Positions 1-64,000 of a DNA stretch of 64,000 nucleotides are shown piece by piece. The DNA is taken from assembly GCF_029263785.1 (NCBI RefSeq), contig NZ_JAJUFE010000006.1, positions 1 through 64,000 of the forward strand, written 5' to 3'. The translations under genes and the position numbers were made by a program. Origin of the DNA: Pusillimonas sp. GTDB taxonomy: Bacteria; Pseudomonadota; Gammaproteobacteria; Burkholderiales; Burkholderiaceae_B. The notes below the pieces were generated by a model. That model was not told the DNA's origin. It was given only the letters and a program-made list of their open reading frames with translations, and did not search any database. How positions within the stretch are numbered: position 1 is the first letter of the stretch; the number at the start of each line of letters is the position of its first letter.

Positions 1-1
1 C

Positions 2-505
2 CTGAGTCCGGCAGAAACCGGCGTATCTTTTGAAGCACTCGCTTCCTTGCCGCCTTTTGTCATCGTTGGCGAAGAAGAGCCACTGGCCAAGAAGAATTCC
101 GTCACGCTCAAAGAACTCGCAAAGCGTCCCCTGATATTGCTCGACTTGCCATTAAGCCGGGAGTACTTCCTTTCCCTATTCCAGGAGGCGGGTGTACGAC
201 CCACCGTGGCGGCACGCTCCAGCAGTCCTGATGTTTTACGGTCTCTGGTCGCCAACGGCGTAGGCTACTCGCTGGCCAATGTGCGTCCCCGTGCGCCACA
301 CTCCCTGGACGGCAAGCGGATCGTCAACGTCGCGCTGAAAGGTCGGCATCGACCCATGCGACTGGGCATGGCGTGGATCAAGGACCAGCATCCGCGGCGT
401 GTCGTCGAAACCTTCATGGAGCGTTGCCGCGCCTGCATGGCAGACGGCTATATTCCGGGAATGGTCGGGGAGCCTGCTGCGACGAAGGTGGCTCGTGCGA
501 GCTGA
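2..505 (+). CDS. LysR-type transcriptional regulator, C-terminal part (5' end outside window)
   Basis: The reading frame is open from base 2 to the TGA at 503-505, so the gene enters from the left edge and only about 167 C-terminal residues are seen. The visible part resembles the second half of a LysR substrate-binding domain: a strand-rich stretch PFVIVGEEEPLA, the hinge-like RPLILLD, then VLRSLVANGVGYSLAN, which matches the usual effector-pocket segment of the family. The DNA-binding helix-turn-helix lies outside the window, so neither target nor inducer can be inferred. A start at the TTG at base 47 would cut into the domain and is not credible. The gene converges with the tRNA-Ser on the other strand. 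Confidence 0.8.
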   Translation: MSPAETGVSFEALASLPPFVIVGEEEPLAKKNSVTLKELAKRPLILLDLPLSREYFLSLFQEAGVRPTVAARSSSPDVLRSLVANGVGYSLANVRPRAPHSLDGKRIVNVALKGRHRPMRLGMAWIKDQHPRRVVETFMERCRACMADGYIPGMVGEPAATKVARAS

Positions 506-621
506 GTGAACTGCTCTGTTGAATGCCGCGCCCCAGTTACCAGCATTGACCTCGAAAGTTCGAAGGCTGTCACACCTTGAAGTGCAATTCAATTTCGCAA
601 CAGAGCCACCATGCTGGGCGC

Positions 622-662
622 AAAAAAATCGCCGGAAAGTTAAATGACTTTCCGGCGATTTG
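622..662 (-). terminator. Rho-independent terminator of tRNA-Ser
   Basis: Read on the minus strand, a perfect inverted repeat (AATCGCCGGAAAGT and its complement) with a six-base loop is followed directly by a run of seven T. It starts five bases past the encoded CCA end of the tRNA. The spacing and T-run make it the natural transcript end of the tRNA gene. The flanking A/T runs could also let it stop transcription of the converging LysR gene. Confidence 0.85.
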
Positions 663-666
663 CATT

Positions 667-759
667 TGGCGGAGACGGAGGGATTCGAACCCTCGATGCG
701 GGTATAAGCCGCATGCTCCCTTAGCAGGGGAGTACCTTCAACCTCTCGGCCACGTCTCC
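667..759 (-). tRNA. tRNA-Ser(GCU)
   Basis: The minus strand folds as a class II tRNA: acceptor stem GGAGACG/CGTCTCC, discriminator G, and a genomically encoded CCA (bases 667-669). The anticodon stem CTCCC/GGGAG carries the loop CTGCTAA, giving anticodon GCU, which reads AGC and AGU serine codons. A long variable arm, typical of serine tRNAs, precedes the T arm GGGTTCGAATCCC. A perfect terminator follows. It lies just downstream of lysC on the same strand. Confidence 0.96.
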
Positions 760-774
760 TAACTCAAGTCCGCT

Positions 775-780
775 ATTCTA
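775..780 (-). promoter_or_regulatory. Possible -10 box for tRNA-Ser
   Basis: On the minus strand the hexamer TAGAAT ends 15 bases upstream of the mature tRNA 5' end, a plausible place for a tRNA promoter. No convincing -35 hexamer sits at the expected distance, so the tRNA might instead be read through from lysC. Confidence 0.35.
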
Positions 781-811
781 GCACAAGACTCGAAGTGAAA
801 GGCCGAGGTTA

Positions 812-2086
812 CTAAGCGCTTTCGTTGACTGATGAAGCTTCCTGATCCAGCCCGAAAGCCTTGTGCAACGCGCGCACGGCAAGTTCCATGTACTTGTCAT
901 TGATGACCACGGAAGTCTTGATCTCGCTGGTGCTGATCATCTGGATATTGATGCCTTCTTCGCTGAGCGTGCGGAACATCAGGCTGGCAACACCTACGTG
1001 GCTTCGCATGCCGATACCAACGATCGACACCTTGCAGACCTCGTTGTCGGCAACAACTTCCTGGGCACCAACCGAAGGAGCAACCTGGTTCTTGAGAAGA
1101 TCCAGCGTGCGATGGTAGTCGTTGCGATTGACAGTAAAGGAAAAGTCGGTCGTGCCACGCACCGACTGATTCTGAACAATCATGTCAACGTCAATGTTGG
1201 CTGCAGCCACCGGCCCCAGGATGGAATAAGCCACCCCCGGGGTGTCGGGAACAGCCAGCAATGTCATCTTGGCTTCGTCGCGGCTGAAAGCAATGCCCGA
1301 AACTACAGCGGATTCCATTTTTTGGTCTTCCTCGAAAGTAATTAGGGTGCCCGACGACATTTCTTCGTCAAGCGGAATGAGGGGGTCGGTCAGGGAGGAC
1401 AATACCCGTACCGGCACATGATATTTTCCAGCGAATTCAACGGCGCGAATCTGCAGCACTTTCGATCCAAGTGATGCCATCTCGAGCATTTCTTCGAAGG
1501 ATACGACGCGCATGCGGCGAGCTTCGGGAACGACACGTGGATCGGTGGTGTACACGCCGTCTACATCAGTGAAGATCAGACACTCGGAGGCCTTGAGTGC
1601 GGCCGCAACCGCTACGGCCGAAGTGTCGGACCCGCCACGCCCGAGAGTCGTGATGTGGCCGTCTTCATCAATACCCTGAAAACCGGTGACGATGACGACA
1701 CGGCCTGCATCAAGGTCGGCCCGGATGCGAGCGTCGTCGATGGAACGGATGCGTGCCTTGGTGTAAGCCGAGTCGGTACGAACCGGAACCTGCCATCCTG
1801 CGTAGCTTCGGGCGCCAACACCCTGAGCCTGCAAGGCTATCGCCAAAAGGGCACTGCTGGCCTGCTCGCCAGTAGCCGCGAGCATGTCCAGTTCACGGCC
1901 GTCGGGAGTGGGACTGATTTCTTTTGCCAGGCCCAGAAGACGGTTTGTTTCGCCCGACATCGCCGACGGGACAACTACTACCTGATGACCAGCAGCGTGC
2001 CATTTGGCAACGCGACGAGCGACGTTTTGAATGCGCTCGATCGATCCCATCGAGGTGCCGCCGTATTTATGAACGATAAGGGACAT
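812..2086 (-). CDS. lysC: Aspartokinase
   Basis: Phosphorylates L-aspartate with ATP, the committed step to lysine, threonine, methionine and diaminopimelate; cytoplasmic. At 424 residues it has the normal length for the single-function enzyme. The amino-acid-kinase domain (about 1-245) shows KYGGTS at 7-12, the substrate loop GRGGSDTSA around 150 and TDVDGVYTTDPR around 175. Two ACT domains (about 265-335 and 345-415) would bind the feedback inhibitor. An in-frame ATG at residue 257 (base 1318), preceded by GAGGA, could give a separate beta subunit as in Bacillus and Corynebacterium. It lies downstream of tilS on the same strand with a 72-base gap. No lysine riboswitch is seen in that gap. 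Confidence 0.96.
   Translation of the reverse strand: MSLIVHKYGGTSMGSIERIQNVARRVAKWHAAGHQVVVVPSAMSGETNRLLGLAKEISPTPDGRELDMLAATGEQASSALLAIALQAQGVGARSYAGWQVPVRTDSAYTKARIRSIDDARIRADLDAGRVVIVTGFQGIDEDGHITTLGRGGSDTSAVAVAAALKASECLIFTDVDGVYTTDPRVVPEARRMRVVSFEEMLEMASLGSKVLQIRAVEFAGKYHVPVRVLSSLTDPLIPLDEEMSSGTLITFEEDQKMESAVVSGIAFSRDEAKMTLLAVPDTPGVAYSILGPVAAANIDVDMIVQNQSVRGTTDFSFTVNRNDYHRTLDLLKNQVAPSVGAQEVVADNEVCKVSIVGIGMRSHVGVASLMFRTLSEEGINIQMISTSEIKTSVVINDKYMELAVRALHKAFGLDQEASSVNESA
1316..1333 (-). promoter_or_regulatory. Candidate internal ribosome-binding site and start within lysC
   Basis: GAGGA (1329-1333) lies 10 bases before an in-frame ATG (1316-1318) at residue 257 of LysC. The product would be 168 residues and hold just the two ACT domains, the layout of beta subunits in alpha2-beta2 aspartokinases. 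Whether it is used here is inference. Confidence 0.35.
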
Positions 2087-2158
2087 AATCTTCTGTCCTG
2101 CCTTTTACCCTGGTAAATCAGTAAGAAGCGGCTTGAACCGCCGCGAAAGGAAAACCAT

Positions 2159-3199
2159 TTATTTTAACAGCACGCGCCCCCGCGTGCAGCGTATGGTTAC
2201 ATCGCCATGCTTTACATTCATGGCACGATCATGACCCAGGGCGTGCAATTGGCGCATCTGCCGCATCAGGTCGTTCAGACGGGCCTCGGTAGGCATGCGC
2301 ACGCCATGCATGCCCAACCAGTACCGAAGCACCAAAGCCTGCCGCGCATGTGAAAGCTTTCGCCATTGCGCCAGCGAAAAGCTCAAGCGATCTTCTGCCG
2401 GCTCAAGCGACGCGAAATCTTCTGCCGCGACCTCATCAAGTATTTCCACGGCCTCGCGGCTTTGTCGCGCATGCCGCGCCAGCACGGCCTGCCAACCGGG
2501 CCAGCGATCATTCAACTGGGGAGCCAGACGTTCCCGTACAGCCGAACGCGTATACCGGTCTTCTGAGTTGGTGGGGTCAACCACCGACTTCCATCCCGTG
2601 GCCTGATAAAACGCGCGAGCGGCATCATCAATATCTACCCTGCTTACTTCAAGCCACGGCCGCAAGAAGATCAGGCCGTCCCGTTCCATCCGTGGTGCCA
2701 TGGCACCCATTCCATGGGGGCCCGCACCACGCAGCAATCGAAGAAGTACGGTTTCGGCCTGGTCGTCACGGTGGTGAGCCAGCAACAGGTGCTTGACACC
2801 AGCTTTTTGCGCCATTGCCGCCAGTGCCTGATAACGTGCTGCGCGTGCTGCGGATTCGATGCCATCCCCACGTGATGTATCCACCGCCACTCTCTGGCTA
2901 TGGCAAGGCAATCGCAACTTCTGAGCGAGCTCATGCACCTGTTCCCGCCAGGTGTCGGCTACCTGCTGCAGCCCATGATGAACGTGAAACGCATGGAGCT
3001 CGACGTCCCGCTGTAACGCAATACGCGCGGCATGTACCAGCAACATGGCCGAGTCTGCGCCTCCGCTGACTGCTACTCCCACCGGAAGGCGAAACGGTGC
3101 GATCGTAGCTAAAACCTCGTCCACGGGTGCCAGCAATTGCACCGAACCAAAGCTGCCCAGGAAATCAGGTTCAGGCACGGGCCTCTTGGTAGCGGCCAT
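2159..3199 (-). CDS. tilS: tRNA(Ile)-lysidine synthase
   Basis: Attaches lysine to C34 of the CAU-anticodon isoleucine tRNA using ATP, changing both its codon reading and its charging. The PP-loop ATP-binding motif SGGADS is at residues 45-50, followed by a nucleotide-binding region with [17 protein letters not shown], characteristic of TilS. The 346-residue length is normal for a form with a short C-terminal part. The ATG at 3199 lies inside the end of accA (29-base overlap), and no good Shine-Dalgarno is visible, so translation is probably coupled to accA. The order accA-tilS-lysC agrees with related Alcaligenaceae. Confidence 0.92.
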
Positions 3200-4136
3200 A
3201 AGTCATAAGACGCTCCAGCCGCTGATCCACCAACTGTTGCGGGGTAAGGCCCGAGACCTGGCGCAAGGAATCGGACAAAGCCCGACCCAATTGCCGCGCC
3301 ATTACGACGGGGTCGCGGTGCGCTCCTCCGACCGGTTCGTTGACGATGCGATCGATAAGCCCGAGTTCCTTTAGACGTGGTGCAGTGATGGCCAGGGCTT
3401 CGGCGGCTACTGAAGCCTTGTCGGCACTACGCCATAGAATCGAAGCACAGCCTTCCGGCGAGATGACAGCGTAAGTGGCGTATTGCAACATCATGACCAC
3501 ATCGCCCACAGCGATAGCCAATGCACCCCCGGAACCGCCTTCGCCAATAATGGTCGCGATGATGGGCACCTTGAGTTCGGCCATGGCATACAGGTTGTGG
3601 CCGATGGCCTCGGACTGCCCTCGCTCTTCGGCACCGATGCCGGGATAAGCACCCGGCGTGTCGACGAAGGTGAATACAGGCAGATTGAACTTCTCGGCCA
3701 GACGCATCAGACGCAGGGCCTTGCGATACCCCTCGGGGCGCGGCATACCGAAATTACGGCGGGCGCGCTCTTTGGTGTCGCGTCCCTTTTGGTGGCCGAT
3801 GATCATGCAGGGCGTTCCCTGAAACCGGGCCAGCCCGCCGACAATGGACTGGTCATCAGCGTACATGCGATCACCATGCAGCTCGTGGAAATCGGTGAAA
3901 ATTTCGCGCACATAATCGAGCGTGTAAGGACGCTGCGGATGGCGGGCAACCAGGGCGGTTTGCCACGGAGTGAGCTTGGCGTAAATATTCTTGGCGAGCG
4001 TCTGGCTTTTTTGCTGCAGGCGTGCTACCTCATCCGAAATATCGACGGCTGAATCTGCCTGCACAAAGCGTAGCTGCTCGATCTTGTTTTCGAGCTCGGC
4101 CAGAGGCTGTTCAAATTCTAGAAACGTATTACGCAT
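3171..4136 (-). CDS. accA: Acetyl-CoA carboxylase carboxyltransferase, alpha subunit
   Basis: With AccD it transfers the carboxyl group from biotin-BCCP to acetyl-CoA, giving malonyl-CoA for fatty acid synthesis. The 321 residues match the family length. An N-terminal helical segment ([11 protein letters not shown]) is followed by the crotonase-like fold with the signature [15 protein letters not shown] and [13 protein letters not shown], which binds the CoA ester. The zinc finger belongs to AccD and is correctly absent here. It is the first gene of the accA-tilS-lysC run. The gap to the glycosylase upstream is about 80 bases and may hold the promoter. Confidence 0.97.
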
Positions 4137-4218
4137 AAGAGCTAGTTGTCCGGTTAAATAAGCAACACCAGTTTACGATCGCTGAGATTCCATTGGCGAC
4201 AAATTGACTGCGGAGCGG

Positions 4219-4857
4219 TCAGCTTGCCGCAGTGTTCAGGCTACGCCACAGATACCAGGTCGCCACGCTGCGCCAGGGCGCCCAGGCCTGGGCAACTTCG
4301 CGTGCCTCGAAGCGAGAAACAGGTTCGCCGCTGAAATAGTGTAACGAAATTGCCTTCAGCAAGCCTGCATCGTCCAAAGGAAGAACATCTGGACGCTGCA
4401 GGCTGAAAATCAGGAACATCTCGGCCGTCCAGCGCCCGACACCACGAATCGCACACAGGTCCGCAATTATCGCTTCATCGTCCATACTGGCCCAATTGGC
4501 CGGCTGAACCTTCTTTTCGGCAAAATGCGTTGCCAGGTCAATAATGTATTCGCACTTGCGGCGCGAAAGTCCGACTTCGCGAAGCTCTTCCAGAGGTATG
4601 GCCGCGACCTTGGCGGGCGCGGGACGCCGTCCACAACGCGTAATAAAACGGGTCCAGGTGGCGTCAGCCGACTTGGTCGAAACCTGCTGACCCACAATCG
4701 CACGAGCCAGGGTCATGAAAGGGGTAGAAGACGTAATAAGCCATTCAGAGCGATGCTGCGGAATGATTTTCTTGAGGATGCGGTCGCGCCGCATGAGATG
4801 CGCCGATGCTTCATCCCAGAACCCCGGCTTATCAGAGGTCGTAATCGAGTCACCCAT
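4219..4857 (-). CDS. DNA-3-methyladenine glycosylase (AlkA-type, HhH-GPD family)
   Basis: Base-excision repair enzyme that removes alkylated purines. The 212-residue protein has the HhH-GPD core: AIVGQQVSTKSA in the N-terminal helical part, the hairpin-helix-hairpin element IRGVGRWTAEM around 135-145, and the catalytic aspartate in LPLDDAGLL. The four-cysteine iron-sulfur cluster of EndoIII/MutY is absent, which favours the AlkA-like branch. It lacks the N-terminal beta domain of E. coli AlkA, as in the short bacterial versions. Nine bases separate it from the end of cysS, so the two are probably cotranscribed. Confidence 0.9.
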   Translation of the reverse strand: MGDSITTSDKPGFWDEASAHLMRRDRILKKIIPQHRSEWLITSSTPFMTLARAIVGQQVSTKSADATWTRFITRCGRRPAPAKVAAIPLEELREVGLSRRKCEYIIDLATHFAEKKVQPANWASMDDEAIIADLCAIRGVGRWTAEMFLIFSLQRPDVLPLDDAGLLKAISLHYFSGEPVSRFEAREVAQAWAPWRSVATWYLWRSLNTAAS

Positions 4858-4866
4858 CGCCCTGCC

Positions 4867-6318
4867 CTAAATACGACGCCACTGGGTTAGGCCACCGGCC
4901 TTGTCTTCGAGCTCAATTCCCGCGTCACGCAGTTGGTCACGAATGCGGTCCGCCTTGGCAAAATCGCGTTGTGCCTTGGCCTCGGTACGCTGCTGGATCA
5001 GTGCCTCGATCTCTTCGGACGTCAACTGAACCTGCGACGCGTCGGCGCCCAGGTAGCGACTCGGCGACTGCAGATAACGGGCCGGGTCGGTCTGCAGCAA
5101 ACCCAGTACCCCGCCAAGCGTGCGCAACAAGGTGGACGCCTCGCGCGAACGCTCGCGGTTTGCCTTCGACGCCAGCTCAAACAATACGGCTACCGCGCCA
5201 GATGTATTGAAATCATCGTCCATCGCACTGCGAAAGGCCTGCGCTTCCGGCTGGTTCCAGTCGGTCTCTACACCGCTTTGCGCCGGTACGTTATGCAAAG
5301 TTTGATACAGACGGTCGAGGGCGTGTTGAGCGTCGCGAAGATTATCGGGCGTGTAGTTCTGTACGCTCCGGTAGTGGTTGCGCACAATAAAGAACCGCAA
5401 CATTTCGGCTTCGCGGGGATTGGCTTCGTAAGACGCGCTGTCTTCGGACAATGACCCGGGCACAGCCACGGTTTCGCGTATGGTGCGGAAGTTGCCCAGG
5501 GACTTGGACATTTTATCGGCATCGACCATCAAGGGGCCGCAATGCATCCATACGTTGGCCAAGGTCCCCCCGAATGCTCCTTCAGTCTGGGCAATTTCAT
5601 TTTCATGATGGGGAAACTTGAGGTCCGGGCCCCCGCCATGAATGTCCAGCGGCAATCCCAGCAGCTCTTTGCTCATGGCGGAGCACTCAATGTGCCACCC
5701 GGGCCGGCCCAATCCATACGGAGACTCCCATTTGGATTCTTCCGGCTCTTCGGGCTTTGCGGATTTCCAGAGGACAAAGTCCAGCGGATCACGCTTGGCG
5801 GAAGCGACGGCAACCCGTTCTCCAGCCCTGAGGTCATCGAGCGATTTGCCGGACAGCTTCCCATAGCCCGGAAACTGTCGAACGGCATAGTTCACATCGC
5901 CATCATCGGACTGGTAGGCAAGTCCCTTGTCTTCAAGCTTGGAGATAATGTCGAGCATTTGGCCGACATGCTGGGTCGCCCGGGGCTCTGCGTCGGGGGG
6001 AGCCACACCAAGAGCGAGCTCATCTGCATGCATGGCGTCGATGTAGAAGTTCGTGACCTCGTGCATGCGCTGACCGGTCTGCACAGCCTTGCGGATGATC
6101 TTGTCATCGATGTCGGTAATGTTGCGCACGTACTCGACCTTATAGCCGGATGTACGCAGCCAGCGCTGGATCACGTCAAAGCTCACCAGCATCCGGGCAT
6201 GGCCCAGGTGACAGAAATCATAGACGGTCATGCCGCAGACGTACATACGGACGCGCCCCGGCTCCACCGGTTCGAACGGCTGTTTGGCGCGAGAAAGAGT
6301 GTTATAAATGTGCAGCAT
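4867..6318 (-). CDS. cysS: Cysteinyl-tRNA synthetase
   Basis: Class I synthetase that charges tRNA-Cys. I place the start at the ATG at 6318 (protein beginning MLHIYNTL, 483 residues), because the 16 residues that could precede it do not belong to the family. The HIGH motif appears as HLGH at residues 37-40, and the second signature is KMSKS in [12 protein letters not shown]. The zinc site is formed by C28, the cysteine of WHIECSAMS and the HHENE segment. The upstream ORF start at 6366 lies in poorly conserved DNA shared with the divergent promoter region. Confidence 0.97.
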
Positions 6319-6377
6319 GCGCAGAGAACAATAATCCTTAAATATCAATCCGTGCCTTTGGCGCATTCAAGTGGCGC

Positions 6378-6391
6378 TTCGCGAACGCGAA
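6378..6391. promoter_or_regulatory. Palindrome in the cysS/TPR divergent promoter region
   Basis: TTCGCG-AA-CGCGAA is a perfect inverted repeat with six-base arms, 60 bases upstream of the cysS start on the minus strand. It is a candidate regulator site; the regulator is unknown. Confidence 0.35.
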
Positions 6392-6402
6392 AAGTGCAAG
6401 AT

Positions 6403-6419
6403 GGAACAAATTTTGTTCC
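6403..6419. promoter_or_regulatory. Second palindrome in the cysS/TPR divergent region
   Basis: GGAACAAA-T-TTTGTTCC is a perfect inverted repeat with eight-base arms around a single central base, 11 bases from the first palindrome and about midway between the divergent cysS and TPR genes. It has no T-run on either side, so an operator is more likely than a terminator. Confidence 0.4.
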
Positions 6420-6536
6420 TATCCCAAGCAAGGCTAAAATGGCGGTCGACAAGTATAGCAAGTGGGCGTCGTATAGCTGGGTAGCCATTCGCCCACCGCT
6501 CTAGCCAGATCAACCCCAACCCATAGGTAACGGCCC

Positions 6537-7304
6537 GTGCATCCAATTTCCCGTAGACTCATTGCGACGACGCTGCTGCTGGCCGGCATGACAACGGCCT
6601 TTGCAACACAGGCGCAACGAGCTGCGGATGGCCTGACTCCAACTATAAACCTGGAGTCGACGCTTCTGCCTACCGGATGGCCACAAGAGGCGTCTCAAAC
6701 CACGGCAACGGGGCCGCAGGTCATATTGTCGCCGGCCCCGCGTCCGGGCGAAAAACTGTTCGACGACCCCCCTCCTCGCGACGGCGGCTGGAAAGGCCTG
6801 GCCAGGTTGCTGGAGGCCATCAGCCCCGGTGTCGATACATCCATCCCTCTGACGCCCTCCCAAGTTACTGACCGAATTTCGGCCATGATGGACAGCGGGC
6901 GATATGCCGAAGCGCTGGATGTAATTGACCGAAGAATGGCACAACGCGAGGCGGAGAACGCCGTCGGAACCGACGTACAACTTATGTTTCTGCGGGGCCG
7001 GGCCCTGGCCGGTCTCGAAAAGCACAATGAAGCGATCGAGCATTACCTTAACATGACCACCCTGTTCCCAGAACTGCCCGAACCCTGGAACAATCTGGCG
7101 GTCGAATATGTCAAGCAAGGAAAGCTCGACATGGCGCAAGACGCCTTGGAAATGGCCCTGACAGCCAATCCACAGTATGCAACGGCGCGCGCCAATCTGG
7201 GCTGGGTGCAGCTCATGCAAGCGAAGAAATCATTTGACGACGCCCGGAACGTCCCGGGCGCCAGCCGCGCCGCGCAACAGACCTCCGACATTCTTCGTCC
7301 TTAA
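6537..7304 (+). CDS. Exported tetratricopeptide-repeat protein
   Basis: Starts at a GTG (MHPISRRL) with AGGTAA just upstream. Residues 1-26 form a signal peptide: positive n-region RR, hydrophobic [10 protein letters not shown], cleavage near ATQA-QRA. The C-terminal half (about 110-235) contains TPR-like helices such as [13 protein letters not shown] and [26 protein letters not shown]. The role is unknown; periplasmic TPR proteins usually act as scaffolds in envelope assembly. In related bacteria a TPR gene sits between cysS and the cyclophilin genes, as here. It is 23 bases upstream of the cyclophilin gene and probably in the same operon. Confidence 0.8.
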
Positions 7305-7327
7305 CCGCACTTACCCGGCAGACGCAT

Positions 7328-7975
7328 ATGTTCATTCAATCTGTAATTCAACGCGTCCTGATTCCATCGGCACGCATTTCCAGCCTTGTCGTCATCGCTG
7401 CCCTGGCCATTGGCCCGGTCGGCGCTTCGCAGGCCGCCTCCACCACTTCCACTGAAGGTCAAACCATGAGCAACACTCCCCGCGTAAAACTACAGACCAG
7501 CATGGGCGACATGGTCATCCAGCTCGATGCCGAGAAAGCCCCAAAAACCGTCGAAAACTTTTTGACTTACGTAAAAGAAGGCTTCTATGACGGCACCATC
7601 TTCCATCGGGTCATTGAAAATTTCATGATCCAGGGCGGCGGATTCGAACCTGGCATGAAGCAGAAATCCACTCATGAGGCTGTCGAAAACGAAGCCAATA
7701 ACGGGCTCAAGAACGACCGCTACACCATTGCAATGGCTCGCACCAGTGATCCGCATTCGGCTACGGCACAATTCTTCATCAACGTGACTGACAACGATTT
7801 CCTGAACTTCACTGCTCCGACACCTAACGGCTGGGGCTACGCAGTATTTGGCAAGGTGGTCGAAGGCACCGACGTCGTCGAACAGATCAAGGCCGTTAAA
7901 ACCGGCAGCAAGGGCTTCCACCAGGACGTCCCGACGGAAGACGTCGTCATCGAGAAAGCAATCGTCGTTGAATAG
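7328..7975 (+). CDS. Cyclophilin-type peptidyl-prolyl isomerase with signal peptide and a second start
   Basis: Catalyses cis-trans isomerisation of X-Pro bonds. The cyclophilin domain occupies residues 50-215 with [15 protein letters not shown], the substrate-pocket segment ATAQFFINV and [13 protein letters not shown], closest in style to cytoplasmic PpiB. Residues 1-36 nevertheless form a convincing signal peptide (basic n-region, [13 protein letters not shown], cleavage near SQA). The codon for M47 (base 7466) has a good Shine-Dalgarno, GAAGG, seven bases upstream, whereas the ATG at 7328 has none. The gene may therefore give a cytoplasmic form from 7466 and an exported form from 7328. Relatives usually carry separate ppiA and ppiB here, so this looks like a fusion of the ppiA leader to the ppiB body. 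Confidence 0.88.
7454..7468 (+). promoter_or_regulatory. Internal ribosome-binding site and start in the cyclophilin gene
   Basis: GAAGG at 7454-7458 is spaced seven bases from the in-frame ATG at 7466-7468. It is the best translation signal in this gene and would give a 169-residue protein of PpiB length without the leader. Confidence 0.6.
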
Positions 7976-8735
7976 CATAACCTTACCGGGCCGAGTGTGG
8001 CTGGCGGCAGACATGCATCTGAGCCAGGCCACGCCTCGCACCCGTAAAGTGTTTCTGCAATTTCTGGATCAGGCATGCGCCCAGGCGGATGCCTTGTTTT
8101 TATGTGGTGACATTTTCGACGCCTGGATCGGCGACGACCTGGCAACGCACGATCCGCCGCCATGGCTGCAAGAGATCTTGCAGGCCCTGCAAAACGCCGC
8201 TTCTTGCATACCCGTTTGGCTGGGCCGGGGAAACCGCGATTTTCTGATTGGCAAAGATCTGACTGACGCTGTCGGGGCGACTCTGCTTTCGGCTCCTGTT
8301 TGTCTGGAAACCAGCCAGGGACGCGTGCTTGTCAGCCACGGCGACGAATACTGCACCGCCGACGTCGGCTACCAGCGTTTTAAACGAGTAGTGAGCAACC
8401 CTTGGGTGCAACGCGCCTATCTTGGTTTAAGCCTCAAGCAACGGCGCGCGATCGCAGACTGGGCCCGGCGACGCAGCAAGGCGTCTTACCACTCCAAATC
8501 AGCAGCAATCATGGATGTAACCCCCGACGCCATACACGAGGCGCTGCGCAAGTGTGGCGCCAGGGCTATCGTCCACGGCCACACCCATCGCCCCGCCGTG
8601 CACAGCTTGCAATTGAACGGGGCAGAACGTCTACGTGTTGTCTTGCCGGATTGGGATTTTGATCACGGAAGCGCGCGCGGAGGCTGGGCCATCATTGACA
8701 ACAGTGGCATCAGGCTGCAAGACGCCACATGCTGA
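7968..8735 (+). CDS. lpxH: UDP-2,3-diacylglucosamine diphosphatase
   Basis: Lipid A biosynthesis enzyme that hydrolyses UDP-2,3-diacylglucosamine to lipid X at the cytoplasmic face of the inner membrane. Metallophosphoesterase motifs appear in order: [35 protein letters not shown] and VHGHTHRP. The start is uncertain. I chose the TTG at 7968, which overlaps the cyclophilin stop and gives [18 protein letters not shown] (255 residues). A GTG at 7995 would give MWLAADMHL, nearer the E. coli start. Longer in-frame extensions only shadow the cyclophilin gene. The overlap suggests translational coupling. Confidence 0.92.
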
Positions 8736-8801
8736 ACCAGGCATCGCCTGATTCGAGTGGTGCCTCCAAACTTCTATGGCTGTTGCCAGACAAATCGAAG
8801 G

Positions 8802-9650
8802 CTAACGAAAGTACAGCCACGCCAGTACCACCAGACCCAGCGCGATCCGATACCAGGCGAACGGCCGATAGGTATGGCGAGACACAAAGTTCAATACGGC
8901 CCGCACCACGACCAGGGCACTGACAAAAGCCGCGACGAAGCCGATGATAATGCCCCACAACTCGTGATCCGCCAGCGCTCCGCCATGTTTGTAGAAGTCG
9001 TAGACTGTTGCGGCCAGCATGGTGGGCATAGCCAGGAAAAACGAAAACTCAGTGGCAGTCTTACGCTGAATTCCAGCCAGCATGCCGCCAATTATGGTGG
9101 CGCCTGATCGCGACGTGCCGGGCACCATGGCCACACACTGTGCAAAACCAACCACCAGCGCCTGCTTCCAGGAAATTTGTTCAAGCGTATGGGCGGTTGC
9201 ACGTTCGGATGCAACTGTGTCAACTGCATTCTTGGCGTAATGTGGCTTGCGCTCTACCCAGAGCATGATCAACCCACCTGCAATCAGTGTGAAAACGAAC
9301 ACTGCAGGGTTATGAAATAGGGTTTTGATGAAGCCGATAGCCAATGCGCCGATTACCGCTGCGGGCAGAAATGCAATGATCAGGTTGCGTGCAAACATTA
9401 ATTCGCTGCGATCTTGCGACAGGATACCGCGCAGAAGCTGCCAGATTCGCTCACGAAAAATCCACATTACGGCCAGTATCGAGCCGAACTGGATCACGAC
9501 TTCGTAAACCTTGTTATCGCCTGACGAGAAGTTTATCCAGTCGCCCAGAATCAAGAGGTGTGCCGTACTGGACACGGGGATGAACTCGGTAAACCCCTCG
9601 ACAACTCCCAAAAACAATGCCTTCAGATAAAACCACGTGCTTTCCGTCAT
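8802..9650 (-). CDS. uppP: Undecaprenyl-diphosphatase
   Basis: Integral membrane enzyme (BacA family) that dephosphorylates undecaprenyl pyrophosphate to recycle the peptidoglycan lipid carrier; known for bacitracin resistance when overexpressed. Both family signatures are present: EGFTEFIPVSSTAHL near the N-terminus and PGTSRSGATIIGG in the middle, with about eight hydrophobic helices. I use the ATG at 9650 (MTESTWFYL, 282 residues); a TTG four codons earlier is possible. The GAGAGG just before the ATG is closer than ideal. It converges with lpxH. Confidence 0.94.
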   Translation of the reverse strand: MTESTWFYLKALFLGVVEGFTEFIPVSSTAHLLILGDWINFSSGDNKVYEVVIQFGSILAVMWIFRERIWQLLRGILSQDRSELMFARNLIIAFLPAAVIGALAIGFIKTLFHNPAVFVFTLIAGGLIMLWVERKPHYAKNAVDTVASERATAHTLEQISWKQALVVGFAQCVAMVPGTSRSGATIIGGMLAGIQRKTATEFSFFLAMPTMLAATVYDFYKHGGALADHELWGIIIGFVAAFVSALVVVRAVLNFVSRHTYRPFAWYRIALGLVVLAWLYFR

Positions 9651-9740
9651 AACCTCTCGCAAAAATACAGCCTGCCGCCTTCACCGCCAGGCCTGTCGCA
9701 ACGCCCACAGCGCCAACACAACTACTTGGCCTTCCTGTTA

Positions 9741-11324
9741 CTACTGACCGCCGGAATCGTCTTCGTCCTCCGCGCGGCCCTTGAGCTCGCGCGAGATGGC
9801 CACCGAGGCAATGCGACGCCCATCTACCCGCTCTACCGTGAAACGGAAAGTCGCGTGCAGCTGCTCGAGTTCGCAAGTATCGCCCGCCGAGGGCAAATGG
9901 CCAAAACGCTCGAGCAGGTAGCCTGCGAGGGTCGAGTAGACCTCGTCATCGTCCACCAGTCCATCCGTATTCAGCACCTGTTCAAGATGGTGAAGGTCGG
10001 CGGCGCCGTCAACCCTCCAGCGATTTTCGTCAACCTGGACGATATCCGGCACTTCGTCTTCGTCCGGAAACTCGCCGGCAATCGCTTCAAACACATCTAT
10101 CGGAGTCACCACGCCGTCAATCGCGCCGAATTCGTCGGCCACCAGTACCAACTGACCTTTGGCGCGCTTGAGCGTCTCCATCACTTTAAGGATGCCAATT
10201 GATTCCGGAACGATGATCGGGTCGCGAAGTCGCGACAGCCGGATCGCACCGTGCGTGATCAGATCGGCAATCAGTTCCTTGGCCCGCCCGATTCCAATCA
10301 CCTCATCAAGATCCCCCCGGCACACCGGGAAGAAACTGTGTGGCGAACCATTGATCTGACGTCGTAGAGTCTCGGCATCGTCATCAAGGTTAAGCCAGGA
10401 AATATCGTTACGCGGGGTCATTATCGAATGGATACTGCGATCTGCGAGTGTCAGAACGCCACTGACCATGTTCCGCTCGGTATCACCAAACACCTGCTGT
10501 TCCGGCGGCTCGTCGTGATAATCCGGCTGCTCGGGGCCGGCCAACGGTCGCTTGCCAAGCATCAGCATGATCCCTTCGGCGGTTCGCTCACGCAGGGGGC
10601 GCCGAGATTCGTGCTTTCGGATATTACGACGCGCAAGCTGGTTCAAGGCCTCGATCAACACCGAGAAACCAATGGCCGCATAGAGATAGCCCTTCGGTAT
10701 GGCAAAGCCGAAGCCCTCGGCCACCAAGGAAAAACCGATCGTAAGCAAAAAACCCAGACACAGGACGACGACCGTCGGATGCGCATTGACGAAGGTGGTC
10801 AGAGGTTTGGAGGCGAACAGCATGATGCCGATGGCGATGACCACGGCGATCATCATTACGGACAAGTGATCCACCATGCCGACAGCGGTAATGACGGCGT
10901 CGAGCGAGAACACAGCGTCCAGAACCACGATCTGGGTAACGATGACGCCGAAACCTGCGTGCAAGCGTTCTCCGGTACCGTGATTTGACCGACCCTCGAT
11001 ACGTTCGTGCAGCTCTACCGTGCCCTTGAACAGCAGGAAGAAGCCGCCAACAATCAGAATGAGGTCCCGCCCTGAAAACTCGAACGGACCCAATGCAACG
11101 AACGGCTCCGTCAGCCTGATCAGCCAGGACATCACCGTCAGCAGGCCCAGTCGCATGAGCAACGCAAGCGACAGACCCAGTATGCGTGCGCGATCCCTTT
11201 GTTTTGGAGGGAGCTTGTCGACCAGTATGGCGATAAAGATGAGGTTGTCGATGCCCAGGACAATCTCGAGTATCACCAGCGCAAGCAGGCCGGCCCACGC
11301 CGAAGGGTCAAGCATCCACTCCAT
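9741..11324 (-). CDS. TerC-family membrane protein with CBS pair and CorC/HlyC domain
   Basis: Similar in layout to E. coli YoaE/YegH. Residues 1-235 carry the TerC domain with about seven membrane helices and the family segment [16 protein letters not shown], plus a second acidic membrane motif [11 protein letters not shown]. Two CBS domains (about 300-420, with [12 protein letters not shown] and [17 protein letters not shown]) and a C-terminal CorC_HlyC domain (about 435-515) follow. TerC proteins are linked to metal-ion export; the substrate here is not known. The ATG at 11324 has AAGGAG seven bases upstream and is preferred to upstream TTG codons. It follows suhB on the same strand, and the 75-base gap shows no yybP-ykoY riboswitch that I can recognise. 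Confidence 0.88.
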
Positions 11325-11399
11325 CAACAAGCTCCTTTACGTGAGTCGGGCGTCATTGCTTCTTGGGTGCCAGGCGCGCACGGCGCGTCAGGACAGGCA

Positions 11400-12191
11400 T
11401 CAGCCTTGTAGATGGCCGAGCATCTGCGTGAAGATCTTGGGGCTTGCAGCAAGGACGCTACCTGACTGCATCCAGCCCTGCTCACCCTCAAAGTCAGCGA
11501 TCAGGCCGCCGGCTTCAAGCACCAGCAAGCTTCCTGCCGCCATGTCCCAGCGCTTGAGATTTGCGCCGCAGAACCCGTCGATACGGCCACTTGCCACGTA
11601 GGCAAGATCGAGTACGGTTGCGCCCATGCGACGAGCGCTGGCGCAGCCTGTCAATAGCGTGGAAAAACGTTCTGCCACGGTCAGGTCGCTGGCGGATCGT
11701 GGTACATGCGCACCAATGAGTGCGTCGCGATAGCGCGTCTGACCGGATACACGGATACGTCGGTCGTTGAGGAACGCTCCGCCCCCCCGGCTGGCAGTGA
11801 ACAGCTCATTGCGATTGGGGTCGAAAATTACTGCCTGTACCACCTGACCCCGATGCGCCAATGCGATCGACACTGCATAAACGGGGAACCCATGAATGAA
11901 GTTGGTCGTTCCGTCGAGCGGATCGATTATCCACTCGTACTCGGGGATGGCGCCGGCAGCATCTTGAGCGCCGGGATGAGCACCCGTTTCTTCTCCCAGG
12001 AACGCGTGATCAGGATAAGCTGTACGCAGAACGTCGATGATGGCGTCTTCGACGGCCCGATCAACTTCCGTGACATAATCCTTGGGCCCTTTGCGCGCCA
12101 CCTGCAAACGTTCAAGATCTAGGCTGGCACGATTTATGATCGCGCCGGCGCGGCGTGCCGCCTTGACGGCGGTGTTTAGCATCGGGTGCAT
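11400..12191 (-). CDS. suhB: Inositol monophosphatase family protein
   Basis: Mg-dependent phosphatase of the SuhB/IMPase family; in E. coli SuhB also works with the Nus factors in rRNA antitermination. Starting at the ATG at 12191, MHPMLNTAVKAARRAG aligns with the E. coli start, giving 263 residues. Metal ligands are visible in GEETG, the core WIIDPLDGTTNFIHGFP, and the C-terminal LKRWDMAAGSLLVLEAGG. The ORF could extend 14 codons upstream, but those residues are not family-like. It is divergent from trmJ, with the shared promoter between 12192 and 12249. Confidence 0.94.
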   Translation of the reverse strand: MHPMLNTAVKAARRAGAIINRASLDLERLQVARKGPKDYVTEVDRAVEDAIIDVLRTAYPDHAFLGEETGAHPGAQDAAGAIPEYEWIIDPLDGTTNFIHGFPVYAVSIALAHRGQVVQAVIFDPNRNELFTASRGGGAFLNDRRIRVSGQTRYRDALIGAHVPRSASDLTVAERFSTLLTGCASARRMGATVLDLAYVASGRIDGFCGANLKRWDMAAGSLLVLEAGGLIADFEGEQGWMQSGSVLAASPKIFTQMLGHLQG

Positions 12192-12249
12192 ATGTATCCG
12201 TAGTACCTTTAAACCGCCTATTTTAAATGACACAGGCAGATTGTTCTAA

Positions 12250-13059
12250 ATGAGCGCTTTTTCCATCCAGGACGCAGCACAGACCTTTGCACGCGTCGAC
12301 TTCGTCATGGTACAGCCGAGCCACCCCGGAAACGTCGGTGCAGCCGCGCGAGCTATCAAGACCATGGGCTTCGAGAGGCTTCATCTGGTCGCTCCGCGCT
12401 TTACAGACGTCACACGGCACTCAGAGGCCATCGCTTTGGCCAGCGGTGCGGTCGATGTCCTGGAGAACGCGCAAATCCACGGCACGCTGTCTGATGCCCT
12501 GGGCACGTCGACGCTGGCGTTTGCCCTTACCGCCCGACCGCGAGACCTGGGCCCCAGTGTATGCGACATCCGTCAGGCAGCGGATGCCAGCCTGGAGCAT
12601 TTGCAGTCTCACATTCATGCCCGGATAGCGATTGTGGTGGGTACCGAACGTTCTGGCCTGACAAACCAGGACATCGCCCTGTGCCAGCGAATTTGCCACA
12701 TTCCGGCCAACCCGCACTACAGCTCATTGAATGTGGCGCAAGCCCTGCAACTGGCCGCCTGGGAAATGCGTTATGCGCTGGCAAGCAGTCAGGGCCTGAC
12801 GCTACTGCCAAGTACGGATAAAAGCGCCGTCGCTGCCGGCTCCGAACCTGCTTCAAACGAAAAAATACAGGCACTTCTGACTCATTGGGAAGAAGCCATG
12901 ATCGCGGTTGAGTTCTTGAATCCGGCCCATCCCAAAAAACTGATGCCTCGTACTCGCCACTTATTCATGCGTAGCGGCCTTACCAATGATGAAGTCGACA
13001 TGTTGCGTGGCGTCTGCACCGCCATGATCCGCAACTCACGGCAGAAAGGAACAAAATAA
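12250..13059 (+). CDS. trmJ: tRNA (cytidine/uridine-2'-O-)-methyltransferase
   Basis: SPOUT-class methyltransferase that 2'-O-methylates position 32 of tRNAs using S-adenosylmethionine. The 269-residue protein shows the family N-terminus MVQPSHPGNVGAAARAIKTMGF and the knotted cofactor site IVVGTERSGL, then CHIPANPHYSSLNVAQALQL, the signature of the TrmJ group. A C-terminal extension of about 90 residues is typical of TrmJ. It is divergent from suhB, a pairing also seen in other proteobacteria. Confidence 0.94.
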   Translation: MSAFSIQDAAQTFARVDFVMVQPSHPGNVGAAARAIKTMGFERLHLVAPRFTDVTRHSEAIALASGAVDVLENAQIHGTLSDALGTSTLAFALTARPRDLGPSVCDIRQAADASLEHLQSHIHARIAIVVGTERSGLTNQDIALCQRICHIPANPHYSSLNVAQALQLAAWEMRYALASSQGLTLLPSTDKSAVAAGSEPASNEKIQALLTHWEEAMIAVEFLNPAHPKKLMPRTRHLFMRSGLTNDEVDMLRGVCTAMIRNSRQKGTK

Positions 13060-13069
13060 TTCGCGGTCA

Positions 13070-13096
13070 GGCGCCGGATGGTTCGAACCGGACGCC
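13070..13096. terminator. Hairpin between convergent trmJ and mscS genes
   Basis: An imperfect inverted repeat (GGCGCCGG against CCGGACGCC) surrounds a perfect GGTTCGAACC palindrome in the 46-base gap between the two convergent genes. The position fits a shared transcript end, but there is no T-run, so intrinsic termination is uncertain. Confidence 0.4.
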
Positions 13097-13105
13097 CCGC
13101 CCGAG

Positions 13106-13897
13106 CTAGGCTGGCATCTTGAAGCCGGCTTCCTGCAACCGGCTGGGTACTTCACGCCTGAGATCGTTGAGCAAGGCGCCGTAATCGGCCGCCAAGGCCC
13201 AGGCCTGCACGACGATCATCACCGTATTCAAGCGGCTTTCTCCCGCGAACACCGCCGGTTCTGGCGTGCTGAGGGCGAGCGGATGGTTGTTGACCAGCGT
13301 ACGAACCGTTTCAAGCGCACGGGCGATGTCCTGCCCATACGAGATTCCAGTCTGGACTTCTACGCGTCGTCTGCCGTTTCTGCTGAAATTAATGATGGGG
13401 TTACCCCACACCAGGCTGTTTGGAAGTGTAATTTGGGTGCCATCCGCCTGCCGGAACCGGCTCAAGAAAAGCCCGACCTCTTCAACGGTTCCGTCGGCTT
13501 TGCCCACCACCGACACGGATTCGCCTGCCCTAAGCGGCCGCAATGCCAGCAGCATGATGCCGGCGGCAATGTTCTGCAAAGTTCCCTGTAGAGCCAGACC
13601 CACAGCCAGACCTGCCGCGCCCAGGACGGCAATGATACTGGCCGTTTGCACACCAAGCTTGGCAAGCACTGCAATTAAGACGAGAATCCGAATTCCCCAG
13701 ACCGTCACGGCATAAGCCATTGGCACTATGGTGGGATCGACGCGGGTCGAGCTTGCTGCCAGCTTTCGCACTGCCCGGCCTGCGAACAGCGAGGCCATCC
13801 AGCCAATGACCAAAATGAGGCCGGCGACGGTCAGACGGATGACGATTGTCTCAATATAGGGGAGCCAGACGGCCCAGGCATTGAGGGTTTCTTCCAT
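13106..13897 (-). CDS. Small-conductance mechanosensitive channel, MscS family
   Basis: Membrane channel that releases solutes on hypo-osmotic shock. Three membrane helices lie in residues 12-125. The pore helix TM3 is the glycine/alanine-rich AVLGAAGLAVGLALQGTLQNIAAG, followed by the conserved LLALRPLRAGESV and the beta domain with ITLPNSLVWGNPIINFSRNGRRR, as in E. coli MscS. With the ATG at 13897 the length is 263; a TTG start four codons upstream is possible. Neither start has a strong Shine-Dalgarno. Confidence 0.9.
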   Translation of the reverse strand: MEETLNAWAVWLPYIETIVIRLTVAGLILVIGWMASLFAGRAVRKLAASSTRVDPTIVPMAYAVTVWGIRILVLIAVLAKLGVQTASIIAVLGAAGLAVGLALQGTLQNIAAGIMLLALRPLRAGESVSVVGKADGTVEEVGLFLSRFRQADGTQITLPNSLVWGNPIINFSRNGRRRVEVQTGISYGQDIARALETVRTLVNNHPLALSTPEPAVFAGESRLNTVMIVVQAWALAADYGALLNDLRREVPSRLQEAGFKMPA

Positions 13898-14036
13898 GTT
13901 TATGCCCAAGAACGTAAAGTGGGATAAAAAGCTCGTAAACTACGTCTCAATACAACAGCAAACAAACCGTAAACATAATTACAATAGCGTCAGGATGAGC
14001 CGGGCAAGGACTCGGTATTGAGGAGAGTCCGGTTAA

Positions 14037-16949
14037 ATGGCCACGGGCAAAAACAGTTTCAAAAGCATCTACGTACGCATGTTCCTGGCAATATGCGTGG
14101 CGATCATACCTTCCATCGCCGGACTCTGCTTTTACATCTATCAACAGCGCGATTATCTCACCGATTACAGCATCCAAAACGCCGAACGATTCGTACAACT
14201 GGCCGCCCGCGACGAGAGCTGGCTTTTCAATCACACGCACAGCCTTTTTGCAGCCATTTCAAAGATGCCCCTCGTGGTTGGCCAGAACTGGCCGCTATGC
14301 CACGAATACATGCGCGAGCTGCTCAAGGAGCAAACAAACTTTCACAACATCGGTCTGATGTCGGTGTCCGGATCGGCGCTATGTTCTGGCTTGAGCACCG
14401 AAACGGTTAATGATCTGAACGTCTCCGATCGATCCTATTTTCGAAGGGCGCTTGAAGTGCCCGGCATCGTCATCAGTGAATACTATGTGGGTCGAATTTC
14501 GGGCAAACCGGCAATCATAGTGGCTCAGGCGTTGCGAGATTCCAACAGCGTACCGTGGGCAGTGTTGTACGCCTCACTCGATCTTTCATCGATGGTTCGC
14601 TCGCAGCAAAACCACCAGTTCTTCGACGGTTCGGTCATCACGGTCCTGGATCGCCACGGCGTCGTACTCAACAGCTGGCCGCAGCGCGATGACATGCCTA
14701 TCGGACAACCCTTGAAAGACACTGAAGTATTGAAAATGCTGGCTCAGGAACCCAGGGGTACCGGCATTCTCGAACGTAGCGATGGCAGCAAGTGGCTGGT
14801 AAGCCATGCCCGCACCGGCACCACGCAAGATCCCGAGGCACTGACTGTCGTTTATCAGCACCCCACCGAAGCGGCCCTTGCGGGTATCTATCGAACACTC
14901 TGGATCAGCGGCGCGCTGGCGTTATTGCTGGCTTCATTGACTCTGATACTCAGCTGGATGGGGATCCAGGCCATCGTAGGACGAAACGTGCGTTACCTCA
15001 CCGCAGCGGCAAAGCGGCTTGGCCAGGGCAAGTACGGCACTCGGGTGGCTCAGATGATGTCCGGGCAGGAATTCAAGGAAATTGCCACGCAACTGGACAC
15101 CATGGCAGAGGCGTTGGGAAGGCAAGAGGTTCAGTGGAAAAAATCGCTGCAGCGCCAGAAAGGGCACAACAAGGTCTTGCAGATGATCGCGCAAAACCAT
15201 CCCCTAGAGGCTACGCTTCGGGCATTGGCACAGATAAACGAAGGCCAGATAGATGGCGGCGTGGTCTCGATCCTTACACTGGCCCCCGACGGCAAGCAAA
15301 TTCAACTTTGTATCGCGCCTTCCCTGCCCGACAGCTACGTGCAGCAGATGCTGCAGCTTCGCAACGATGGCCAGACCGGCACCTGGGCGTTGGCCATGGC
15401 AAAGTCGCGCCTGTCGGTCACACCCGATGTATCACACGACCCCTCATGGGAATCCCTGCACGATCTGGCAGAGACCTACGACCTGCGAGCCTGCTGGGCT
15501 CATCCCATCTTGCGTGCGGGTGGCAAGGTCATTGGCGCGTTCATCGTCCATTTTCGCCAACCCGGCTCGCCAGGCATCGAAAATCTTCGTGCCAGCAAGA
15601 TGGCCGTCGAAATTGCCTCGATGGCCATTGAGCATAGCAACCACCATGAGGCGCTCCGTTTCCAGTCGCGCCACGACGTACTGACGGGGCTATTTAAACG
15701 CGAAGTATTTGTATCGCGCCTGAAGGCTGCCATCGAAGATGCCGCTACCACTTACCATCTAAGGTTATATGTCTTCAACCTGACGCTTCATGGCTTCAAA
15801 GAGATCAACAGCACTTTTGGGCATGGCGTCGGAGACAATCTGCTGCGCATCGTAGCCGATCGTCTGCGTACCCTGGTAGGTTCCCGTGGGGATGTCAGCC
15901 GATCCAGCGGTGACGAATTCGCACTTTTGTTCCGAAGCGACACGCTGGGCACGCCTGTGCGCGACATGGCCCAGGCAATTCTCAATGAAGTTCGGCATCC
16001 GCTCGATCTGGATGGCACTGAAATGCAGATCAGCGCCAGTATCGGAATTGCCGAATATCCTGTAGCCGGCACCGAGGCGGGCGTGCTGATGCGCCACGCG
16101 GACAGTGCCATGCACCGTGCCGAGCGCGAAGGAACCGGCTTCGCCTTCTTCGATGCGTCTCGTAACGAACGGTCGCCCAACCGCTTGCTCTTGCTTTCCG
16201 ATCTGCGTCATGCGTTGGACGCAGGCGAGCTGCGACTTCATTTTCAGCCCCAAATCAGCCTGCGGCGCCGGCGCACTGTAGGATTCGAAGCATTAATACG
16301 CTGGCAGCATCCAGAGAAGGGCTTACTGGGCCCCGGACAGTTCATGCCCGTCGCCGAGTTCAGCGACCTTATACACCCCCTGACACTGTGGGTGCTGGAT
16401 AATTCGCTGGCACAGTGCCGGCGCTGGCACAATCAGCAACACCACGCCACCATCAGCGTAAACATTTCCGCACGCAACCTGTTGAGCCAGGACTTCCCCG
16501 GTCAGATCCAGAAGATGCTTACCAAGCACAATATGCCGGCGCACTATCTTGAAGTCGAAATTACTGAAAGCGCCATCATGATGGACGCTGCACGTTCACT
16601 AAGCGTATTGCAACGCATCCGTGCCATTGGCGTGCGAATCGCCATTGATGACTTCGGCACGGGCCACTCGTCGCTGTCATACCTGCACAAGCTGCCGGTC
16701 GACAATATAAAGATCGACCAGTCTTTTATTCGCGAGATGGAAAACGACAAGGAAAGCCAGACCATTGTCGATTCCATTATCGGCCTGGCGCACAACCTCA
16801 AGGTCAGCGTTACTGCAGAAGGCGTCGAAGACCAGCGCAGCCTCATGAGACTCTTGCAACTTGGGTGCGATTACGCTCAGGGCTATCTCATTGCCAAGCC
16901 TATTCCTGCCGAAGAAACCGATGCCTGGCTGGAACAGAACCGCTGCTGA
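14037..16949 (+). CDS. Membrane sensor with Cache, HAMP, GAF, GGDEF and EAL domains
   Basis: A 970-residue cyclic-di-GMP signalling protein. After a membrane helix (about 15-36) comes a periplasmic Cache/PDC-like sensor (to about 285, with the typical SYFRRALEVPGIVISEYYVGRISGKPAI pattern split over 14430-14520), a second helix (about 288-310), HAMP, a GAF-like domain (385-530), GGDEF (545-700) and EAL (715-965). The GGDEF signature is S-G-D-E-F (residues 624-628), with serine at the first glycine. The EAL part looks complete: EAL at 751-753, NISARN, EITES, DDFGTGHSS, KIDQSF and AEGVED. Phosphodiesterase activity is therefore likely; cyclase activity is uncertain. AGGAG precedes the ATG. Confidence 0.92.
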   Translation: MATGKNSFKSIYVRMFLAICVAIIPSIAGLCFYIYQQRDYLTDYSIQNAERFVQLAARDESWLFNHTHSLFAAISKMPLVVGQNWPLCHEYMRELLKEQTNFHNIGLMSVSGSALCSGLSTETVNDLNVSDRSYFRRALEVPGIVISEYYVGRISGKPAIIVAQALRDSNSVPWAVLYASLDLSSMVRSQQNHQFFDGSVITVLDRHGVVLNSWPQRDDMPIGQPLKDTEVLKMLAQEPRGTGILERSDGSKWLVSHARTGTTQDPEALTVVYQHPTEAALAGIYRTLWISGALALLLASLTLILSWMGIQAIVGRNVRYLTAAAKRLGQGKYGTRVAQMMSGQEFKEIATQLDTMAEALGRQEVQWKKSLQRQKGHNKVLQMIAQNHPLEATLRALAQINEGQIDGGVVSILTLAPDGKQIQLCIAPSLPDSYVQQMLQLRNDGQTGTWALAMAKSRLSVTPDVSHDPSWESLHDLAETYDLRACWAHPILRAGGKVIGAFIVHFRQPGSPGIENLRASKMAVEIASMAIEHSNHHEALRFQSRHDVLTGLFKREVFVSRLKAAIEDAATTYHLRLYVFNLTLHGFKEINSTFGHGVGDNLLRIVADRLRTLVGSRGDVSRSSGDEFALLFRSDTLGTPVRDMAQAILNEVRHPLDLDGTEMQISASIGIAEYPVAGTEAGVLMRHADSAMHRAEREGTGFAFFDASRNERSPNRLLLLSDLRHALDAGELRLHFQPQISLRRRRTVGFEALIRWQHPEKGLLGPGQFMPVAEFSDLIHPLTLWVLDNSLAQCRRWHNQQHHATISVNISARNLLSQDFPGQIQKMLTKHNMPAHYLEVEITESAIMMDAARSLSVLQRIRAIGVRIAIDDFGTGHSSLSYLHKLPVDNIKIDQSFIREMENDKESQTIVDSIIGLAHNLKVSVTAEGVEDQRSLMRLLQLGCDYAQGYLIAKPIPAEETDAWLEQNRC

Positions 16950-17025
16950 TCACAGCGGGCAGTGATGCTGCCACCGCTACCCTGCAAGGCAACACACTCA
17001 CTACACTGCCTGAACAGGAAAGCAC

Positions 17026-17064
17026 TCAAAAAAGCCGCCCGGCCTTTACAGGCGTGGGCGGCTT
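17026..17064 (-). terminator. Rho-independent terminator of the livHMGF operon
   Basis: On the minus strand AAGCCGCCC and GGGCGGCTT form a nine-base stem followed by a T-run (the A-run at 17028-17033 on the plus strand), starting about 27 bases after the livF stop. It also lies downstream of the convergent GGDEF/EAL gene. Confidence 0.8.
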
Positions 17065-17090
17065 GATACGACCTGGAAAGTTGAGCAGGG

Positions 17091-17796
<706 letters not shown>

Positions 17797-17804
<8 letters not shown>

Positions 17805-18549
17805 GCGTTGCCTCGCCCAAGTAGACTTCCTTCACACGCTGGTCGGCCGCAATTTCGGCCGGGGTTCCTTCGGTAAGTACCTTGCCCCCTACCAGTACCG
17901 TGATGCGCTCGGCAAAACGAAACACCAGACCCATATCGTGTTCAATAAACACCACCGTGACATCGCGCGGCAAGTCAGAAATTACCTCGAACAGCTCGGC
18001 ACTGTCTGTGGACGGAATGCCCGCCGCCGGTTCGTCAAGCAACAGGACCTTGGGCTTGGTGGCAAGGGCCAGGGCAATCTCGACAAGACGTTGCTTGCCA
18101 TAAGGAAGATTGCGCGTGACAGTGTTGATGTCCTGATCAAGACGCAGCGTTCTGAGCAGCACCAGGGCTTCCTCGATCGCGTCCTTCTGTTCGGCGACCG
18201 TACGGAACCAGTTACGGTATAGCCCTTCGCGCTCGCTGATGGCGAGTACGACAGACTCAAGGACCGTCAGCCCCAGGAACAGGGTATTGATCTGGAATGT
18301 GCGGGTCATGCCCATCTTTACACGCTCGTGCTGCAAGCGTGATGTGATGTCCTGATCACCAAAGAACACCTTGCCCGAGGTGGGCGCCAGCGCACCCGTC
18401 AACAGGTTGATGAAGGTTGTCTTGCCCGCGCCATTGGGACCAATGATGGCATGACGGCTACCCGGCTCGAATGTCAGCGAAATATCGCTGTTGGCCTTGA
18501 AGGCACCCCACTGCTTGGAGAGGTTTTCAGTACGTAGCGTGGTATTCAT
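17797..18549 (-). CDS. ABC transporter ATP-binding protein, LivG type
   Basis: Second ATPase of the importer, 250 residues. Walker A is GPNGAGKTTFINL, the signature is the LivG-style LPYGKQRLVEIA, Walker B is KVLLLDEPAAGI, and FIEHDMGLVF supplies the switch region. Its start overlaps the livM stop by four bases (ATGA), so translation is coupled. Confidence 0.9.
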
Positions 18550-19577
18550 GCTTGGCCTCCTGAATGAGCTGCACGGGCGCGGCGACGCTCACGCCAGGCG
18601 TCCACTGCACCCAGAATGCCGCCGCTACCCACCATGACGACGATGACCAGGAAGAGCCCGATCCAGAACTGCCAGTACACGGGGTTGATGTTTGCAATTT
18701 GATCCTGTGCGAACATGAAGACGAGGGCGCCGATCAACGCACCGTACAGGCGACCCGTACCCCCCAGCACCAGGATGATCAGCAAGTCGGCGGAACGCAG
18801 GAAGCCCAAGGAATCCAGACCCACAAACTGGGTGGTCTGCGCCAGCAAGGCACCGGCGATACCAGCGATACCGGCACCAAGCGTGTACACCGCAATCAGG
18901 CGGCGATTGATGTCGGCACCGATAGCGGGCATGCGCTTGCCGCCTTCACGGATACCGATCAGGCTCAGGCCGAACGTAGAACGCGCAATGCGCCGAACCA
19001 GAACAAAGACCAGGAAAAGCACGGCGAAGCTATAGAAGAAGCCCGTCTTGCCTTGCAGGTCGAATTCAAAAATGCCAAGAAGCTTCCACATCTGGATGCC
19101 CCACAGACCATCCACGCCACCAGTGATGAAGGCGGCCTTGTTGGCGATTTCATAAAGCATCAGGCAAATGCCGAGCGTGACCATGAGTCGGGTGAGATCA
19201 TGTCCACGGACCACCAGGAAACTGGTAAGGAACCCGAACAAGGCCGCGACAATGGCACCCAGAAGCATGCCGCTGATAGGCTCGCCCCATCCATGCACCG
19301 AGAGCAGGCCGGCAGTATAGGCGCCAAGACCGAAGAAGGCGGCATGGCCGAGCGACACTATGCCCGCATAACCCAGGATGAGGTCAAGCGACAAGGCAAA
19401 CAAGCCCAGGATCATCATCTGGCTGGCCAGCACCAGGTATCCCTTGAAAAGGAAGAAGGCGATGAAGGGCAGCAGCCAGAAAATGATTTCGTATTTGCTC
19501 CACTTCGCGTTTGGCACGCGAGGCGCAGGCAACTTGTCCGAAATGGACAAGGAAGAGAGAAGATTCGATTTCGTCAT
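18546..19577 (-). CDS. ABC transporter permease, LivM type
   Basis: Inner-membrane permease of 343 residues with about eight to ten helices. The family segments ILGYAGIVSLGHAAFFGLGAY and the EAA-like region IGIREGGKRMPAIGADINRR are clear. It overlaps both neighbours by four bases. The N-terminal 25 residues before the first helix are polar and basic, consistent with a cytoplasmic start. Confidence 0.9.
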   Translation of the reverse strand: MTKSNLLSSLSISDKLPAPRVPNAKWSKYEIIFWLLPFIAFFLFKGYLVLASQMMILGLFALSLDLILGYAGIVSLGHAAFFGLGAYTAGLLSVHGWGEPISGMLLGAIVAALFGFLTSFLVVRGHDLTRLMVTLGICLMLYEIANKAAFITGGVDGLWGIQMWKLLGIFEFDLQGKTGFFYSFAVLFLVFVLVRRIARSTFGLSLIGIREGGKRMPAIGADINRRLIAVYTLGAGIAGIAGALLAQTTQFVGLDSLGFLRSADLLIILVLGGTGRLYGALIGALVFMFAQDQIANINPVYWQFWIGLFLVIVVMVGSGGILGAVDAWRERRRARAAHSGGQA

Positions 19578-20440
19578 GAACGCCTCGAGATGAGTCCGGA
19601 GGGGAAGAGGATGAGCAGCACAACCATCAGCGCATAAATGACGAAGGCTCCGACCGAGGGCACGTAGTATTTGCCCGCCACGTCAAAGACTCCCAGCACG
19701 ATAGCCGCCAACAACGGACCACTGATGGTTCCGGCGCCGCCAACTGCCACGACGATCAGGAAGTACACCATGTACTTGAAGGGGAAAGTGGGATCCAGGC
19801 CAAGCACATCGATGCCCAGGGCACCGCCCAAACCGCCCAGACCCGAGCCCAACGCAAACGTCACGCTAAATACACGGCTGACGTTGATGCCCAGACCAGC
19901 CGAGGCCTCCTGATTGTCGACCGAGGCGCGAATCTGTGCACCAAGGCGCGTACGCTCGATCAGGAAGAAGAGAGCACCCGTGACAAGCACAACGACGGCG
20001 ATCAGGAATAGTCTGTAAATACCCAGACCGACCCCGAAGACAGAGACCTGTCCGCGCAGCCACTCGGGCAAGTGAACCGGCTGCTGCGACGGACCCCACA
20101 CATAGATGCCGGCGGCCACGACCATGAAGGTCAAACCAATCGAGAACAGCACCTGGTCGAGCGGGTCGGCGCGATACAGTCGCCGATACAAGGTTCGCTC
20201 AAGGACAAATCCGACTATGGCCGCGGCAATGAATGCTGCGGGCAAGGTCAGTAAGAACGGCACGTTCAATTGACGCATGAGCTCGACCGCCACAAAGCCG
20301 CCGACCATGGCAAACGCGCCGTGTGCCAAGTTGATGAAGTTCATTAGGCCCATCGTGACAGACAGGCCGACGCTGATCAGAAAGAGCAAGGCGCCGTAGG
20401 CAACCCCGTCGAATAGTACGCCAAACAAGTTTCCTAGCAT
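19574..20440 (-). CDS. ABC transporter permease, LivH type
   Basis: Partner permease of the importer. From the ATG at 20440 (MLGNLFGVLFDG) it is 288 residues, with the LivH motifs GLSVTMGLMNFINLAHGAFAM near the N-terminus and SVDNQEASAGLGINVSRVF in the cytoplasmic loop. AGGGTGG lies just upstream of this ATG; a TTG nine codons earlier is less likely. It is the first gene of the livHMGF run, and no periplasmic binding protein gene is found in the 460 bases upstream or elsewhere in this sub-block. Confidence 0.9.
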   Translation of the reverse strand: MLGNLFGVLFDGVAYGALLFLISVGLSVTMGLMNFINLAHGAFAMVGGFVAVELMRQLNVPFLLTLPAAFIAAAIVGFVLERTLYRRLYRADPLDQVLFSIGLTFMVVAAGIYVWGPSQQPVHLPEWLRGQVSVFGVGLGIYRLFLIAVVVLVTGALFFLIERTRLGAQIRASVDNQEASAGLGINVSRVFSVTFALGSGLGGLGGALGIDVLGLDPTFPFKYMVYFLIVVAVGGAGTISGPLLAAIVLGVFDVAGKYYVPSVGAFVIYALMVVLLILFPSGLISRRS

Positions 20441-20514
20441 GGCGGCCACCCTGTGCTCCAGCGGCAAACTAGCGCGCTTTCTGCAAACGTATGCGGCATA
20501 GTGAATTCACTCCC

Positions 20515-20542
20515 AATATGCGAGATTTACGAAAATTATCAA
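20515..20542 (-). promoter_or_regulatory. Possible sigma70 promoter of the livHMGF operon
   Basis: On the minus strand TTGATA (20537-20542) and CATATT (20515-20520) are separated by 16 bases, and lie about 75 bases upstream of the livH start. The spacing is acceptable, but the -10 box is weak. Confidence 0.35.
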
Positions 20543-20574
20543 ACTTGGAATTGCTGTAACAAATAACGAACAGA

Positions 20575-20611
20575 CTCCGGGCCATGCGGCTTTGGGGCCG
20601 ATCTCCCGGAG
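20575..20611. repeat. GC-rich hairpin downstream of the vanB-like gene
   Basis: CTCCGGG and CCCGGAG form a seven-base stem with an inner GGCC/GGCC pairing. It could end or stabilise the vanAB-like transcript, but there is no T-run. Confidence 0.3.
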
Positions 20612-20902
20612 CGAAATTACCTGCTAATTAAGGTGCTTCGTTGATGTTGCCAGACCTTGAACCTGCGGCAATGCGTCAGGATATTGAACTGTGAGATTGT
20701 ATCGAGTTCGCCATTCCATTTATGTCTGGGCCGAGGGCCTGCCTGGAAATGCGAGTATGCGCCAAAAACGAAAGCCGCATGAGTTCGCAATGCATGTATA
20801 CGCGAACAAATATCCAGGACAGGCCGTTTCGAGGCCGCCGATAGTGTATCTCAATTGAAGTGCGATTGCGCCTCTTTTTACAATATAGAATTGATCGCTT
20901 GA

Positions 20903-21859
20903 TCAGATATCCAGGACCAGCATGGGGCTCTTGGAACGTGAGCAACAAGGCGTGAACTGATCATTGGCGGCGTGCTCGGCATCGGTAAGATACAAGTCGC
21001 GATGATCGGGCGTACCCTCAAGAACGCGGGTCAGACAAGTACCACATACCCCCTCTTCGCACGAAACCGGAATGAATACGCCAGCGTCGTCGAGAACCTG
21101 GGTAATAGGCTTGTCGGCCGGAATGGTAAACACCTGGCCTGTACTGGCGATCTTGACTTCGAATGAGGTGTCGCCACTGGTATCGACTTCGGCCGCCCCG
21201 AAATATTCAAGGTGAATACACTCGGATTTCCAACCAGCCTCTTTGGCCGTATTGACGACATAGTCGATGTATCCCGTGGGCCCGCAAACGTAAAGGTGAG
21301 TATCCGGCTGCGGATTTTCGAGAAGGGGCTTGAGGTTGAGCTTCTGGCTGTCGTCGCCGTTGTCAAAGTGAAAATGCACCCTGTCGGCGAAGGCCGACTT
21401 GCTGATGTCTTCGCGGAATGCCATGCGCTCGGGCGAACGGGCGTTGTAATGCATTTCGAAGTCAGCGCCGATGTGGCTTAGGCGACGGGCCATGCAGAGA
21501 ATGGGCGTGACACCGATACCGCCCGCGAAAAGAAGCGTGCGCTTGGCCTGTACCAGTTCGAAGTGGTTCTTGGGCGAGCTGATCTGAATGATGTCGCCCT
21601 GCTTGATGTCGTCGTGCACCGCGATCGAGCCGCCACGGGACTCGGGGTCGCGCAATACACCGATAACGTAGCGGTGCTGTTCGCCGGAATCGTTAAGCAG
21701 CGAATACTGGCGGATCAGGCCATCGCGAATATAGACATCGATGTGCGCGCCGGCACTAAAGGAAGGTAGGGGTTTGCCATCAATACTAGCCAGCTCCAGA
21801 CTGACTATCTCCTCGGCTTCCTGCACCTTGTTGACGACTTTAACGGTGAGTTGACTCAT
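20903..21859 (-). CDS. vanB: Rieske oxygenase reductase component, VanB-like
   Basis: Electron-transfer partner of the adjacent oxygenase, passing electrons from NAD(P)H through flavin and a [2Fe-2S] cluster. The 318-residue protein has an N-terminal flavin domain (IRQYSLLNDS), a nucleotide-binding domain (LLFAGGIGVTPILCMA, LYVCGPTGYID) and a C-terminal plant-type ferredoxin domain with the cysteine pattern CEEGVCGTC and a later C. This is the class IA order seen in vanillate demethylase reductase. It lies 78 bases after the oxygenase gene. Vanillate as the substrate is inferred from the oxygenase, not proven. Confidence 0.86.
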   Translation of the reverse strand: MSQLTVKVVNKVQEAEEIVSLELASIDGKPLPSFSAGAHIDVYIRDGLIRQYSLLNDSGEQHRYVIGVLRDPESRGGSIAVHDDIKQGDIIQISSPKNHFELVQAKRTLLFAGGIGVTPILCMARRLSHIGADFEMHYNARSPERMAFREDISKSAFADRVHFHFDNGDDSQKLNLKPLLENPQPDTHLYVCGPTGYIDYVVNTAKEAGWKSECIHLEYFGAAEVDTSGDTSFEVKIASTGQVFTIPADKPITQVLDDAGVFIPVSCEEGVCGTCLTRVLEGTPDHRDLYLTDAEHAANDQFTPCCSRSKSPMLVLDI

Positions 21860-21937
21860 TGAAATATTCTACTTTAGCGGTTTTACCCGCATTACTGCGG
21901 GCCAGGGTACCGGCCCGCTTACTTTAATGATGCAAGA

Positions 21938-22987
21938 TCAGGCGGGTTCGGCGGTGGCTTGCTGCTGCTCGTCCTTGACAATTCGATCGAGGATGCGACG
22001 AGCTTGGACGCCCCCCGTATCGATATTAAGCATGAGCAACTTACGGTCAGGATTCGCCTGGAGATTTCGCTGCTGAGCCTCCAGGACGGCAAGATCCTCA
22101 GCGAATATTTTACCCTGTCCGTCGCGGATTACTTTTGTCAGCTCGGGATCGTCGGCCTTGAAGTTGCGCGCCATACCCCAGAAGTACCAATGAGACGTCT
22201 CGGTTTCGGGAGTGATGAAGTCGACAACAATGGCCGCTGCCTTGTGCGCCGGGTCGGCCTCGAAGCCGCCCTTGCCTGCCAACGCCACGCCCACGTCAAT
22301 CAGAATGTGACTTGGCGGCGTAAACCGGGAGATCTGCCAGCGATCTACCGGGACGTTATCCGGAAGGTCGTTGTACCGAAGTGCCGCAGCCCAAAATGGG
22401 GGAGCGAAGATGTTTTCCATGTAGCGGCTGGTAATGACCGTATCACCTTCGACCTTGGTATTGACAGGCGTTTCGTCGATTTCGTCCTGACCGATACTTG
22501 TCGTATGAACATAGGCCTCGTGGGTAAGATCCATGAGGTTGTCGATCATCAGGCGATAATCGCAGTTGATGTGATACAGGCCGCCACCGTATGCCCACTC
22601 GGGGTCTTCTGCCCACGCCAGATGCGGAATGAGGGCTTCATCGGCCTTTTCGGCATCGCCTGGCCAGACCCAGACAAAGCCATAGCGCTCTACGACAGGG
22701 TAGCTCTTGACACAAGGGAAGCCTCCTACGCGCTGCATGGGCATTGAAACGACCTTGCCGTCGCAGCCCATGACCAGACCGTGATAGCCACATACAAGGT
22801 TGCCGTTCTCTACATAACCCAAAGACATGGCCGCGCCGCGGTGTGGACAGAAATCCTCGACTGCACACACCTTGCCTTCGTGACCACGATAAAACGCGAT
22901 GCGCTCATTGCAAATGGTGCGCCCCAAGGGCTTGGATTCGATTTCGTCGGGGGTACACGCTACGTACCAGGTATTTTTCGGGAACAT
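21938..22987 (-). CDS. vanA: Rieske non-heme iron oxygenase, vanillate O-demethylase-like
   Basis: Catalytic component that would demethylate vanillate to protocatechuate plus formaldehyde. The 349-residue protein has the Rieske cluster ligands C47-P-H49 and C66-x2-H69, and the mononuclear iron site in LMDLTHEAYVHTTS. The segments that follow (GDTVITSRYMENIFAPPFW, VPVDRWQISRF, VDFITPETETSHWYFWGMARNF) are strongly VanA-like. GAGG lies six bases before the ATG. Related enzymes act on other methoxylated aromatics, so the exact substrate is open. The upstream inverted repeats suggest control by the neighbouring MarR protein. Confidence 0.88.
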   Translation of the reverse strand: MFPKNTWYVACTPDEIESKPLGRTICNERIAFYRGHEGKVCAVEDFCPHRGAAMSLGYVENGNLVCGYHGLVMGCDGKVVSMPMQRVGGFPCVKSYPVVERYGFVWVWPGDAEKADEALIPHLAWAEDPEWAYGGGLYHINCDYRLMIDNLMDLTHEAYVHTTSIGQDEIDETPVNTKVEGDTVITSRYMENIFAPPFWAAALRYNDLPDNVPVDRWQISRFTPPSHILIDVGVALAGKGGFEADPAHKAAAIVVDFITPETETSHWYFWGMARNFKADDPELTKVIRDGQGKIFAEDLAVLEAQQRNLQANPDRKLLMLNIDTGGVQARRILDRIVKDEQQQATAEPA

Positions 22988-23010
22988 GATCGCCTCGCTT
23001 TGAACTTACG

Positions 23011-23024
23011 TTCAGTGTACTGAA
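23011..23024. promoter_or_regulatory. Candidate operator upstream of the vanA-like gene
   Basis: TTCAGT-GT-ACTGAA is a perfect inverted repeat with six-base arms, 24 bases before the vanA start and next to a smaller GAAC...GTTC repeat (23002-23013). The size fits a MarR-family dimer, and the MarR gene lies just upstream. Confidence 0.45.
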
Positions 23025-23065
23025 TATATGGATCAATTTTACTGCTGAGACGCACTCATTCAAGC

Positions 23066-23077
23066 AGGGTTAACCCT
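23066..23077. promoter_or_regulatory. AGGGTTAACCCT palindrome at the marR stop / vanA upstream region
   Basis: A perfect 12-base palindrome covers the marR stop codon, 79 bases upstream of vanA. Its 10-base core GGGTTAACCC occurs again upstream of the amide-transporter binding protein (31098-31107), which is why it is listed. Confidence 0.3.
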
Positions 23078-23597
23078 TATTTCCCGTTTCTTCTGTGGAA
23101 GATATTTCAGTCGGAGCGGGGCGCCGTTGCGACAGCGGTGCCCGGCTTTTTGAATTGTTGATATGCACGAGCTTGGTCAGCAACGCCATGAATTGGGCTT
23201 CTTCTTCGGCGCTAAAACCTTCAAAAATACGTTGATGCAGGCGCTGGATACCCGGAATGGTACTTTGCAGGAGCGCGCGTCCGGCGTCGGTCAGATACAG
23301 CGCTCTTTGCCGCCGATTATTCGGGTCAAGATACCGCACCAGCAATTTTTTTTCTTCGAGCCTTATTGCCACGCTGGCAGCGGTCGAGGTGTCGATAGCC
23401 ACAAGCCCCGCCAACGACACCTGATCGATGCCCGGATGTTCGACAAGTATGCGCAGGACGGCATACTGGATTGGGGTTATCTTTGAACCGAGTTCATCAT
23501 AAAAGATAGAAGCGGAAATCTGCTGGGCGCGCCGCATCAGGTGACCGGGCTGGGTATACAGATCGGTCAGGGCCGGGTTTGCAGCCTCTTTGGTCAT
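23070..23597 (-). CDS. MarR-family transcriptional regulator
   Basis: A 175-residue winged-helix regulator. The HTH and wing are visible around residues 55-110 (VSLAGLVAIDTSTAASVAIRLEEKKLLVRYLDPNNRRQRALYLTDAG in segments), with dimerisation helices on either side and a low-complexity C-terminal tail. MarR proteins commonly repress aromatic catabolism genes and release DNA on binding the aromatic ligand. It is directly upstream of vanA on the same strand and is the natural candidate to control it. It is distinct from the GntR-type VanR of Pseudomonas and Acinetobacter. Confidence 0.87.
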   Translation of the reverse strand: MTKEAANPALTDLYTQPGHLMRRAQQISASIFYDELGSKITPIQYAVLRILVEHPGIDQVSLAGLVAIDTSTAASVAIRLEEKKLLVRYLDPNNRRQRALYLTDAGRALLQSTIPGIQRLHQRIFEGFSAEEEAQFMALLTKLVHINNSKSRAPLSQRRPAPTEISSTEETGNKG

Positions 23598-23937
23598 TGA
23601 AAGCCTCTTTCTTGCCAGAATCTTGTACGTTAATGAGTACGTTTATTCTAGCAACGATAAAGCGCGGCAATGACCAGGCTTTACATACCCAAATAAGAAT
23701 GACGCACCCCCTGTCCGTTCAGAAGCTCGCTGCCAGACCCTTCGGCCGCCATTTGCTGCTCTCCCCCACTCGTGCTGCCGGCCGCTTGCCCGCATCGTTC
23801 GGCCAGCCGACGGAAAAGATCGAACACCTCGTCCATTGTCTGCCGTCGCTGAAACGCGCTCTTCGTCGTGGCCTATGCCACGCATGGCAAGTCGTAAAGA
23901 AGAATCGGCAACCCGAGGCAGCAATTGCGAGTTGGGG
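23598..23937. other. Intergenic region upstream of the MarR gene
   Basis: A 340-base gap between the AraC gene and the MarR gene, both on the minus strand. Close to the MarR start (23625-23645) there is a repeated GTACGTT element on either side of TAATGA, which partly resembles the TTACGTT segment before vanA. Apart from a 51-codon ORF of doubtful reality (23681-23836), I see nothing in the rest. Confidence 0.5.
23681..23836 (-). CDS. Doubtful small ORF, 51 codons
   Basis: Starts at an ATG at 23836 with MDEVFDLFRRLAERCG and ends at TAA. The first 16 residues could form an amphipathic helix; the remainder is glycine-, serine- and glutamine-rich. There is no Shine-Dalgarno and I recognise no family. 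It may be chance, or the tail of a decayed gene. Confidence 0.15.
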   Translation of the reverse strand: MDEVFDLFRRLAERCGQAAGSTSGGEQQMAAEGSGSELLNGQGVRHSYLGM

Positions 23938-24813
23938 TCAGCCCAGGCGCGCACGGCGAAACATCAGGGGCGACTCCCCGACATGCTCCATGAAAAAGCG
24001 GCTGAAATTCGAGGGATCCTTGAAGCCCAGGTGATAAGAGATATCGCTGACCGACATCGCCGAATATAGCAGCAGGCGCTGGCCTTCCAGGACGAGTCGA
24101 CGATGCGCAATCTTGAGCGGCGGCTCTCCGGCGACTTCCCGACACGCGCGGTGCAGCGTACGTTCGTTCACGGCCAGCATGGTGGCATAGCTTGCAACCG
24201 ACAACTGTTCGCGAAAATGCTTCTCGAGCAGGCCCCGGAACTGTTCGTACAGCAGGCGCCTGCGCTGGGTATCAAGTGCAAGGGCTGCGGATTCTTGCGG
24301 CTGGTGCGTAAGGTGACCAAGTATGCGAAGTATGTTGGCAGACAACATGACACCCAACGATTGAGGTGCAGTCACCAGACGCTCGGCGATAGTCCCCATC
24401 GCGGAGGCAATGTCATCGAAAGCGAAGGAGTCGGCAGTAAAAGACATGACTCCAGGTCGGGACATGGCTGCCTCCAGAGCGGGCTCATTGGCAAACTGGA
24501 TAAGCTCGCGCAGGTAGGCGTCTGAAATAGTCAGAAGCCTGCCAGAAGATCGTGGTGCATAGCGAAAACTATGCACCACCAAAGACGGGATCAGCACCAG
24601 GGACGGTGCAGTGAAAGCCTCCTGCCCAAGGTCGAAAGCGACCTCACCGGCGCCGCTTTCTATCAGTGCCATCTGAAAAAGATCGCGGTGCCGGTGTGGG
24701 AAGAGCTCCCAGTTGTATTTGCGAATACGCGTCGAAATCTTTTCGACATGAACAAAGCGAAAGTCGCCGCCCGGGATACGCCCTTCGTAATGTATGAACG
24801 GCGGCCCTTCCAT
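23938..24813 (-). CDS. AraC-family transcriptional regulator
   Basis: A 291-residue regulator with an N-terminal cupin-like sensor domain (about 30-130, containing FPHRHRDLFQMALIESG) and two C-terminal HTH units (about 190-290). The second carries the family signature SVSDISYHLGFKDPSNFSRFF. The sensor start resembles PobR-type activators of aromatic metabolism. It sits 69 bases downstream of the amidase, last in a run of seven same-strand genes that includes a complete transporter, so it probably regulates that system in response to the imported compound. The ATG at 24813 has no clear Shine-Dalgarno. Confidence 0.88.
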   Translation of the reverse strand: MEGPPFIHYEGRIPGGDFRFVHVEKISTRIRKYNWELFPHRHRDLFQMALIESGAGEVAFDLGQEAFTAPSLVLIPSLVVHSFRYAPRSSGRLLTISDAYLRELIQFANEPALEAAMSRPGVMSFTADSFAFDDIASAMGTIAERLVTAPQSLGVMLSANILRILGHLTHQPQESAALALDTQRRRLLYEQFRGLLEKHFREQLSVASYATMLAVNERTLHRACREVAGEPPLKIAHRRLVLEGQRLLLYSAMSVSDISYHLGFKDPSNFSRFFMEHVGESPLMFRRARLG

Positions 24814-24882
24814 GACGCTATGCGTCCCGGCGTGCCTGAACGCCAGGCGGACACGAACCGTAGACCGCCACAGCTGGTTCGC

Positions 24883-26268
24883 TCATGGTTCGGCTAGCGT
24901 TGCCGTCCCGATAACCTGCTGTACTGCCGCTGCCGCCTCAAGGGCTTGCGCTTCATGAAAGCGTCGCGCAACCAGTTGCATTCCATTGGGCAAGGCCACA
25001 CCTGGCAGACCCAGCAGATTGACCCAGGGAATATTTCGCATCTGGTCAAAGAGACGCTGGGTCTGCTCGCGATCGAGCATGTGGTCGAAGTCGAGTGGTG
25101 GGGTCTCCATTCCGGCAACCGGGCAAAGAACCAGGGGATGTTCCTCCATCCACCCGGCCACCTCGCGCTGAACCTTCCGTCTTTCGATGAAGGCTTTGAT
25201 GTAATTGCGCACTTCGGATCCCAGGTTATAGATACCGAACATGGCTTCGATATGTTGGCGATTGCTTTCGCCCAATAGATGGCCGAACTCGGGCATGCCC
25301 GTTTGCATGAGCTCGGTTCCAATGATTTCGGCCCAGAGTTCGGGTGCCCGCTTCGCGTTGGGAATCGCGGCATCGACGACTTCGTAACCGGCGTCACTGA
25401 GAATACGGGCGGTTTCATCGAGCTTTGCGGCGACAGCTGATGAAACCAGAGCCCCAGTCTGGTCGAGCATGCGGGCGACTCGCGGCCGCTTTCCGTTCGA
25501 ACCGGAGCGGGACACCGGAACTGGCACCGTTGCGGGATCGGACCAATGCTGACCCGCCAACACCGTATAGGCCATCCACAGGTCTTCTACACATCGTGCC
25601 ATCGGCCCGATGCAGGACATGAGGTCGACAGTTGGAGGCCCATCAAGGGGAGGCAGCGTCTTGGAGGCAGGAGTACGGCCAGCCGAAGGACGCAGCCCGT
25701 AAATTTCGCAAAAGGTCGAGGGCACCCGGATAGAACCGCCATAGTCCAGGCCCAGTCCAAGCGGCGCCATGCCAGACGCTACGGCGGCGGCATCGGCCCC
25801 CGAAGACCCGCCGGGACTCAAGCTTGGGTTGCGCGGATTGAGCGTGGCGCCGTACAGGTGACTGACGGTGTTCCAGCGAATTTGCAGATCGGGCTGATTG
25901 GCCTTGCCCAGAATGATGGCGCCGGCCTGCCGCAGCCGGCTTATCGCCACCTCGTCGGACTCGGAGCGACGATCTGCCCAAGCCGGTAGCCCCTCGGTAT
26001 GCTTCGTGCCCTGCACGTCGTAGTGATCTTTGATACTGATGGGAATACCATCCAGCGGCAGGTCGGTTCTATCAGAGTGATGCGCGTCCGCCTCGCGGGC
26101 CTCTGCCAGCGCCTGCTCTTCGCGAAGCTCGACGAAGGCATTCAACTTGGAGTTCACCTTCTCGATGCGAGCAAAGTGCGCACGCACCAATTCTTCGCGA
26201 CTGACTTCACGCCGTGCAACGAGTTCGCGCATACGTGTGGCGGTCAAGCGCCAAAGATCGTCTTTCAT
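24883..26268 (-). CDS. Amidase-signature family hydrolase
   Basis: Hydrolyses an amide to acid and ammonia (or an amine). The 461-residue protein has the complete Ser-cisSer-Lys machinery: lysine in PISIKDHYDVQG, the central serine in GLDYGGSIRVPS and the nucleophile-loop segment LSPGGSSGADAAAVASG. It is not GatA itself, since no gatB or gatC adjoins. AGGAG lies five bases before the ATG. The 70-base gap behind an amide-type transporter suggests it cleaves what that transporter brings in. The substrate is unknown. Confidence 0.88.
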   Translation of the reverse strand: MKDDLWRLTATRMRELVARREVSREELVRAHFARIEKVNSKLNAFVELREEQALAEAREADAHHSDRTDLPLDGIPISIKDHYDVQGTKHTEGLPAWADRRSESDEVAISRLRQAGAIILGKANQPDLQIRWNTVSHLYGATLNPRNPSLSPGGSSGADAAAVASGMAPLGLGLDYGGSIRVPSTFCEIYGLRPSAGRTPASKTLPPLDGPPTVDLMSCIGPMARCVEDLWMAYTVLAGQHWSDPATVPVPVSRSGSNGKRPRVARMLDQTGALVSSAVAAKLDETARILSDAGYEVVDAAIPNAKRAPELWAEIIGTELMQTGMPEFGHLLGESNRQHIEAMFGIYNLGSEVRNYIKAFIERRKVQREVAGWMEEHPLVLCPVAGMETPPLDFDHMLDREQTQRLFDQMRNIPWVNLLGLPGVALPNGMQLVARRFHEAQALEAAAAVQQVIGTATLAEP

Positions 26269-26338
26269 TGCGTCTCCTGTTGTAGTGTCCGCGCAGTCCA
26301 GCGGGCCGCAGACGGACGTTTATGCACAAAGGCTAATA

Positions 26339-27070
26339 TCAATCGACCTTTCCCTCAAGCCCGGCAAACTCGCCGATGGTGTCGGGGTCGGACAGCAAGG
26401 CGGGATCTATTTCCCTGACGATGGCACCTTTCTGCAACCAGAGCACACGCTGCGCCATGGCGGCGATAAACCCCACATCCTGCTCTACCACCACGACGGC
26501 AAGCGACGTCGATTGCGCACGCCGAACCAAGTAGTCTTCGATCTCGTCGACGATGGATGGCTGGATTCCTTCTGTCGGCTCATCGAGCAATAAGAGACAC
26601 GGCTCGCCACACAGTGCGCGCGCCAGGGCCAGGATCTGTTGTTCCCCTCCGCTCAGCGCGCCGCCCTTGCGGTCAAGCAGACCGGCCAGAATGGGGAACT
26701 CGTCGGTTGCACGCTCGACCGCTTCAACGCGGTTTCGGCCTACAGCCGCCGCGCCCAGCGCAAGATTCTCCCGAACTGTCAGCGAGGGGAAGATGTCTCG
26801 ACCCTGCGATACATAGCCCATGCCCAGCCGGGCGCGCTTGTGCGTGGGCAAATGAGTAATGTCCTGACCACGGAAAGTAACGCGGCCGGAGGTACTGGGA
26901 ACGTGTCCAACCAATGCTTTCATAAGCGTCGTCTTGCCCATTCCGTTATGACCCAGGACCCCGACAATCTCCCCGGCCTGAATCTGAAACCTGAGTTCTC
27001 GAAGAACGGGTATGGTTCCGTAACCCGCCGACAGATCATTCACGTCAAGCAGTGCTTCTTGGGTGGTCAT
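26339..27070 (-). CDS. ABC transporter ATP-binding protein, UrtE/LivF type
   Basis: Second ATPase of the amide-type importer, 243 residues. Walker A GHNGMGKTTLM, signature LSGGEQQILALA and Walker B LLLLDEPTEGIQPSIVDEI are present; the DEPTEGIQPSI wording is characteristic of UrtE of urea transporters. Its start overlaps the upstream ATPase stop by four bases. The urea substrate itself is not implied, as no urease genes adjoin. Confidence 0.88.
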   Translation of the reverse strand: MTTQEALLDVNDLSAGYGTIPVLRELRFQIQAGEIVGVLGHNGMGKTTLMKALVGHVPSTSGRVTFRGQDITHLPTHKRARLGMGYVSQGRDIFPSLTVRENLALGAAAVGRNRVEAVERATDEFPILAGLLDRKGGALSGGEQQILALARALCGEPCLLLLDEPTEGIQPSIVDEIEDYLVRRAQSTSLAVVVVEQDVGFIAAMAQRVLWLQKGAIVREIDPALLSDPDTIGEFAGLEGKVD

Positions 27071-27792
27071 CGTGCCTCCCTGCCGTGCTGGCCCAAGTAG
27101 GCGTCCCGCACTTCGATATTGCGCACGATTTCCTCCATGGTGTCTTCTACCAGTACGCGCCCCCGATGAAACACGGTGACGCGTTCGGCAATACGCCGTA
27201 TGAAGTGCATGTCATGTTCAACGATGATGAAGCTTCGCTTGCCACGCATGCTTTCCAAGAGGGAAATCGTACGCTCGACTTCGCCGGCGGTCATGCCCGC
27301 AGCCGGCTCATCAAGAAGGACCAGCTTGGGGTCGTTGATTAGTATCATGCCCAGCTCAACCCATTGACGGTGACCATGCGCAAGACTGCCCGCGAGCGTG
27401 TCCTTATGTTCGGTCATGTGAATGCGCTCGAGCATGGCATCTGCCGCTTCGGCCGCATGCGCGGCATTCATGCGAAATCGCGCTGCGATCAGCAGGTTCT
27501 CGCGCACGCTCAGGCCATTGAACAGATTCGGAACCTGGGTCTTGATACCGACGCCCATTCGGGCAATTGCAAAAGAGGGCAAATTGGTGATGTCCTTGCC
27601 GTACAAGGTGATACGGCCGGAAGTTGGCTTGAGCTGCCCCGTGAGCATCTTGAAAAAAGTGCTTTTCCCGGCACCATTGGCCCCAATGAGGCAACGCAGC
27701 TCCCCTTCGCGCAGCTCGAAATTGATGCCCGCCACGGCCGCCACCCCGCCAAAGGTGCGCCACAGCTCAGAAGTTTGCAGAATGACGCTCAT
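27067..27792 (-). CDS. ABC transporter ATP-binding protein, UrtD/LivG type
   Basis: First ATPase of the importer, 241 residues: Walker A GANGAGKSTFF, UrtD-like signature LAHGHRQWVELGM, Walker B LVLLDEPAAGMT and VEHDMHFIRRIA. UrtD proteins carry the same HGxxQWxE-type signature in place of LSGGQ. It overlaps the permease gene upstream by four bases. Confidence 0.88.
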   Translation of the reverse strand: MSVILQTSELWRTFGGVAAVAGINFELREGELRCLIGANGAGKSTFFKMLTGQLKPTSGRITLYGKDITNLPSFAIARMGVGIKTQVPNLFNGLSVRENLLIAARFRMNAAHAAEAADAMLERIHMTEHKDTLAGSLAHGHRQWVELGMILINDPKLVLLDEPAAGMTAGEVERTISLLESMRGKRSFIIVEHDMHFIRRIAERVTVFHRGRVLVEDTMEEIVRNIEVRDAYLGQHGREAR

Positions 27793-28790
27793 CGCCGACC
27801 TCCGGCGCGGACCAACCTGGATGACACACGGTCGCGTATCGAAGGCACTATGCCGTTGGGGACAAGCAGGACGGCAATGATGAACAGCAGACCCAGAGCA
27901 ATTTCAGGGCTGATGCGCGAAACGCTTCCCAGCCAGGTAGAAAGCCCCTGCACCAGGAAACACCCCACTATGGGGCCGAACAAAGTGCCTAGGCCACCAA
28001 ACAACACCCACACCACCGCCTGCGCGGTAAACGACAAGGAGAACACCGTCGGCCCAACCGAAGCGCCCCATGCTGCATAGAGCGCCCCCGCCAGCCCCGC
28101 GATTGCAGCGCCTATGCAAAAGACACCCAGCTTGTAGTAGCGAGCGTCATAACCCAGCAGCTCGGCACGCAACTCGTTCTCGCGCACTGCCTCGACCACC
28201 CGGCCAAAGCGACTGGCCACGAGCACCCGCAATATCAGGTAGACGACAAGCAGCAACAGGGCGGATACGTAGTACATGCCTTCGAACGAGAGTACCGCCG
28301 AAGGGTCAAACGGAATGTTGAGCGGTGGAACGCCCGGAATGCCGTTGTACCCACCCAAATGGGCCTTGCCAAATTGATACGCGGGGCCGGACGCACTATT
28401 GATAAGGCTAAGCAGTATGAGCGGAATTGTCAGCGAAATGACCGCGAAATAAACGTCACTGATGCGGCCAAAAAAAGTGAAATAACCCACCAGCAGGGCC
28501 ATCGCCAGTGGTGCCAGCATCGCTGCAGGAACCGCGAGTGTACTGTCGGCCAGGTTGACCGAGATCAGGGCGTACACATAGGCTCCGATGCCGAAGAATG
28601 CCGACTGCCCCAAGGCCAGAATTCCGCCTATGCCCCACACCAGGCCAAGACTGAGCGCAAGCATGGCCAACACCGCAAAAACCGTCAGGTTGTACAAGGT
28701 ATAGACTTCGGTAACCAGCGGAATGGCCAGGACAAGGACCGCGGACACGACAGCCGTGACCCAGAAACCAGGGCGTGCCAATTCGATCAT
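27789..28790 (-). CDS. ABC transporter permease, UrtC/LivM type
   Basis: Integral membrane permease of 333 residues with about ten helices. LALSLGLVWGIGGILALGQSAFFGIGAYVYAL is the conserved N-terminal region (split here as LALSLGLVWGIGG and ALGQSAFFGIGAY), and VVEAVRENELRAELLGYD forms the coupling loop. WGIGGILALGQSAFFG is closer to UrtC than to LivM. The start overlaps the upstream permease stop (TGATG). Confidence 0.88.
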   Translation of the reverse strand: MIELARPGFWVTAVVSAVLVLAIPLVTEVYTLYNLTVFAVLAMLALSLGLVWGIGGILALGQSAFFGIGAYVYALISVNLADSTLAVPAAMLAPLAMALLVGYFTFFGRISDVYFAVISLTIPLILLSLINSASGPAYQFGKAHLGGYNGIPGVPPLNIPFDPSAVLSFEGMYYVSALLLLVVYLILRVLVASRFGRVVEAVRENELRAELLGYDARYYKLGVFCIGAAIAGLAGALYAAWGASVGPTVFSLSFTAQAVVWVLFGGLGTLFGPIVGCFLVQGLSTWLGSVSRISPEIALGLLFIIAVLLVPNGIVPSIRDRVSSRLVRAGGRR

Positions 28791-29656
28791 CAGATACCCC
28801 GCTTGAAGAACCGGCCGGTAATTCCCGACGGCAACACACGCAACAAAATGATCGCTGTGACAAGCAGCATCACTTCTCCAAATACCGAAGTGCTGAGGAA
28901 AGTGGTGATCTGACTGACCGTACCGAGCAAGGCCGAGGACAGGGCGGAGCCTGTGAGGGGCAGTGTGCCCCCAAGGATGACGGTGATAAACGCCTTGGCG
29001 ATATAGGTGAGACCACTGATGGGCAAAACCCCGGTCAGCGGAGCGAAGACCGCGCCGGCCAGACCTGAAACTGCGGCGCCAATACCGAAGGTAATGGAAT
29101 AAACGTGTTTGACGTTGACGCCAAGAGCCGCGGCCATGGGCGCGCTTTGCATGGTTCCCCGGGCGATCAGGCCAAAGGGCGTATGACGCAGCAGGAAGTA
29201 AAGGGCCAGACCAAGCACCACCGCCACGCCGATCACAAAGAAGGTGTAGACACCGGTTTGATACGCACCGATGTGCACCACTCCGAACGGTGGCCGAACA
29301 CCCATCTGGTAATAACCAAACACAGCGGATGCCAGGCCTATGAGCAAGAGGCTGAGTCCCCAGGTCGCAAGAATGGTTTCAACGATTCTGCCGTACAGGT
29401 GCCGGATGATCAGGCGCTCGATGATCATGCCTATGATGGCAACGCACAAGGGGGCCACTACAAACATTGCCACCCAAAAATTTACCCCTGCCCGCACGGC
29501 AAGGATAAATGCGAACCCTCCCAGCATGAGAAACTCGCCATGAGCAAAATTGATCACCCCCATCATGCCAAAGACAATTGCCAGCCCCACGCTGATGAGA
29601 AATAAGCTGGCAATGGCGTACACGACTTCTACGCCGGTGAGCAACGCAAGATCCAT
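28790..29656 (-). CDS. ABC transporter permease, UrtB/LivH type
   Basis: Partner permease, 288 residues. The LivH/UrtB motif GLAIVFGMMGVINFAHGEFLMLGGF is near the N-terminus (GMMGVINFAHGEF is diagnostic), and the cytoplasmic loop contains AALGVNVKHVYS. It follows the binding-protein gene after a 107-base gap that holds a strong hairpin. Confidence 0.88.
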   Translation of the reverse strand: MDLALLTGVEVVYAIASLFLISVGLAIVFGMMGVINFAHGEFLMLGGFAFILAVRAGVNFWVAMFVVAPLCVAIIGMIIERLIIRHLYGRIVETILATWGLSLLLIGLASAVFGYYQMGVRPPFGVVHIGAYQTGVYTFFVIGVAVVLGLALYFLLRHTPFGLIARGTMQSAPMAAALGVNVKHVYSITFGIGAAVSGLAGAVFAPLTGVLPISGLTYIAKAFITVILGGTLPLTGSALSSALLGTVSQITTFLSTSVFGEVMLLVTAIILLRVLPSGITGRFFKRGI

Positions 29657-29706
29657 GCTGATTCCCTTGATCGCTTTAACTGGATGGGCAGTAAGGCGAG
29701 TCCGGC

Positions 29707-29733
29707 GGGAGGGGAAGCCCTACTTCCCCTCCC
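29707..29733 (-). repeat. Strong intercistronic hairpin after the binding-protein gene
   Basis: GGGAGGGGAAG and CTTCCCCTCCC form a perfect 11-base stem with a five-base loop in the gap between the binding-protein stop and the first permease. A second small stem (GGCCG/CGGCC, about 29737-29752) lies beside it. There is no T-run, so partial termination or 3'-end protection of the binding-protein mRNA is more likely than full termination. Confidence 0.65.
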
Positions 29734-29763
29734 CTGGGCCGTAAACCGGCCGGATTCCGGAAC

Positions 29764-30981
29764 TCAAAGATTCATGCTCAGGACATTACAGCTGTTGTCG
29801 CCCTGGCTGACCGGTTCCACCTGCTTCCAGCTGTCAAGCACCTCGAAGCGGCTGTTGCGAACCTCGGCCAGGTACATGTCCATCGTGCAGTAGTGTGTCT
29901 GGGGATGCGAGGCGACCTTTCCGCTGGGGCCTTCGATGGAAATGCCTGACTCGAACGCTTCGATGACTTTTTTGCGATCGGTGGAATTGGCCTTGCGCAC
30001 GGCCTCTGCCCACAGGTACATGCCCTGATAGTCGGCCATGCCCAGCGACCCTACATAACTGTAATCAGGGAAGCGCTTCTTGAAGCGCTCAATGAATTCA
30101 CGGCTGGCCGGGGTATCGAGCTCGTCGAAATAATTCTTGGCGGTGACCAGACCCTCGCTGACCTCAGGAGGCATGCGCATCTGCTCGCCGGCGTCGCCGA
30201 TGGTATGCGATGCCATGGGAATCGACTTGTTCATGCCGGCCGAAGCCCATTGGCCGTAGAATGCGCCGTGTGCGGGTCCGACAAAAACGTTGAAGACAAA
30301 ATCGGGTTTCGCGGATTGAATCTTGCTGATGGTCGGACCGAATTTGTCTACATCGAGCGGGAACAGGTCGAACCCGACGGTTTCACCGCCGTGCTCTTTA
30401 CAGATACGCTCGGCATCTTTGCCCGACAATTGCCCGAAAATATAGTCAGCGGCCAGGATATACATCTTCTTGCCGTGCTTCTGCATCATGTAGGGAATCA
30501 GATTGTCGAGCAACTGACGCGGTGTTGGGCCGGTAATGAACATATTGCGATCGCATGCGCCTTCTGTACCTTCGTTGATCATGTTCATCATGTAAAGGGT
30601 TTTGGCTCGCGACAATACAGGCCGGGCCACTTCGCGGGCGGCACTTGTAACTGCCCCGTGGACCACCGCCACCCTGTCGCGCAAGGCCAGCTGCTGGGCG
30701 TACTGACCATATAGCTGGTTATTGGATTGTGTGTCGTAAGTGACGAGCTCGATCTGGCGTCCCAGCAGCCCTCCATTGGCGTTGATTTCTTCGGCGGCCA
30801 AGCGCAAGCATTGCGCCTTGACTGTGCCAAACAATTGCAGGGGCCCGGACAAATCAAGAAGCACGCCCACCTTGATGACATCGGCTGCCAGGCTGACACT
30901 GGGCAATGCCATGCCGCCCATTGCGAGTCCGGCCATTCCGCCCAGACTCTGGCCCAAGAATTTTCTCCTCCCGTTGCGCAT
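29764..30981 (-). CDS. Periplasmic substrate-binding protein of an amide/urea-type ABC transporter
   Basis: A 405-residue type I periplasmic binding protein (Peripla_BP_6/UrtA-AmiC-like). It begins with a twin-arginine-like or Sec leader (RNGRRKFLGQSLGG, then the hydrophobic MAGLAMGGMALPSVSLA and cleavage near SLAADV). The mature start DVIKVGVLLDLSGPLQLFG and the segment AAEEINANGGLLGRQIELV are typical of the Liv/Urt family. Motifs such as DPRTHYCTMD-like HPQTHYCTMDMYLAEV near the C-terminus resemble amide- and urea-binding members. AGGAG precedes the ATG by eight bases. Its gene leads the operon with both permeases, both ATPases, the amidase and the AraC regulator. Confidence 0.88.
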   Translation of the reverse strand: MRNGRRKFLGQSLGGMAGLAMGGMALPSVSLAADVIKVGVLLDLSGPLQLFGTVKAQCLRLAAEEINANGGLLGRQIELVTYDTQSNNQLYGQYAQQLALRDRVAVVHGAVTSAAREVARPVLSRAKTLYMMNMINEGTEGACDRNMFITGPTPRQLLDNLIPYMMQKHGKKMYILAADYIFGQLSGKDAERICKEHGGETVGFDLFPLDVDKFGPTISKIQSAKPDFVFNVFVGPAHGAFYGQWASAGMNKSIPMASHTIGDAGEQMRMPPEVSEGLVTAKNYFDELDTPASREFIERFKKRFPDYSYVGSLGMADYQGMYLWAEAVRKANSTDRKKVIEAFESGISIEGPSGKVASHPQTHYCTMDMYLAEVRNSRFEVLDSWKQVEPVSQGDNSCNVLSMNL

Positions 30982-31097
30982 AACTTCTTCTCCTGATTTG
31001 ATGGATGATGAAGACTGCTACGCTGCCATTTAATCAGTCGATCACAGAAAACGGAATACCGAAAACCGTCTCGCACTTGTCGATTTCAGACAAAACG

Positions 31098-31107
31098 GGG
31101 TTAACCC
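31098..31107. promoter_or_regulatory. GGGTTAACCC palindrome upstream of the amide-transport operon
   Basis: A perfect 10-base palindrome, 116 bases upstream of the binding-protein start and 116 bases upstream of the divergent hslR start. It is identical to the core found before vanA (23067-23076). Confidence 0.3.
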
Positions 31108-31223
31108 TAGTAGACGTTCCAATTGGTGCAAACCCCATGATTGGCGGGCGATTTCATCGTGTACATTCAGGCTGTATCAACAAGGTTCTTTCGGTTGGGC
31201 CGACACAGAATTTCCGAGGCTAT

Positions 31224-31613
31224 ATGTCTGATTCGATGCGTCTGGATAAGTGGCTTTGGGCCGCGAGGTTCTTTAAGACCCGCAGCCTGGCGTCGCAAGA
31301 AATCACCAAAGGCCGCGTGCAGGTCAATCAGCAAATGGTCAAGCCGGCACGCGATATCAAACCCGGAGACACCCTCTGGATAAAGCGCCGAGACACCCCG
31401 GTTACAGTGGTCGTGAAGGCGCTGAGTCACGTGCGCGGCCCCGCCCCTGTCGCGCAGCAGCTTTACACTGAAACGCCTGAAAGTATCGCCGCACGTGAGA
31501 AAGCCGACGAGATGCGCCGGCTTGCCCCCGAGCCAGCACGCCAGTTGGCGCATGGTCGGCCGACCAAACGCGACAGAAGGCTTATCGATCAGATTCGCAG
31601 CTTCAACTCCTGA
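31224..31613 (+). CDS. hslR: S4-domain RNA-binding protein, Hsp15 family
   Basis: Hsp15 binds stalled 50S subunits carrying peptidyl-tRNA after heat stress and helps recycle them. The protein starting at the ATG at 31224 (MSDSMRLDKWLWAARFF) has 129 residues, close to E. coli Hsp15. The S4 domain covers residues 5-70 (RSLASQEITKGRVQVN), followed by a basic C-terminal tail. GAGG lies six bases before the ATG. Longer upstream starts extend into the divergent promoter and are not family-like. Confidence 0.92.
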   Translation: MSDSMRLDKWLWAARFFKTRSLASQEITKGRVQVNQQMVKPARDIKPGDTLWIKRRDTPVTVVVKALSHVRGPAPVAQQLYTETPESIAAREKADEMRRLAPEPARQLAHGRPTKRDRRLIDQIRSFNS

Positions 31614-31687
31614 ATACCCACCTGTTTTTTACACCACCAACTGCAACAACGCGTCGTTCCAGGCGCTGCATTCACACAGGTATAACA

Positions 31688-33340
31688 ATGAAAATTAGAA
31701 ACATGCGTATCGGCTTCCGTCTGGGCGCTGCATTTTCCCTGATACTGGTATTGATGATCGCCATCGCCGCAGTTGCCATGTACAGCCTCGCACATCTTGG
31801 CAAGATCAGCGACGGCATCATCAACGACAGCTGGGTCAAGGTACAAACCACCAACAAGATCAACACGGCTTTACGCGCGAGTGCCGTCAACAACATGGCG
31901 CTGTTCTTCGCCGACGAAGACGAACGGCCCAACCTGCTGGCCCAAATCCAGGCCAACAAGAACATCATCAATGACTCGATAGAACTGCTCGACACCCTTA
32001 TTGTCACTGCCAACGAAGGCAAGGCGCTGATCGGTCAGTTCAACCGCAGCAAAACCGGCTATTTCAATTCATTCGACGACATTCAGGAACACATCGCCGG
32101 CCATCGCGAAAGTCAGGCTCGACGCACACTTCGAGACGTCACGCTGCCGGCGCTGGGCATGATGCTCCATAACATCGAGGAAATCGAATACCTGCAGACA
32201 CGCGCCGCAAAAGAATCGAGCGATTCCCTGGCAAGCTTCATCAAGCGCTCCGGCCTGATGGTTGCCTGCCTGAGCCTTGCCGCCTTGATCCTGGGCGCAT
32301 TGCTGGCGTATCTGATTACACGCTCAATTACAGGGCCGGTCCGTCAAGCGGTGGCCGTTGCCCGTACCGTTGCCGCAGGCGACCTGACCAGCAGGATCCA
32401 GGTTCGCAGCACCGACGAAACCGGAGAATTACTGGCAGCACTCAAGAACATGAACGACAGCCTGGTTGGAATAGTCGGCCGGGTGCGAGCCGGTGCAGAA
32501 TCCATCGCGCTGGCGTCCCGGCAGATCGCTGCCGGCAATGAAGACCTGTCTGCCCGCACCGAGGAACAGGCTTCTTCCCTGACAGAAACCGCAGCCTCGA
32601 TGGAACAGCTCACATCCACTGTCAGGCAAAATGCCGACAACGCGCAACGCGTGCACACGCTGGCTCTTGATGCCAACACCATCGCGACCGAAGGCGGCAA
32701 CGTCGTGGGTCAGGTTGTCGAGTCGATGCAGGCGATCCATCAATCGTCCGACAAGATCGTGGACATCATTGCCGTCATTGACGGCATTGCCTTTCAAACC
32801 AATATCCTTGCGCTGAACGCTGCCGTGGAAGCGGCGCGAGCGGGCGATCAAGGGCGTGGATTCGCGGTTGTCGCCTCCGAGGTACGCGCATTGGCCCAGC
32901 GCTCGGCCTCGGCCGCCAAAGAAATCAAGCACCTCATCGAGAACTCTGCCGGCATCATCCAGGCCGGAGGCAAACAGGCGCAGGTCGCTGGTGAATCGAT
33001 GAAGAACATCGTCGAGGGAATCGAAAGCGTCACAGCCATCATCAGCGAGATCAGCACCGCCAGCATCGAACAGACCGGCGGTATCGAACAGGTCCACGAG
33101 GCGATCAACCAGATGGATCAGGTCACACAGCAAAATGCAGCACTGGTGCAGGAAGCGGCCGCCGCATCGCAATCGCTGCAAGATCAGGCAGCCGAGCTTG
33201 CGGAAGCTGTGTCGGTGTTTCGCGTTGCCGTCGGTGCACAATTTGAAAACCAGGCCGAACGTGACATCACCCCTCGCCCCCAAGCTCGCAACCGACGCCT
33301 GAACTGGAATCCGTTCCGACTGGCGTCGAGTGCCTGGTAA
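31688..33340 (+). CDS. Methyl-accepting chemotaxis protein
   Basis: A 550-residue transmembrane chemoreceptor. TM1 is at about 10-32, a four-helix-bundle ligand domain lies in the periplasm (about 33-188), TM2 at about 190-212, HAMP to about 265, then the signalling coiled coil. Methylation-helix wording EEQASSLTETAASMEQL and the highly conserved tip IAFQTNILALNAAVEAARAGDQGRGFAVVASEVRALAQRSA (in segments) are present. There is no C-terminal NWETF-type pentapeptide, so CheR/CheB tethering is not expected. The ligand is unknown. No che genes lie nearby. Confidence 0.93.
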   Translation: MKIRNMRIGFRLGAAFSLILVLMIAIAAVAMYSLAHLGKISDGIINDSWVKVQTTNKINTALRASAVNNMALFFADEDERPNLLAQIQANKNIINDSIELLDTLIVTANEGKALIGQFNRSKTGYFNSFDDIQEHIAGHRESQARRTLRDVTLPALGMMLHNIEEIEYLQTRAAKESSDSLASFIKRSGLMVACLSLAALILGALLAYLITRSITGPVRQAVAVARTVAAGDLTSRIQVRSTDETGELLAALKNMNDSLVGIVGRVRAGAESIALASRQIAAGNEDLSARTEEQASSLTETAASMEQLTSTVRQNADNAQRVHTLALDANTIATEGGNVVGQVVESMQAIHQSSDKIVDIIAVIDGIAFQTNILALNAAVEAARAGDQGRGFAVVASEVRALAQRSASAAKEIKHLIENSAGIIQAGGKQAQVAGESMKNIVEGIESVTAIISEISTASIEQTGGIEQVHEAINQMDQVTQQNAALVQEAAAASQSLQDQAAELAEAVSVFRVAVGAQFENQAERDITPRPQARNRRLNWNPFRLASSAW

Positions 33341-33366
33341 ATCCGAAGGCCTGGTAAAAGTTACTG

Positions 33367-33385
33367 CGCACGATAAAAGCGTGCG
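33367..33385 (+). repeat. Hairpin downstream of the chemoreceptor gene
   Basis: CGCACG-ATAAAAG-CGTGCG forms a six-base GC-rich stem 26 bases after the MCP stop. No T-run follows, so it is only a possible transcript end. Confidence 0.35.
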
Positions 33386-33524
33386 TCAACAGGTACCATA
33401 TTCAGTCCGGCGGGTTAGACTTACAGCACTCCAGTTGTCGCGCGGCGATTGCTGAATGCCAGCCGCCGTCGCGACCGGTTACGTACTCAGACCCGCCCCA
33501 CCCGTGTACCTTTTGTTGTTGTAA

Positions 33525-36176
33525 GTGACTGATTCCAAACACACTCCGATGATGCGCCAATACCTGGCGCTAAAAAAAGAAGCTGGCGAGCACCTGCTGT
33601 TTTACCGCATGGGCGACTTCTACGAAATGTTCTACGAAGACGCCGAGCGGGCGGCGCGCCTGCTTAACCTCACCCTCACAAAGCGTGGCACCTCCAACGG
33701 AGCACCCATTCCCATGGCAGGGGTACCCTTTCATGCAATGGAAGGGTATCTGGCGCGCCTGGTTGCGCTGGGTATATCAGTCGCCATCTGTGAGCAGATC
33801 GGCGACCCGGCTGCCAGCAAGGGGCCCGTCGAGCGCAAGATTGTCCGGATCGTCACCCCCGGAACCCTTACTGATGATGCCCTGCTGCCCGCCAAGGCGG
33901 ACAGACAGATCGCGGCACTTTGGACCACTCGTGTCAATCGGGCGGAACGTACCGGCCTGGCCTGGATGAATCTGGCAAACGGCGATTTTTGCGTGACCGA
34001 ATGCTCACCGGAAATGATCGACACCGAGCTGCACCGTATCGCGCCCGCAGAAGTACTTTGCGCCGAGAGCAAGCGTCTTCGGCTGGACGGCTCCGTGGCG
34101 GTCAGCACGATTCCCGACTGGCACTTCGAAACCGATAACGCGCGGCACGTACTGCAAGCGCATTTTGCTGTGGATTCGCTGGCAAGTTTCGATCTGCATG
34201 ACGTCCCTGCCGCGATATGCGCTGCCGGCGCCTTGCTGCATTACGTCAGCCAGACCCAGTCCCAGACGCTGAGCCATATCCAGTCTATCCGCGTCGAACG
34301 GCCCGGTGCTTATGTTGTACTTGACCCTGTCACTCGCAGGAATCTTGAGTTAAGCGAATCATTAGGCAGTGATGACGGGCCCACGCTGTTCTCGACGCTG
34401 GACCACTGCTGCACGCCCATGGGCAGCCGTCTGCTAAGACGCTGGATTCATCATCCCTTGCGCGACAACGCTCCGGCGCAGGCCCGCATGCGCGTGATCA
34501 GTGTCTTTCTTGCAGGCCGCGGGACGGACGGACTGGACGGCAACTTCGGTCTGGAAACCTTGCAGAAAACTCTGCAGCGCTATCCCGACATTGAACGCAT
34601 TTCAACCCGCATTGCGCTGCGATCGGTACGCCCTCGTGAACTGGCGAGCCTTCGCGACGCGCTTTCCTTATTGCCCGCACTGCGCGAACACATCACGACG
34701 GCGTTCAACCCGACCCCTGAGCTCAACGACTATCTGCAGCGAATGCAACTGCCGGACGAGCTGCTCGAACTATTGCATGCGGCAATCGATGCCGAACCCG
34801 CACTGATGATCCGGGACGGAGGAGTGATAGCAAGCGGTTACGACGCCCAACTTGACGAACTGAGACGGCTGGCGAGCGACAGCGGTGAATTCCTGGTGGA
34901 ACTCGAAAGCCGTGAGCGGGAACGTACCGGCATAGCCAACTTGCGTGTTGAATACAACCGCGTCCATGGATTTTTCATCGAAGTCACGCGAGGACAGGCC
35001 GACAAGGTGCCCGCTGACTATCGGCGCCGCCAGACCCTGAAGAACGCCGAACGCTTCATCACGCCAGAGCTCAAGGCCTGGGAAGATAAAGTCCTTTCGG
35101 CCAAGGACCGCAGCCTGGCGCGCGAGAAATGGTTGTTTGAACAGGTGCTCGATCGGCTGGCACCGCATTCTGCACTTCTTTCTTCATGCGCCGCCGCCCT
35201 GGCCGAGATCGACGCACTGGCCGCTTTGGCTCAACATGCCCGGGACAACGATTGGGTTGCCCCTGAACTGACTACCGGGACCGAGGTAGTCATCGAAGCA
35301 GGCCGGCACCCGGTCGTGGAGCACAGCATCGAGCGCTTCACTCCAAACGACTGCGAACTCAACCCCGCCCGCCGCATGCTACTGATTACCGGACCCAATA
35401 TGGGAGGGAAATCGACATACATGCGGCAGGTAGCCTTGATCACCCTCCTGGCGCGTATGGGCAGTTTCGTACCGGCGCGCAGCGCGCGCATCGGGCAGAT
35501 CGACCGGATCTTCACCCGAATCGGCGCGGCAGATGATCTGGCTGGCGGACGCTCCACCTTCATGGTCGAGATGACTGAAGCTGCCGCCATACTGGCAGCC
35601 AGCACCGCTCAAAGTCTGGTACTGCTGGATGAAATCGGACGGGGCACCTCGACCTACGACGGTCTGGCACTGGCCTGGGCCATCGCTCATCGATTGCTGG
35701 AACATAACGGGGCGCTCACATTATTCGCCACACATTATTTCGAAATGACGCGGCTCCCTGCCGAGGCCTCGCATGCCGCCAATGTACATCTGGCAGCTGC
35801 CGATTCCGCGTCAGGCATTGTTTTTCTGCATGAAGTGCGGCCAGGACCGGCAAGCCGCAGCTACGGTATCCAGGTCGCTCAACGGGCCGGCATTCCTCCA
35901 GCGGTCATCCGCCATGCCAGCCGCGAATTGTCACGGCTCGAAGCGCTTGGCGCACCAACCCCGCAACTGGATCTGTTCGCCGAAGCGGCAAGCACGGACG
36001 ATTTCCCCGACGAGCTTGCGCCGGACAGTACTGATCGCAACCATGCCTCAACCATGGACAAGGACATTAACGCGGCACGGTCGCTACTGGAGGCGCTGGC
36101 AGCCCTGAACCCGGACCAAATGACGCCTCGTGAGGCCCTTGACGCCCTCTACCGCCTTCGGGACGAGCACTTATGA
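33525..36176 (+). CDS. mutS: DNA mismatch repair protein MutS
   Basis: Recognises mismatches and small loops and recruits MutL. Starts at a GTG ([14 protein letters not shown]), matching the E. coli layout in which HTPMM follows a short leader; 883 residues is a normal length. The mismatch-reading Phe-X-Glu lies in [10 protein letters not shown]. The C-terminal ATPase has Walker [12 protein letters not shown], Walker [17 protein letters not shown] and the FATHYFEMT segment. The C-terminal part ends in a dimer/tetramer-type helix-rich tail. Its stop overlaps the start of roxA by four bases. Confidence 0.97.
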
Positions 36177-37360
36177 ATACCGATGCCCCCCTTACTCTGC
36201 TTGGCGGGCTGACGCCGCAGACGTTCATGAAGAAATACTGGCAGCGTAAGCCCCTTCTGGTACGACAAGCCATTCCCGGATTTCGTCCGCCACTTTCCGT
36301 ATCGGACGTTCGCCAGCTGGTGCGCCGCGAAGAGGTCGAGTCACGACTGATCTGGCAAGACGGTTCAGGGTGGAATATGAAGCGCGGGCCGTTTTCTCGC
36401 CTACCGGCGATGAAGAAGCCGAACTGGACGGTCTTGGCCCAAAACACGGATGCCCATCACGACGGCATGGCAGAACTGCTTCATCGCTTCCGCTTCATTG
36501 CCGATGCTCGGCTGGACGACGCGATGATAAGCGTAGCGTCCGACCAAGGCGGCGTGGGGCCGCACTTCGACAGCTATGACGTCTTTCTGCTGCAAGCCCA
36601 TGGGCAGCGACACTGGCGAATCAGTACACAGAAGGATCTATCCCTGCACGACAACCTGCCGCTTCGCATCCTGCGCAATTTTCAGGCCGAAGAAGAGTAC
36701 ATCCTGGAGCCCGGCGACATGCTGTATTTACCTCCGCATGTGGCGCATGACGGCATCGCCATGGGCGACTGCATGACTATCTCTATTGGCTTTCGGGCTC
36801 CCACTCTTGCCGTCCTGGCTCGTGGCGTGCTCGAAGCTGCCGGTGACCAACTCATGGCGCGAATCGGAGAAGACCCAGGCCTATATGGTGAAAGACCCGG
36901 CCCGGGTCCCAGACTGGACGCGCGATATCGGGATCGTGGTGCACCCGCCACAGAGACCCCCTCCCTTCTCCCCGACGCATTGATCAACGCTGCCCTCGAC
37001 GCCGCACAACGAGTAACCTTGACCGAAGGGCTGGCGGCGCGATTTCTGGGGCAATGGCTGACCGAACCTTCGCCCGCGGCGTGGTTCGAGCCGCAAGAAA
37101 ACGCGCCTGATTTTCATGCCGGGCTGCCGAAACAGGGCTTCCTGATCCTGGACCGGTGTACACGAATGATGTATCGGGGCAAAGAACTCTACATCAATGG
37201 AGAATTGGCAGACATAGGGCCTGGCGCCGCGCTGCGGGCGCTGGCAAATGACCGCCGGCTGGATTGCCGCGGAAGGCTGGCCCGAACACTGAACCAGGCA
37301 GAGCTTGACACGCTGAACGACTGGCATGCCGAAGGCTGGCTTCACTACAGGTCTCAATGA
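36173..37360 (+). CDS. roxA: JmjC-type cupin, ribosomal protein L16 arginine hydroxylase family
   Basis: 2-oxoglutarate and Fe(II)-dependent oxygenase related to E. coli YcfD/RoxA, which hydroxylates an arginine of ribosomal protein L16. The 395-residue protein shows the iron-binding H-x-D in [13 protein letters not shown] and the distal histidine in [13 protein letters not shown], with HGQRHWRIS between. A C-terminal winged-helix-like part follows, as in YcfD. Translation is coupled to mutS through an ATGA overlap, an association that is not functionally explained. Confidence 0.9.
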
Positions 37361-37367
37361 CATAAAG

Positions 37368-37397
37368 CGCATAATCTAATAACGCATAAGGTAATAA
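37368..37397 (+). promoter_or_regulatory. Tandem 15-base direct repeat upstream of cysJ
   Basis: CGCATAATCTAATAA is followed immediately by CGCATAAGGTAATAA: two copies of a 15-mer differing at two adjacent positions. They lie 39 bases before the cysJ start. A head-to-tail AT-rich repeat at this place is a candidate binding site for a sulfur regulator such as CysB; this assignment is inference. Confidence 0.5.
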
Positions 37398-37435
37398 GAA
37401 TCTTGTCGTTCGTTTAACGTGCACGGCTTCATAGA

Positions 37436-39268
37436 ATGGGTGCTTACTTATTCATGAAGTCCGTCATGTTGGCTCTGTCACAAATTCCCGAATCCAAGCA
37501 GGTGCTGCTGAAGCAGCTCACCGAAGATCTAGATACGCAATCCCTGAGCTGGTTGTCCGGCTATTTCGCCGGTTTGGCAAGCCGCGCGCCCACCGGGCAA
37601 ACCGCCCAGAAAATTGCGTCCGTTGCGCCGGCCGTCGCAGCTGCGCCCCGCCCCCTGACCGTGCTGTACGGTAGCCAGACGGGAAACGCCAAACGTGTCG
37701 CCGAGGCGCTATACGAACAGCTCCGCTCTACCGGACTTGCGGCCCGTATCGTTCGCGCCGATCGTTACACCACGCGCGAGCTCAAGGACGAACAACTGCT
37801 TTATGTCGTGATCAGCACGCAAGGGGACGGAGAAGCTCCTGACGACGCTATCGGTCTTGTCGAGTTTCTGCATAGCCGCCGCGCTCCCAAACTTCCGTCG
37901 CTTAACTATGCCGTGCTGGGTCTGGGCGATTCAAGTTATCCGGACTTTTGCGGAATTGCCCGTCGGATTGACGAGCGCCTGGCCGAACTGGGTGCCACAC
38001 GCATTCACGATCTTGGCACAGCCGATCTGGATATTGACACCATTGCCAAACCCTGGAGCCAGAAGGCTCTGGAGCAGGCACGAGCGGTACTTCAACAGAA
38101 CGATCCCCAGCAGCCCAGCGCAAGCATCACCCCTTTGCATCCCAAGACCGGACGCTTCACACGCGAAGCTCCCTTCGAAGCAGAACTACTGCTGAATCAG
38201 CCTATCACTGCACCCGGCAGCGACAAGGATATTCGCCATATCGAGCTTTCTCTTGACGGCAGCCAGCTCACCTACCAACCGGGCGACGCGCTGGGGATCT
38301 GGCCTGTTCAGTCTGACGCTCTAGTCGCTGAAGTGCTGGAACTTCTTGCACTTGACGGCGAAAAGCCTGTCAGTGTCAACGACATTGAACACCCCCTCAA
38401 GGTGTGGCTTGGATCGCATCGGGAGCTTACGCAATTGACGCGCCCCTTCTTGCAGGCTCACGCCGAGCGCGCCAAAAGCGCAGAGCTTTCCCAATTGCTG
38501 CAACCTGACCAGTCGGACTCATTCCGAAAGTTTGTATCGACGCATCAACTTGCGGACGTATTGCGCAAGTACCCAGCAGCCTGGAGCGCGGAAGAACTGA
38601 TTCAGGGCTTGCGCCCGCTGGCCCCCAGGCTTTATTCCATCGCATCAAGCCAATCGGTAGTGGAAGACGAAGTGCACCTTACGGTCGCCAACATCGACTA
38701 CGAATTCGAGGGACATAGTCGTAGCGGTGCAGCGTCTGGCTTTCTGAGCCGCACTGCTGAAGGCGAACGCGTGCGCATATTCGTTGAAGAAAATTCCCGC
38801 TTCCGCCTGCCCGTTGATACCAGTCGAGACGTAATCATGATCGGACCCGGTACGGGAGTCGCGCCGTTTCGCGCCTTTGTCCAGGAACGCGCCAACCAAG
38901 GCGGTAAAGGACGTAACTGGCTTTTCTTTGGCAACCCGCATTTCGACTCTGACTTTCTGTACCAGACCGAGTGGCAGGCAGCCCTGCGCGATGGCCAGCT
39001 GGATCGGCTCGACCTGGCGTTTTCTCGCGACCAGGAGCAAAAACTTTACGTTCAGGATCGCATGCTCGAACACGCGTCGGATCTGTTCGAATGGATCCAG
39101 GCCGGCGCTTACGTGTATGTATGCGGCGACGCGAACCGAATGGCCAAAGACGTTCACGCCACCTTGCTGCGCATTGCGCAACAGGAAGGACGCCTTGACC
39201 CCGCCCAGTCCAAGCATTGGCTGGACGAGCTTGCCACCCAGGGTCGCTACGCCCGCGACGTGTATTGA
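37436..39268 (+). CDS. cysJ: NADPH-sulfite reductase flavoprotein subunit
   Basis: Transfers electrons from NADPH through FAD and FMN to CysI for reduction of sulfite to sulfide. The 610-residue protein carries an FMN flavodoxin domain with SQTGNA at residues 80-85, an FAD-binding domain with RLYSIASS and an NADPH domain with [12 protein letters not shown] and [13 protein letters not shown], ending RYARDVY as CysJ proteins do. The start is uncertain: ATG codons at 37436, 37454 and 37466 all lack a good Shine-Dalgarno. Fourteen bases separate it from cysI. Confidence 0.93.
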
Positions 39269-39282
39269 AAATCAGGAACAGC

Positions 39283-40986
39283 ATGACCACCCCGCTTTCG
39301 CATCTGGAACAAATCAAGGTAAATAGCCGCTACCTTCGCGGCACTATCGAGGAAGGCCTTGACGACCCGATTACCGGCGCCATCAGCGACGATGACAACA
39401 AACTCTTGAAATTTCACGGCAGCTATCAGCAGGACGACCGCGACGTTCGCGACGAACGGCGCAAGCGCAAACTTGAGCCTGCTTATTCGTTCATGATCCG
39501 CGCCCGCCTGCCTGGCGGCGTCGTGACCCCCGAACAATGGCTGCAGCTGGACCGGATCGCAACCACATGGGCGACCAGGGGGCTTCGCATAACGACGCGG
39601 CAGACTTTCCAGTGGCATGGAGTCGTCAAGCGGAATCTCAAGGCCACCATGCAGGCGATAAATTCCGCGATGACAACAACATTGGCTGCCTGCGGAGACG
39701 TGAATCGCCAGGTAGTCGGCGCGGTCAATCCCCATCTTTCCAGTCAGCATCGGCTTGTTCACGAGTGGGCTCAAAAATTGTCGGACCATTTTCTTCCCCG
39801 TACCGGGGCATACCATGAGATCTGGCTGGACGGCGAAAAAATCACCGCCGATCAAGACGAAGAGCCTCTGTACGGAACCACCTATTTGCCGCGCAAGTTC
39901 AAGATGGGCGTCACCATTCCCCCGCTGAACGACGTCGACGTTTTCGCCCAGGATCTTGGGCTCATTGCCATCGTGGAAAACGGAGAGCTTCAGGGTTTCA
40001 ACGTTGCAATTGGCGGCGGCATGGGCGCAACCCACGGAGATGCAAGTACCTATCCGCGCCTGGGCAGTGTCATTGGATTCGTGACGCCCGACAGGCTTAT
40101 CGCCACGGCCGAAGGTGTCGTGACGCTTCAGCGAGATCACGGCAACCGGATCGAGCGCCAGCATGCGCGCCTTAAATACACGCTCGATCATCTGGGTCTG
40201 GACTGGTTCAGGTCAGAACTTGAAGCTCGTATCGGATTCCACCTGGAACCTGCACGCCCATACCATTTTGACAACAATGGCGACCATTACGGATGGATTC
40301 AGGGCGAAGATGGCAAATGGCATCTTGGCCTGTACATCGAGTCGGGACGTCTGTGGGATGAAAACGGGTTGCAGCTGCTTACGGGCATGCGTGAAATTGC
40401 CCGGGTTCACACGGGCACATTCCACCTTACCTGCAACCAGAACCTGGTCATTGTCAACGTGAACGAGAAGGACAAGGCTCGGATCGACCAGCTCGTCAAT
40501 AAGCACGGACTGGACGGATACCGCAACCAGAGCGGCATACGACGACACAGCATTGCTTGCGTGGCATTGCCAACCTGCGGGCTGGCCATGGCAGAAAGTG
40601 AGCGTTATGCACCCGTACTGCTGCCCAAACTCGAGGCCCTGCTCGAACAGCACGGACTCAGGGACGCCCCCATCCTATTGAGGCTTTCCGGTTGCCCGAA
40701 CGGATGCTCCCGCCCTTACCTCGGCGAAATCGCCCTCGTTGGCCGGGCACCCGGCCGCTACGATTTGCGTCTGGGCGCTGACTTCACCGGCCAACGACTC
40801 AACACCCTGTACCGCGAGAATATTACCGAACCGGAGATCCTGTCCGCCCTCGACGCGCTATTTGCCGCGTATGCGACCGAAGGCCTGCCGGGTGAGCATT
40901 TTGGCGATTTTCTGATACGTAGCCAGGTGATCCCCCTACCTGATCAGCGCTTGATTCCTATCGTGCTCGAAGCGGCCCAGGCCTAG
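39283..40986 (+). CDS. cysI: Sulfite reductase hemoprotein subunit
   Basis: Reduces sulfite to sulfide using a coupled siroheme and [4Fe-4S] cluster. From the ATG at 39283 ([16 protein letters not shown] five bases upstream) it has 567 residues, the E. coli CysI length. The N-terminal segment [17 protein letters not shown] is characteristic. Cluster ligands are in [16 protein letters not shown] and [10 protein letters not shown], the C-x5-C and C-x3-C pattern. Pairing with cysJ and cysG makes the NADPH-dependent enzyme the likely complex rather than a ferredoxin-dependent one. Confidence 0.95.
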
Positions 40987-40994
40987 GACGGGAC

Positions 40995-42455
40995 ATGGAT
41001 CTATTCCCCATTTTTACGAGCTTGAAGGGACGCCGGATTCTGGTCGTTGGTGGAGGTGCCGTAGCCGAACGCAAGGCCCGAAGTCTCCTTGCAGCCGGTG
41101 CCGAGGTATTGGCGGGCGCACCTGCGTTCAGTCGCGGCTTCTTGTCTTTAGCCGCCGAAGCACGCGTCGAACTTCTTCAAGAAGAATTCAACCCAGAGTG
41201 GCTGGACTCGGTGTGGCTGGTCGTCGCAGCGACCGATAGTCGCGAACTGAACCGGAGCATCGCGCAGTTGGCCGAAGAAAAGCGTCTTTTCATCAACGTC
41301 GTTGATGACCCGGAACTGTCTTCATTCCAGGTTCCTTCGATCGTCGACCGATCGCCGTTGGTCATAGCCATCTCCTCCTCCGGTACCGCACCCGTATTGG
41401 CACGACGGGTGCGCGAACGTATCGAGTCTCTTTTTGACCACTCCTGGGGAGCGCTGGCCCAGCTCGCAGCCCGTCATCGTAGCGCCATTCGCAGCCTGCG
41501 ACCCGGCTTGCAGCGTCGACGTCAATTCTACGATTGGCTGTTGGACGGCCCGGTCGCCTCGAAGTTGAGAGCCAATCGATCGGCTGATGCTGAGCGAGCA
41601 ATACTCCAGGAACTGTCCAGGCCCGAGAAGGCTCCCATAGGTGAGGTCCTGCTGGTTGGCGCCGGCCCTGGCGATCCGGGCCTGCTGACGCTGAAGGCAT
41701 TGCGTGCCCTCAACGAAGCCGACGTGATCTTGTACGACAGACTGGTCAGTGACGAAGTTCTGGAATTGGCGCGACGCGACGCGGAGCGCATTTTCGTGGG
41801 GAAAACACCCGGAGAGAATCACCACGCCACCCAGATGCGCATTCATGACCTGATGGTGCGCCATGCCAGAAAAGGGCAACGTGTCGTGCGCCTCAAGGGC
41901 GGAGACGCTTTCGTATTTGGTCGCGGGGGTGAAGAACTCGAACACCTGACAGCGCACGACATTCCTTTCCAGGTCGTGCCGGGCCTGACCGCCGGTCTGG
42001 CATGCACGGCCTATGCGGGCATACCACTGACGCATCGCGAGCACGCCCACTCTGTGCGCTTTCTTACGGCCCATAGTGCCAATCGCCCTGATCTGGATTG
42101 GAAATCGCTTGCCCAGCCAGGACAGACACTGGTCTTTTATATGGGGGTGAGCCAGATTGTAGACCTGCAGTCACAGTTGCTGAAACGCGGTCGAGCACCT
42201 GACACGCCATTCGCATTAATTGAAAATGGAACACGCTCACAGCAACGTGTACTGACAGGCCGGTTGTCCGAGCTGGCAAGTCTGGCCACGTACCACAGCT
42301 TTGTCGCACCATCTTTATTGGTGATTGGAGAAGTGGCCGCACTCGGAACCAAATTGAGCTGGTATGGTATGCATATCAACCATCTTGAGTCTTCCGAACA
42401 TGACAACCAGTTCCGACGCCCCCAAGACCGAACAGCGAACATCGCCCACGCCTGA
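40995..42455 (+). CDS. cysG: Siroheme synthase
   Basis: Multifunctional enzyme that makes the siroheme needed by CysI. The N-terminal half (about 1-210) is the NAD-dependent precorrin-2 dehydrogenase/ferrochelatase with [16 protein letters not shown]. The C-terminal half (about 215-465) is uroporphyrinogen III methyltransferase, with [33 protein letters not shown] and the [17 protein letters not shown] segment. At 486 residues it is slightly longer than E. coli CysG, with extra residues at the C-terminus that overlap the next ORF. Eight bases separate it from cysI. Confidence 0.95.
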
Positions 42456-42816
42456 TCCGGGCAGTGACATATTGAGAGCGTTGCTGGGCCTATGGCAAGC
42501 CGCATTCGACAACCACGACGCCGAGGCCATTGCCGCCCTTTTCGCCCCTGATGTCCTGTTTCAGGGGCTGACCCCTCCCTTGCGATCCGGGCGCGATGCG
42601 GTACTTGACTATTACCGCAACGTTCCGCCGGGCACCACCGTACTCATCTCGAACATTGAAGCCATTTCCCTGACACCCGAGATTGTATCGGGCCATGCCC
42701 AGGTTACCTTCATCGAGGCTGATCGACGGCAACGGCCTGTGTGTCTTTCCATCACTGCTCAAAACTCCACTGGTCAGTGGCAGATCAAAAGCTACCATGC
42801 TTCCGGCGTGGCCTGA
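42400..42816 (+). CDS. NTF2-like / SnoaL-like small protein
   Basis: A 138-residue protein with a polar, low-complexity N-terminus of about 25 residues, then a cone-shaped NTF2-like fold pattern: helix [29 protein letters not shown] followed by beta strands to the end ([12 protein letters not shown]). Such domains occur in isomerases and in proteins of unknown role. It overlaps the end of cysG by 56 bases, and the ATG at 42364 would add 12 unconvincing residues. It probably shares the cys transcript. No function is assigned. Confidence 0.65.
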
Positions 42817-42863
42817 TTTCTGTCCAACTGTCTCCCCATCGACCCGTTCCGGACCAACAGACT

Positions 42864-42902
42864 TTATATTAGCATTTACTAATTTAGTAATATCTAATAT
42901 AA
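42864..42902 (+). promoter_or_regulatory. 39-base palindromic operator, BigR/YgaV type
   Basis: Outer arms TTATATTAG and CTAATATAA (nine bases each) and inner arms TTACTAA and TTAGTAA (seven bases each) are arranged around a single central T at 42883. Only the three-base spacers between the arms fail to match. It ends 13 bases before the ArsR-family start and overlaps where the promoter must lie, which points to autorepression. AT-rich palindromes of this kind are bound by BigR-type regulators. Confidence 0.8.
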
Positions 42903-42915
42903 TGGGTTGAGCATT

Positions 42916-43221
42916 ATGAACGACAAAGATCTCCTTTTCTTTCAAGAAGGTGCCGCCAAGGCGGCTGCGATGTTGCGAGCTGTCGGCAATCCCAACCGGC
43001 TCTTATTGCTTTGCCTGTTGATCCAGCACCAGGAGCTGTCCGTCAGTGCGTTGCAAGCGCATGTGGGCCTAAGCCAATCCGCGCTATCTCAGCATCTGGC
43101 AAAGATGCGAGAAGAAGGACTGGTGACATATCGGCGCGAAGCCCAGACCCTGCACTATCGGATCGACAATCCGGATGTTGCCAAGCTTGTAGCTACGCTC
43201 AAGGAGATCTATTGTCCCTGA
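42916..43221 (+). CDS. ArsR-family persulfide-sensing repressor, BigR/SqrR/YgaV type
   Basis: A 101-residue winged-helix repressor (from the ATG at 42916; a TTG three codons earlier is possible). The recognition region VGLSQSALSQHLAKMREEGLV is typical of the group. Its only two cysteines fall in LLLLCLLI (helix alpha-2) and in the final EIYCP (helix alpha-5), the positions of the two thiols that form a polysulfide bridge in BigR and SqrR. The arsenic/cadmium metal-site motif ELCVCDL is absent. The neighbouring rhodanese gene and palindromic operator support a role in reactive-sulfur response. Confidence 0.87.
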   Translation: MNDKDLLFFQEGAAKAAAMLRAVGNPNRLLLLCLLIQHQELSVSALQAHVGLSQSALSQHLAKMREEGLVTYRREAQTLHYRIDNPDVAKLVATLKEIYCP

Positions 43222-43241
43222 ACTGAATGGGAGCCTTGACC

Positions 43242-43766
43242 ATGAACATGAAAACCCTTAACCCCGAAACGGCCCGCCAGCAACTGGAATCGGGCGCAGT
43301 GATGGTGGATATCCGGCCCTCCGACGAGTACGCTCGTGAACACATCGCGCAGGCGGTCAACATCCAGATTGAACAGCTTCCTCACCACCCGGGAATCAGG
43401 AATGCCCGGGCGGTGATTTTTCATTGCCGTTCGGGCAACCGTACACGAATGCTGGCGCAGGCACTTCAAGCCAGTGTCAAATGCGACGCTTACGTGCTCG
43501 AGGGCGGCCTGGACGCCTGGAAAAAGGCTGACCTGCCCGTGATCGCCGATCGATCGCAACCGCTCGAACTACAACGTCAGGTACAAATCGTTGCCGGCCT
43601 CATGATCGTCCTGGGTACGGCACTCGGAGTGCTGATTTCTCCGTGGTGGCTGCTGCTGTCCGGTTTCGTCGGACTAGGCCTGGTATTCGCCGGGGTGTCG
43701 GGTTTCTGCGGCCTCGCCCGGGTACTGCTGAAGATGCCCTGGAACAAACGGGCAATCAGCGCTTAA
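43242..43766 (+). CDS. Membrane-anchored rhodanese, YgaP-like
   Basis: Sulfurtransferase domain (about 1-105) with the active-site loop FHCRSGNRT, catalytic cysteine included, followed by two membrane helices (about 110-165, VQIVAGLMIVLGTALGVLI and WWLLLSGFVGLGLVFAG). From the ATG at 43242 it is 174 residues, the same length and architecture as E. coli YgaP, whose gene also follows an ArsR-type regulator (YgaV). The start is chosen over the ATG at 43227 because GGGAG precedes 43242. Its job is probably to handle persulfide sulfur at the inner membrane. Confidence 0.9.
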   Translation: MNMKTLNPETARQQLESGAVMVDIRPSDEYAREHIAQAVNIQIEQLPHHPGIRNARAVIFHCRSGNRTRMLAQALQASVKCDAYVLEGGLDAWKKADLPVIADRSQPLELQRQVQIVAGLMIVLGTALGVLISPWWLLLSGFVGLGLVFAGVSGFCGLARVLLKMPWNKRAISA

Positions 43767-43801
43767 AAAAAACGGCGCCTCGATACAGAAGCGCCGTTTT
43801 C
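43765..43801. terminator. Bidirectional rho-independent terminator
   Basis: AACGGCGC and GCGCCGTT form a stem with a 12-base loop, followed by T on the plus strand and by a run of eight T when read on the minus strand. It sits between the convergent rhodanese and bamC genes and can serve both. Confidence 0.85.
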
Positions 43802-43846
43802 ATATTGCCCAGGACCCGTAGCAGGTTCTGATACACAAAGTGCCAA

Positions 43847-44977
43847 CTACATGTTTTCGGCCAGCACGTTGATGATGCGCTTGGCAGTGTCGGACTGGTC
43901 AAGCTGCCCCGCCTGATCCAGTACGCTGACCACCGAGCTTCCACCCTGTTCGGCTACGTGAATCCTGTACACCTGGGCTTCGGCCGTACCCTTGCTGCCA
44001 AAGAGGCGTCCAAAGAAGTTGGGCTGTTCGATCTTGCGACCCGTGTCGGTATCAAGGTAACGTACGAAATAGTCACCGGCGGACCGATCGCGATCATCGA
44101 CCGAGAAACCGGCGCTATCGATGGCGACGCCGACACGGCGCCAAGCGCGATCAAACGATTCATTGAGGGTCAGAGACGCCTGATCTTCGGCAGGACGCTG
44201 AACCTGAACCCGATTGGGATCGGCCTCGGCCTGGGTCACCATCTGACGCGCACGCTCGATATCGGTACCCAGGAACACCATCAGACGCGCCAACATGGCC
44301 GCGTTCAGGCCAGGATCTTCCTTGCCCTCGATCCACCTGAAGCCGGTGTTGTCGGCCGTGGGCGTTTCGATCATCTGATCGTGACTGATGTAGATTTCGG
44401 TACGGCCGTTGACACGCTCAAGACGCGTGCGGAAGCGTTCGCGCTCGCCGCTGTCGAATACGGAGTCAAGAATACTGCCCAGCGCGCTCTTGATCCAGCC
44501 CTCTGGCACCTTGGCCCGATTCTCGGCCCAGTCGGTTTCGATCAGGCCGGCACGTGGGTTTTGCGAGTAGATGGTAAAGCCCTGCTCGCCCCAGAAATCC
44601 AGAACACGCGGGTAGACATCTTCGGCCGGCTGATCAACTACAAGCCACCGAAGGTTGCCGTCACGCATCACACGAACGTGATCGCTGGTGGGCAGGACAT
44701 TGCTCGACGCACCCGCTGCCTGTTGCTGCTGCATGTTCTGCGCATACTGACTGAAGGTGGTGGTGCCTTCGGGCGCACGATAATGGGCATTGCTTCCGGC
44801 CTGGGTGAGGTCGGGCGGTATGGCCAGCGGGTTGCCGGCACTTGGGGCTGTGCTGCGATAATCGACTGATTCTTCTTTGCCGGTGAGTTGATTCCAGGTA
44901 GAACAACCCGACAGCAGCACCAAACCCAGGCCTGCGGCCAGGGCGGCATAGCATTTATTTCTATGCATATTCAACAT
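43847..44977 (-). CDS. bamC: Outer membrane assembly lipoprotein BamC
   Basis: Lipoprotein of the BAM complex that inserts beta-barrel proteins into the outer membrane. From the ATG at 44977 (376 residues), a short leader MLNMHRNKCYAALAAGLGLVLLSGC ends in the lipobox LSGC, then an unstructured segment with VDYRSTAPS, as in BamC N-termini that contact BamD. Two helix-grip domains follow (about 100-215 and 255-370). An ATG three codons later is equally possible. The start is two bases after the dapA stop, and dapA-bamC is a conserved pair in proteobacteria. Confidence 0.9.
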   Translation of the reverse strand: MLNMHRNKCYAALAAGLGLVLLSGCSTWNQLTGKEESVDYRSTAPSAGNPLAIPPDLTQAGSNAHYRAPEGTTTFSQYAQNMQQQQAAGASSNVLPTSDHVRVMRDGNLRWLVVDQPAEDVYPRVLDFWGEQGFTIYSQNPRAGLIETDWAENRAKVPEGWIKSALGSILDSVFDSGERERFRTRLERVNGRTEIYISHDQMIETPTADNTGFRWIEGKEDPGLNAAMLARLMVFLGTDIERARQMVTQAEADPNRVQVQRPAEDQASLTLNESFDRAWRRVGVAIDSAGFSVDDRDRSAGDYFVRYLDTDTGRKIEQPNFFGRLFGSKGTAEAQVYRIHVAEQGGSSVVSVLDQAGQLDQSDTAKRIINVLAENM

Positions 44978-44979
44978 GT

Positions 44980-45882
44980 TTAGATTAAGCCCACGTTTTT
45001 CAACGAGCGACGCACCAGATCGTGATACTGCTCGTCCAGGGGGGTTAAGGGTAAGCGATAACCCAGCGAAGACAGCCCCATTTCGGCAACTGCCCACTTG
45101 ACGGGAATCGGGTTGGATTCAACAAATAATGTCTTGTTGAGCTCGGACAGGCGACCATTCAGTTCGCGCACCTTGTGCACATCGCCGTTGAGGGCGGCGG
45201 CGCATAGTTCGTGCATCAGGCGCGGCGCCACGTTGGCCGTCACCGAAATATTCCCGCTGCCACCCAACAGAATCAGGGCGGCGGCAGTGGGATCATCGCC
45301 ACTGAAGACCTGAAACGACGCCGGCTTCTGATGCAGCAGGCTGCCCAGACGGCCGATGTCACCGGTAGCATCCTTGAGCCCGATAATGCCTGGCACCTGC
45401 GCCAAACGCAGGATGGTTTCGTTGGACAGGTTGGCCACCGTTCGGCCGGGCACGTTGTACAGCACGACGGGCAGATCCACGGCTTCGGCCGACACCTTGA
45501 AGTGCTGATACATGCCCTCTTGGGTGGGCTTGTTATAGTACGGCACGACCGACAATCCGGCCTGCGCGCCAACGTTCTTGGCATATTGCGAAAGCTCGAT
45601 GGCCTCGTCGGTGGAGTTGCCCCCGATGCCTGCAATGACGGGAATACGCCCTGCTGAATGCTCGACTGCCACCCGAATCAGTTCGGCATGCTCTTCCATG
45701 CTGACTGTGGGCGATTCGCCCGTTGTTCCCACTACAACCAAGCCGTCCGTGCCTTCCTTGACGTGCCAGTCAATCAACTTTCGATACGCGTCGAAGTCCA
45801 GACTTCCGTCCGGATGCATGGGAGTGATCAGGGCGACCATACTGCCCTGAAACGTAGGTGTAGCGTTATCTGTGCTGGCCAT
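44980..45882 (-). CDS. dapA: 4-hydroxy-tetrahydrodipicolinate synthase
   Basis: Condenses pyruvate with aspartate semialdehyde in diaminopimelate and lysine synthesis. The 300-residue TIM barrel shows the threonine pair in GTTGESPT, the tyrosine/arginine in LYNVPGRT and the Schiff-base lysine in [14 protein letters not shown] lies upstream of the ATG. It works in the same pathway as lysC at the other end of the window. The gap of about 110 bases behind it probably holds its promoter. Confidence 0.96.
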
Positions 45883-45990
45883 GATAGAAAAAGCTCCGGG
45901 ACAACCTGGGGAGCGAACCGTCTGAATAAACTATAACGTGCAAGTTTACCGGATAATCCGCCCCGGCATATTGCCCCGCAATGCGGTTTT

Positions 45991-46641
45991 TTACAAGAAC
46001 CAAGTGACAACAGCCTGCCCGAATGCCAACAGGGGTTTGAGCAGCATCCACAAGACTCCCGTCAGCATCAGGACAATCAGGATCATCAGACCATACGGCT
46101 CGAGCTTGGCGTATTTCCACGCCAGATGTGACGGGAGCAGGCTGAACACAATACGGCCTCCATCCAGAGGCGGCAATGGAAACAGGTTTAGCGCCATCAG
46201 TACAAGGTTGATCTGAATGCCGGCGAAGGCCATCAGAACCCAAAAATCATCAGGCGCTGCGCCGTTGACAATTAGCAGGCGCAACGAGACTGCCCACAAA
46301 ATTGCCATGACCAGGTTGGACGCAGGCCCGGCAAGAGCCACCCACAACATGTCTTTCTTGGGGTGGCGCAGGCGCCCCCAATCGACCGGCACAGGCTTTG
46401 CCCAGCCGAACAGCAAGCCGGCGCCGCCCAGCAACTTCGTGCTAAACAGCAGGAACAAGGGCACGGCAATTGTCCCGACGGGGTCAATGTGCCTGACCGG
46501 ATTCAGGCTGATGCGCCCGGCCTCATAAGCGGTAGGGTCGCCGAACATGCGGGCCACATAGCCGTGCGCGGCCTCGTGCAAGGTAATGCCGAACAAGACA
46601 GGCAAGGCGTAGACCGCAATGGTTTGAATCAGTGAATCCAT
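45991..46641 (-). CDS. Site-2 protease family membrane metalloprotease
   Basis: A 216-residue intramembrane zinc protease of the M50 group. The zinc ligands appear as HEAAH in TLHEAAHGYVARMFGD near the N-terminus and the aspartate in PLPPLDGGRIV, with AGPASNLVMA between, and about five hydrophobic helices. It lacks PDZ domains, so it is not RseP; this short type has no established substrate. It is on the same strand as dapA and YciO. Confidence 0.9.
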   Translation of the reverse strand: MDSLIQTIAVYALPVLFGITLHEAAHGYVARMFGDPTAYEAGRISLNPVRHIDPVGTIAVPLFLLFSTKLLGGAGLLFGWAKPVPVDWGRLRHPKKDMLWVALAGPASNLVMAILWAVSLRLLIVNGAAPDDFWVLMAFAGIQINLVLMALNLFPLPPLDGGRIVFSLLPSHLAWKYAKLEPYGLMILIVLMLTGVLWMLLKPLLAFGQAVVTWFL

Positions 46642-46728
46642 GGATAAGCAGAAGAGTGCCGGGCTACTTTACCCGGCACGGATGTAAGAAGTGAAGAGGT
46701 GATTGTACGACCGGAGACCCGGCGGGGG

Positions 46729-47355
46729 TCAGTCGAGCCCGAGTTCGGCCGGGTCGCCCCCGCCTCGCCGGACAACTTCGGGTTCGGTTCCGCTCAGATC
46801 AATGACCGTCGTTGGGGTAAGGGGGCAAGCACCGCCATCGATGACCGCTGCCAACTGATGACCATAACGATCAAAAATCTGCTGAGCGTCATTGAGCGGG
46901 TCATCTTCTCCCTCGGGGATGAGCGTCGTGGATATAAGCGGAGAAGCCGCCGCTTCAAGCAGATCGAGAGTGACCTTGTGGTTTGGCACGCGAATGCCGA
47001 TGGTTTTGCGCGAAGGATGCGAGACACGCCTGGGCACCTCTCGCGTGGCTTCGAGGATGAAGGTCCAGGGGCCCGGAGTGGCCAATTTCAGAAAGCGATA
47101 TTGCCGGTTATCGACCTTGGCAAAATGACCGATCTCGGCCAGATCACGACACAAAAGAGTGAGATGGTGACGTTCGTCCAGCCCACGCAGACGACGCAAG
47201 GCATCGGCAGCACTTTTATCGTCGAGCCGGGCGACGACCGCATAGCTGGAATCGGTCGGAACTGCGACGAGGCCGCCATCGGCAAGCAATTGAGCTGCTT
47301 GTTTCAACAGGCGGGACTGGGGATTCTGCGGGTGAACGACAAAAAATTGAGCCAT
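46729..47355 (-). CDS. YciO/YrdC/Sua5 family protein
   Basis: A 208-residue protein of the fold that makes threonylcarbamoyl-AMP for tRNA t6A. I use the ATG at 47355 (MAQFFVVHPQNPQ), which is the family start; the ATG at 47373 adds six residues. Motifs include AVPTDSSYAVV and ERHHLTLLCRDL, which match YciO rather than the KR/SK-containing catalytic set of TsaC/Sua5. It may therefore be a paralogue without the tRNA role. It begins 39 bases after the treY stop and may be read from the glucan operon. Confidence 0.85.
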   Translation of the reverse strand: MAQFFVVHPQNPQSRLLKQAAQLLADGGLVAVPTDSSYAVVARLDDKSAADALRRLRGLDERHHLTLLCRDLAEIGHFAKVDNRQYRFLKLATPGPWTFILEATREVPRRVSHPSRKTIGIRVPNHKVTLDLLEAAASPLISTTLIPEGEDDPLNDAQQIFDRYGHQLAAVIDGGACPLTPTTVIDLSGTEPEVVRRGGGDPAELGLD

Positions 47356-47394
47356 GAAAACGTATCCTATCATTCCGGGTGGTTGACAACGTAC

Positions 47395-50118
47395 TCAGGC
47401 TGCGGTCAGCACAGCACAAGGCATTTCGGCTAAAAGCTGCTCTGCTTTTAGAGTCGTGCCCGCCTTCAGGTGATGGTGCCTGCCCGAGAATACGTCCCGG
47501 TACATACCGCCACAATCGGCAGACACCATAATACCGGTGTCTTTCCAACAAGTCATATTAATGTTCGGTATGGCCTCATGGGAAGCCGATACCCATTGTG
47601 CGCAAAGCCTGGGAACCACAACCAGGATACGGTGTCCGGCCTGCTGCCTGCAAAAGGCGATGAGGTGGTCGCGTAAGTGGCCGACAGACTCCATGGGTTC
47701 ATACGCGCCCTCTGCAAATACTCCCGGGTACGCATCACGGAGCTTGAGCAGGCGGTGCAAAACTGCCTGCTTGATGCGACCGTCGCGCCAATGGGGTAGC
47801 AATGCAGCAAGATCTGATCGGGTGTCGAACGCTCGCAGGGACAGTTCGCGCGCAGGATAATCGACGGCTCGCCGGTTATCCGGATCGACCAGACTGAAAT
47901 CCCACCACTCTGTCCCCTGATACAGGTCGGGAATGCCCGGAACAGTCAGACGCAGAACGAGCTGCACCAGGCTGTTTACTGCTCCTGACGGCGCCACACC
48001 CAGCACGAAATCCTGAAGCGATGCCACCGCACCCGAATCAGGGTCATGCTTCGCGACAGCGGTAGAGTCCGCAGGCTTATCCGTTTTTTCGGCCAGGATA
48101 CCGGCGGCGCTGCGGGGCCATCCCAACAGCTGAAATAGGTACTGTGCGCTAAGCAGTTCATGCTGGATGTTGGGCTCGAACCAACTGGAACTGAGCTTGG
48201 CTTCCCGCAAGGCCTTGCGTTGCCACTGTGCAACCCTGGTGCCGAACTCTGCCAACGCAACGGCGTCCTGTCTGACAAGATCAAGTGGCCACGCCCCGAT
48301 CAAGGCCTGCCACACCATATAACGCTCAGTTCGTGGCAAGGCATGGGCAAATTCTGCATTCGTCCATTCCTCCCATTCGGCACAAGCATGTCGCCACCTG
48401 TCAACTTGTTCGCTCAACACCGCAAGTCTCGCACGAGTGTCCTCTCCTCGCTTATGGTCGTGACTGGCCGTGGCAAGCAGCCCTTCGCGAAACCGTTCGT
48501 TGCGTCGTGCATTGTGCTCATGAAACTCCGCCGCCGTCTGCGCAAAATACGACGGCTCGGATCCCACTTCGTTCCGCGACAGCAGCGCTCCGTACCGATA
48601 GAACACAGTATCTTCCAGCGATTTCGCAGCCAAGGGCGGCGTCAGTTGCTCAAATCGACGGACTGCGAGACGTCGGGCGAGGGTTTGCTCTGGTGTGCGC
48701 GCTGGTTTGTCCGGGGGTTGGCCACTTTCCGTGTTTCCTGCAAGCAGCCAATCGGCAATCCGGTCGAGCAGATCCTGATCACTCTTCGAATCTTTGATAT
48801 GCGAACGTGCACGCGCCTGGGCCTCTCGAATGACAGACTCGTCCCGGCGCGTAGCGACTCCCCCTTCCAGATAGCTGCGATACACCGGGAACTCGGCAAG
48901 AAACCCCTCCAATACACGGTCCACAGACTCCAGACTCTGGTCGCCTGCCCCGTTCGCCTGAAGGGCCTCGCAGAGGCGACGCGCCAGCACCTTGCGCTCC
49001 GCCACGAAATGTCGGCGCAACATCAATAGCCTGGCTTCATGTACATACGCTTCGGGCCCGTCAGGACACTCCGACACCTCTTTCCACAGGGCAGTCAGTT
49101 GCCTTCCCCCTTTTGCGCTATGCAGAACCGCAGCAAGCTGATCCATGAAGTCGTAACCCGTGGTGCCGGACACCCGGAAGCGTTCGTCCAGTATTTCATT
49201 GGGGGCAAGGATCTTCTCGATGACAATCCAGGGCTCGTCAATATCCGGACGTCTCAATCGCATGGCTTCGCGCAATCTTTCGGAGTACTGCAATGGCTGT
49301 GCCAAACCGTCTACATGGTCAATGCGCAAACCGTCAACCAGACCCTCTTGATACAAACGCATTGGCAACTGGTGCACGGCATCAAAGACTTCGGAATCTT
49401 CGACACGTACACCAATCAAACCCGAAATCTCAAAAAAGCGACGCCAGTTGATACGGGTTGCAGCGTTGTTCCAGTGACACAAGCAATAATTTTGCTTGAG
49501 CAGCAACTCTTTCAGGCGTTGACGGCCTTCAGGCGACCGGGGATCATGCAGAGCCACCACGGCCGCCGGATCCGCCTGCTTGTCCATGAGCGTTCCCGGG
49601 GCAATCGGATATGCGGCACCCCCGACCTCGATAAGAAAGCGGCCGGCCGGCTCATCGGGACTCAGGCACAGCCTGGCACTGCCCAAAGCGGTTTCCAGAT
49701 CGGTGCCAAGGAACGGGGCGAGTACCTTACCATGCAGACTGACGTCTGCCGGCAGCCAGTCAATGTCAAACCATCTTGCGTAGCGGCTTTTCAGCCCGTG
49801 GGTCAGGACATCCCACCACCATTTGTTCTGCGCATGGGTTGCCATATGATTGGGCACGATATCCAGCAGTATTCCCATATGCCGGTCTCGCAATGCGGCC
49901 GCCAGCCTTTCGAACGCCGCTTCGCCTCCAAGCTCGGGATTGACTCGGGCGGGATCAATGACGTCGTACCCGTGCGTTGAGCCCGGTACGGCAGATGAAA
50001 TCGGAGACAGATAGAGGTGGGTGATGCCCAGCGAACAGAAGTACGGAATGCATTCCCTGGCCTGCTCCAGTGTAAAGCCGGAGTGCAATTGCAAACGTAC
50101 TGTCGCACGCGCCTTCAT
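47395..50118 (-). CDS. treY: Maltooligosyl trehalose synthase
   Basis: Rearranges the reducing end of malto-oligosaccharides into an alpha,alpha-1,1 trehalose unit. The 907-residue GH13 protein begins LQLHSGFTLEQA, the normal TreY start, and shows DIVPNHMA, the nucleophile in LRIDHVDGLAQP and the acid in IVIEKILAPNE. Its product is the TreZ substrate, and treZ lies two genes upstream. It overlaps malQ by four bases (ATGA) and is the last gene of the operon. Confidence 0.95.
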   Translation of the reverse strand: MKARATVRLQLHSGFTLEQARECIPYFCSLGITHLYLSPISSAVPGSTHGYDVIDPARVNPELGGEAAFERLAAALRDRHMGILLDIVPNHMATHAQNKWWWDVLTHGLKSRYARWFDIDWLPADVSLHGKVLAPFLGTDLETALGSARLCLSPDEPAGRFLIEVGGAAYPIAPGTLMDKQADPAAVVALHDPRSPEGRQRLKELLLKQNYCLCHWNNAATRINWRRFFEISGLIGVRVEDSEVFDAVHQLPMRLYQEGLVDGLRIDHVDGLAQPLQYSERLREAMRLRRPDIDEPWIVIEKILAPNEILDERFRVSGTTGYDFMDQLAAVLHSAKGGRQLTALWKEVSECPDGPEAYVHEARLLMLRRHFVAERKVLARRLCEALQANGAGDQSLESVDRVLEGFLAEFPVYRSYLEGGVATRRDESVIREAQARARSHIKDSKSDQDLLDRIADWLLAGNTESGQPPDKPARTPEQTLARRLAVRRFEQLTPPLAAKSLEDTVFYRYGALLSRNEVGSEPSYFAQTAAEFHEHNARRNERFREGLLATASHDHKRGEDTRARLAVLSEQVDRWRHACAEWEEWTNAEFAHALPRTERYMVWQALIGAWPLDLVRQDAVALAEFGTRVAQWQRKALREAKLSSSWFEPNIQHELLSAQYLFQLLGWPRSAAGILAEKTDKPADSTAVAKHDPDSGAVASLQDFVLGVAPSGAVNSLVQLVLRLTVPGIPDLYQGTEWWDFSLVDPDNRRAVDYPARELSLRAFDTRSDLAALLPHWRDGRIKQAVLHRLLKLRDAYPGVFAEGAYEPMESVGHLRDHLIAFCRQQAGHRILVVVPRLCAQWVSASHEAIPNINMTCWKDTGIMVSADCGGMYRDVFSGRHHHLKAGTTLKAEQLLAEMPCAVLTAA

Positions 50119-52253
50119 GAGCGCCCCCTGCCGAGGCGAATCGCCCGGATGGATTTTGTGACGGTCTCGTCATCGAAAACGCTGCAAACATCCAGTGGCA
50201 AGCGCCGCAACCAATTTGGATGACCATCCACGAGGTCCGTGCCAGGCATATTGGGTTGATCTGGCAAAGTCAACAAGTCTTCAAGCGGAAAAACGCAGAG
50301 GGGCGCCGGAGACTTCGACACCCATTCCATTACCTGTTGCACGGGAGCTGCGCCTTCCTCGGGAATCAATGCCGATGATTGCGTCATGGCCTGTACCAGC
50401 AACCGCTTGTCGTTACCGCGATCTGTCCACGCAGCCTTCAAGGCCTGATCATCAAGCATGCCCAGCTTATGTCTCCACTGCAGATCGGTGCCCGTCCACC
50501 AGCCCGCCACGGTAGGCAAATCGTGAGTGGTTGTCGTCGCAACCGACTCTGCCGACCAGCGAGAAGGAGGGATGAACCGGCCTGGTCTTTGTGCCTCTCG
50601 TTCAAACCACAGGACGCTGGTGCCGAGCAAGCCTTTGGCACTGAGCAGCTCGTTGAACCCCGACGGGACGGTGCCCAGGTTCTCGCCCATCACAATGGCC
50701 TGGTGACGATACGATTCCAACGCCACGAGACGGAGCATGACCTCAAGCGGATAATGCAGAAAGGCACCTTGCGATGCCGGCGCTCCCTTTGGCACCAACC
50801 ACATTCGCGCCAGACCCAGAACATGGTCAATACGCACTCCTCCGGCATGCAGAAGCGCTCGACGCAGCAGTGTCAGAAATGGCTGGAAACCCTTTTCTTG
50901 CAAGGCCCGCGGAGAAAAGGCCGTCAGACCCCACTCTTGTCCCTCCGGATGATACAGATCAGGGGCGGCCCCCACGGTGGCTCCGGTCAATATATCTTGA
51001 GGAGCGGACCAGGCCTGACTGCCGCGCGGGTCGGTACCAATGGCCATATCGGATATCAGTCCTACGGTCATCCCCGCCCCAAGGGCGGCTTCTTGCGCCT
51101 TACGCATGCCTTCGTTGGCCAGCCATTGCAAAAAAGCATGAAAATGCAGCTCAGAGGCCGATTGACGCGCAAACGCAACAGCCGCCGCAGAATCGGGCTC
51201 CTGCATGGGTGCTGGCCAATCCTGCCAGCCATGGGCAGGACCAAGCGAACTTGCGTAGTGTCCGTGTAGCGCTTCGTACAGACAATGGCTTTGCAAGGCG
51301 TCCCCGCCGGCCACCCGAAAAGCCTCAAAGGAGCGCCTGGCTATCTCGGGCGCATGCACATCGAATTGCTGGAACAACGCTTTGGCGATGCGCAAACGCG
51401 CTGTCTGCACTCCGGGCCAGTCGACAAGATCGGAGCCACGTACCTGGGTGTGCAACTGACGGATTGCATGATCGCGCTCGTTTTCCGGCAACGTTTTCAG
51501 GGCAGACACAAGAGCATTTTCACCAAGCGCCTGCACGTCTACGTAAGCAACATTAAAAAAAAGTCGGCTGGATGGCGCATAAGGGCTATAGCGCATCGGA
51601 TCGGCAGCGTATAAAGCATGCACCGGACTGATCGCCAGAGCTGCTGCGCCATGGCGGCCCGCCTCCGCCGCCAGCGTCGCCAACGCTCCATAGTCACCGG
51701 CCCCCTGGGCGGCAGCGACAACCGGATTAGAATCGGCACGATGACCTCGACGCAAACTGTAAACCTGTGCAGCAACTCCCCAGTAGGCACCCGATGGCAG
51801 TCGATAGCATCGCGGCGGCGCGACAGCCAGGACAATTTCAGATCTGCCCACCTTGAGCCGGTGATATCCGACTTCATCCACTGGAGCAATGCTTACAGTG
51901 CCCTTCCCGACCACTTGCGTTTGCCCGTCACGTCCGCCCTGGCCCGATTCAAACTCAAGGTGATAACGCGTCTGGACATCACCTGTAAAAACGATGGGCT
52001 CACCAGCATCTACCACAATCATCTTGCCACCAAGATGCGAGTTCTCTTCACGCAGGCGTCGCAAACTGCATTCCAGTTGAGCGGCACTGCTGCATTCAAA
52101 ACCCATCGCATCAATCAACGCCAGAAGCGTTTCGTCAGGCACTTCTCTGGTGCGTCCATGCACATCCTGCCAGCTTGCAGCCAGCCCGACAGCGTCTGCC
52201 AGCCGGTGCAATGGTGACCCGCAGAAAGCGTCAGGCATGTTCATGCTCCCCAT
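50115..52253 (-). CDS. malQ: 4-alpha-glucanotransferase (amylomaltase)
   Basis: Transfers glucan segments between malto-oligosaccharides, recycling short chains left by GlgX and TreZ. The 712-residue GH77 protein has a long N-terminal region typical of MalQ and the catalytic residues in VRIDHVLGL, MGENLGTVP and TTTHDLPTVAG. The ATG at 52253 has GGAG five bases upstream and overlaps the treZ stop by 23 bases; two further ATG codons follow within five residues. The gene continues the coupled chain of the operon. Confidence 0.93.
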   Translation of the reverse strand: MGSMNMPDAFCGSPLHRLADAVGLAASWQDVHGRTREVPDETLLALIDAMGFECSSAAQLECSLRRLREENSHLGGKMIVVDAGEPIVFTGDVQTRYHLEFESGQGGRDGQTQVVGKGTVSIAPVDEVGYHRLKVGRSEIVLAVAPPRCYRLPSGAYWGVAAQVYSLRRGHRADSNPVVAAAQGAGDYGALATLAAEAGRHGAAALAISPVHALYAADPMRYSPYAPSSRLFFNVAYVDVQALGENALVSALKTLPENERDHAIRQLHTQVRGSDLVDWPGVQTARLRIAKALFQQFDVHAPEIARRSFEAFRVAGGDALQSHCLYEALHGHYASSLGPAHGWQDWPAPMQEPDSAAAVAFARQSASELHFHAFLQWLANEGMRKAQEAALGAGMTVGLISDMAIGTDPRGSQAWSAPQDILTGATVGAAPDLYHPEGQEWGLTAFSPRALQEKGFQPFLTLLRRALLHAGGVRIDHVLGLARMWLVPKGAPASQGAFLHYPLEVMLRLVALESYRHQAIVMGENLGTVPSGFNELLSAKGLLGTSVLWFEREAQRPGRFIPPSRWSAESVATTTTHDLPTVAGWWTGTDLQWRHKLGMLDDQALKAAWTDRGNDKRLLVQAMTQSSALIPEEGAAPVQQVMEWVSKSPAPLCVFPLEDLLTLPDQPNMPGTDLVDGHPNWLRRLPLDVCSVFDDETVTKSIRAIRLGRGRS

Positions 52254-54057
52254 GCGACTCCAGCGTCGCGATCACGCAATGGCCCGGCAAAGTCGTTAGT
52301 GCGCCAATGGACATTCCCGGCACGTCAGCGGGACCCATAAAAAATACGGTGTCCCGATCAATGTGAGGTGCCAAGGTAAACGGGCAGGGATCGGGGCCAA
52401 GATTGCAATACAAGGACAGCCGGGCTCCGTCGCCCATTTGCCAGATTGCCGATACAGCGCCTTCCCCCAGCACACGAGCGCCCATGCTGCGCGCACCCTG
52501 AAGACGTGGAACGATGTACTGGTATCGTAGCGCCAACAACTTCCGGTACCACTGTCGCCACTCGTTGGCAGTTTGATTTCGCTTTTCGGGCACTCGGGAC
52601 AGCTCCCAGGTGCTTTCCTCGTTCGGGTCCGGAATGCGGGACCGCGCTTCCGGGTCGGCAAAAGCCGGGAATCCGGCAAACTCCTTTCGACGCCCCTCGC
52701 GCACGGCCTTGGCAAGCTCTGGCTGCATATGACTCGTGAAATACAGAAATGGTGACGTCGCGCCCTCCTCCTCGCCCATGAACACAAGCGGAATCTGTGG
52801 AGTCAGCAGCTGAAGTGCGACCGCCGTCTTCAGGGCATTGGTAGCAACACCAAGACTCGACAAGCGCTCACCCATTGCCCGATTGCCAATCTGATCATGA
52901 TTCTGAAGAAAGAAGATGAATCGTTCAGAGGGAAGGTCGGCACTGGGTTCGCCACGAATTCGCCCTGGCTTGACGGGGTCTTCCTGGCCCTGAAATACAA
53001 AGCCTTCAGATAGCGCACGAGCCAGCATCTGGGTGGCATTGTTTGCATACGATGCGTAGTAGCCGGAGTCTTCGCGCGTCAAAAGATGGTGAACGACATG
53101 ATGAGCGTCGTCATTCCATTGGGCGTCGAACCCCTGGCGTAATAATCCAGCCGCATTGTCATCGTTCTCCAAAACAAGATGAACATGCCGTTCCGACCCA
53201 AGCCGGCTACGAACAAAGCCTGCCATTTCCGGCAACCAGGTCTGGTCGTGGATTGCATGCACGGCATCAAGTCGCAAGCCGTCAAAACGGTATTCTCGCA
53301 ACCAGAACAGTGCATTCTCGGCAAAGAAACGTCGCACCGCGTTGCGACGAAAATCGATGGCCGGTCCCCATGGGGTGTCAAGATCATTCCGAAAGAACTC
53401 GGGAGCATAGCTGGGCAAGTAATTTCCATCGGGCCCAAAATGGTTGTACACCACGTCCAAAAATACCATTAGCCCCAGGCCGTGCGCCGTATCAATAAGT
53501 GATCGCAACTCGTCTGGCGTACCGTAGGCAGCATCCGGCGCATACGGCAGCACGCCGTCGTATCCCCAGTTCCTGGGCCCTGGAAAATCAGCGACCGGCA
53601 TCAACTCGATAGCCGTGATTCCAAGTTTTTGCAGATCAGGCAGTCGCTGTTCTACGCCTTTGAACCCGCCATACAGGCCGCAATGCAATTCGTACAGGAC
53701 AGTTTCTGACCACGGACGTCCCTTCCAGGGTGCGTGTTTCCAGCCGTATTGGTGCAGGTCGCATACCACGCTGGAATCGTGTACATCGCCGTCCTGCAGT
53801 CGGGAAGCCGGGTCGGGCACCAACATGCCATCGGGCAGTGCAAAACGGTAGCGGGTCCCTGCAGGCGCTGGGCACACCAGTTCGTGAAAGCCATCGTCAA
53901 GCTTTTGCATGCGCTGCGGCGTCGAACCTTCGAGAACGAGGTTCACTGCGTCTACACTGGGTGCCCAGAATCGAAAGCGCGTAACGCTGTGTGAGTCAGG
54001 CTGTGCCCCGAAGCTGTAAGGGCTCTGTGAAGCGCGGGCTGCGCCCAGCCGATTCAT
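52231..54057 (-). CDS. treZ: Maltooligosyl trehalose trehalohydrolase
   Basis: Cleaves free trehalose from maltooligosyl trehalose. The 608-residue GH13 protein has an N-terminal CBM48-like domain (FRFWAPSVDAVNL), the barrel motif LDVVYNHFGPDGNYL, catalytic aspartate in GLRLDAVHAI, glutamate in LVLENDDN and the HD pair in LQNHDQIGNR. It overlaps glgX by four bases. Confidence 0.95.
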   Translation of the reverse strand: MNRLGAARASQSPYSFGAQPDSHSVTRFRFWAPSVDAVNLVLEGSTPQRMQKLDDGFHELVCPAPAGTRYRFALPDGMLVPDPASRLQDGDVHDSSVVCDLHQYGWKHAPWKGRPWSETVLYELHCGLYGGFKGVEQRLPDLQKLGITAIELMPVADFPGPRNWGYDGVLPYAPDAAYGTPDELRSLIDTAHGLGLMVFLDVVYNHFGPDGNYLPSYAPEFFRNDLDTPWGPAIDFRRNAVRRFFAENALFWLREYRFDGLRLDAVHAIHDQTWLPEMAGFVRSRLGSERHVHLVLENDDNAAGLLRQGFDAQWNDDAHHVVHHLLTREDSGYYASYANNATQMLARALSEGFVFQGQEDPVKPGRIRGEPSADLPSERFIFFLQNHDQIGNRAMGERLSSLGVATNALKTAVALQLLTPQIPLVFMGEEEGATSPFLYFTSHMQPELAKAVREGRRKEFAGFPAFADPEARSRIPDPNEESTWELSRVPEKRNQTANEWRQWYRKLLALRYQYIVPRLQGARSMGARVLGEGAVSAIWQMGDGARLSLYCNLGPDPCPFTLAPHIDRDTVFFMGPADVPGMSIGALTTLPGHCVIATLESHGEHEHA

Positions 54058-56159
54058 GATCGCAACCCCTCGGAGTTCGCAAGAAGCACAATGCCGTGGG
54101 CGCCCACCTTGACTTGCCCCGTGTCGACTTCACCGCTGATGCGACCGTCTAAAACCGAATCGAGGCGGCGGAACCAGCGACAGGGCAAAGCAGGCAGCTC
54201 GAAGCTGATGTCTTCATTCGCCCCATTAAAAAGCAAGAGCGTCACGTCCAGTTGTTCGCCTGCCATTACCGCGCGCTGAAATCCCAACACCCTGCCCTCG
54301 GAAAACGCCCAAGCTTCATCGCTCATCTCACTACCGTCGATGTCGTACCACGCGGCGCGCTTGATGCCGGGAACCAGTTCGATCGAGTCGTCGCCGAACC
54401 GGCTACGACGCAACGATGGATGTGCGCGACGCAATGCCCTCACACGGGCGACCCAGTTGATCAACGCCTGACCATGCTTTTCAGACGCCTGTTTCCAGTC
54501 AAGCCACGCGATCTCATTGTCCTGACAGTACGCGTTGTTATTGCCTTTCTGGCTGTTCGCGAACTCGTCTCCGGCCAGCAGCATAGGCGTACCGTCAGAT
54601 ACCAGCACTGTTGCCAGCATGGATCTCAAGACCGTCTCTCGCAATTTATTGATGGCCTTGTCCGGCGTAGGGCCCTCGACACCCCAGTTTGAACTGTAGT
54701 TCTCTCCGTGCCCGTCGCCATTTTCGTCGCCGTTGGCTTCGTTATGCTTGTCGTTGTAGCTCACGACATCAGCTGCAGTGAAACCGTCATGAGACGCCAC
54801 GAAATTCACGGAGGCCCACCGCCGCCGGTGCCGGTTGTCGAACAGAGCCGGCGTACCGCTTAGCGCCGAGGCCATTTCACCCCGCTGCTCTGCGTCGCCG
54901 CGCCAGAAACGCCTGACGGTGTCGCGATAACGGTCATTCCATTCGGCAAAGCCGGGCGGGTGATTGCCTAGCTGATACCCGTCAGGCCCTATATCCCAAG
55001 GTTCGGAGATCAACTTCTTGCGCGCCAGCACCGGGTCTTGAAGGATGGCATCGAAAAATCCCGAACCCGGATCGAAACCCGTCCCTTCACGGCCCAAAGT
55101 AACGCCCAGATCGAAGCGAAAGCCGTCAACCCGATAACTTTGGGCCCAGTGCCTCAGAGAGTCCATGACCATCTGCAGAACCCGTGGATGGGACAAGTTG
55201 ACCGTGTTGCCACAGCCTGTGTCATTGATGTAGTAACGTTCTTCGCCCGGTATCAACCGATAGTAGCTGGCGTTGTCCAGCCCTCTCCACGACAGGGTCG
55301 GGCCCAGCTCGTTGCCTTCAGCGGTGTGGTTATAGACAACATCCAGAATCACTTCTATGCCCGCAGAGTGCAGCCTCCGTATCGCCATGCGCAACGCGTT
55401 GGCCCCACGCACCGTCAGATAACGCGGCTCGGGAGCAAAATAGGCGAGCGTGTTGTAGCCCCAATAGTTCCGAAGCCCTCGCTCAACAAGAAAATGATCG
55501 TCCAGAGCCGCGTGTACCGGCAGCAGCTCCAGGCTTGTAACTCCCACCTTCAACAAATGATCGATAAACGCTGGATGTGCCAGGGCGTCGACTGTACCTC
55601 GCCAATTGACGCGAATGTCTTCGCGCATCATCGACAGCCCTCGTATGTGAGCCTCATAAATAAGGGAGTCTTCCCACGGTATGGCCGGGGGCTCATCGTC
55701 GCCCCAGTTGAAATTGTCCTCTGTTACGACAGCCTTTGGCACCCAGGCAGCGCTGTCACGACGGTCCTGGCTAAGATCCATGCGGGAATGTCCGACGCGG
55801 TAACCAAACAGCGAGTCAGACCAGCGCAATGCTCCCGATAGTTGCTTCGCATAAGGATCCAGCAGCAGCTTTTGAGGATTGAACCTATGGCCACGGGCCG
55901 GATCGTAGGGACCATGGGCACGATAACCGTAGACAAGGCCCGGCTGGGCATCCGGCAAATAGCCATGCCAGACTTCGTCTGTGCATTCCGGCAATGGAAA
56001 GCGCTTGATTTCCTTGCGTCCACGTTCGTCGAAAACACACAAATCCATTCGCGTCGCATTGGCCGAGAACACGGCAAAATTCACGCCAAGGCCGTCACTT
56101 GTGGCGCCCAGCGGATACGGCAGTCCCGGCTGCAACCTGTCTATATTCAGTTCACTCAT
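54054..56159 (-). CDS. glgX: Glycogen debranching enzyme
   Basis: Hydrolyses alpha-1,6 branch points (isoamylase type). From the ATG at 56159 ([12 protein letters not shown]) it has 701 residues. A CBM48 domain comes first ([20 protein letters not shown]), then GH13 with [37 protein letters not shown] and the [15 protein letters not shown] segment, all GlgX/TreX wording. The start overlaps the glgB stop by eight bases. Debranched chains from this enzyme feed TreY. Confidence 0.95.
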
Positions 56160-58071
56160 CGCTTGATTCCTCAGGCACGAAAAACACTGCACCTAACGGT
56201 GGCAGGACCAGGGAAAGACTCTGCGGATACCCGTGGGCAGGCTGATCACTCGTACGCGCTTCTCCGGCATTTCCCACATTGCTGCCGCCATAAATGGCCG
56301 CATCCGTATTCAGAATTTCACGCCAAGGGCCGGCCTTTGATGCCCCGACGTGATAGTTGTGCCGAGGTACGGGAGTCATGTTGCAAACGACAAGCACGCG
56401 ATCTGATCCGGCACGCCGCTCGAATGCAAAAACGCTGTTGCTGCGGTCGTCTCCGACCACCCAGGCGAACCCCTCGGGATCATCATCGGATGCATGCAGG
56501 GCTGGGGTGCGTGCATACACGGAGTTGAGGTCGCGCACCAGATGCATCACACCCGTATGCGAGGGATTGTCCAGCACATCCCACTGCAGAAAGTCATCGT
56601 GATTCCACTCACCATGCTGGGCCAGCTCGCCGCCCATGAATAGCAGCTTGCGACCGGGATGTGCCCACATAAAGGCATAGTAGGCTCGCAAATTGGCCAA
56701 GCGTTGCCAATGGTCACCCGGCATCTTTCCCACCAGCGAGCCTTTTCCATGAACCACTTCATCATGAGACAGCGGCAATACGAATCGCTCAGACCACGCG
56801 TAGACGGTGCTGAAGGTCATGTCATCGTGATGGTACTTGCGGTGGACGGGTTCACGGCCCATATAGCTGAGCGTGTCGTGCATCCAGCCCATATTCCATT
56901 TGTAATGGAACCCCAGTCCACTCTCGCCAGTCGGCCTGGTCACACCCGGCCATGCCGTAGACTCTTCGGCCACCATGACCGCATCGGGAAACAACCGCTT
57001 GACGGTGTCGTTGAGAACTCGCAAAAACTCAATCGCCTCCAGGTTCTCGCGCCCGCCCAAATGGTTGGGCAGCCACTCACCGGGGCCACGACTGTAGTCC
57101 AGGTAAAGCATCGAAGCCACCGCATCCACACGTAAGCCATCAATGTGATAGCGACGCAGCCACTCCAGAGCACTGGCGATCAAAAAATTACGCACTTCGT
57201 TGCGGCCGTAGTTGTAGATCAGGGTGTCCCAGTCGGGATGGCGTCCTTGTCTTGGGTCCGCATGTTCATAAAGTGCCGTGCCATCAAACATCGTCAGGCC
57301 ATGAGGGTCCGAAGGGAAATGGGCCGGCACCCAGTCCAGGATGACACCCAAACCGGCACCATGACACGCGTTCACAAACCATGCGAAATCATCGGGAGTT
57401 CCCCAGCGAGCCGATGGAGCAAACAGGCCTAAGGTCTGATAGCCCCACGATCCGCCAAAGGGATGCTCCATGACTGGCAACAGCTCAATATGCGTGAACC
57501 CCAGGCTACTGGCATGCCTGATCAGGCGCGGGCCGCAATCACGCCAGTTGACCGATGGCCCGCACCGCTGCCACGATCCCATATGGACTTCGTAGATCGA
57601 CATTGGCGAGCTGGTCGACTGTCGGCCGTGACGCTGCGTCATCCACTCGCTATCCGTCCAATCGAAGTTCGGGCCCGCGGTTACGATCGACCCGGTAGCA
57701 GGTGGTGGTTCGGTTCGTCGTGCCACCGGATCGGCCTTATGTGGCAGCAGATGGCCATCCCGACCGAGCACTTCATATTTGTAGCAGGCTCCTTCACCGA
57801 CTCCGGGAACGAAAAGCTCCCATACCCCGCATTCAGGTCGCAACCGCATGACATGGCGATCTCCCTGCCAGTTATTGAAGTCTCCTATCACTGCGACTCG
57901 ACGGGCATTCGGCGCCCAAACCGCAAATCGGGTGCCCTCTGTGTCTTGTACAGTGCAAGGATGTGCCCCCAGACAGTCGGCCAGAAATTCATGACGGCCT
58001 TCGGCCAGCAAGTGCATATCAAGCTCGCCCAGGAGCGGGCCGTAATCGGTGTGGACACGCGACTCACTCAT
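56152..58071 (-). CDS. glgB: 1,4-alpha-glucan branching enzyme
   Basis: Forms alpha-1,6 branches in the glucan made by GlgE. From the ATG at 58071 it has 639 residues, shorter than E. coli GlgB because it has one CBM48 domain ([21 protein letters not shown]) and lacks the first N-terminal module. GH13 motifs are [40 protein letters not shown] and [12 protein letters not shown]. An ORF start at 58110 would add 13 residues inside the treS tail and is not needed. Confidence 0.95.
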
Positions 58072-61000
58072 GCTCGACCTCGGGATCGGAGACGGCGGCC
58101 GGATCTGCAATGCCTCGCGCTATCCTGGCCAAGCCGTCAAGCGGGACGCCTATCCAGTCGGGACGATGCCCTGCTTCGTAACACACTTCGTACGCCGCCT
58201 TTTCCAGCAACGCCAATTGAAGCAAGTCGCCATCCGTCTTTTCATCGAGTACTTCCGGGCATGAATCCAAGGCCTGGGCCCGGTAGGCTGCAAGAAAAGC
58301 CTGACTCGCGCTTTCCCTGAACTGCTCCAGAAGCCGAGCATGCCGTTCGCGCGTGGTTCGCGCGTCGGGCACCGCCAGCGCTACTCCATCGGACGACTCG
58401 GCGGTGACGTCCGTATCCACCTGACCGGGCGTTACCGAAACTGCGGCCGGCGCAAGCTGCGCAAACCCTCGCGCGGCATAATCTATCGATCGGAGCAAGC
58501 CCGCGACGTCACGCCACGGACTCGCCTTGGCACGACGCGCAGCAGGCGGACGATCGGGCTCCCCTTCGAAATCAACAAAATAAACATCACTCTGGGCAAT
58601 CAGCACTTGCCCCAGATGCAAGTCTCCGTGAATGCGGGTGCGCCGGTGCCCTGCAATGCGCGTTGCCGCCCGATCGACCCATGCCAGGATTTCTTTGCAC
58701 ACATCACGAAGATGTAACGCCTGGGCAAGCCCGACAGAGGCCAGACGATCACGATTGCTCCAGGCTGCCGAAATGGCTGCCTGAGTCATGGAGCGTATAT
58801 CCTTGACCCACCGTCGAGCGTCGGCAGCCGTGGCAGTCTCGGGTGTAAAGGCAGCGTCGCCGTCGGCCTGGGCCAGAGATCCATGCAGCTGGGCGAGGCG
58901 GCGGCCGATAATCGCCGCCACAGCGGTATACGCCGTCAGGTCATCTTGATAATCGCCGGCAGTCTCGCCAGTCAACGTCGCACTCTCCAGCGACCGTTTC
59001 AAGAACTCGTTTGTCCAGGACCACGCGTCGCCTTGGTTCGGAACCCGGGCGTGCAGCAAGGCCAACGTATAAGATTGGCCCTGCTTGTCGATCTTCTTGA
59101 GCTCTCCGAGCAAGGCGGCACTGTGGGGATAGCCGACCCGGGTCAAGTGACGCGTCATCTCGGCTTCTGGATGCTCTCCCGGCTGGACATTTCTCAGCAG
59201 CTTCAGAACCGCCAGGTCGCCAAGCCACAGCGAGCTATTCGACTGTTCACCCTGAAACCAATCAATATCTTCATAGGTTAATTCGGGCAGGCCATGCACG
59301 CCTTCCTCGGACTGAAACTCCAGACTGCCATACTCGCCGGGAAGTTCATACCGGGCATTGCAGCGGAAACACTCAAGCATTTGAAGCGCGAACTGTGGCA
59401 CGCTGACGGCATCAACCAACAAGCCAGTGTCTGCCGTTCGCCTGACTCGTGCCATCCCATGTTGTTGCTGCATCGCTGTCGTGGACTCATCCCACACTAT
59501 GACTACTGGCATGAAATACGCTCGCTCGCCGTCCTTGTCTTTCACGCGTAGTTCAGTCAAGAACGTACCTGCGTCAGTACCCGGAGGCACCGCATACTCC
59601 AAACTGACCTGTCCAACCGGCTTGTCCTGCGGAAACCACCGCTGTCGGGCCAGATAGGCGGGCAGCACTTCGCGACACAAAGCCTTGCGTGACTCCTCCA
59701 GCAGTCGTGTGCCTGACGCACCACGGCGCAAGACCAAAGTGACGTACTCCGGTGGCTGATCAACCGGCGCAGCGTGCCAGGATGGCGAGTTGGCCTGCGC
59801 ACTAAGCTCAAACCAATAAAATCCGTAGGGTGGCAAGGTCAACATGTATGGTGAGTCGCCAACATCCGGGAAGGGTGTCCCCCCCAATAACTCCACAGGT
59901 ACCCTGCCCGCCAGTTGAGAAAGGTCGAGCTCAACTGGCTGTGAAGCATCCGACAAGTTGGCCACGCACAAGAGAACCTCTTCACCCAGTTCACGCAGAT
60001 ACGCCAGAACCTTTCGGTTGCCGGGATAAAGGAATTGCAGCGCCCCCCTTCCGAAGGCTCTTTTTTGTTGCCGCTTGGCCAACATCCGACGTGTCCAGTT
60101 CAGCAAGGAATGCGCATCGCGCTGCTGCGCCTCTACATTGACGGCCTCATAGCCGTACAACGGCCCCATCAACAAGGGCAGGATCAGGCTTTCAGGATCG
60201 GCACGTGAAAAACCGCCGTTACGGTCGGGAGTCCATTGCATCGGCGTTCTTACACCATCACGATCTCCAAGGTGAATGTTGTCGCCCATGCCGATTTCAT
60301 CACCGTAATAAAGCACAGGTGTTCCAGGCATCGACAGCAACAAGCTGTTCATCAGCTCGATACGTCGACGGTCGCGCTGCATCAGGGGCGCGAGACGCCG
60401 TCGAATTCCCAGATTGATTCTGGCGCGCCGGTCTGCCGCGTAAAAATCCCACAGATAGTCACGCTCGCTGCTGGTCACCATTTCGAGGGTGAGCTCATCG
60501 TGGTTGCGCAAAAATATGGCCCACTGGCAGTTCTCCGGGATAGGAGGGGTCTGGCGCATGATGTCGGTGACCGGAAACCGGTCCGCTCGAGCTATCGCCA
60601 TGTACATACGCGGCATCAATGGAAAGTGGAATGACATATGACATTCATCCCCCTGCCCAAAATACTCCTGGGCGTCTTCAGGCCATTGATTCGCTTCGGC
60701 AAGCAACAAACGGTCGGGATAATCCTGATCCATCACCGTGCGGATACGTCGCAGGACATCGTGTGTTTCAGGCAAGTTTTCATTATTGGTGCCCTCCCGC
60801 TCGACGAGATACGGTACGGCATCCAGCCTTAGTCCGTCCACGCCCATGTCGAGCCAGTACCGCATGACACTGATCACTTCCTTGAGCACGCGCGGGTTGT
60901 CATAGTTCAGATCAGGCTGATGGGAATAAAAGCGATGCCAAAAATACGCGCCGGCAACCGGATCCCACGTCCAGTTTGATTTCTCGGTGTCGCAAAATAT

Positions 61001-61483
61001 GATTCGTGTACCGGCGTAGGCCTGGTCGTTGTCAGACCACACGTAGAAATCGCGCGCAGCGGATCCCGCACGAGCCCTTCTGGCACGTTGAAACCAGGGA
61101 TGTTGATCAGAGGTGTGGTTTACGACCAGTTCGGTAATGACCTTGAGCCCTCTGGCATGTGCGGCGCGTATGAAACGCCGTACATCGGCCAGTGTGCCGT
61201 AGTCCGGATGGACCGAACGATAATCGGCAATGTCGTAACCATCATCAAGCCTGGGAGACGGGTAGAACGGCAGAAGCCACACCGTGTCGACACCGAGCTC
61301 GGCGATATAGTCCAGACGTGAAATAAGGCCGGCAAAATCGCCAACGCCGTCGTCATTGGAATCCTGAAATGACTTTACGTGCAGTTGGTATATAACCGCA
61401 TCCTTGTACCATCCCGGCTCGTTGCGAGACACGGTTATCGATTCACGCTTGGGATCATTTCCAGCATCATTGCGCGCCCTCAT
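58064..61483 (-). CDS. treS: Trehalose synthase fused to maltokinase
   Basis: A 1139-residue fusion. The N-terminal GH13 half (about 1-560) interconverts trehalose and maltose, with [15 protein letters not shown] at the start, [33 protein letters not shown] and [12 protein letters not shown]. The C-terminal half (about 630-1130) is a maltokinase with an aminoglycoside-kinase-like fold: [10 protein letters not shown], then the catalytic [10 protein letters not shown] and the metal-binding DFEGEP. It therefore makes maltose-1-phosphate, the GlgE substrate, from trehalose and ATP. Such TreS-Pep2 fusions are common in proteobacteria. It overlaps glgE by four bases. Confidence 0.95.
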
Positions 61484-64000
61484 TCAAGCCCCCTTACACG
61501 CCAGATGAAGTAGGGACTCTCAGGAGTAAATTCGACCTGGTGACTGTTTCCCTGAAGGTCAAATTCCCTTCCTGACAAGGCATCCTCCATGTGTACCGTC
61601 GCATGGTCCGGCAAGCCCCATGACCAGAATGGGAAGTCGAGCCACGCACGTCTGGACGCATGGGGATCCAGGCAGATTCCAACCAGCACCACGCTATCCT
61701 TCTGGGGAGTGGACTTCGAGAAAAACAAGACGTGATCGTCATGGGCGGGATGAAAACGCACACCCATGTGGGTCCAAAGCGCAGGCGTACTTTTTCGAAC
61801 GCGATTAAGTTGTGTGATTTCAGGGATGATGTTTGCAGACTGGCTCCAGTTTCTCTGACGCAACTCGTACTTCTCTGAATCCAGATATTCTTCCCGCCCC
61901 GGCAAGGCGGCGGCCTCACACAGCTCGAAGCCGCTATACATGCCCCAGGATCCTGATAGCGTTGCCGCCAGGGCGGCCCGGATCAGAAACCCTGACCGTC
62001 CCGAATTTTGCAAAAAATACGGGTTGATATCCGGGGTGTTGACAAAAAAATTAGGACGAAAAAAGTTGGCTACCTGTGCCGTGGCAAGCTCCTCCAGATA
62101 AGAGGTCAATTCGGCCTTATTGTTGCGCCACGTGAAATAGGTGTAAGACTGCGAGAAACCGACCTTGCCCAATCTGTACATCATGGCGGGGCGGGTAAAT
62201 GCTTCCGAAAGGAAAATCACGTCAGGATGCCTGGAATGAATCTCGCCCAGCATCCACTCCCAAAAGGGCAAGGGCTTGGTATGGGGGTTGTCTACCCTGA
62301 ATATTCTCACGCCCTGCTCTATCCAGAAAAGAACGACGTCACGAAGAGCGCGCCACAACGATGCTCTTGGCTTCAGTTCAAAGTCTTGGTAGAACTCGGG
62401 GTTAACGATATCCTCATAACGTTTTGGCGGATTCTCGGCGTAGCGCAAGGTGCCGTCGGGTCGCCAATTGAACCAGTTCGGATGTTGCTTGAGCCAGGGA
62501 TGATCCGGAGAGCACTGGATGGCAAAATCCAGCGCAACCTCCAGCCCGTGTTCCTTTGTGGCGTGAAGCAATTGCCTGAAATCGTCCAGTGTGCCCAGCT
62601 GCGGATGAACCGCATCGTGGCCTCCGTCTTCCGAACCGATGGCATAAGGGCTTCCTACATCGTCTTTGCCTGCGGTCAGACTATTGTTCCGGCCCTTCCT
62701 GTTCGTTCGTCCAATGGGGTGAATAGGGGGAAAATAGAGGACGTCAAAACCCATTTCCTTGATGGCAGCCAATCGACGGCGCACCTCGACAAACGTGCCA
62801 TGGCGTCCGGGCACGCTGCTTTCAGATCGTGGAAACAGTTCATACCAGGTAGAAAAAACGGCAGCGCGGCGCTCGGCCATAATGGGATAGTCGTGCTGAC
62901 AGCGCGTTTCAAAAGCACGGAAGCCAATGGTGCGCATGGCCTGAGCCGTGGAATCCGCCAACAGCAGGTCGCCGTCACCGGACTCGATCAGCCCCTCCAG
63001 CATGGACGTTATTCCTGGATGTATGCGACGGGCGATCCGCACTGCATCTCCCAACATCAACCTGCCCTCCTCAATATCGACGGCCACGTCCATTCCGGCA
63101 TCGCGTTTCTTGATCACTGCTGCCCGGTAAGATTCCCATCGGTCATGCCACGCCTTGATATGGAATTGATGCCTTCCGACACGAACAAGCGTTATCGACG
63201 CACTCCATCTGTCATTTCCTTCGTGCGTCATCAGAACCTCGCGCCAGTCGGACTCATCCGCGGCCCGCCATAACACACTGGCACCCAGACGCTCGTGGCC
63301 ATCCATGAAAATATTTGCTGTAATTTCAAGTGTGGTTCCGACGACAGTCTTTACTGCAAAACGCCCATCCTCAACCTGGGGCCTGACCGCTTCAATAGCG
63401 ATCCGCGCAGCGTTCATCACCCCTAGCCCCAGTCGACGCTTCTCGGCAGTGCTGATTGTCTTCAGCTTGATAAAAGGCAGGGCTTTTACCGAGAAGCGGC
63501 AATACGCCTGGGGCAGCAATGAATCAACATTGTCAGACACAGCCTGATCAATGACGGCCGAATCGGTCGGCAGGCGAGATTGCACCAGTCGCCAATCAAG
63601 TGTGGCCTCGCGCAACCGGTCCGGGTTAAGGACAATACCGTCTCCACCTCTGAATACAACGGTTCCAGGGCCGAGCAGGCCGTTCAGTACGACCAGAGGC
63701 TGCTTTATGGACCGTCGCCGTGCCAACCATTGATTGACCGCTTTCACTTCATCGGACACACGACTGTGCAGGACAAACTGGGGCACCAGAACACCGTTTC
63801 CGGCAATGGCGGCTGTCCATAAACGCCGGCCCATATACTGTTCGAAATCCGGGAGATTGGCGTCGAGCATTTCGCCGGCATCATTGGCATCGACCGGGAC
63901 GATGACTGATGCCACTGCATCAAGCCGCGCATATTCATCTGCCAGCCACGGCGAGCGTTCATCCCACCAGGGCAATGAAAGAAACGTTCCGTCAAAACCG
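61480..64000 (-). CDS. glgE: Maltose-1-phosphate maltosyltransferase GlgE with N-terminal extension (5' end outside window)
   Basis: Extends alpha-1,4 glucan chains by adding maltosyl units from maltose-1-phosphate. The GlgE core begins near codon 63460 (RIAIEAVRPQVEDG) and includes DVLYFPPIHPIG, the nucleophile in FRVDNPHTKPLPFW, the acid in IFLSEAFTRPAMM and NTPDINPYF. Upstream of the core there are at least 170 more residues with WWDERSPWLADEYARL, which read as the end of a GH13-like domain. The frame stays open to the right edge; the TTG at 63975 is not a start. This matches the roughly 1100-residue GlgE proteins of Burkholderia and Pseudomonas relatives. Confidence 0.93.
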   Translation of the reverse strand, partial: GFDGTFLSLPWWDERSPWLADEYARLDAVASVIVPVDANDAGEMLDANLPDFEQYMGRRLWTAAIAGNGVLVPQFVLHSRVSDEVKAVNQWLARRRSIKQPLVVLNGLLGPGTVVFRGGDGIVLNPDRLREATLDWRLVQSRLPTDSAVIDQAVSDNVDSLLPQAYCRFSVKALPFIKLKTISTAEKRRLGLGVMNAARIAIEAVRPQVEDGRFAVKTVVGTTLEITANIFMDGHERLGASVLWRAADESDWREVLMTHEGNDRWSASITLVRVGRHQFHIKAWHDRWESYRAAVIKKRDAGMDVAVDIEEGRLMLGDAVRIARRIHPGITSMLEGLIESGDGDLLLADSTAQAMRTIGFRAFETRCQHDYPIMAERRAAVFSTWYELFPRSESSVPGRHGTFVEVRRRLAAIKEMGFDVLYFPPIHPIGRTNRKGRNNSLTAGKDDVGSPYAIGSEDGGHDAVHPQLGTLDDFRQLLHATKEHGLEVALDFAIQCSPDHPWLKQHPNWFNWRPDGTLRYAENPPKRYEDIVNPEFYQDFELKPRASLWRALRDVVLFWIEQGVRIFRVDNPHTKPLPFWEWMLGEIHSRHPDVIFLSEAFTRPAMMYRLGKVGFSQSYTYFTWRNNKAELTSYLEELATAQVANFFRPNFFVNTPDINPYFLQNSGRSGFLIRAALAATLSGSWGMYSGFELCEAAALPGREEYLDSEKYELRQRNWSQSANIIPEITQLNRVRKSTPALWTHMGVRFHPAHDDHVLFFSKSTPQKDSVVLVGICLDPHASRRAWLDFPFWSWGLPDHATVHMEDALSGREFDLQGNSHQVEFTPESPYFIWRVRGLE

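Follow-up and report, generated by a model that had tools for sequence, protein, structure and literature searches.

Amide import is the best-supported function of a seven-gene set on the minus strand of the window (the whole 64,000-nucleotide stretch of Pusillimonas DNA analysed here), and the reading towards which we lean is a catabolic one, in which an amide or hydrazide derived from an aromatic acid is taken up and hydrolysed. In the periplasm, the substrate-binding protein (SBP) would bind this carboxamide or hydrazide; an ABC transporter of the urea/amide type would bring it into the cell, and a hydrazidase-like amidase would release ammonia (or hydrazine) from it, leaving an acid that is most likely small and aromatic, of the hydroxy- or methoxybenzoate type. 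VanAB enzymes encoded next door could process the released acid, which would serve as carbon source, with ammonia as nitrogen source. The AraC-family protein, at the loci that encode it, is probably the sensor of substrate or product, with a conserved element upstream of the SBP gene as its site of action. A preliminary description had proposed a self-contained system importing an amide for cleavage by the amidase. Import and hydrolysis gain support from the occurrence of SBP and amidase in the same genomes, from the amidases at related loci and from the poor fit to urea-transporter models, whereas self-containment is contradicted by a conserved neighbourhood.

The seven-gene set and its VanAB neighbourhood

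The seven genes lie in the order described earlier, with junctions from the SBP to the AraC gene of 107, −1, −4, −4, 70 and 69 bases. Their Pfam domains are, along the set, Peripla_BP_6 and _5, BPD_transp_2 (twice), ABC_tran (twice), Amidase and HTH_18. The first gene (29764..30981) encodes an SBP of 405 amino acids, a member of the urea/amide-type HAAT family (PF13458, 282.7 bits; PF13433, 240.2 bits). It is followed by two permease genes with PF02653, one UrtB-like (288 amino acids, 28790..29656) and one UrtC-like (333 amino acids, 27789..28790), and by two ATPase genes, ATPase 1 being UrtD-like (241 amino acids, PF00005, 27067..27792) and ATPase 2 UrtE-like (243 amino acids, 26339..27070). 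The amidase-signature hydrolase (461 amino acids, 24883..26268) and an HpaA-like AraC-family regulator (291 amino acids, PF12833, 23938..24813) complete the set; the regulator scores 135 bits on the HpaA model TIGR02297, below its cut-off of 274.65.

Orthologues of the SBP and of the amidase occur in the identical five of 250 genomes sampled from the family, and the order of transporter and amidase genes is constant in all five, which indicates more than a chance assembly. Adjacency of an amidase to a HAAT protein is not special by itself, since amidases also adjoin HAAT binding proteins in other parts of the window's genome, three of the five PF01425 matches being placed in this way. The AraC gene is present at four of the five loci and missing from the MAG locus; it is therefore not essential to the set.

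The neighbours that argue against a self-contained system lie at 17091–23597, outside the range previously considered. Genes for a MarR-family regulator (23070..23597, PF01047), a VanA-type Rieske oxygenase (349 amino acids, 21938..22987) and a VanB-type reductase (318 amino acids, PF00111, 20903..21859), here all on the minus strand, follow the cassette at all five loci, VanB adjoining VanA in each. A second HAAT transporter is found in all three stretches of sufficient reach; in the window it comprises two permeases and two ATPases (17091..20467, minus strand) without an adjoining binding-protein gene. Both the Rieske and the VanA_C domain were found in VanA (PF19112, 173.2 bits; PF00355, 73 bits), which matches dicamba O-demethylase (3gb4) with 211 bits and is 68.5% identical to the Acinetobacter pAI01 copy, where pcaG and a hydroxycinnamoyl-CoA hydratase gene lie within 6 kb. 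By these similarities VanA is a candidate vanillate demethylase. The window's genome also has four LigB-type and four intradiol-dioxygenase matches as potential for ring cleavage.

In each of the other stretches that carry the VanAB module (20 of 20) the cassette is absent, and a single event may therefore account for the five genomes in which the two adjoin. In genus g150, mutS adjoins MarR-VanAB without the cassette in all three stretches seen (L066–L068), which suggests either insertion of the cassette at an existing site or its loss; one of them, L066, carries another HAAT set between mutS and MarR-VanAB. Both observations favour an alternative that we consider somewhat unlikely, in which a small aliphatic amide is imported and hydrolysed mainly as a nitrogen source, as in fmd-like systems, and VanAB stands beside the cassette by history only. 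The protein family speaks for it too, since it includes AmiC (acetamide), which matches the window SBP with 114 bits, and published systems for short-chain amides and urea.

The fmdCABDEF operon of Methylophilus methylotrophus serves short-chain amide/urea uptake and contains a formamidase (PMC10781810). As in the window, genes for binding-protein-dependent uptake stand together with those of an amide hydrolase and of a regulator; the formamidase belongs to another family than the amidase-signature enzyme of the window, whose seven-gene set also lacks a porin gene. On the chromosome of Pseudomonas veronii, an amiE-fmdA-fmdB-urtABCDE cluster likewise places a Urt-type transporter beside amidases, and its authors raise the possibility that formamide is imported by this transporter (PMC13209695); the hydrolases there are AmiE and FmdA, whereas the window set includes an AraC gene and, as its single hydrolase, a hydrazidase-like enzyme. 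Binding-protein-dependent amide uptake with an amidase is already published as a kind, and the window set is a variant of it. 'Uncharacterised pathway', as the set had been called, is thus too strong for the kind, although it stands for the substrate of this set.

Two features of the proteins count against a small aliphatic amide. The segments GxWTSxSRK, YPxxYEG and SDYxFPRxxN of the solved urea binders, which by analogy with AmiC would line the pocket, read GAVTSAARE, MNMINEG and ADYIFGQLSG in the window SBP, and where urea binders and AmiC agree (W or Y at the GxWTS position, YPxxYEG, PRxSN) it has V, MNMINEG and GQLSG. The hydrolase, moreover, contains neither an FmdA nor a nitrilase domain, PF01425 being its sole Pfam match, and its closest characterised relative is an enzyme that hydrolyses acylhydrazides.

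A hydrazidase-like amidase

The amidase matches PF01425 with 293.6 bits (cut-off 27) over profile positions 1–444 of 445 and is a member of this family. K80, presumably the catalytic lysine, S155, presumably the cis-serine, and S179, the serine nucleophile and the position named in the title of 5h6s, are unchanged across eight aligned amidase sequences. In the GGSSxG motif, position 158 is alanine in the window enzyme and glycine in the seven other sequences, as also in 8xac and 5h6s; as a single departure it leaves membership of the amidase signature family intact. A second difference is E188, a glycine in the seven others. Given A158 and E188, activity of the window enzyme is not assured.

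The nearest characterised enzyme is the hydrazidase of Microbacterium sp. HM58-2 (5h6t, 5h6s), 42–43% identical over the whole protein, as is 8xac; it shares K80, S155 and S179 and has glycines in place of A158 and E188. A low-confidence structure model (mean pLDDT 60.8, against 50.7 for that of the SBP, also low) aligned with the hydrazidase over 417 residues (Z 27.2, rmsd 5.4). Urethanases are among the next matches, after the two closest chains. Scores on two subfamily models fell below their cut-offs, with 357.6 versus 428 bits for PRK07487 (NF005687) and 117 versus 545 bits for PRK07235 (NF005565).

Decay of the gene, suspected from A158 and E188, was considered and set aside. Pairwise dN/dS indicates purifying selection in all ten genes tested (amidase versus P. 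caeni: dN 0.098, dS 1.42), which speaks against decay, and the 14 unique changes of the window amidase, compared with two and one in two Pusillimonas relatives, go with a longer branch. Activity might nevertheless have been lost.

The strain behind the hydrazidase uses a 4-hydroxybenzoic acid hydrazide (PMC4911476), and a mycobacterial hydrazidase prefers amides over hydrazides (PMC10199920), so specificity is fluid. With a hydrazidase as nearest characterised relative, hydrolysis of acylhydrazides by the window enzyme is possible. This fluidity, the urethanases and the hydrazidase itself would also suit a nitrogenous substrate that is no carboxamide, such as an acylurea, a carbamate or hydrazides alone, with the amidase-signature enzyme acting promiscuously. 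We hold such a substrate to be quite improbable, since the sister branch of the transporter is tied to amidases of nitrile pathways, as described below.

Related transporters with adjacent and fused amidases

The transporter had been read as Urt type. It resembles UrtABCDE in gene order and in its best-matching models, Urt models being the top NCBIfam match of all five proteins, but every score lies under the curated equivalog cut-off: 336.8 versus 494.8 bits for the SBP (TIGR03669), 219.6 versus 374.25 (TIGR03622) and 258.9 versus 575.55 (TIGR03727) for permeases 1 and 2, and 252.8 versus 304.1 (TIGR03411) and 263.4 versus 285.8 (TIGR03410) for ATPases 1 and 2. Although the three nearest solved relatives of the SBP bind urea (8tg1, 7s6e and 8hic, by their titles in the structure-model comparison), continued import of urea with an unrelated target for the amidase ranks low and seems to us highly improbable, given the five missed cut-offs, the replaced urea-binder segments, the amidases fused or adjacent to related transporters and the lack of a urease alpha match (PF00449) in the one genome scanned, that of the window (0 of 1). 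The preliminary description had likewise noted no urease.

Loci with binding proteins 44–53% identical to the window SBP (18 in total) link this transporter type to amidases. At 14 of them an amidase gene either adjoins those of the transporter or is fused with them. Homologous clusters without the amidase, which the preliminary description had named as evidence against its proposal, were not found among close orthologues; yet in four of the 18 distant loci the operon contains no amidase, and L059, whose SBP is the most similar of all (52.6% identity), is among these four. The adjacent and fused amidases belong to another subfamily, 24–26% identical to the window amidase, and the two that were scanned are of the PRK07235 type (843.9 and 804.7 bits, cut-off 545).

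On Agrobacterium pAtAF1_95, an aldoxime dehydratase OxdA (672.7 bits, cut-off 600), the transporter, the amidase and a nitrile hydratase are encoded together. The transporter order is that of the window, with the amidase right after the second ATPase and an SBP 48.5% identical, whereas the amidase is PRK07235-type and 24% identical to that of the window. On Tistrella pTM2, nitrile hydratase genes lie about 7 kb from the transporter locus. No aldoxime dehydratase or nitrile hydratase was found among the window ORFs examined at 17–36 kb, ten proteins of which were examined by family scan.

The most surprising result is the fusion itself, in which the amidase is joined to the ATPase that is the counterpart of ATPase 2 in the window. 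The relatives thereby point to the importer and the amidase acting as a single unit. We would advance only tentatively, as an unlikely extension, that in the window a re-tooled urea-type importer delivers an aromatic amide or hydrazide directly to an amidase waiting on the inner side of the membrane, ATPase and amidase forming a non-covalent pair, and that the released hydroxy- or methoxybenzoate goes on to VanAB in one route of uptake, hydrolysis and demethylation. A literature search returned no report of the ATPase–amidase fusion or of transporter–nitrile clusters, which is not proof of absence; nor did the literature yield anything usable on amidase–transporter systems, on the Pseudonocardia amidase or on Pusillimonas. 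In database annotation the fusion protein is simply an 'amidase'.

Urea-type transporters are routinely annotated as importers of urea or branched-chain amino acids, and the window set together with the related loci indicates that one branch serves amidases, which would correct many of these annotations. It would also hint at how cells take up nitriles and amides, possibly including pollutants that are aromatic amides, and the fusion of an ABC ATPase with a metabolic hydrolase would allow a direct test of coupling between import and catabolism.

Candidate regulatory elements

The box GGGTWAACCC precedes the SBP gene in all four testable species and also precedes VanA. The window has exactly two sites (0.15 matches expected, four counted, both strands): GGGTTAACCC upstream of the SBP gene (31098..31107) and a second copy between the MarR and VanA genes (23067..23076). 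A search of the literature for this box gave nothing of use. A 340-kb sample of this genome, biased by having been picked around transporters and ring-cleavage genes, contained three more sites, and all three lie beside catabolic or binding-protein genes. The box was therefore demoted as an operator specific to VanAB and the cassette; preceding three other genes, it is no evidence of a specific pairing of SBP and VanA. A candidate operator of the cassette is TTGTCYGAAATCGRCAA, an element that precedes the SBP gene (31077..31093, minus strand) and is conserved in an alignment of four species. Before the VanA gene, the palindrome TTCAGTGTACTGAA (23011..23024) is a candidate MarR operator.

Composition and distribution of the amide cassette

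The window's open reading frames place the seven cassette genes, encoding a substrate-binding protein (SBP), two permeases, two ATPases, an amidase and an AraC regulator, all on the minus strand at 23938-30981, in the positions and order first described. Junctions measure at most 107 bases, three being overlaps of one or four bases, and a Pfam scan confirmed the gene class of each member. All five transporter proteins scored best against Urt models in NCBIfam, though none reached its curated cut-off. Across the source genome, 2.70 Mb in size and 98.75% complete, 31 places matched the UrtA model, with the window SBP (29764-30981) as top match (226 bits versus a cut-off of 492.75), and a search for urease alpha found none. 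Import and hydrolysis of an amide, as proposed in the preliminary description, is well supported. The pathway is not new in kind, however, because operons joining amide uptake with amide hydrolysis are already published, according to excerpts of two papers (PMC10781810, PMC13209695). As a variant it is new in pairing an importer of the urea type with a hydrazidase-like amidase, next to vanillate genes.

Orthologues of the amidase (24883-26268; 67-86% identity) were present in 5 of 250 sampled family genomes, the source genome included, and the same five carried SBP orthologues (80-91%; one partial at 84%). Scanning species genomes with two peptide patterns yielded seven loci: four at 67-86%, in Pusillimonas caeni, P. 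noertemannii, Eoetvoesiella caeni and an Alcaligenaceae MAG, on the same contigs as the four other genomes of the family sample, and three at 31-33%. At E 1e-120, only the source genome was recovered among 300 sampled genomes of the order, and no plasmid record passed E 1e-60. The exact set therefore looks rare and restricted to one family within reach of these samples.

The order from SBP to amidase was kept in all five amide loci, the MAG contig beginning within the SBP gene. AraC (23938-24813) comes next in four and is absent from the MAG locus. Both named Pusillimonas species carry an extra HAAT set between AraC and MarR. Upstream of the Eoetvoesiella cassette (L013:15779-18659), genes resembling an SMP-30 lactonase, a beta-keto acid cleavage enzyme and a cyclase-family hydrolase were recognized by eye.

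Related transporters, fusions and substrate clues

We compared 18 related loci with SBPs 44-53% identical to that of the window: nine plasmid loci from 20 records listed of 191, and all nine places outside the source genome that passed E 1e-90 when 349 genomes of the order were searched. An amidase-signature gene was tied to the transporter in 14, directly adjacent on the same strand in nine and fused to the second ATPase in five. The remaining four comprise L059, with the most similar SBP and no amidase in the stretch, L060, with an amidase 1.8 kb off on the opposite strand, and L102 and L108, lacking an adjacent or fused amidase.

The fusions join PF00005 and PF01425 in a single open frame in five Burkholderiales genomes of three families (L103:13018-15498; L104:2904-5570, minus strand; L105:12086-14653; L106:7586-10096; L107:4981-8304, minus strand), through a Pro- and Ala-rich linker; the lengths are upper bounds, since the true start codon is uncertain. 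In two Sulfitobacter plasmids, this architecture forms a single annotated CDS of 2382 bases, labelled only 'amidase' and free of internal stops on reading (L112:6986-9367 and L113:6986-9367), and a third plasmid record matched at 83% in two pieces. Occurring across two classes, in relatives and not in the window, the fusion argues strongly for joint action of amidases and this importer branch. A caveat is that pairing of this kind is common in the source genome, where three of the five PF01425 matches lie beside a HAAT binding protein. At L127:10152-12838 and L126:8181-11079, such genes directly adjoin amidase-signature genes, one pair overlapping on the same strand and one divergent.

The amidases of the related loci are distant from that of the window (24-26% where compared), and the two scanned both belong to subfamily PRK07235. 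For one, the nearest solved chains were 3a1k and 3a1i, which we take to be the nitrile-pathway amidase of Rhodococcus N-771. On the conjugative Agrobacterium plasmid pAtAF1_95, one cluster (L064:3135-17164) holds genes for the aldoxime dehydratase OxdA (672.7 bits versus a cut-off of 600), a urea-type transporter, an amidase and nitrile hydratase.

Among solved structures, the window SBP is closest to three urea binders (8tg1, 7s6e and 8hic), and then to AmiC. Segments common to these proteins, presumably pocket-lining judging from AmiC, are replaced in the window SBP and partly in the sister branch; YPxxYEG is mostly YNxxYEG in the sister branch and MNMINEG in the window. The window amidase is nearest (42-43%) to the Microbacterium HM58-2 hydrazidase and a Pseudonocardia amidase. 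An excerpt of one paper describes HM58-2 as using 4-hydroxybenzoic acid 1-phenylethylidene hydrazide, which as sole carbon source induces the hydrazidase (PMC4911476). Four LigB-type and four intradiol-dioxygenase matches make use of aromatic acids by the source genome plausible. Combined, the SBP segments, hydrazidase kinship and ring-cleavage genes favour an aromatic acyl group in the substrate, none of them being proof. A caveat is that the window amidase, whose dN/dS is low, has A158 and E188 where the seven other aligned sequences and both solved relatives have glycines.

The MarR-VanAB neighbourhood

The cassette is not self-contained, contrary to the initial proposal; MarR (23070-23597), VanA (21938-22987) and VanB (20903-21859) come after it in all five amide loci. 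In 20 cassette-less stretches around VanA homologues, picked among the VanA matches listed, the amidase orthologue was found in none and MarR adjoined VanA in 10, so MarR-VanAB is a module in its own right. On Acinetobacter pAI01, a VanA copy with 68.5% identity to the window protein has pcaG, GntR and hydroxycinnamoyl-CoA hydratase genes among its neighbours, which fits a vanillate O-demethylase.

In three stretches from one other genus (L066-L068), mutS adjoins MarR without an amide cassette, and in the window the cassette sits between the mutS side and MarR, which suggests insertion into, or loss from, a pre-existing site. The mutS, chemoreceptor and S4-type genes were named by eye.

The second HAAT transporter (17091-20467) lies downstream of VanB in three of five amide loci (about 80-85% identity where present), the other two stretches stopping just past VanB; it also occurs in 6 of the 20 cassette-less stretches. 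It has no binding-protein gene at window positions 20468-20902, the slot where relatives such as L013 have one; no remnant was found there or in the MAG locus (L014).

Putative regulatory elements

Upstream of the SBP gene, all four species examined carry GGGTWAACCC (31098-31107 in the window) and, 3-4 bases later, TTGTCYGAAATCGRCAA with 0 or 1 mismatch (31077-31093), followed by AGACGGTTTT or a close form. Exact copies of TTGTCYGAAATCGRCAA occurred in 11 of 121 loci, all SBP loci of these species, and none was found in 340 kb of other source-genome sequence; a one-mismatch copy lies within the second transporter (19534-19550). TTGTCYGAAATCGRCAA is the best candidate for the AraC operator.

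GGGTWAACCC recurs 5' of VanA (23067-23076), together with the palindrome TTCAGTRYACTGAA (23011-23024). All five amide loci have the palindrome, as do 6 of the 10 cassette-less stretches with MarR beside VanA; the exact box preceded VanA in three of the five and in the same six. The box was absent from 23 background loci (402 kb). Three further genes of the source genome, catabolic or transporter-related, are also preceded by copies (L123:17401, L135:9314 and L136:11154): one for a molybdenum-hydroxylase-like small subunit, named by eye, and two for HAAT binding proteins. This suggests that the box marks a wider, catabolic regulon.
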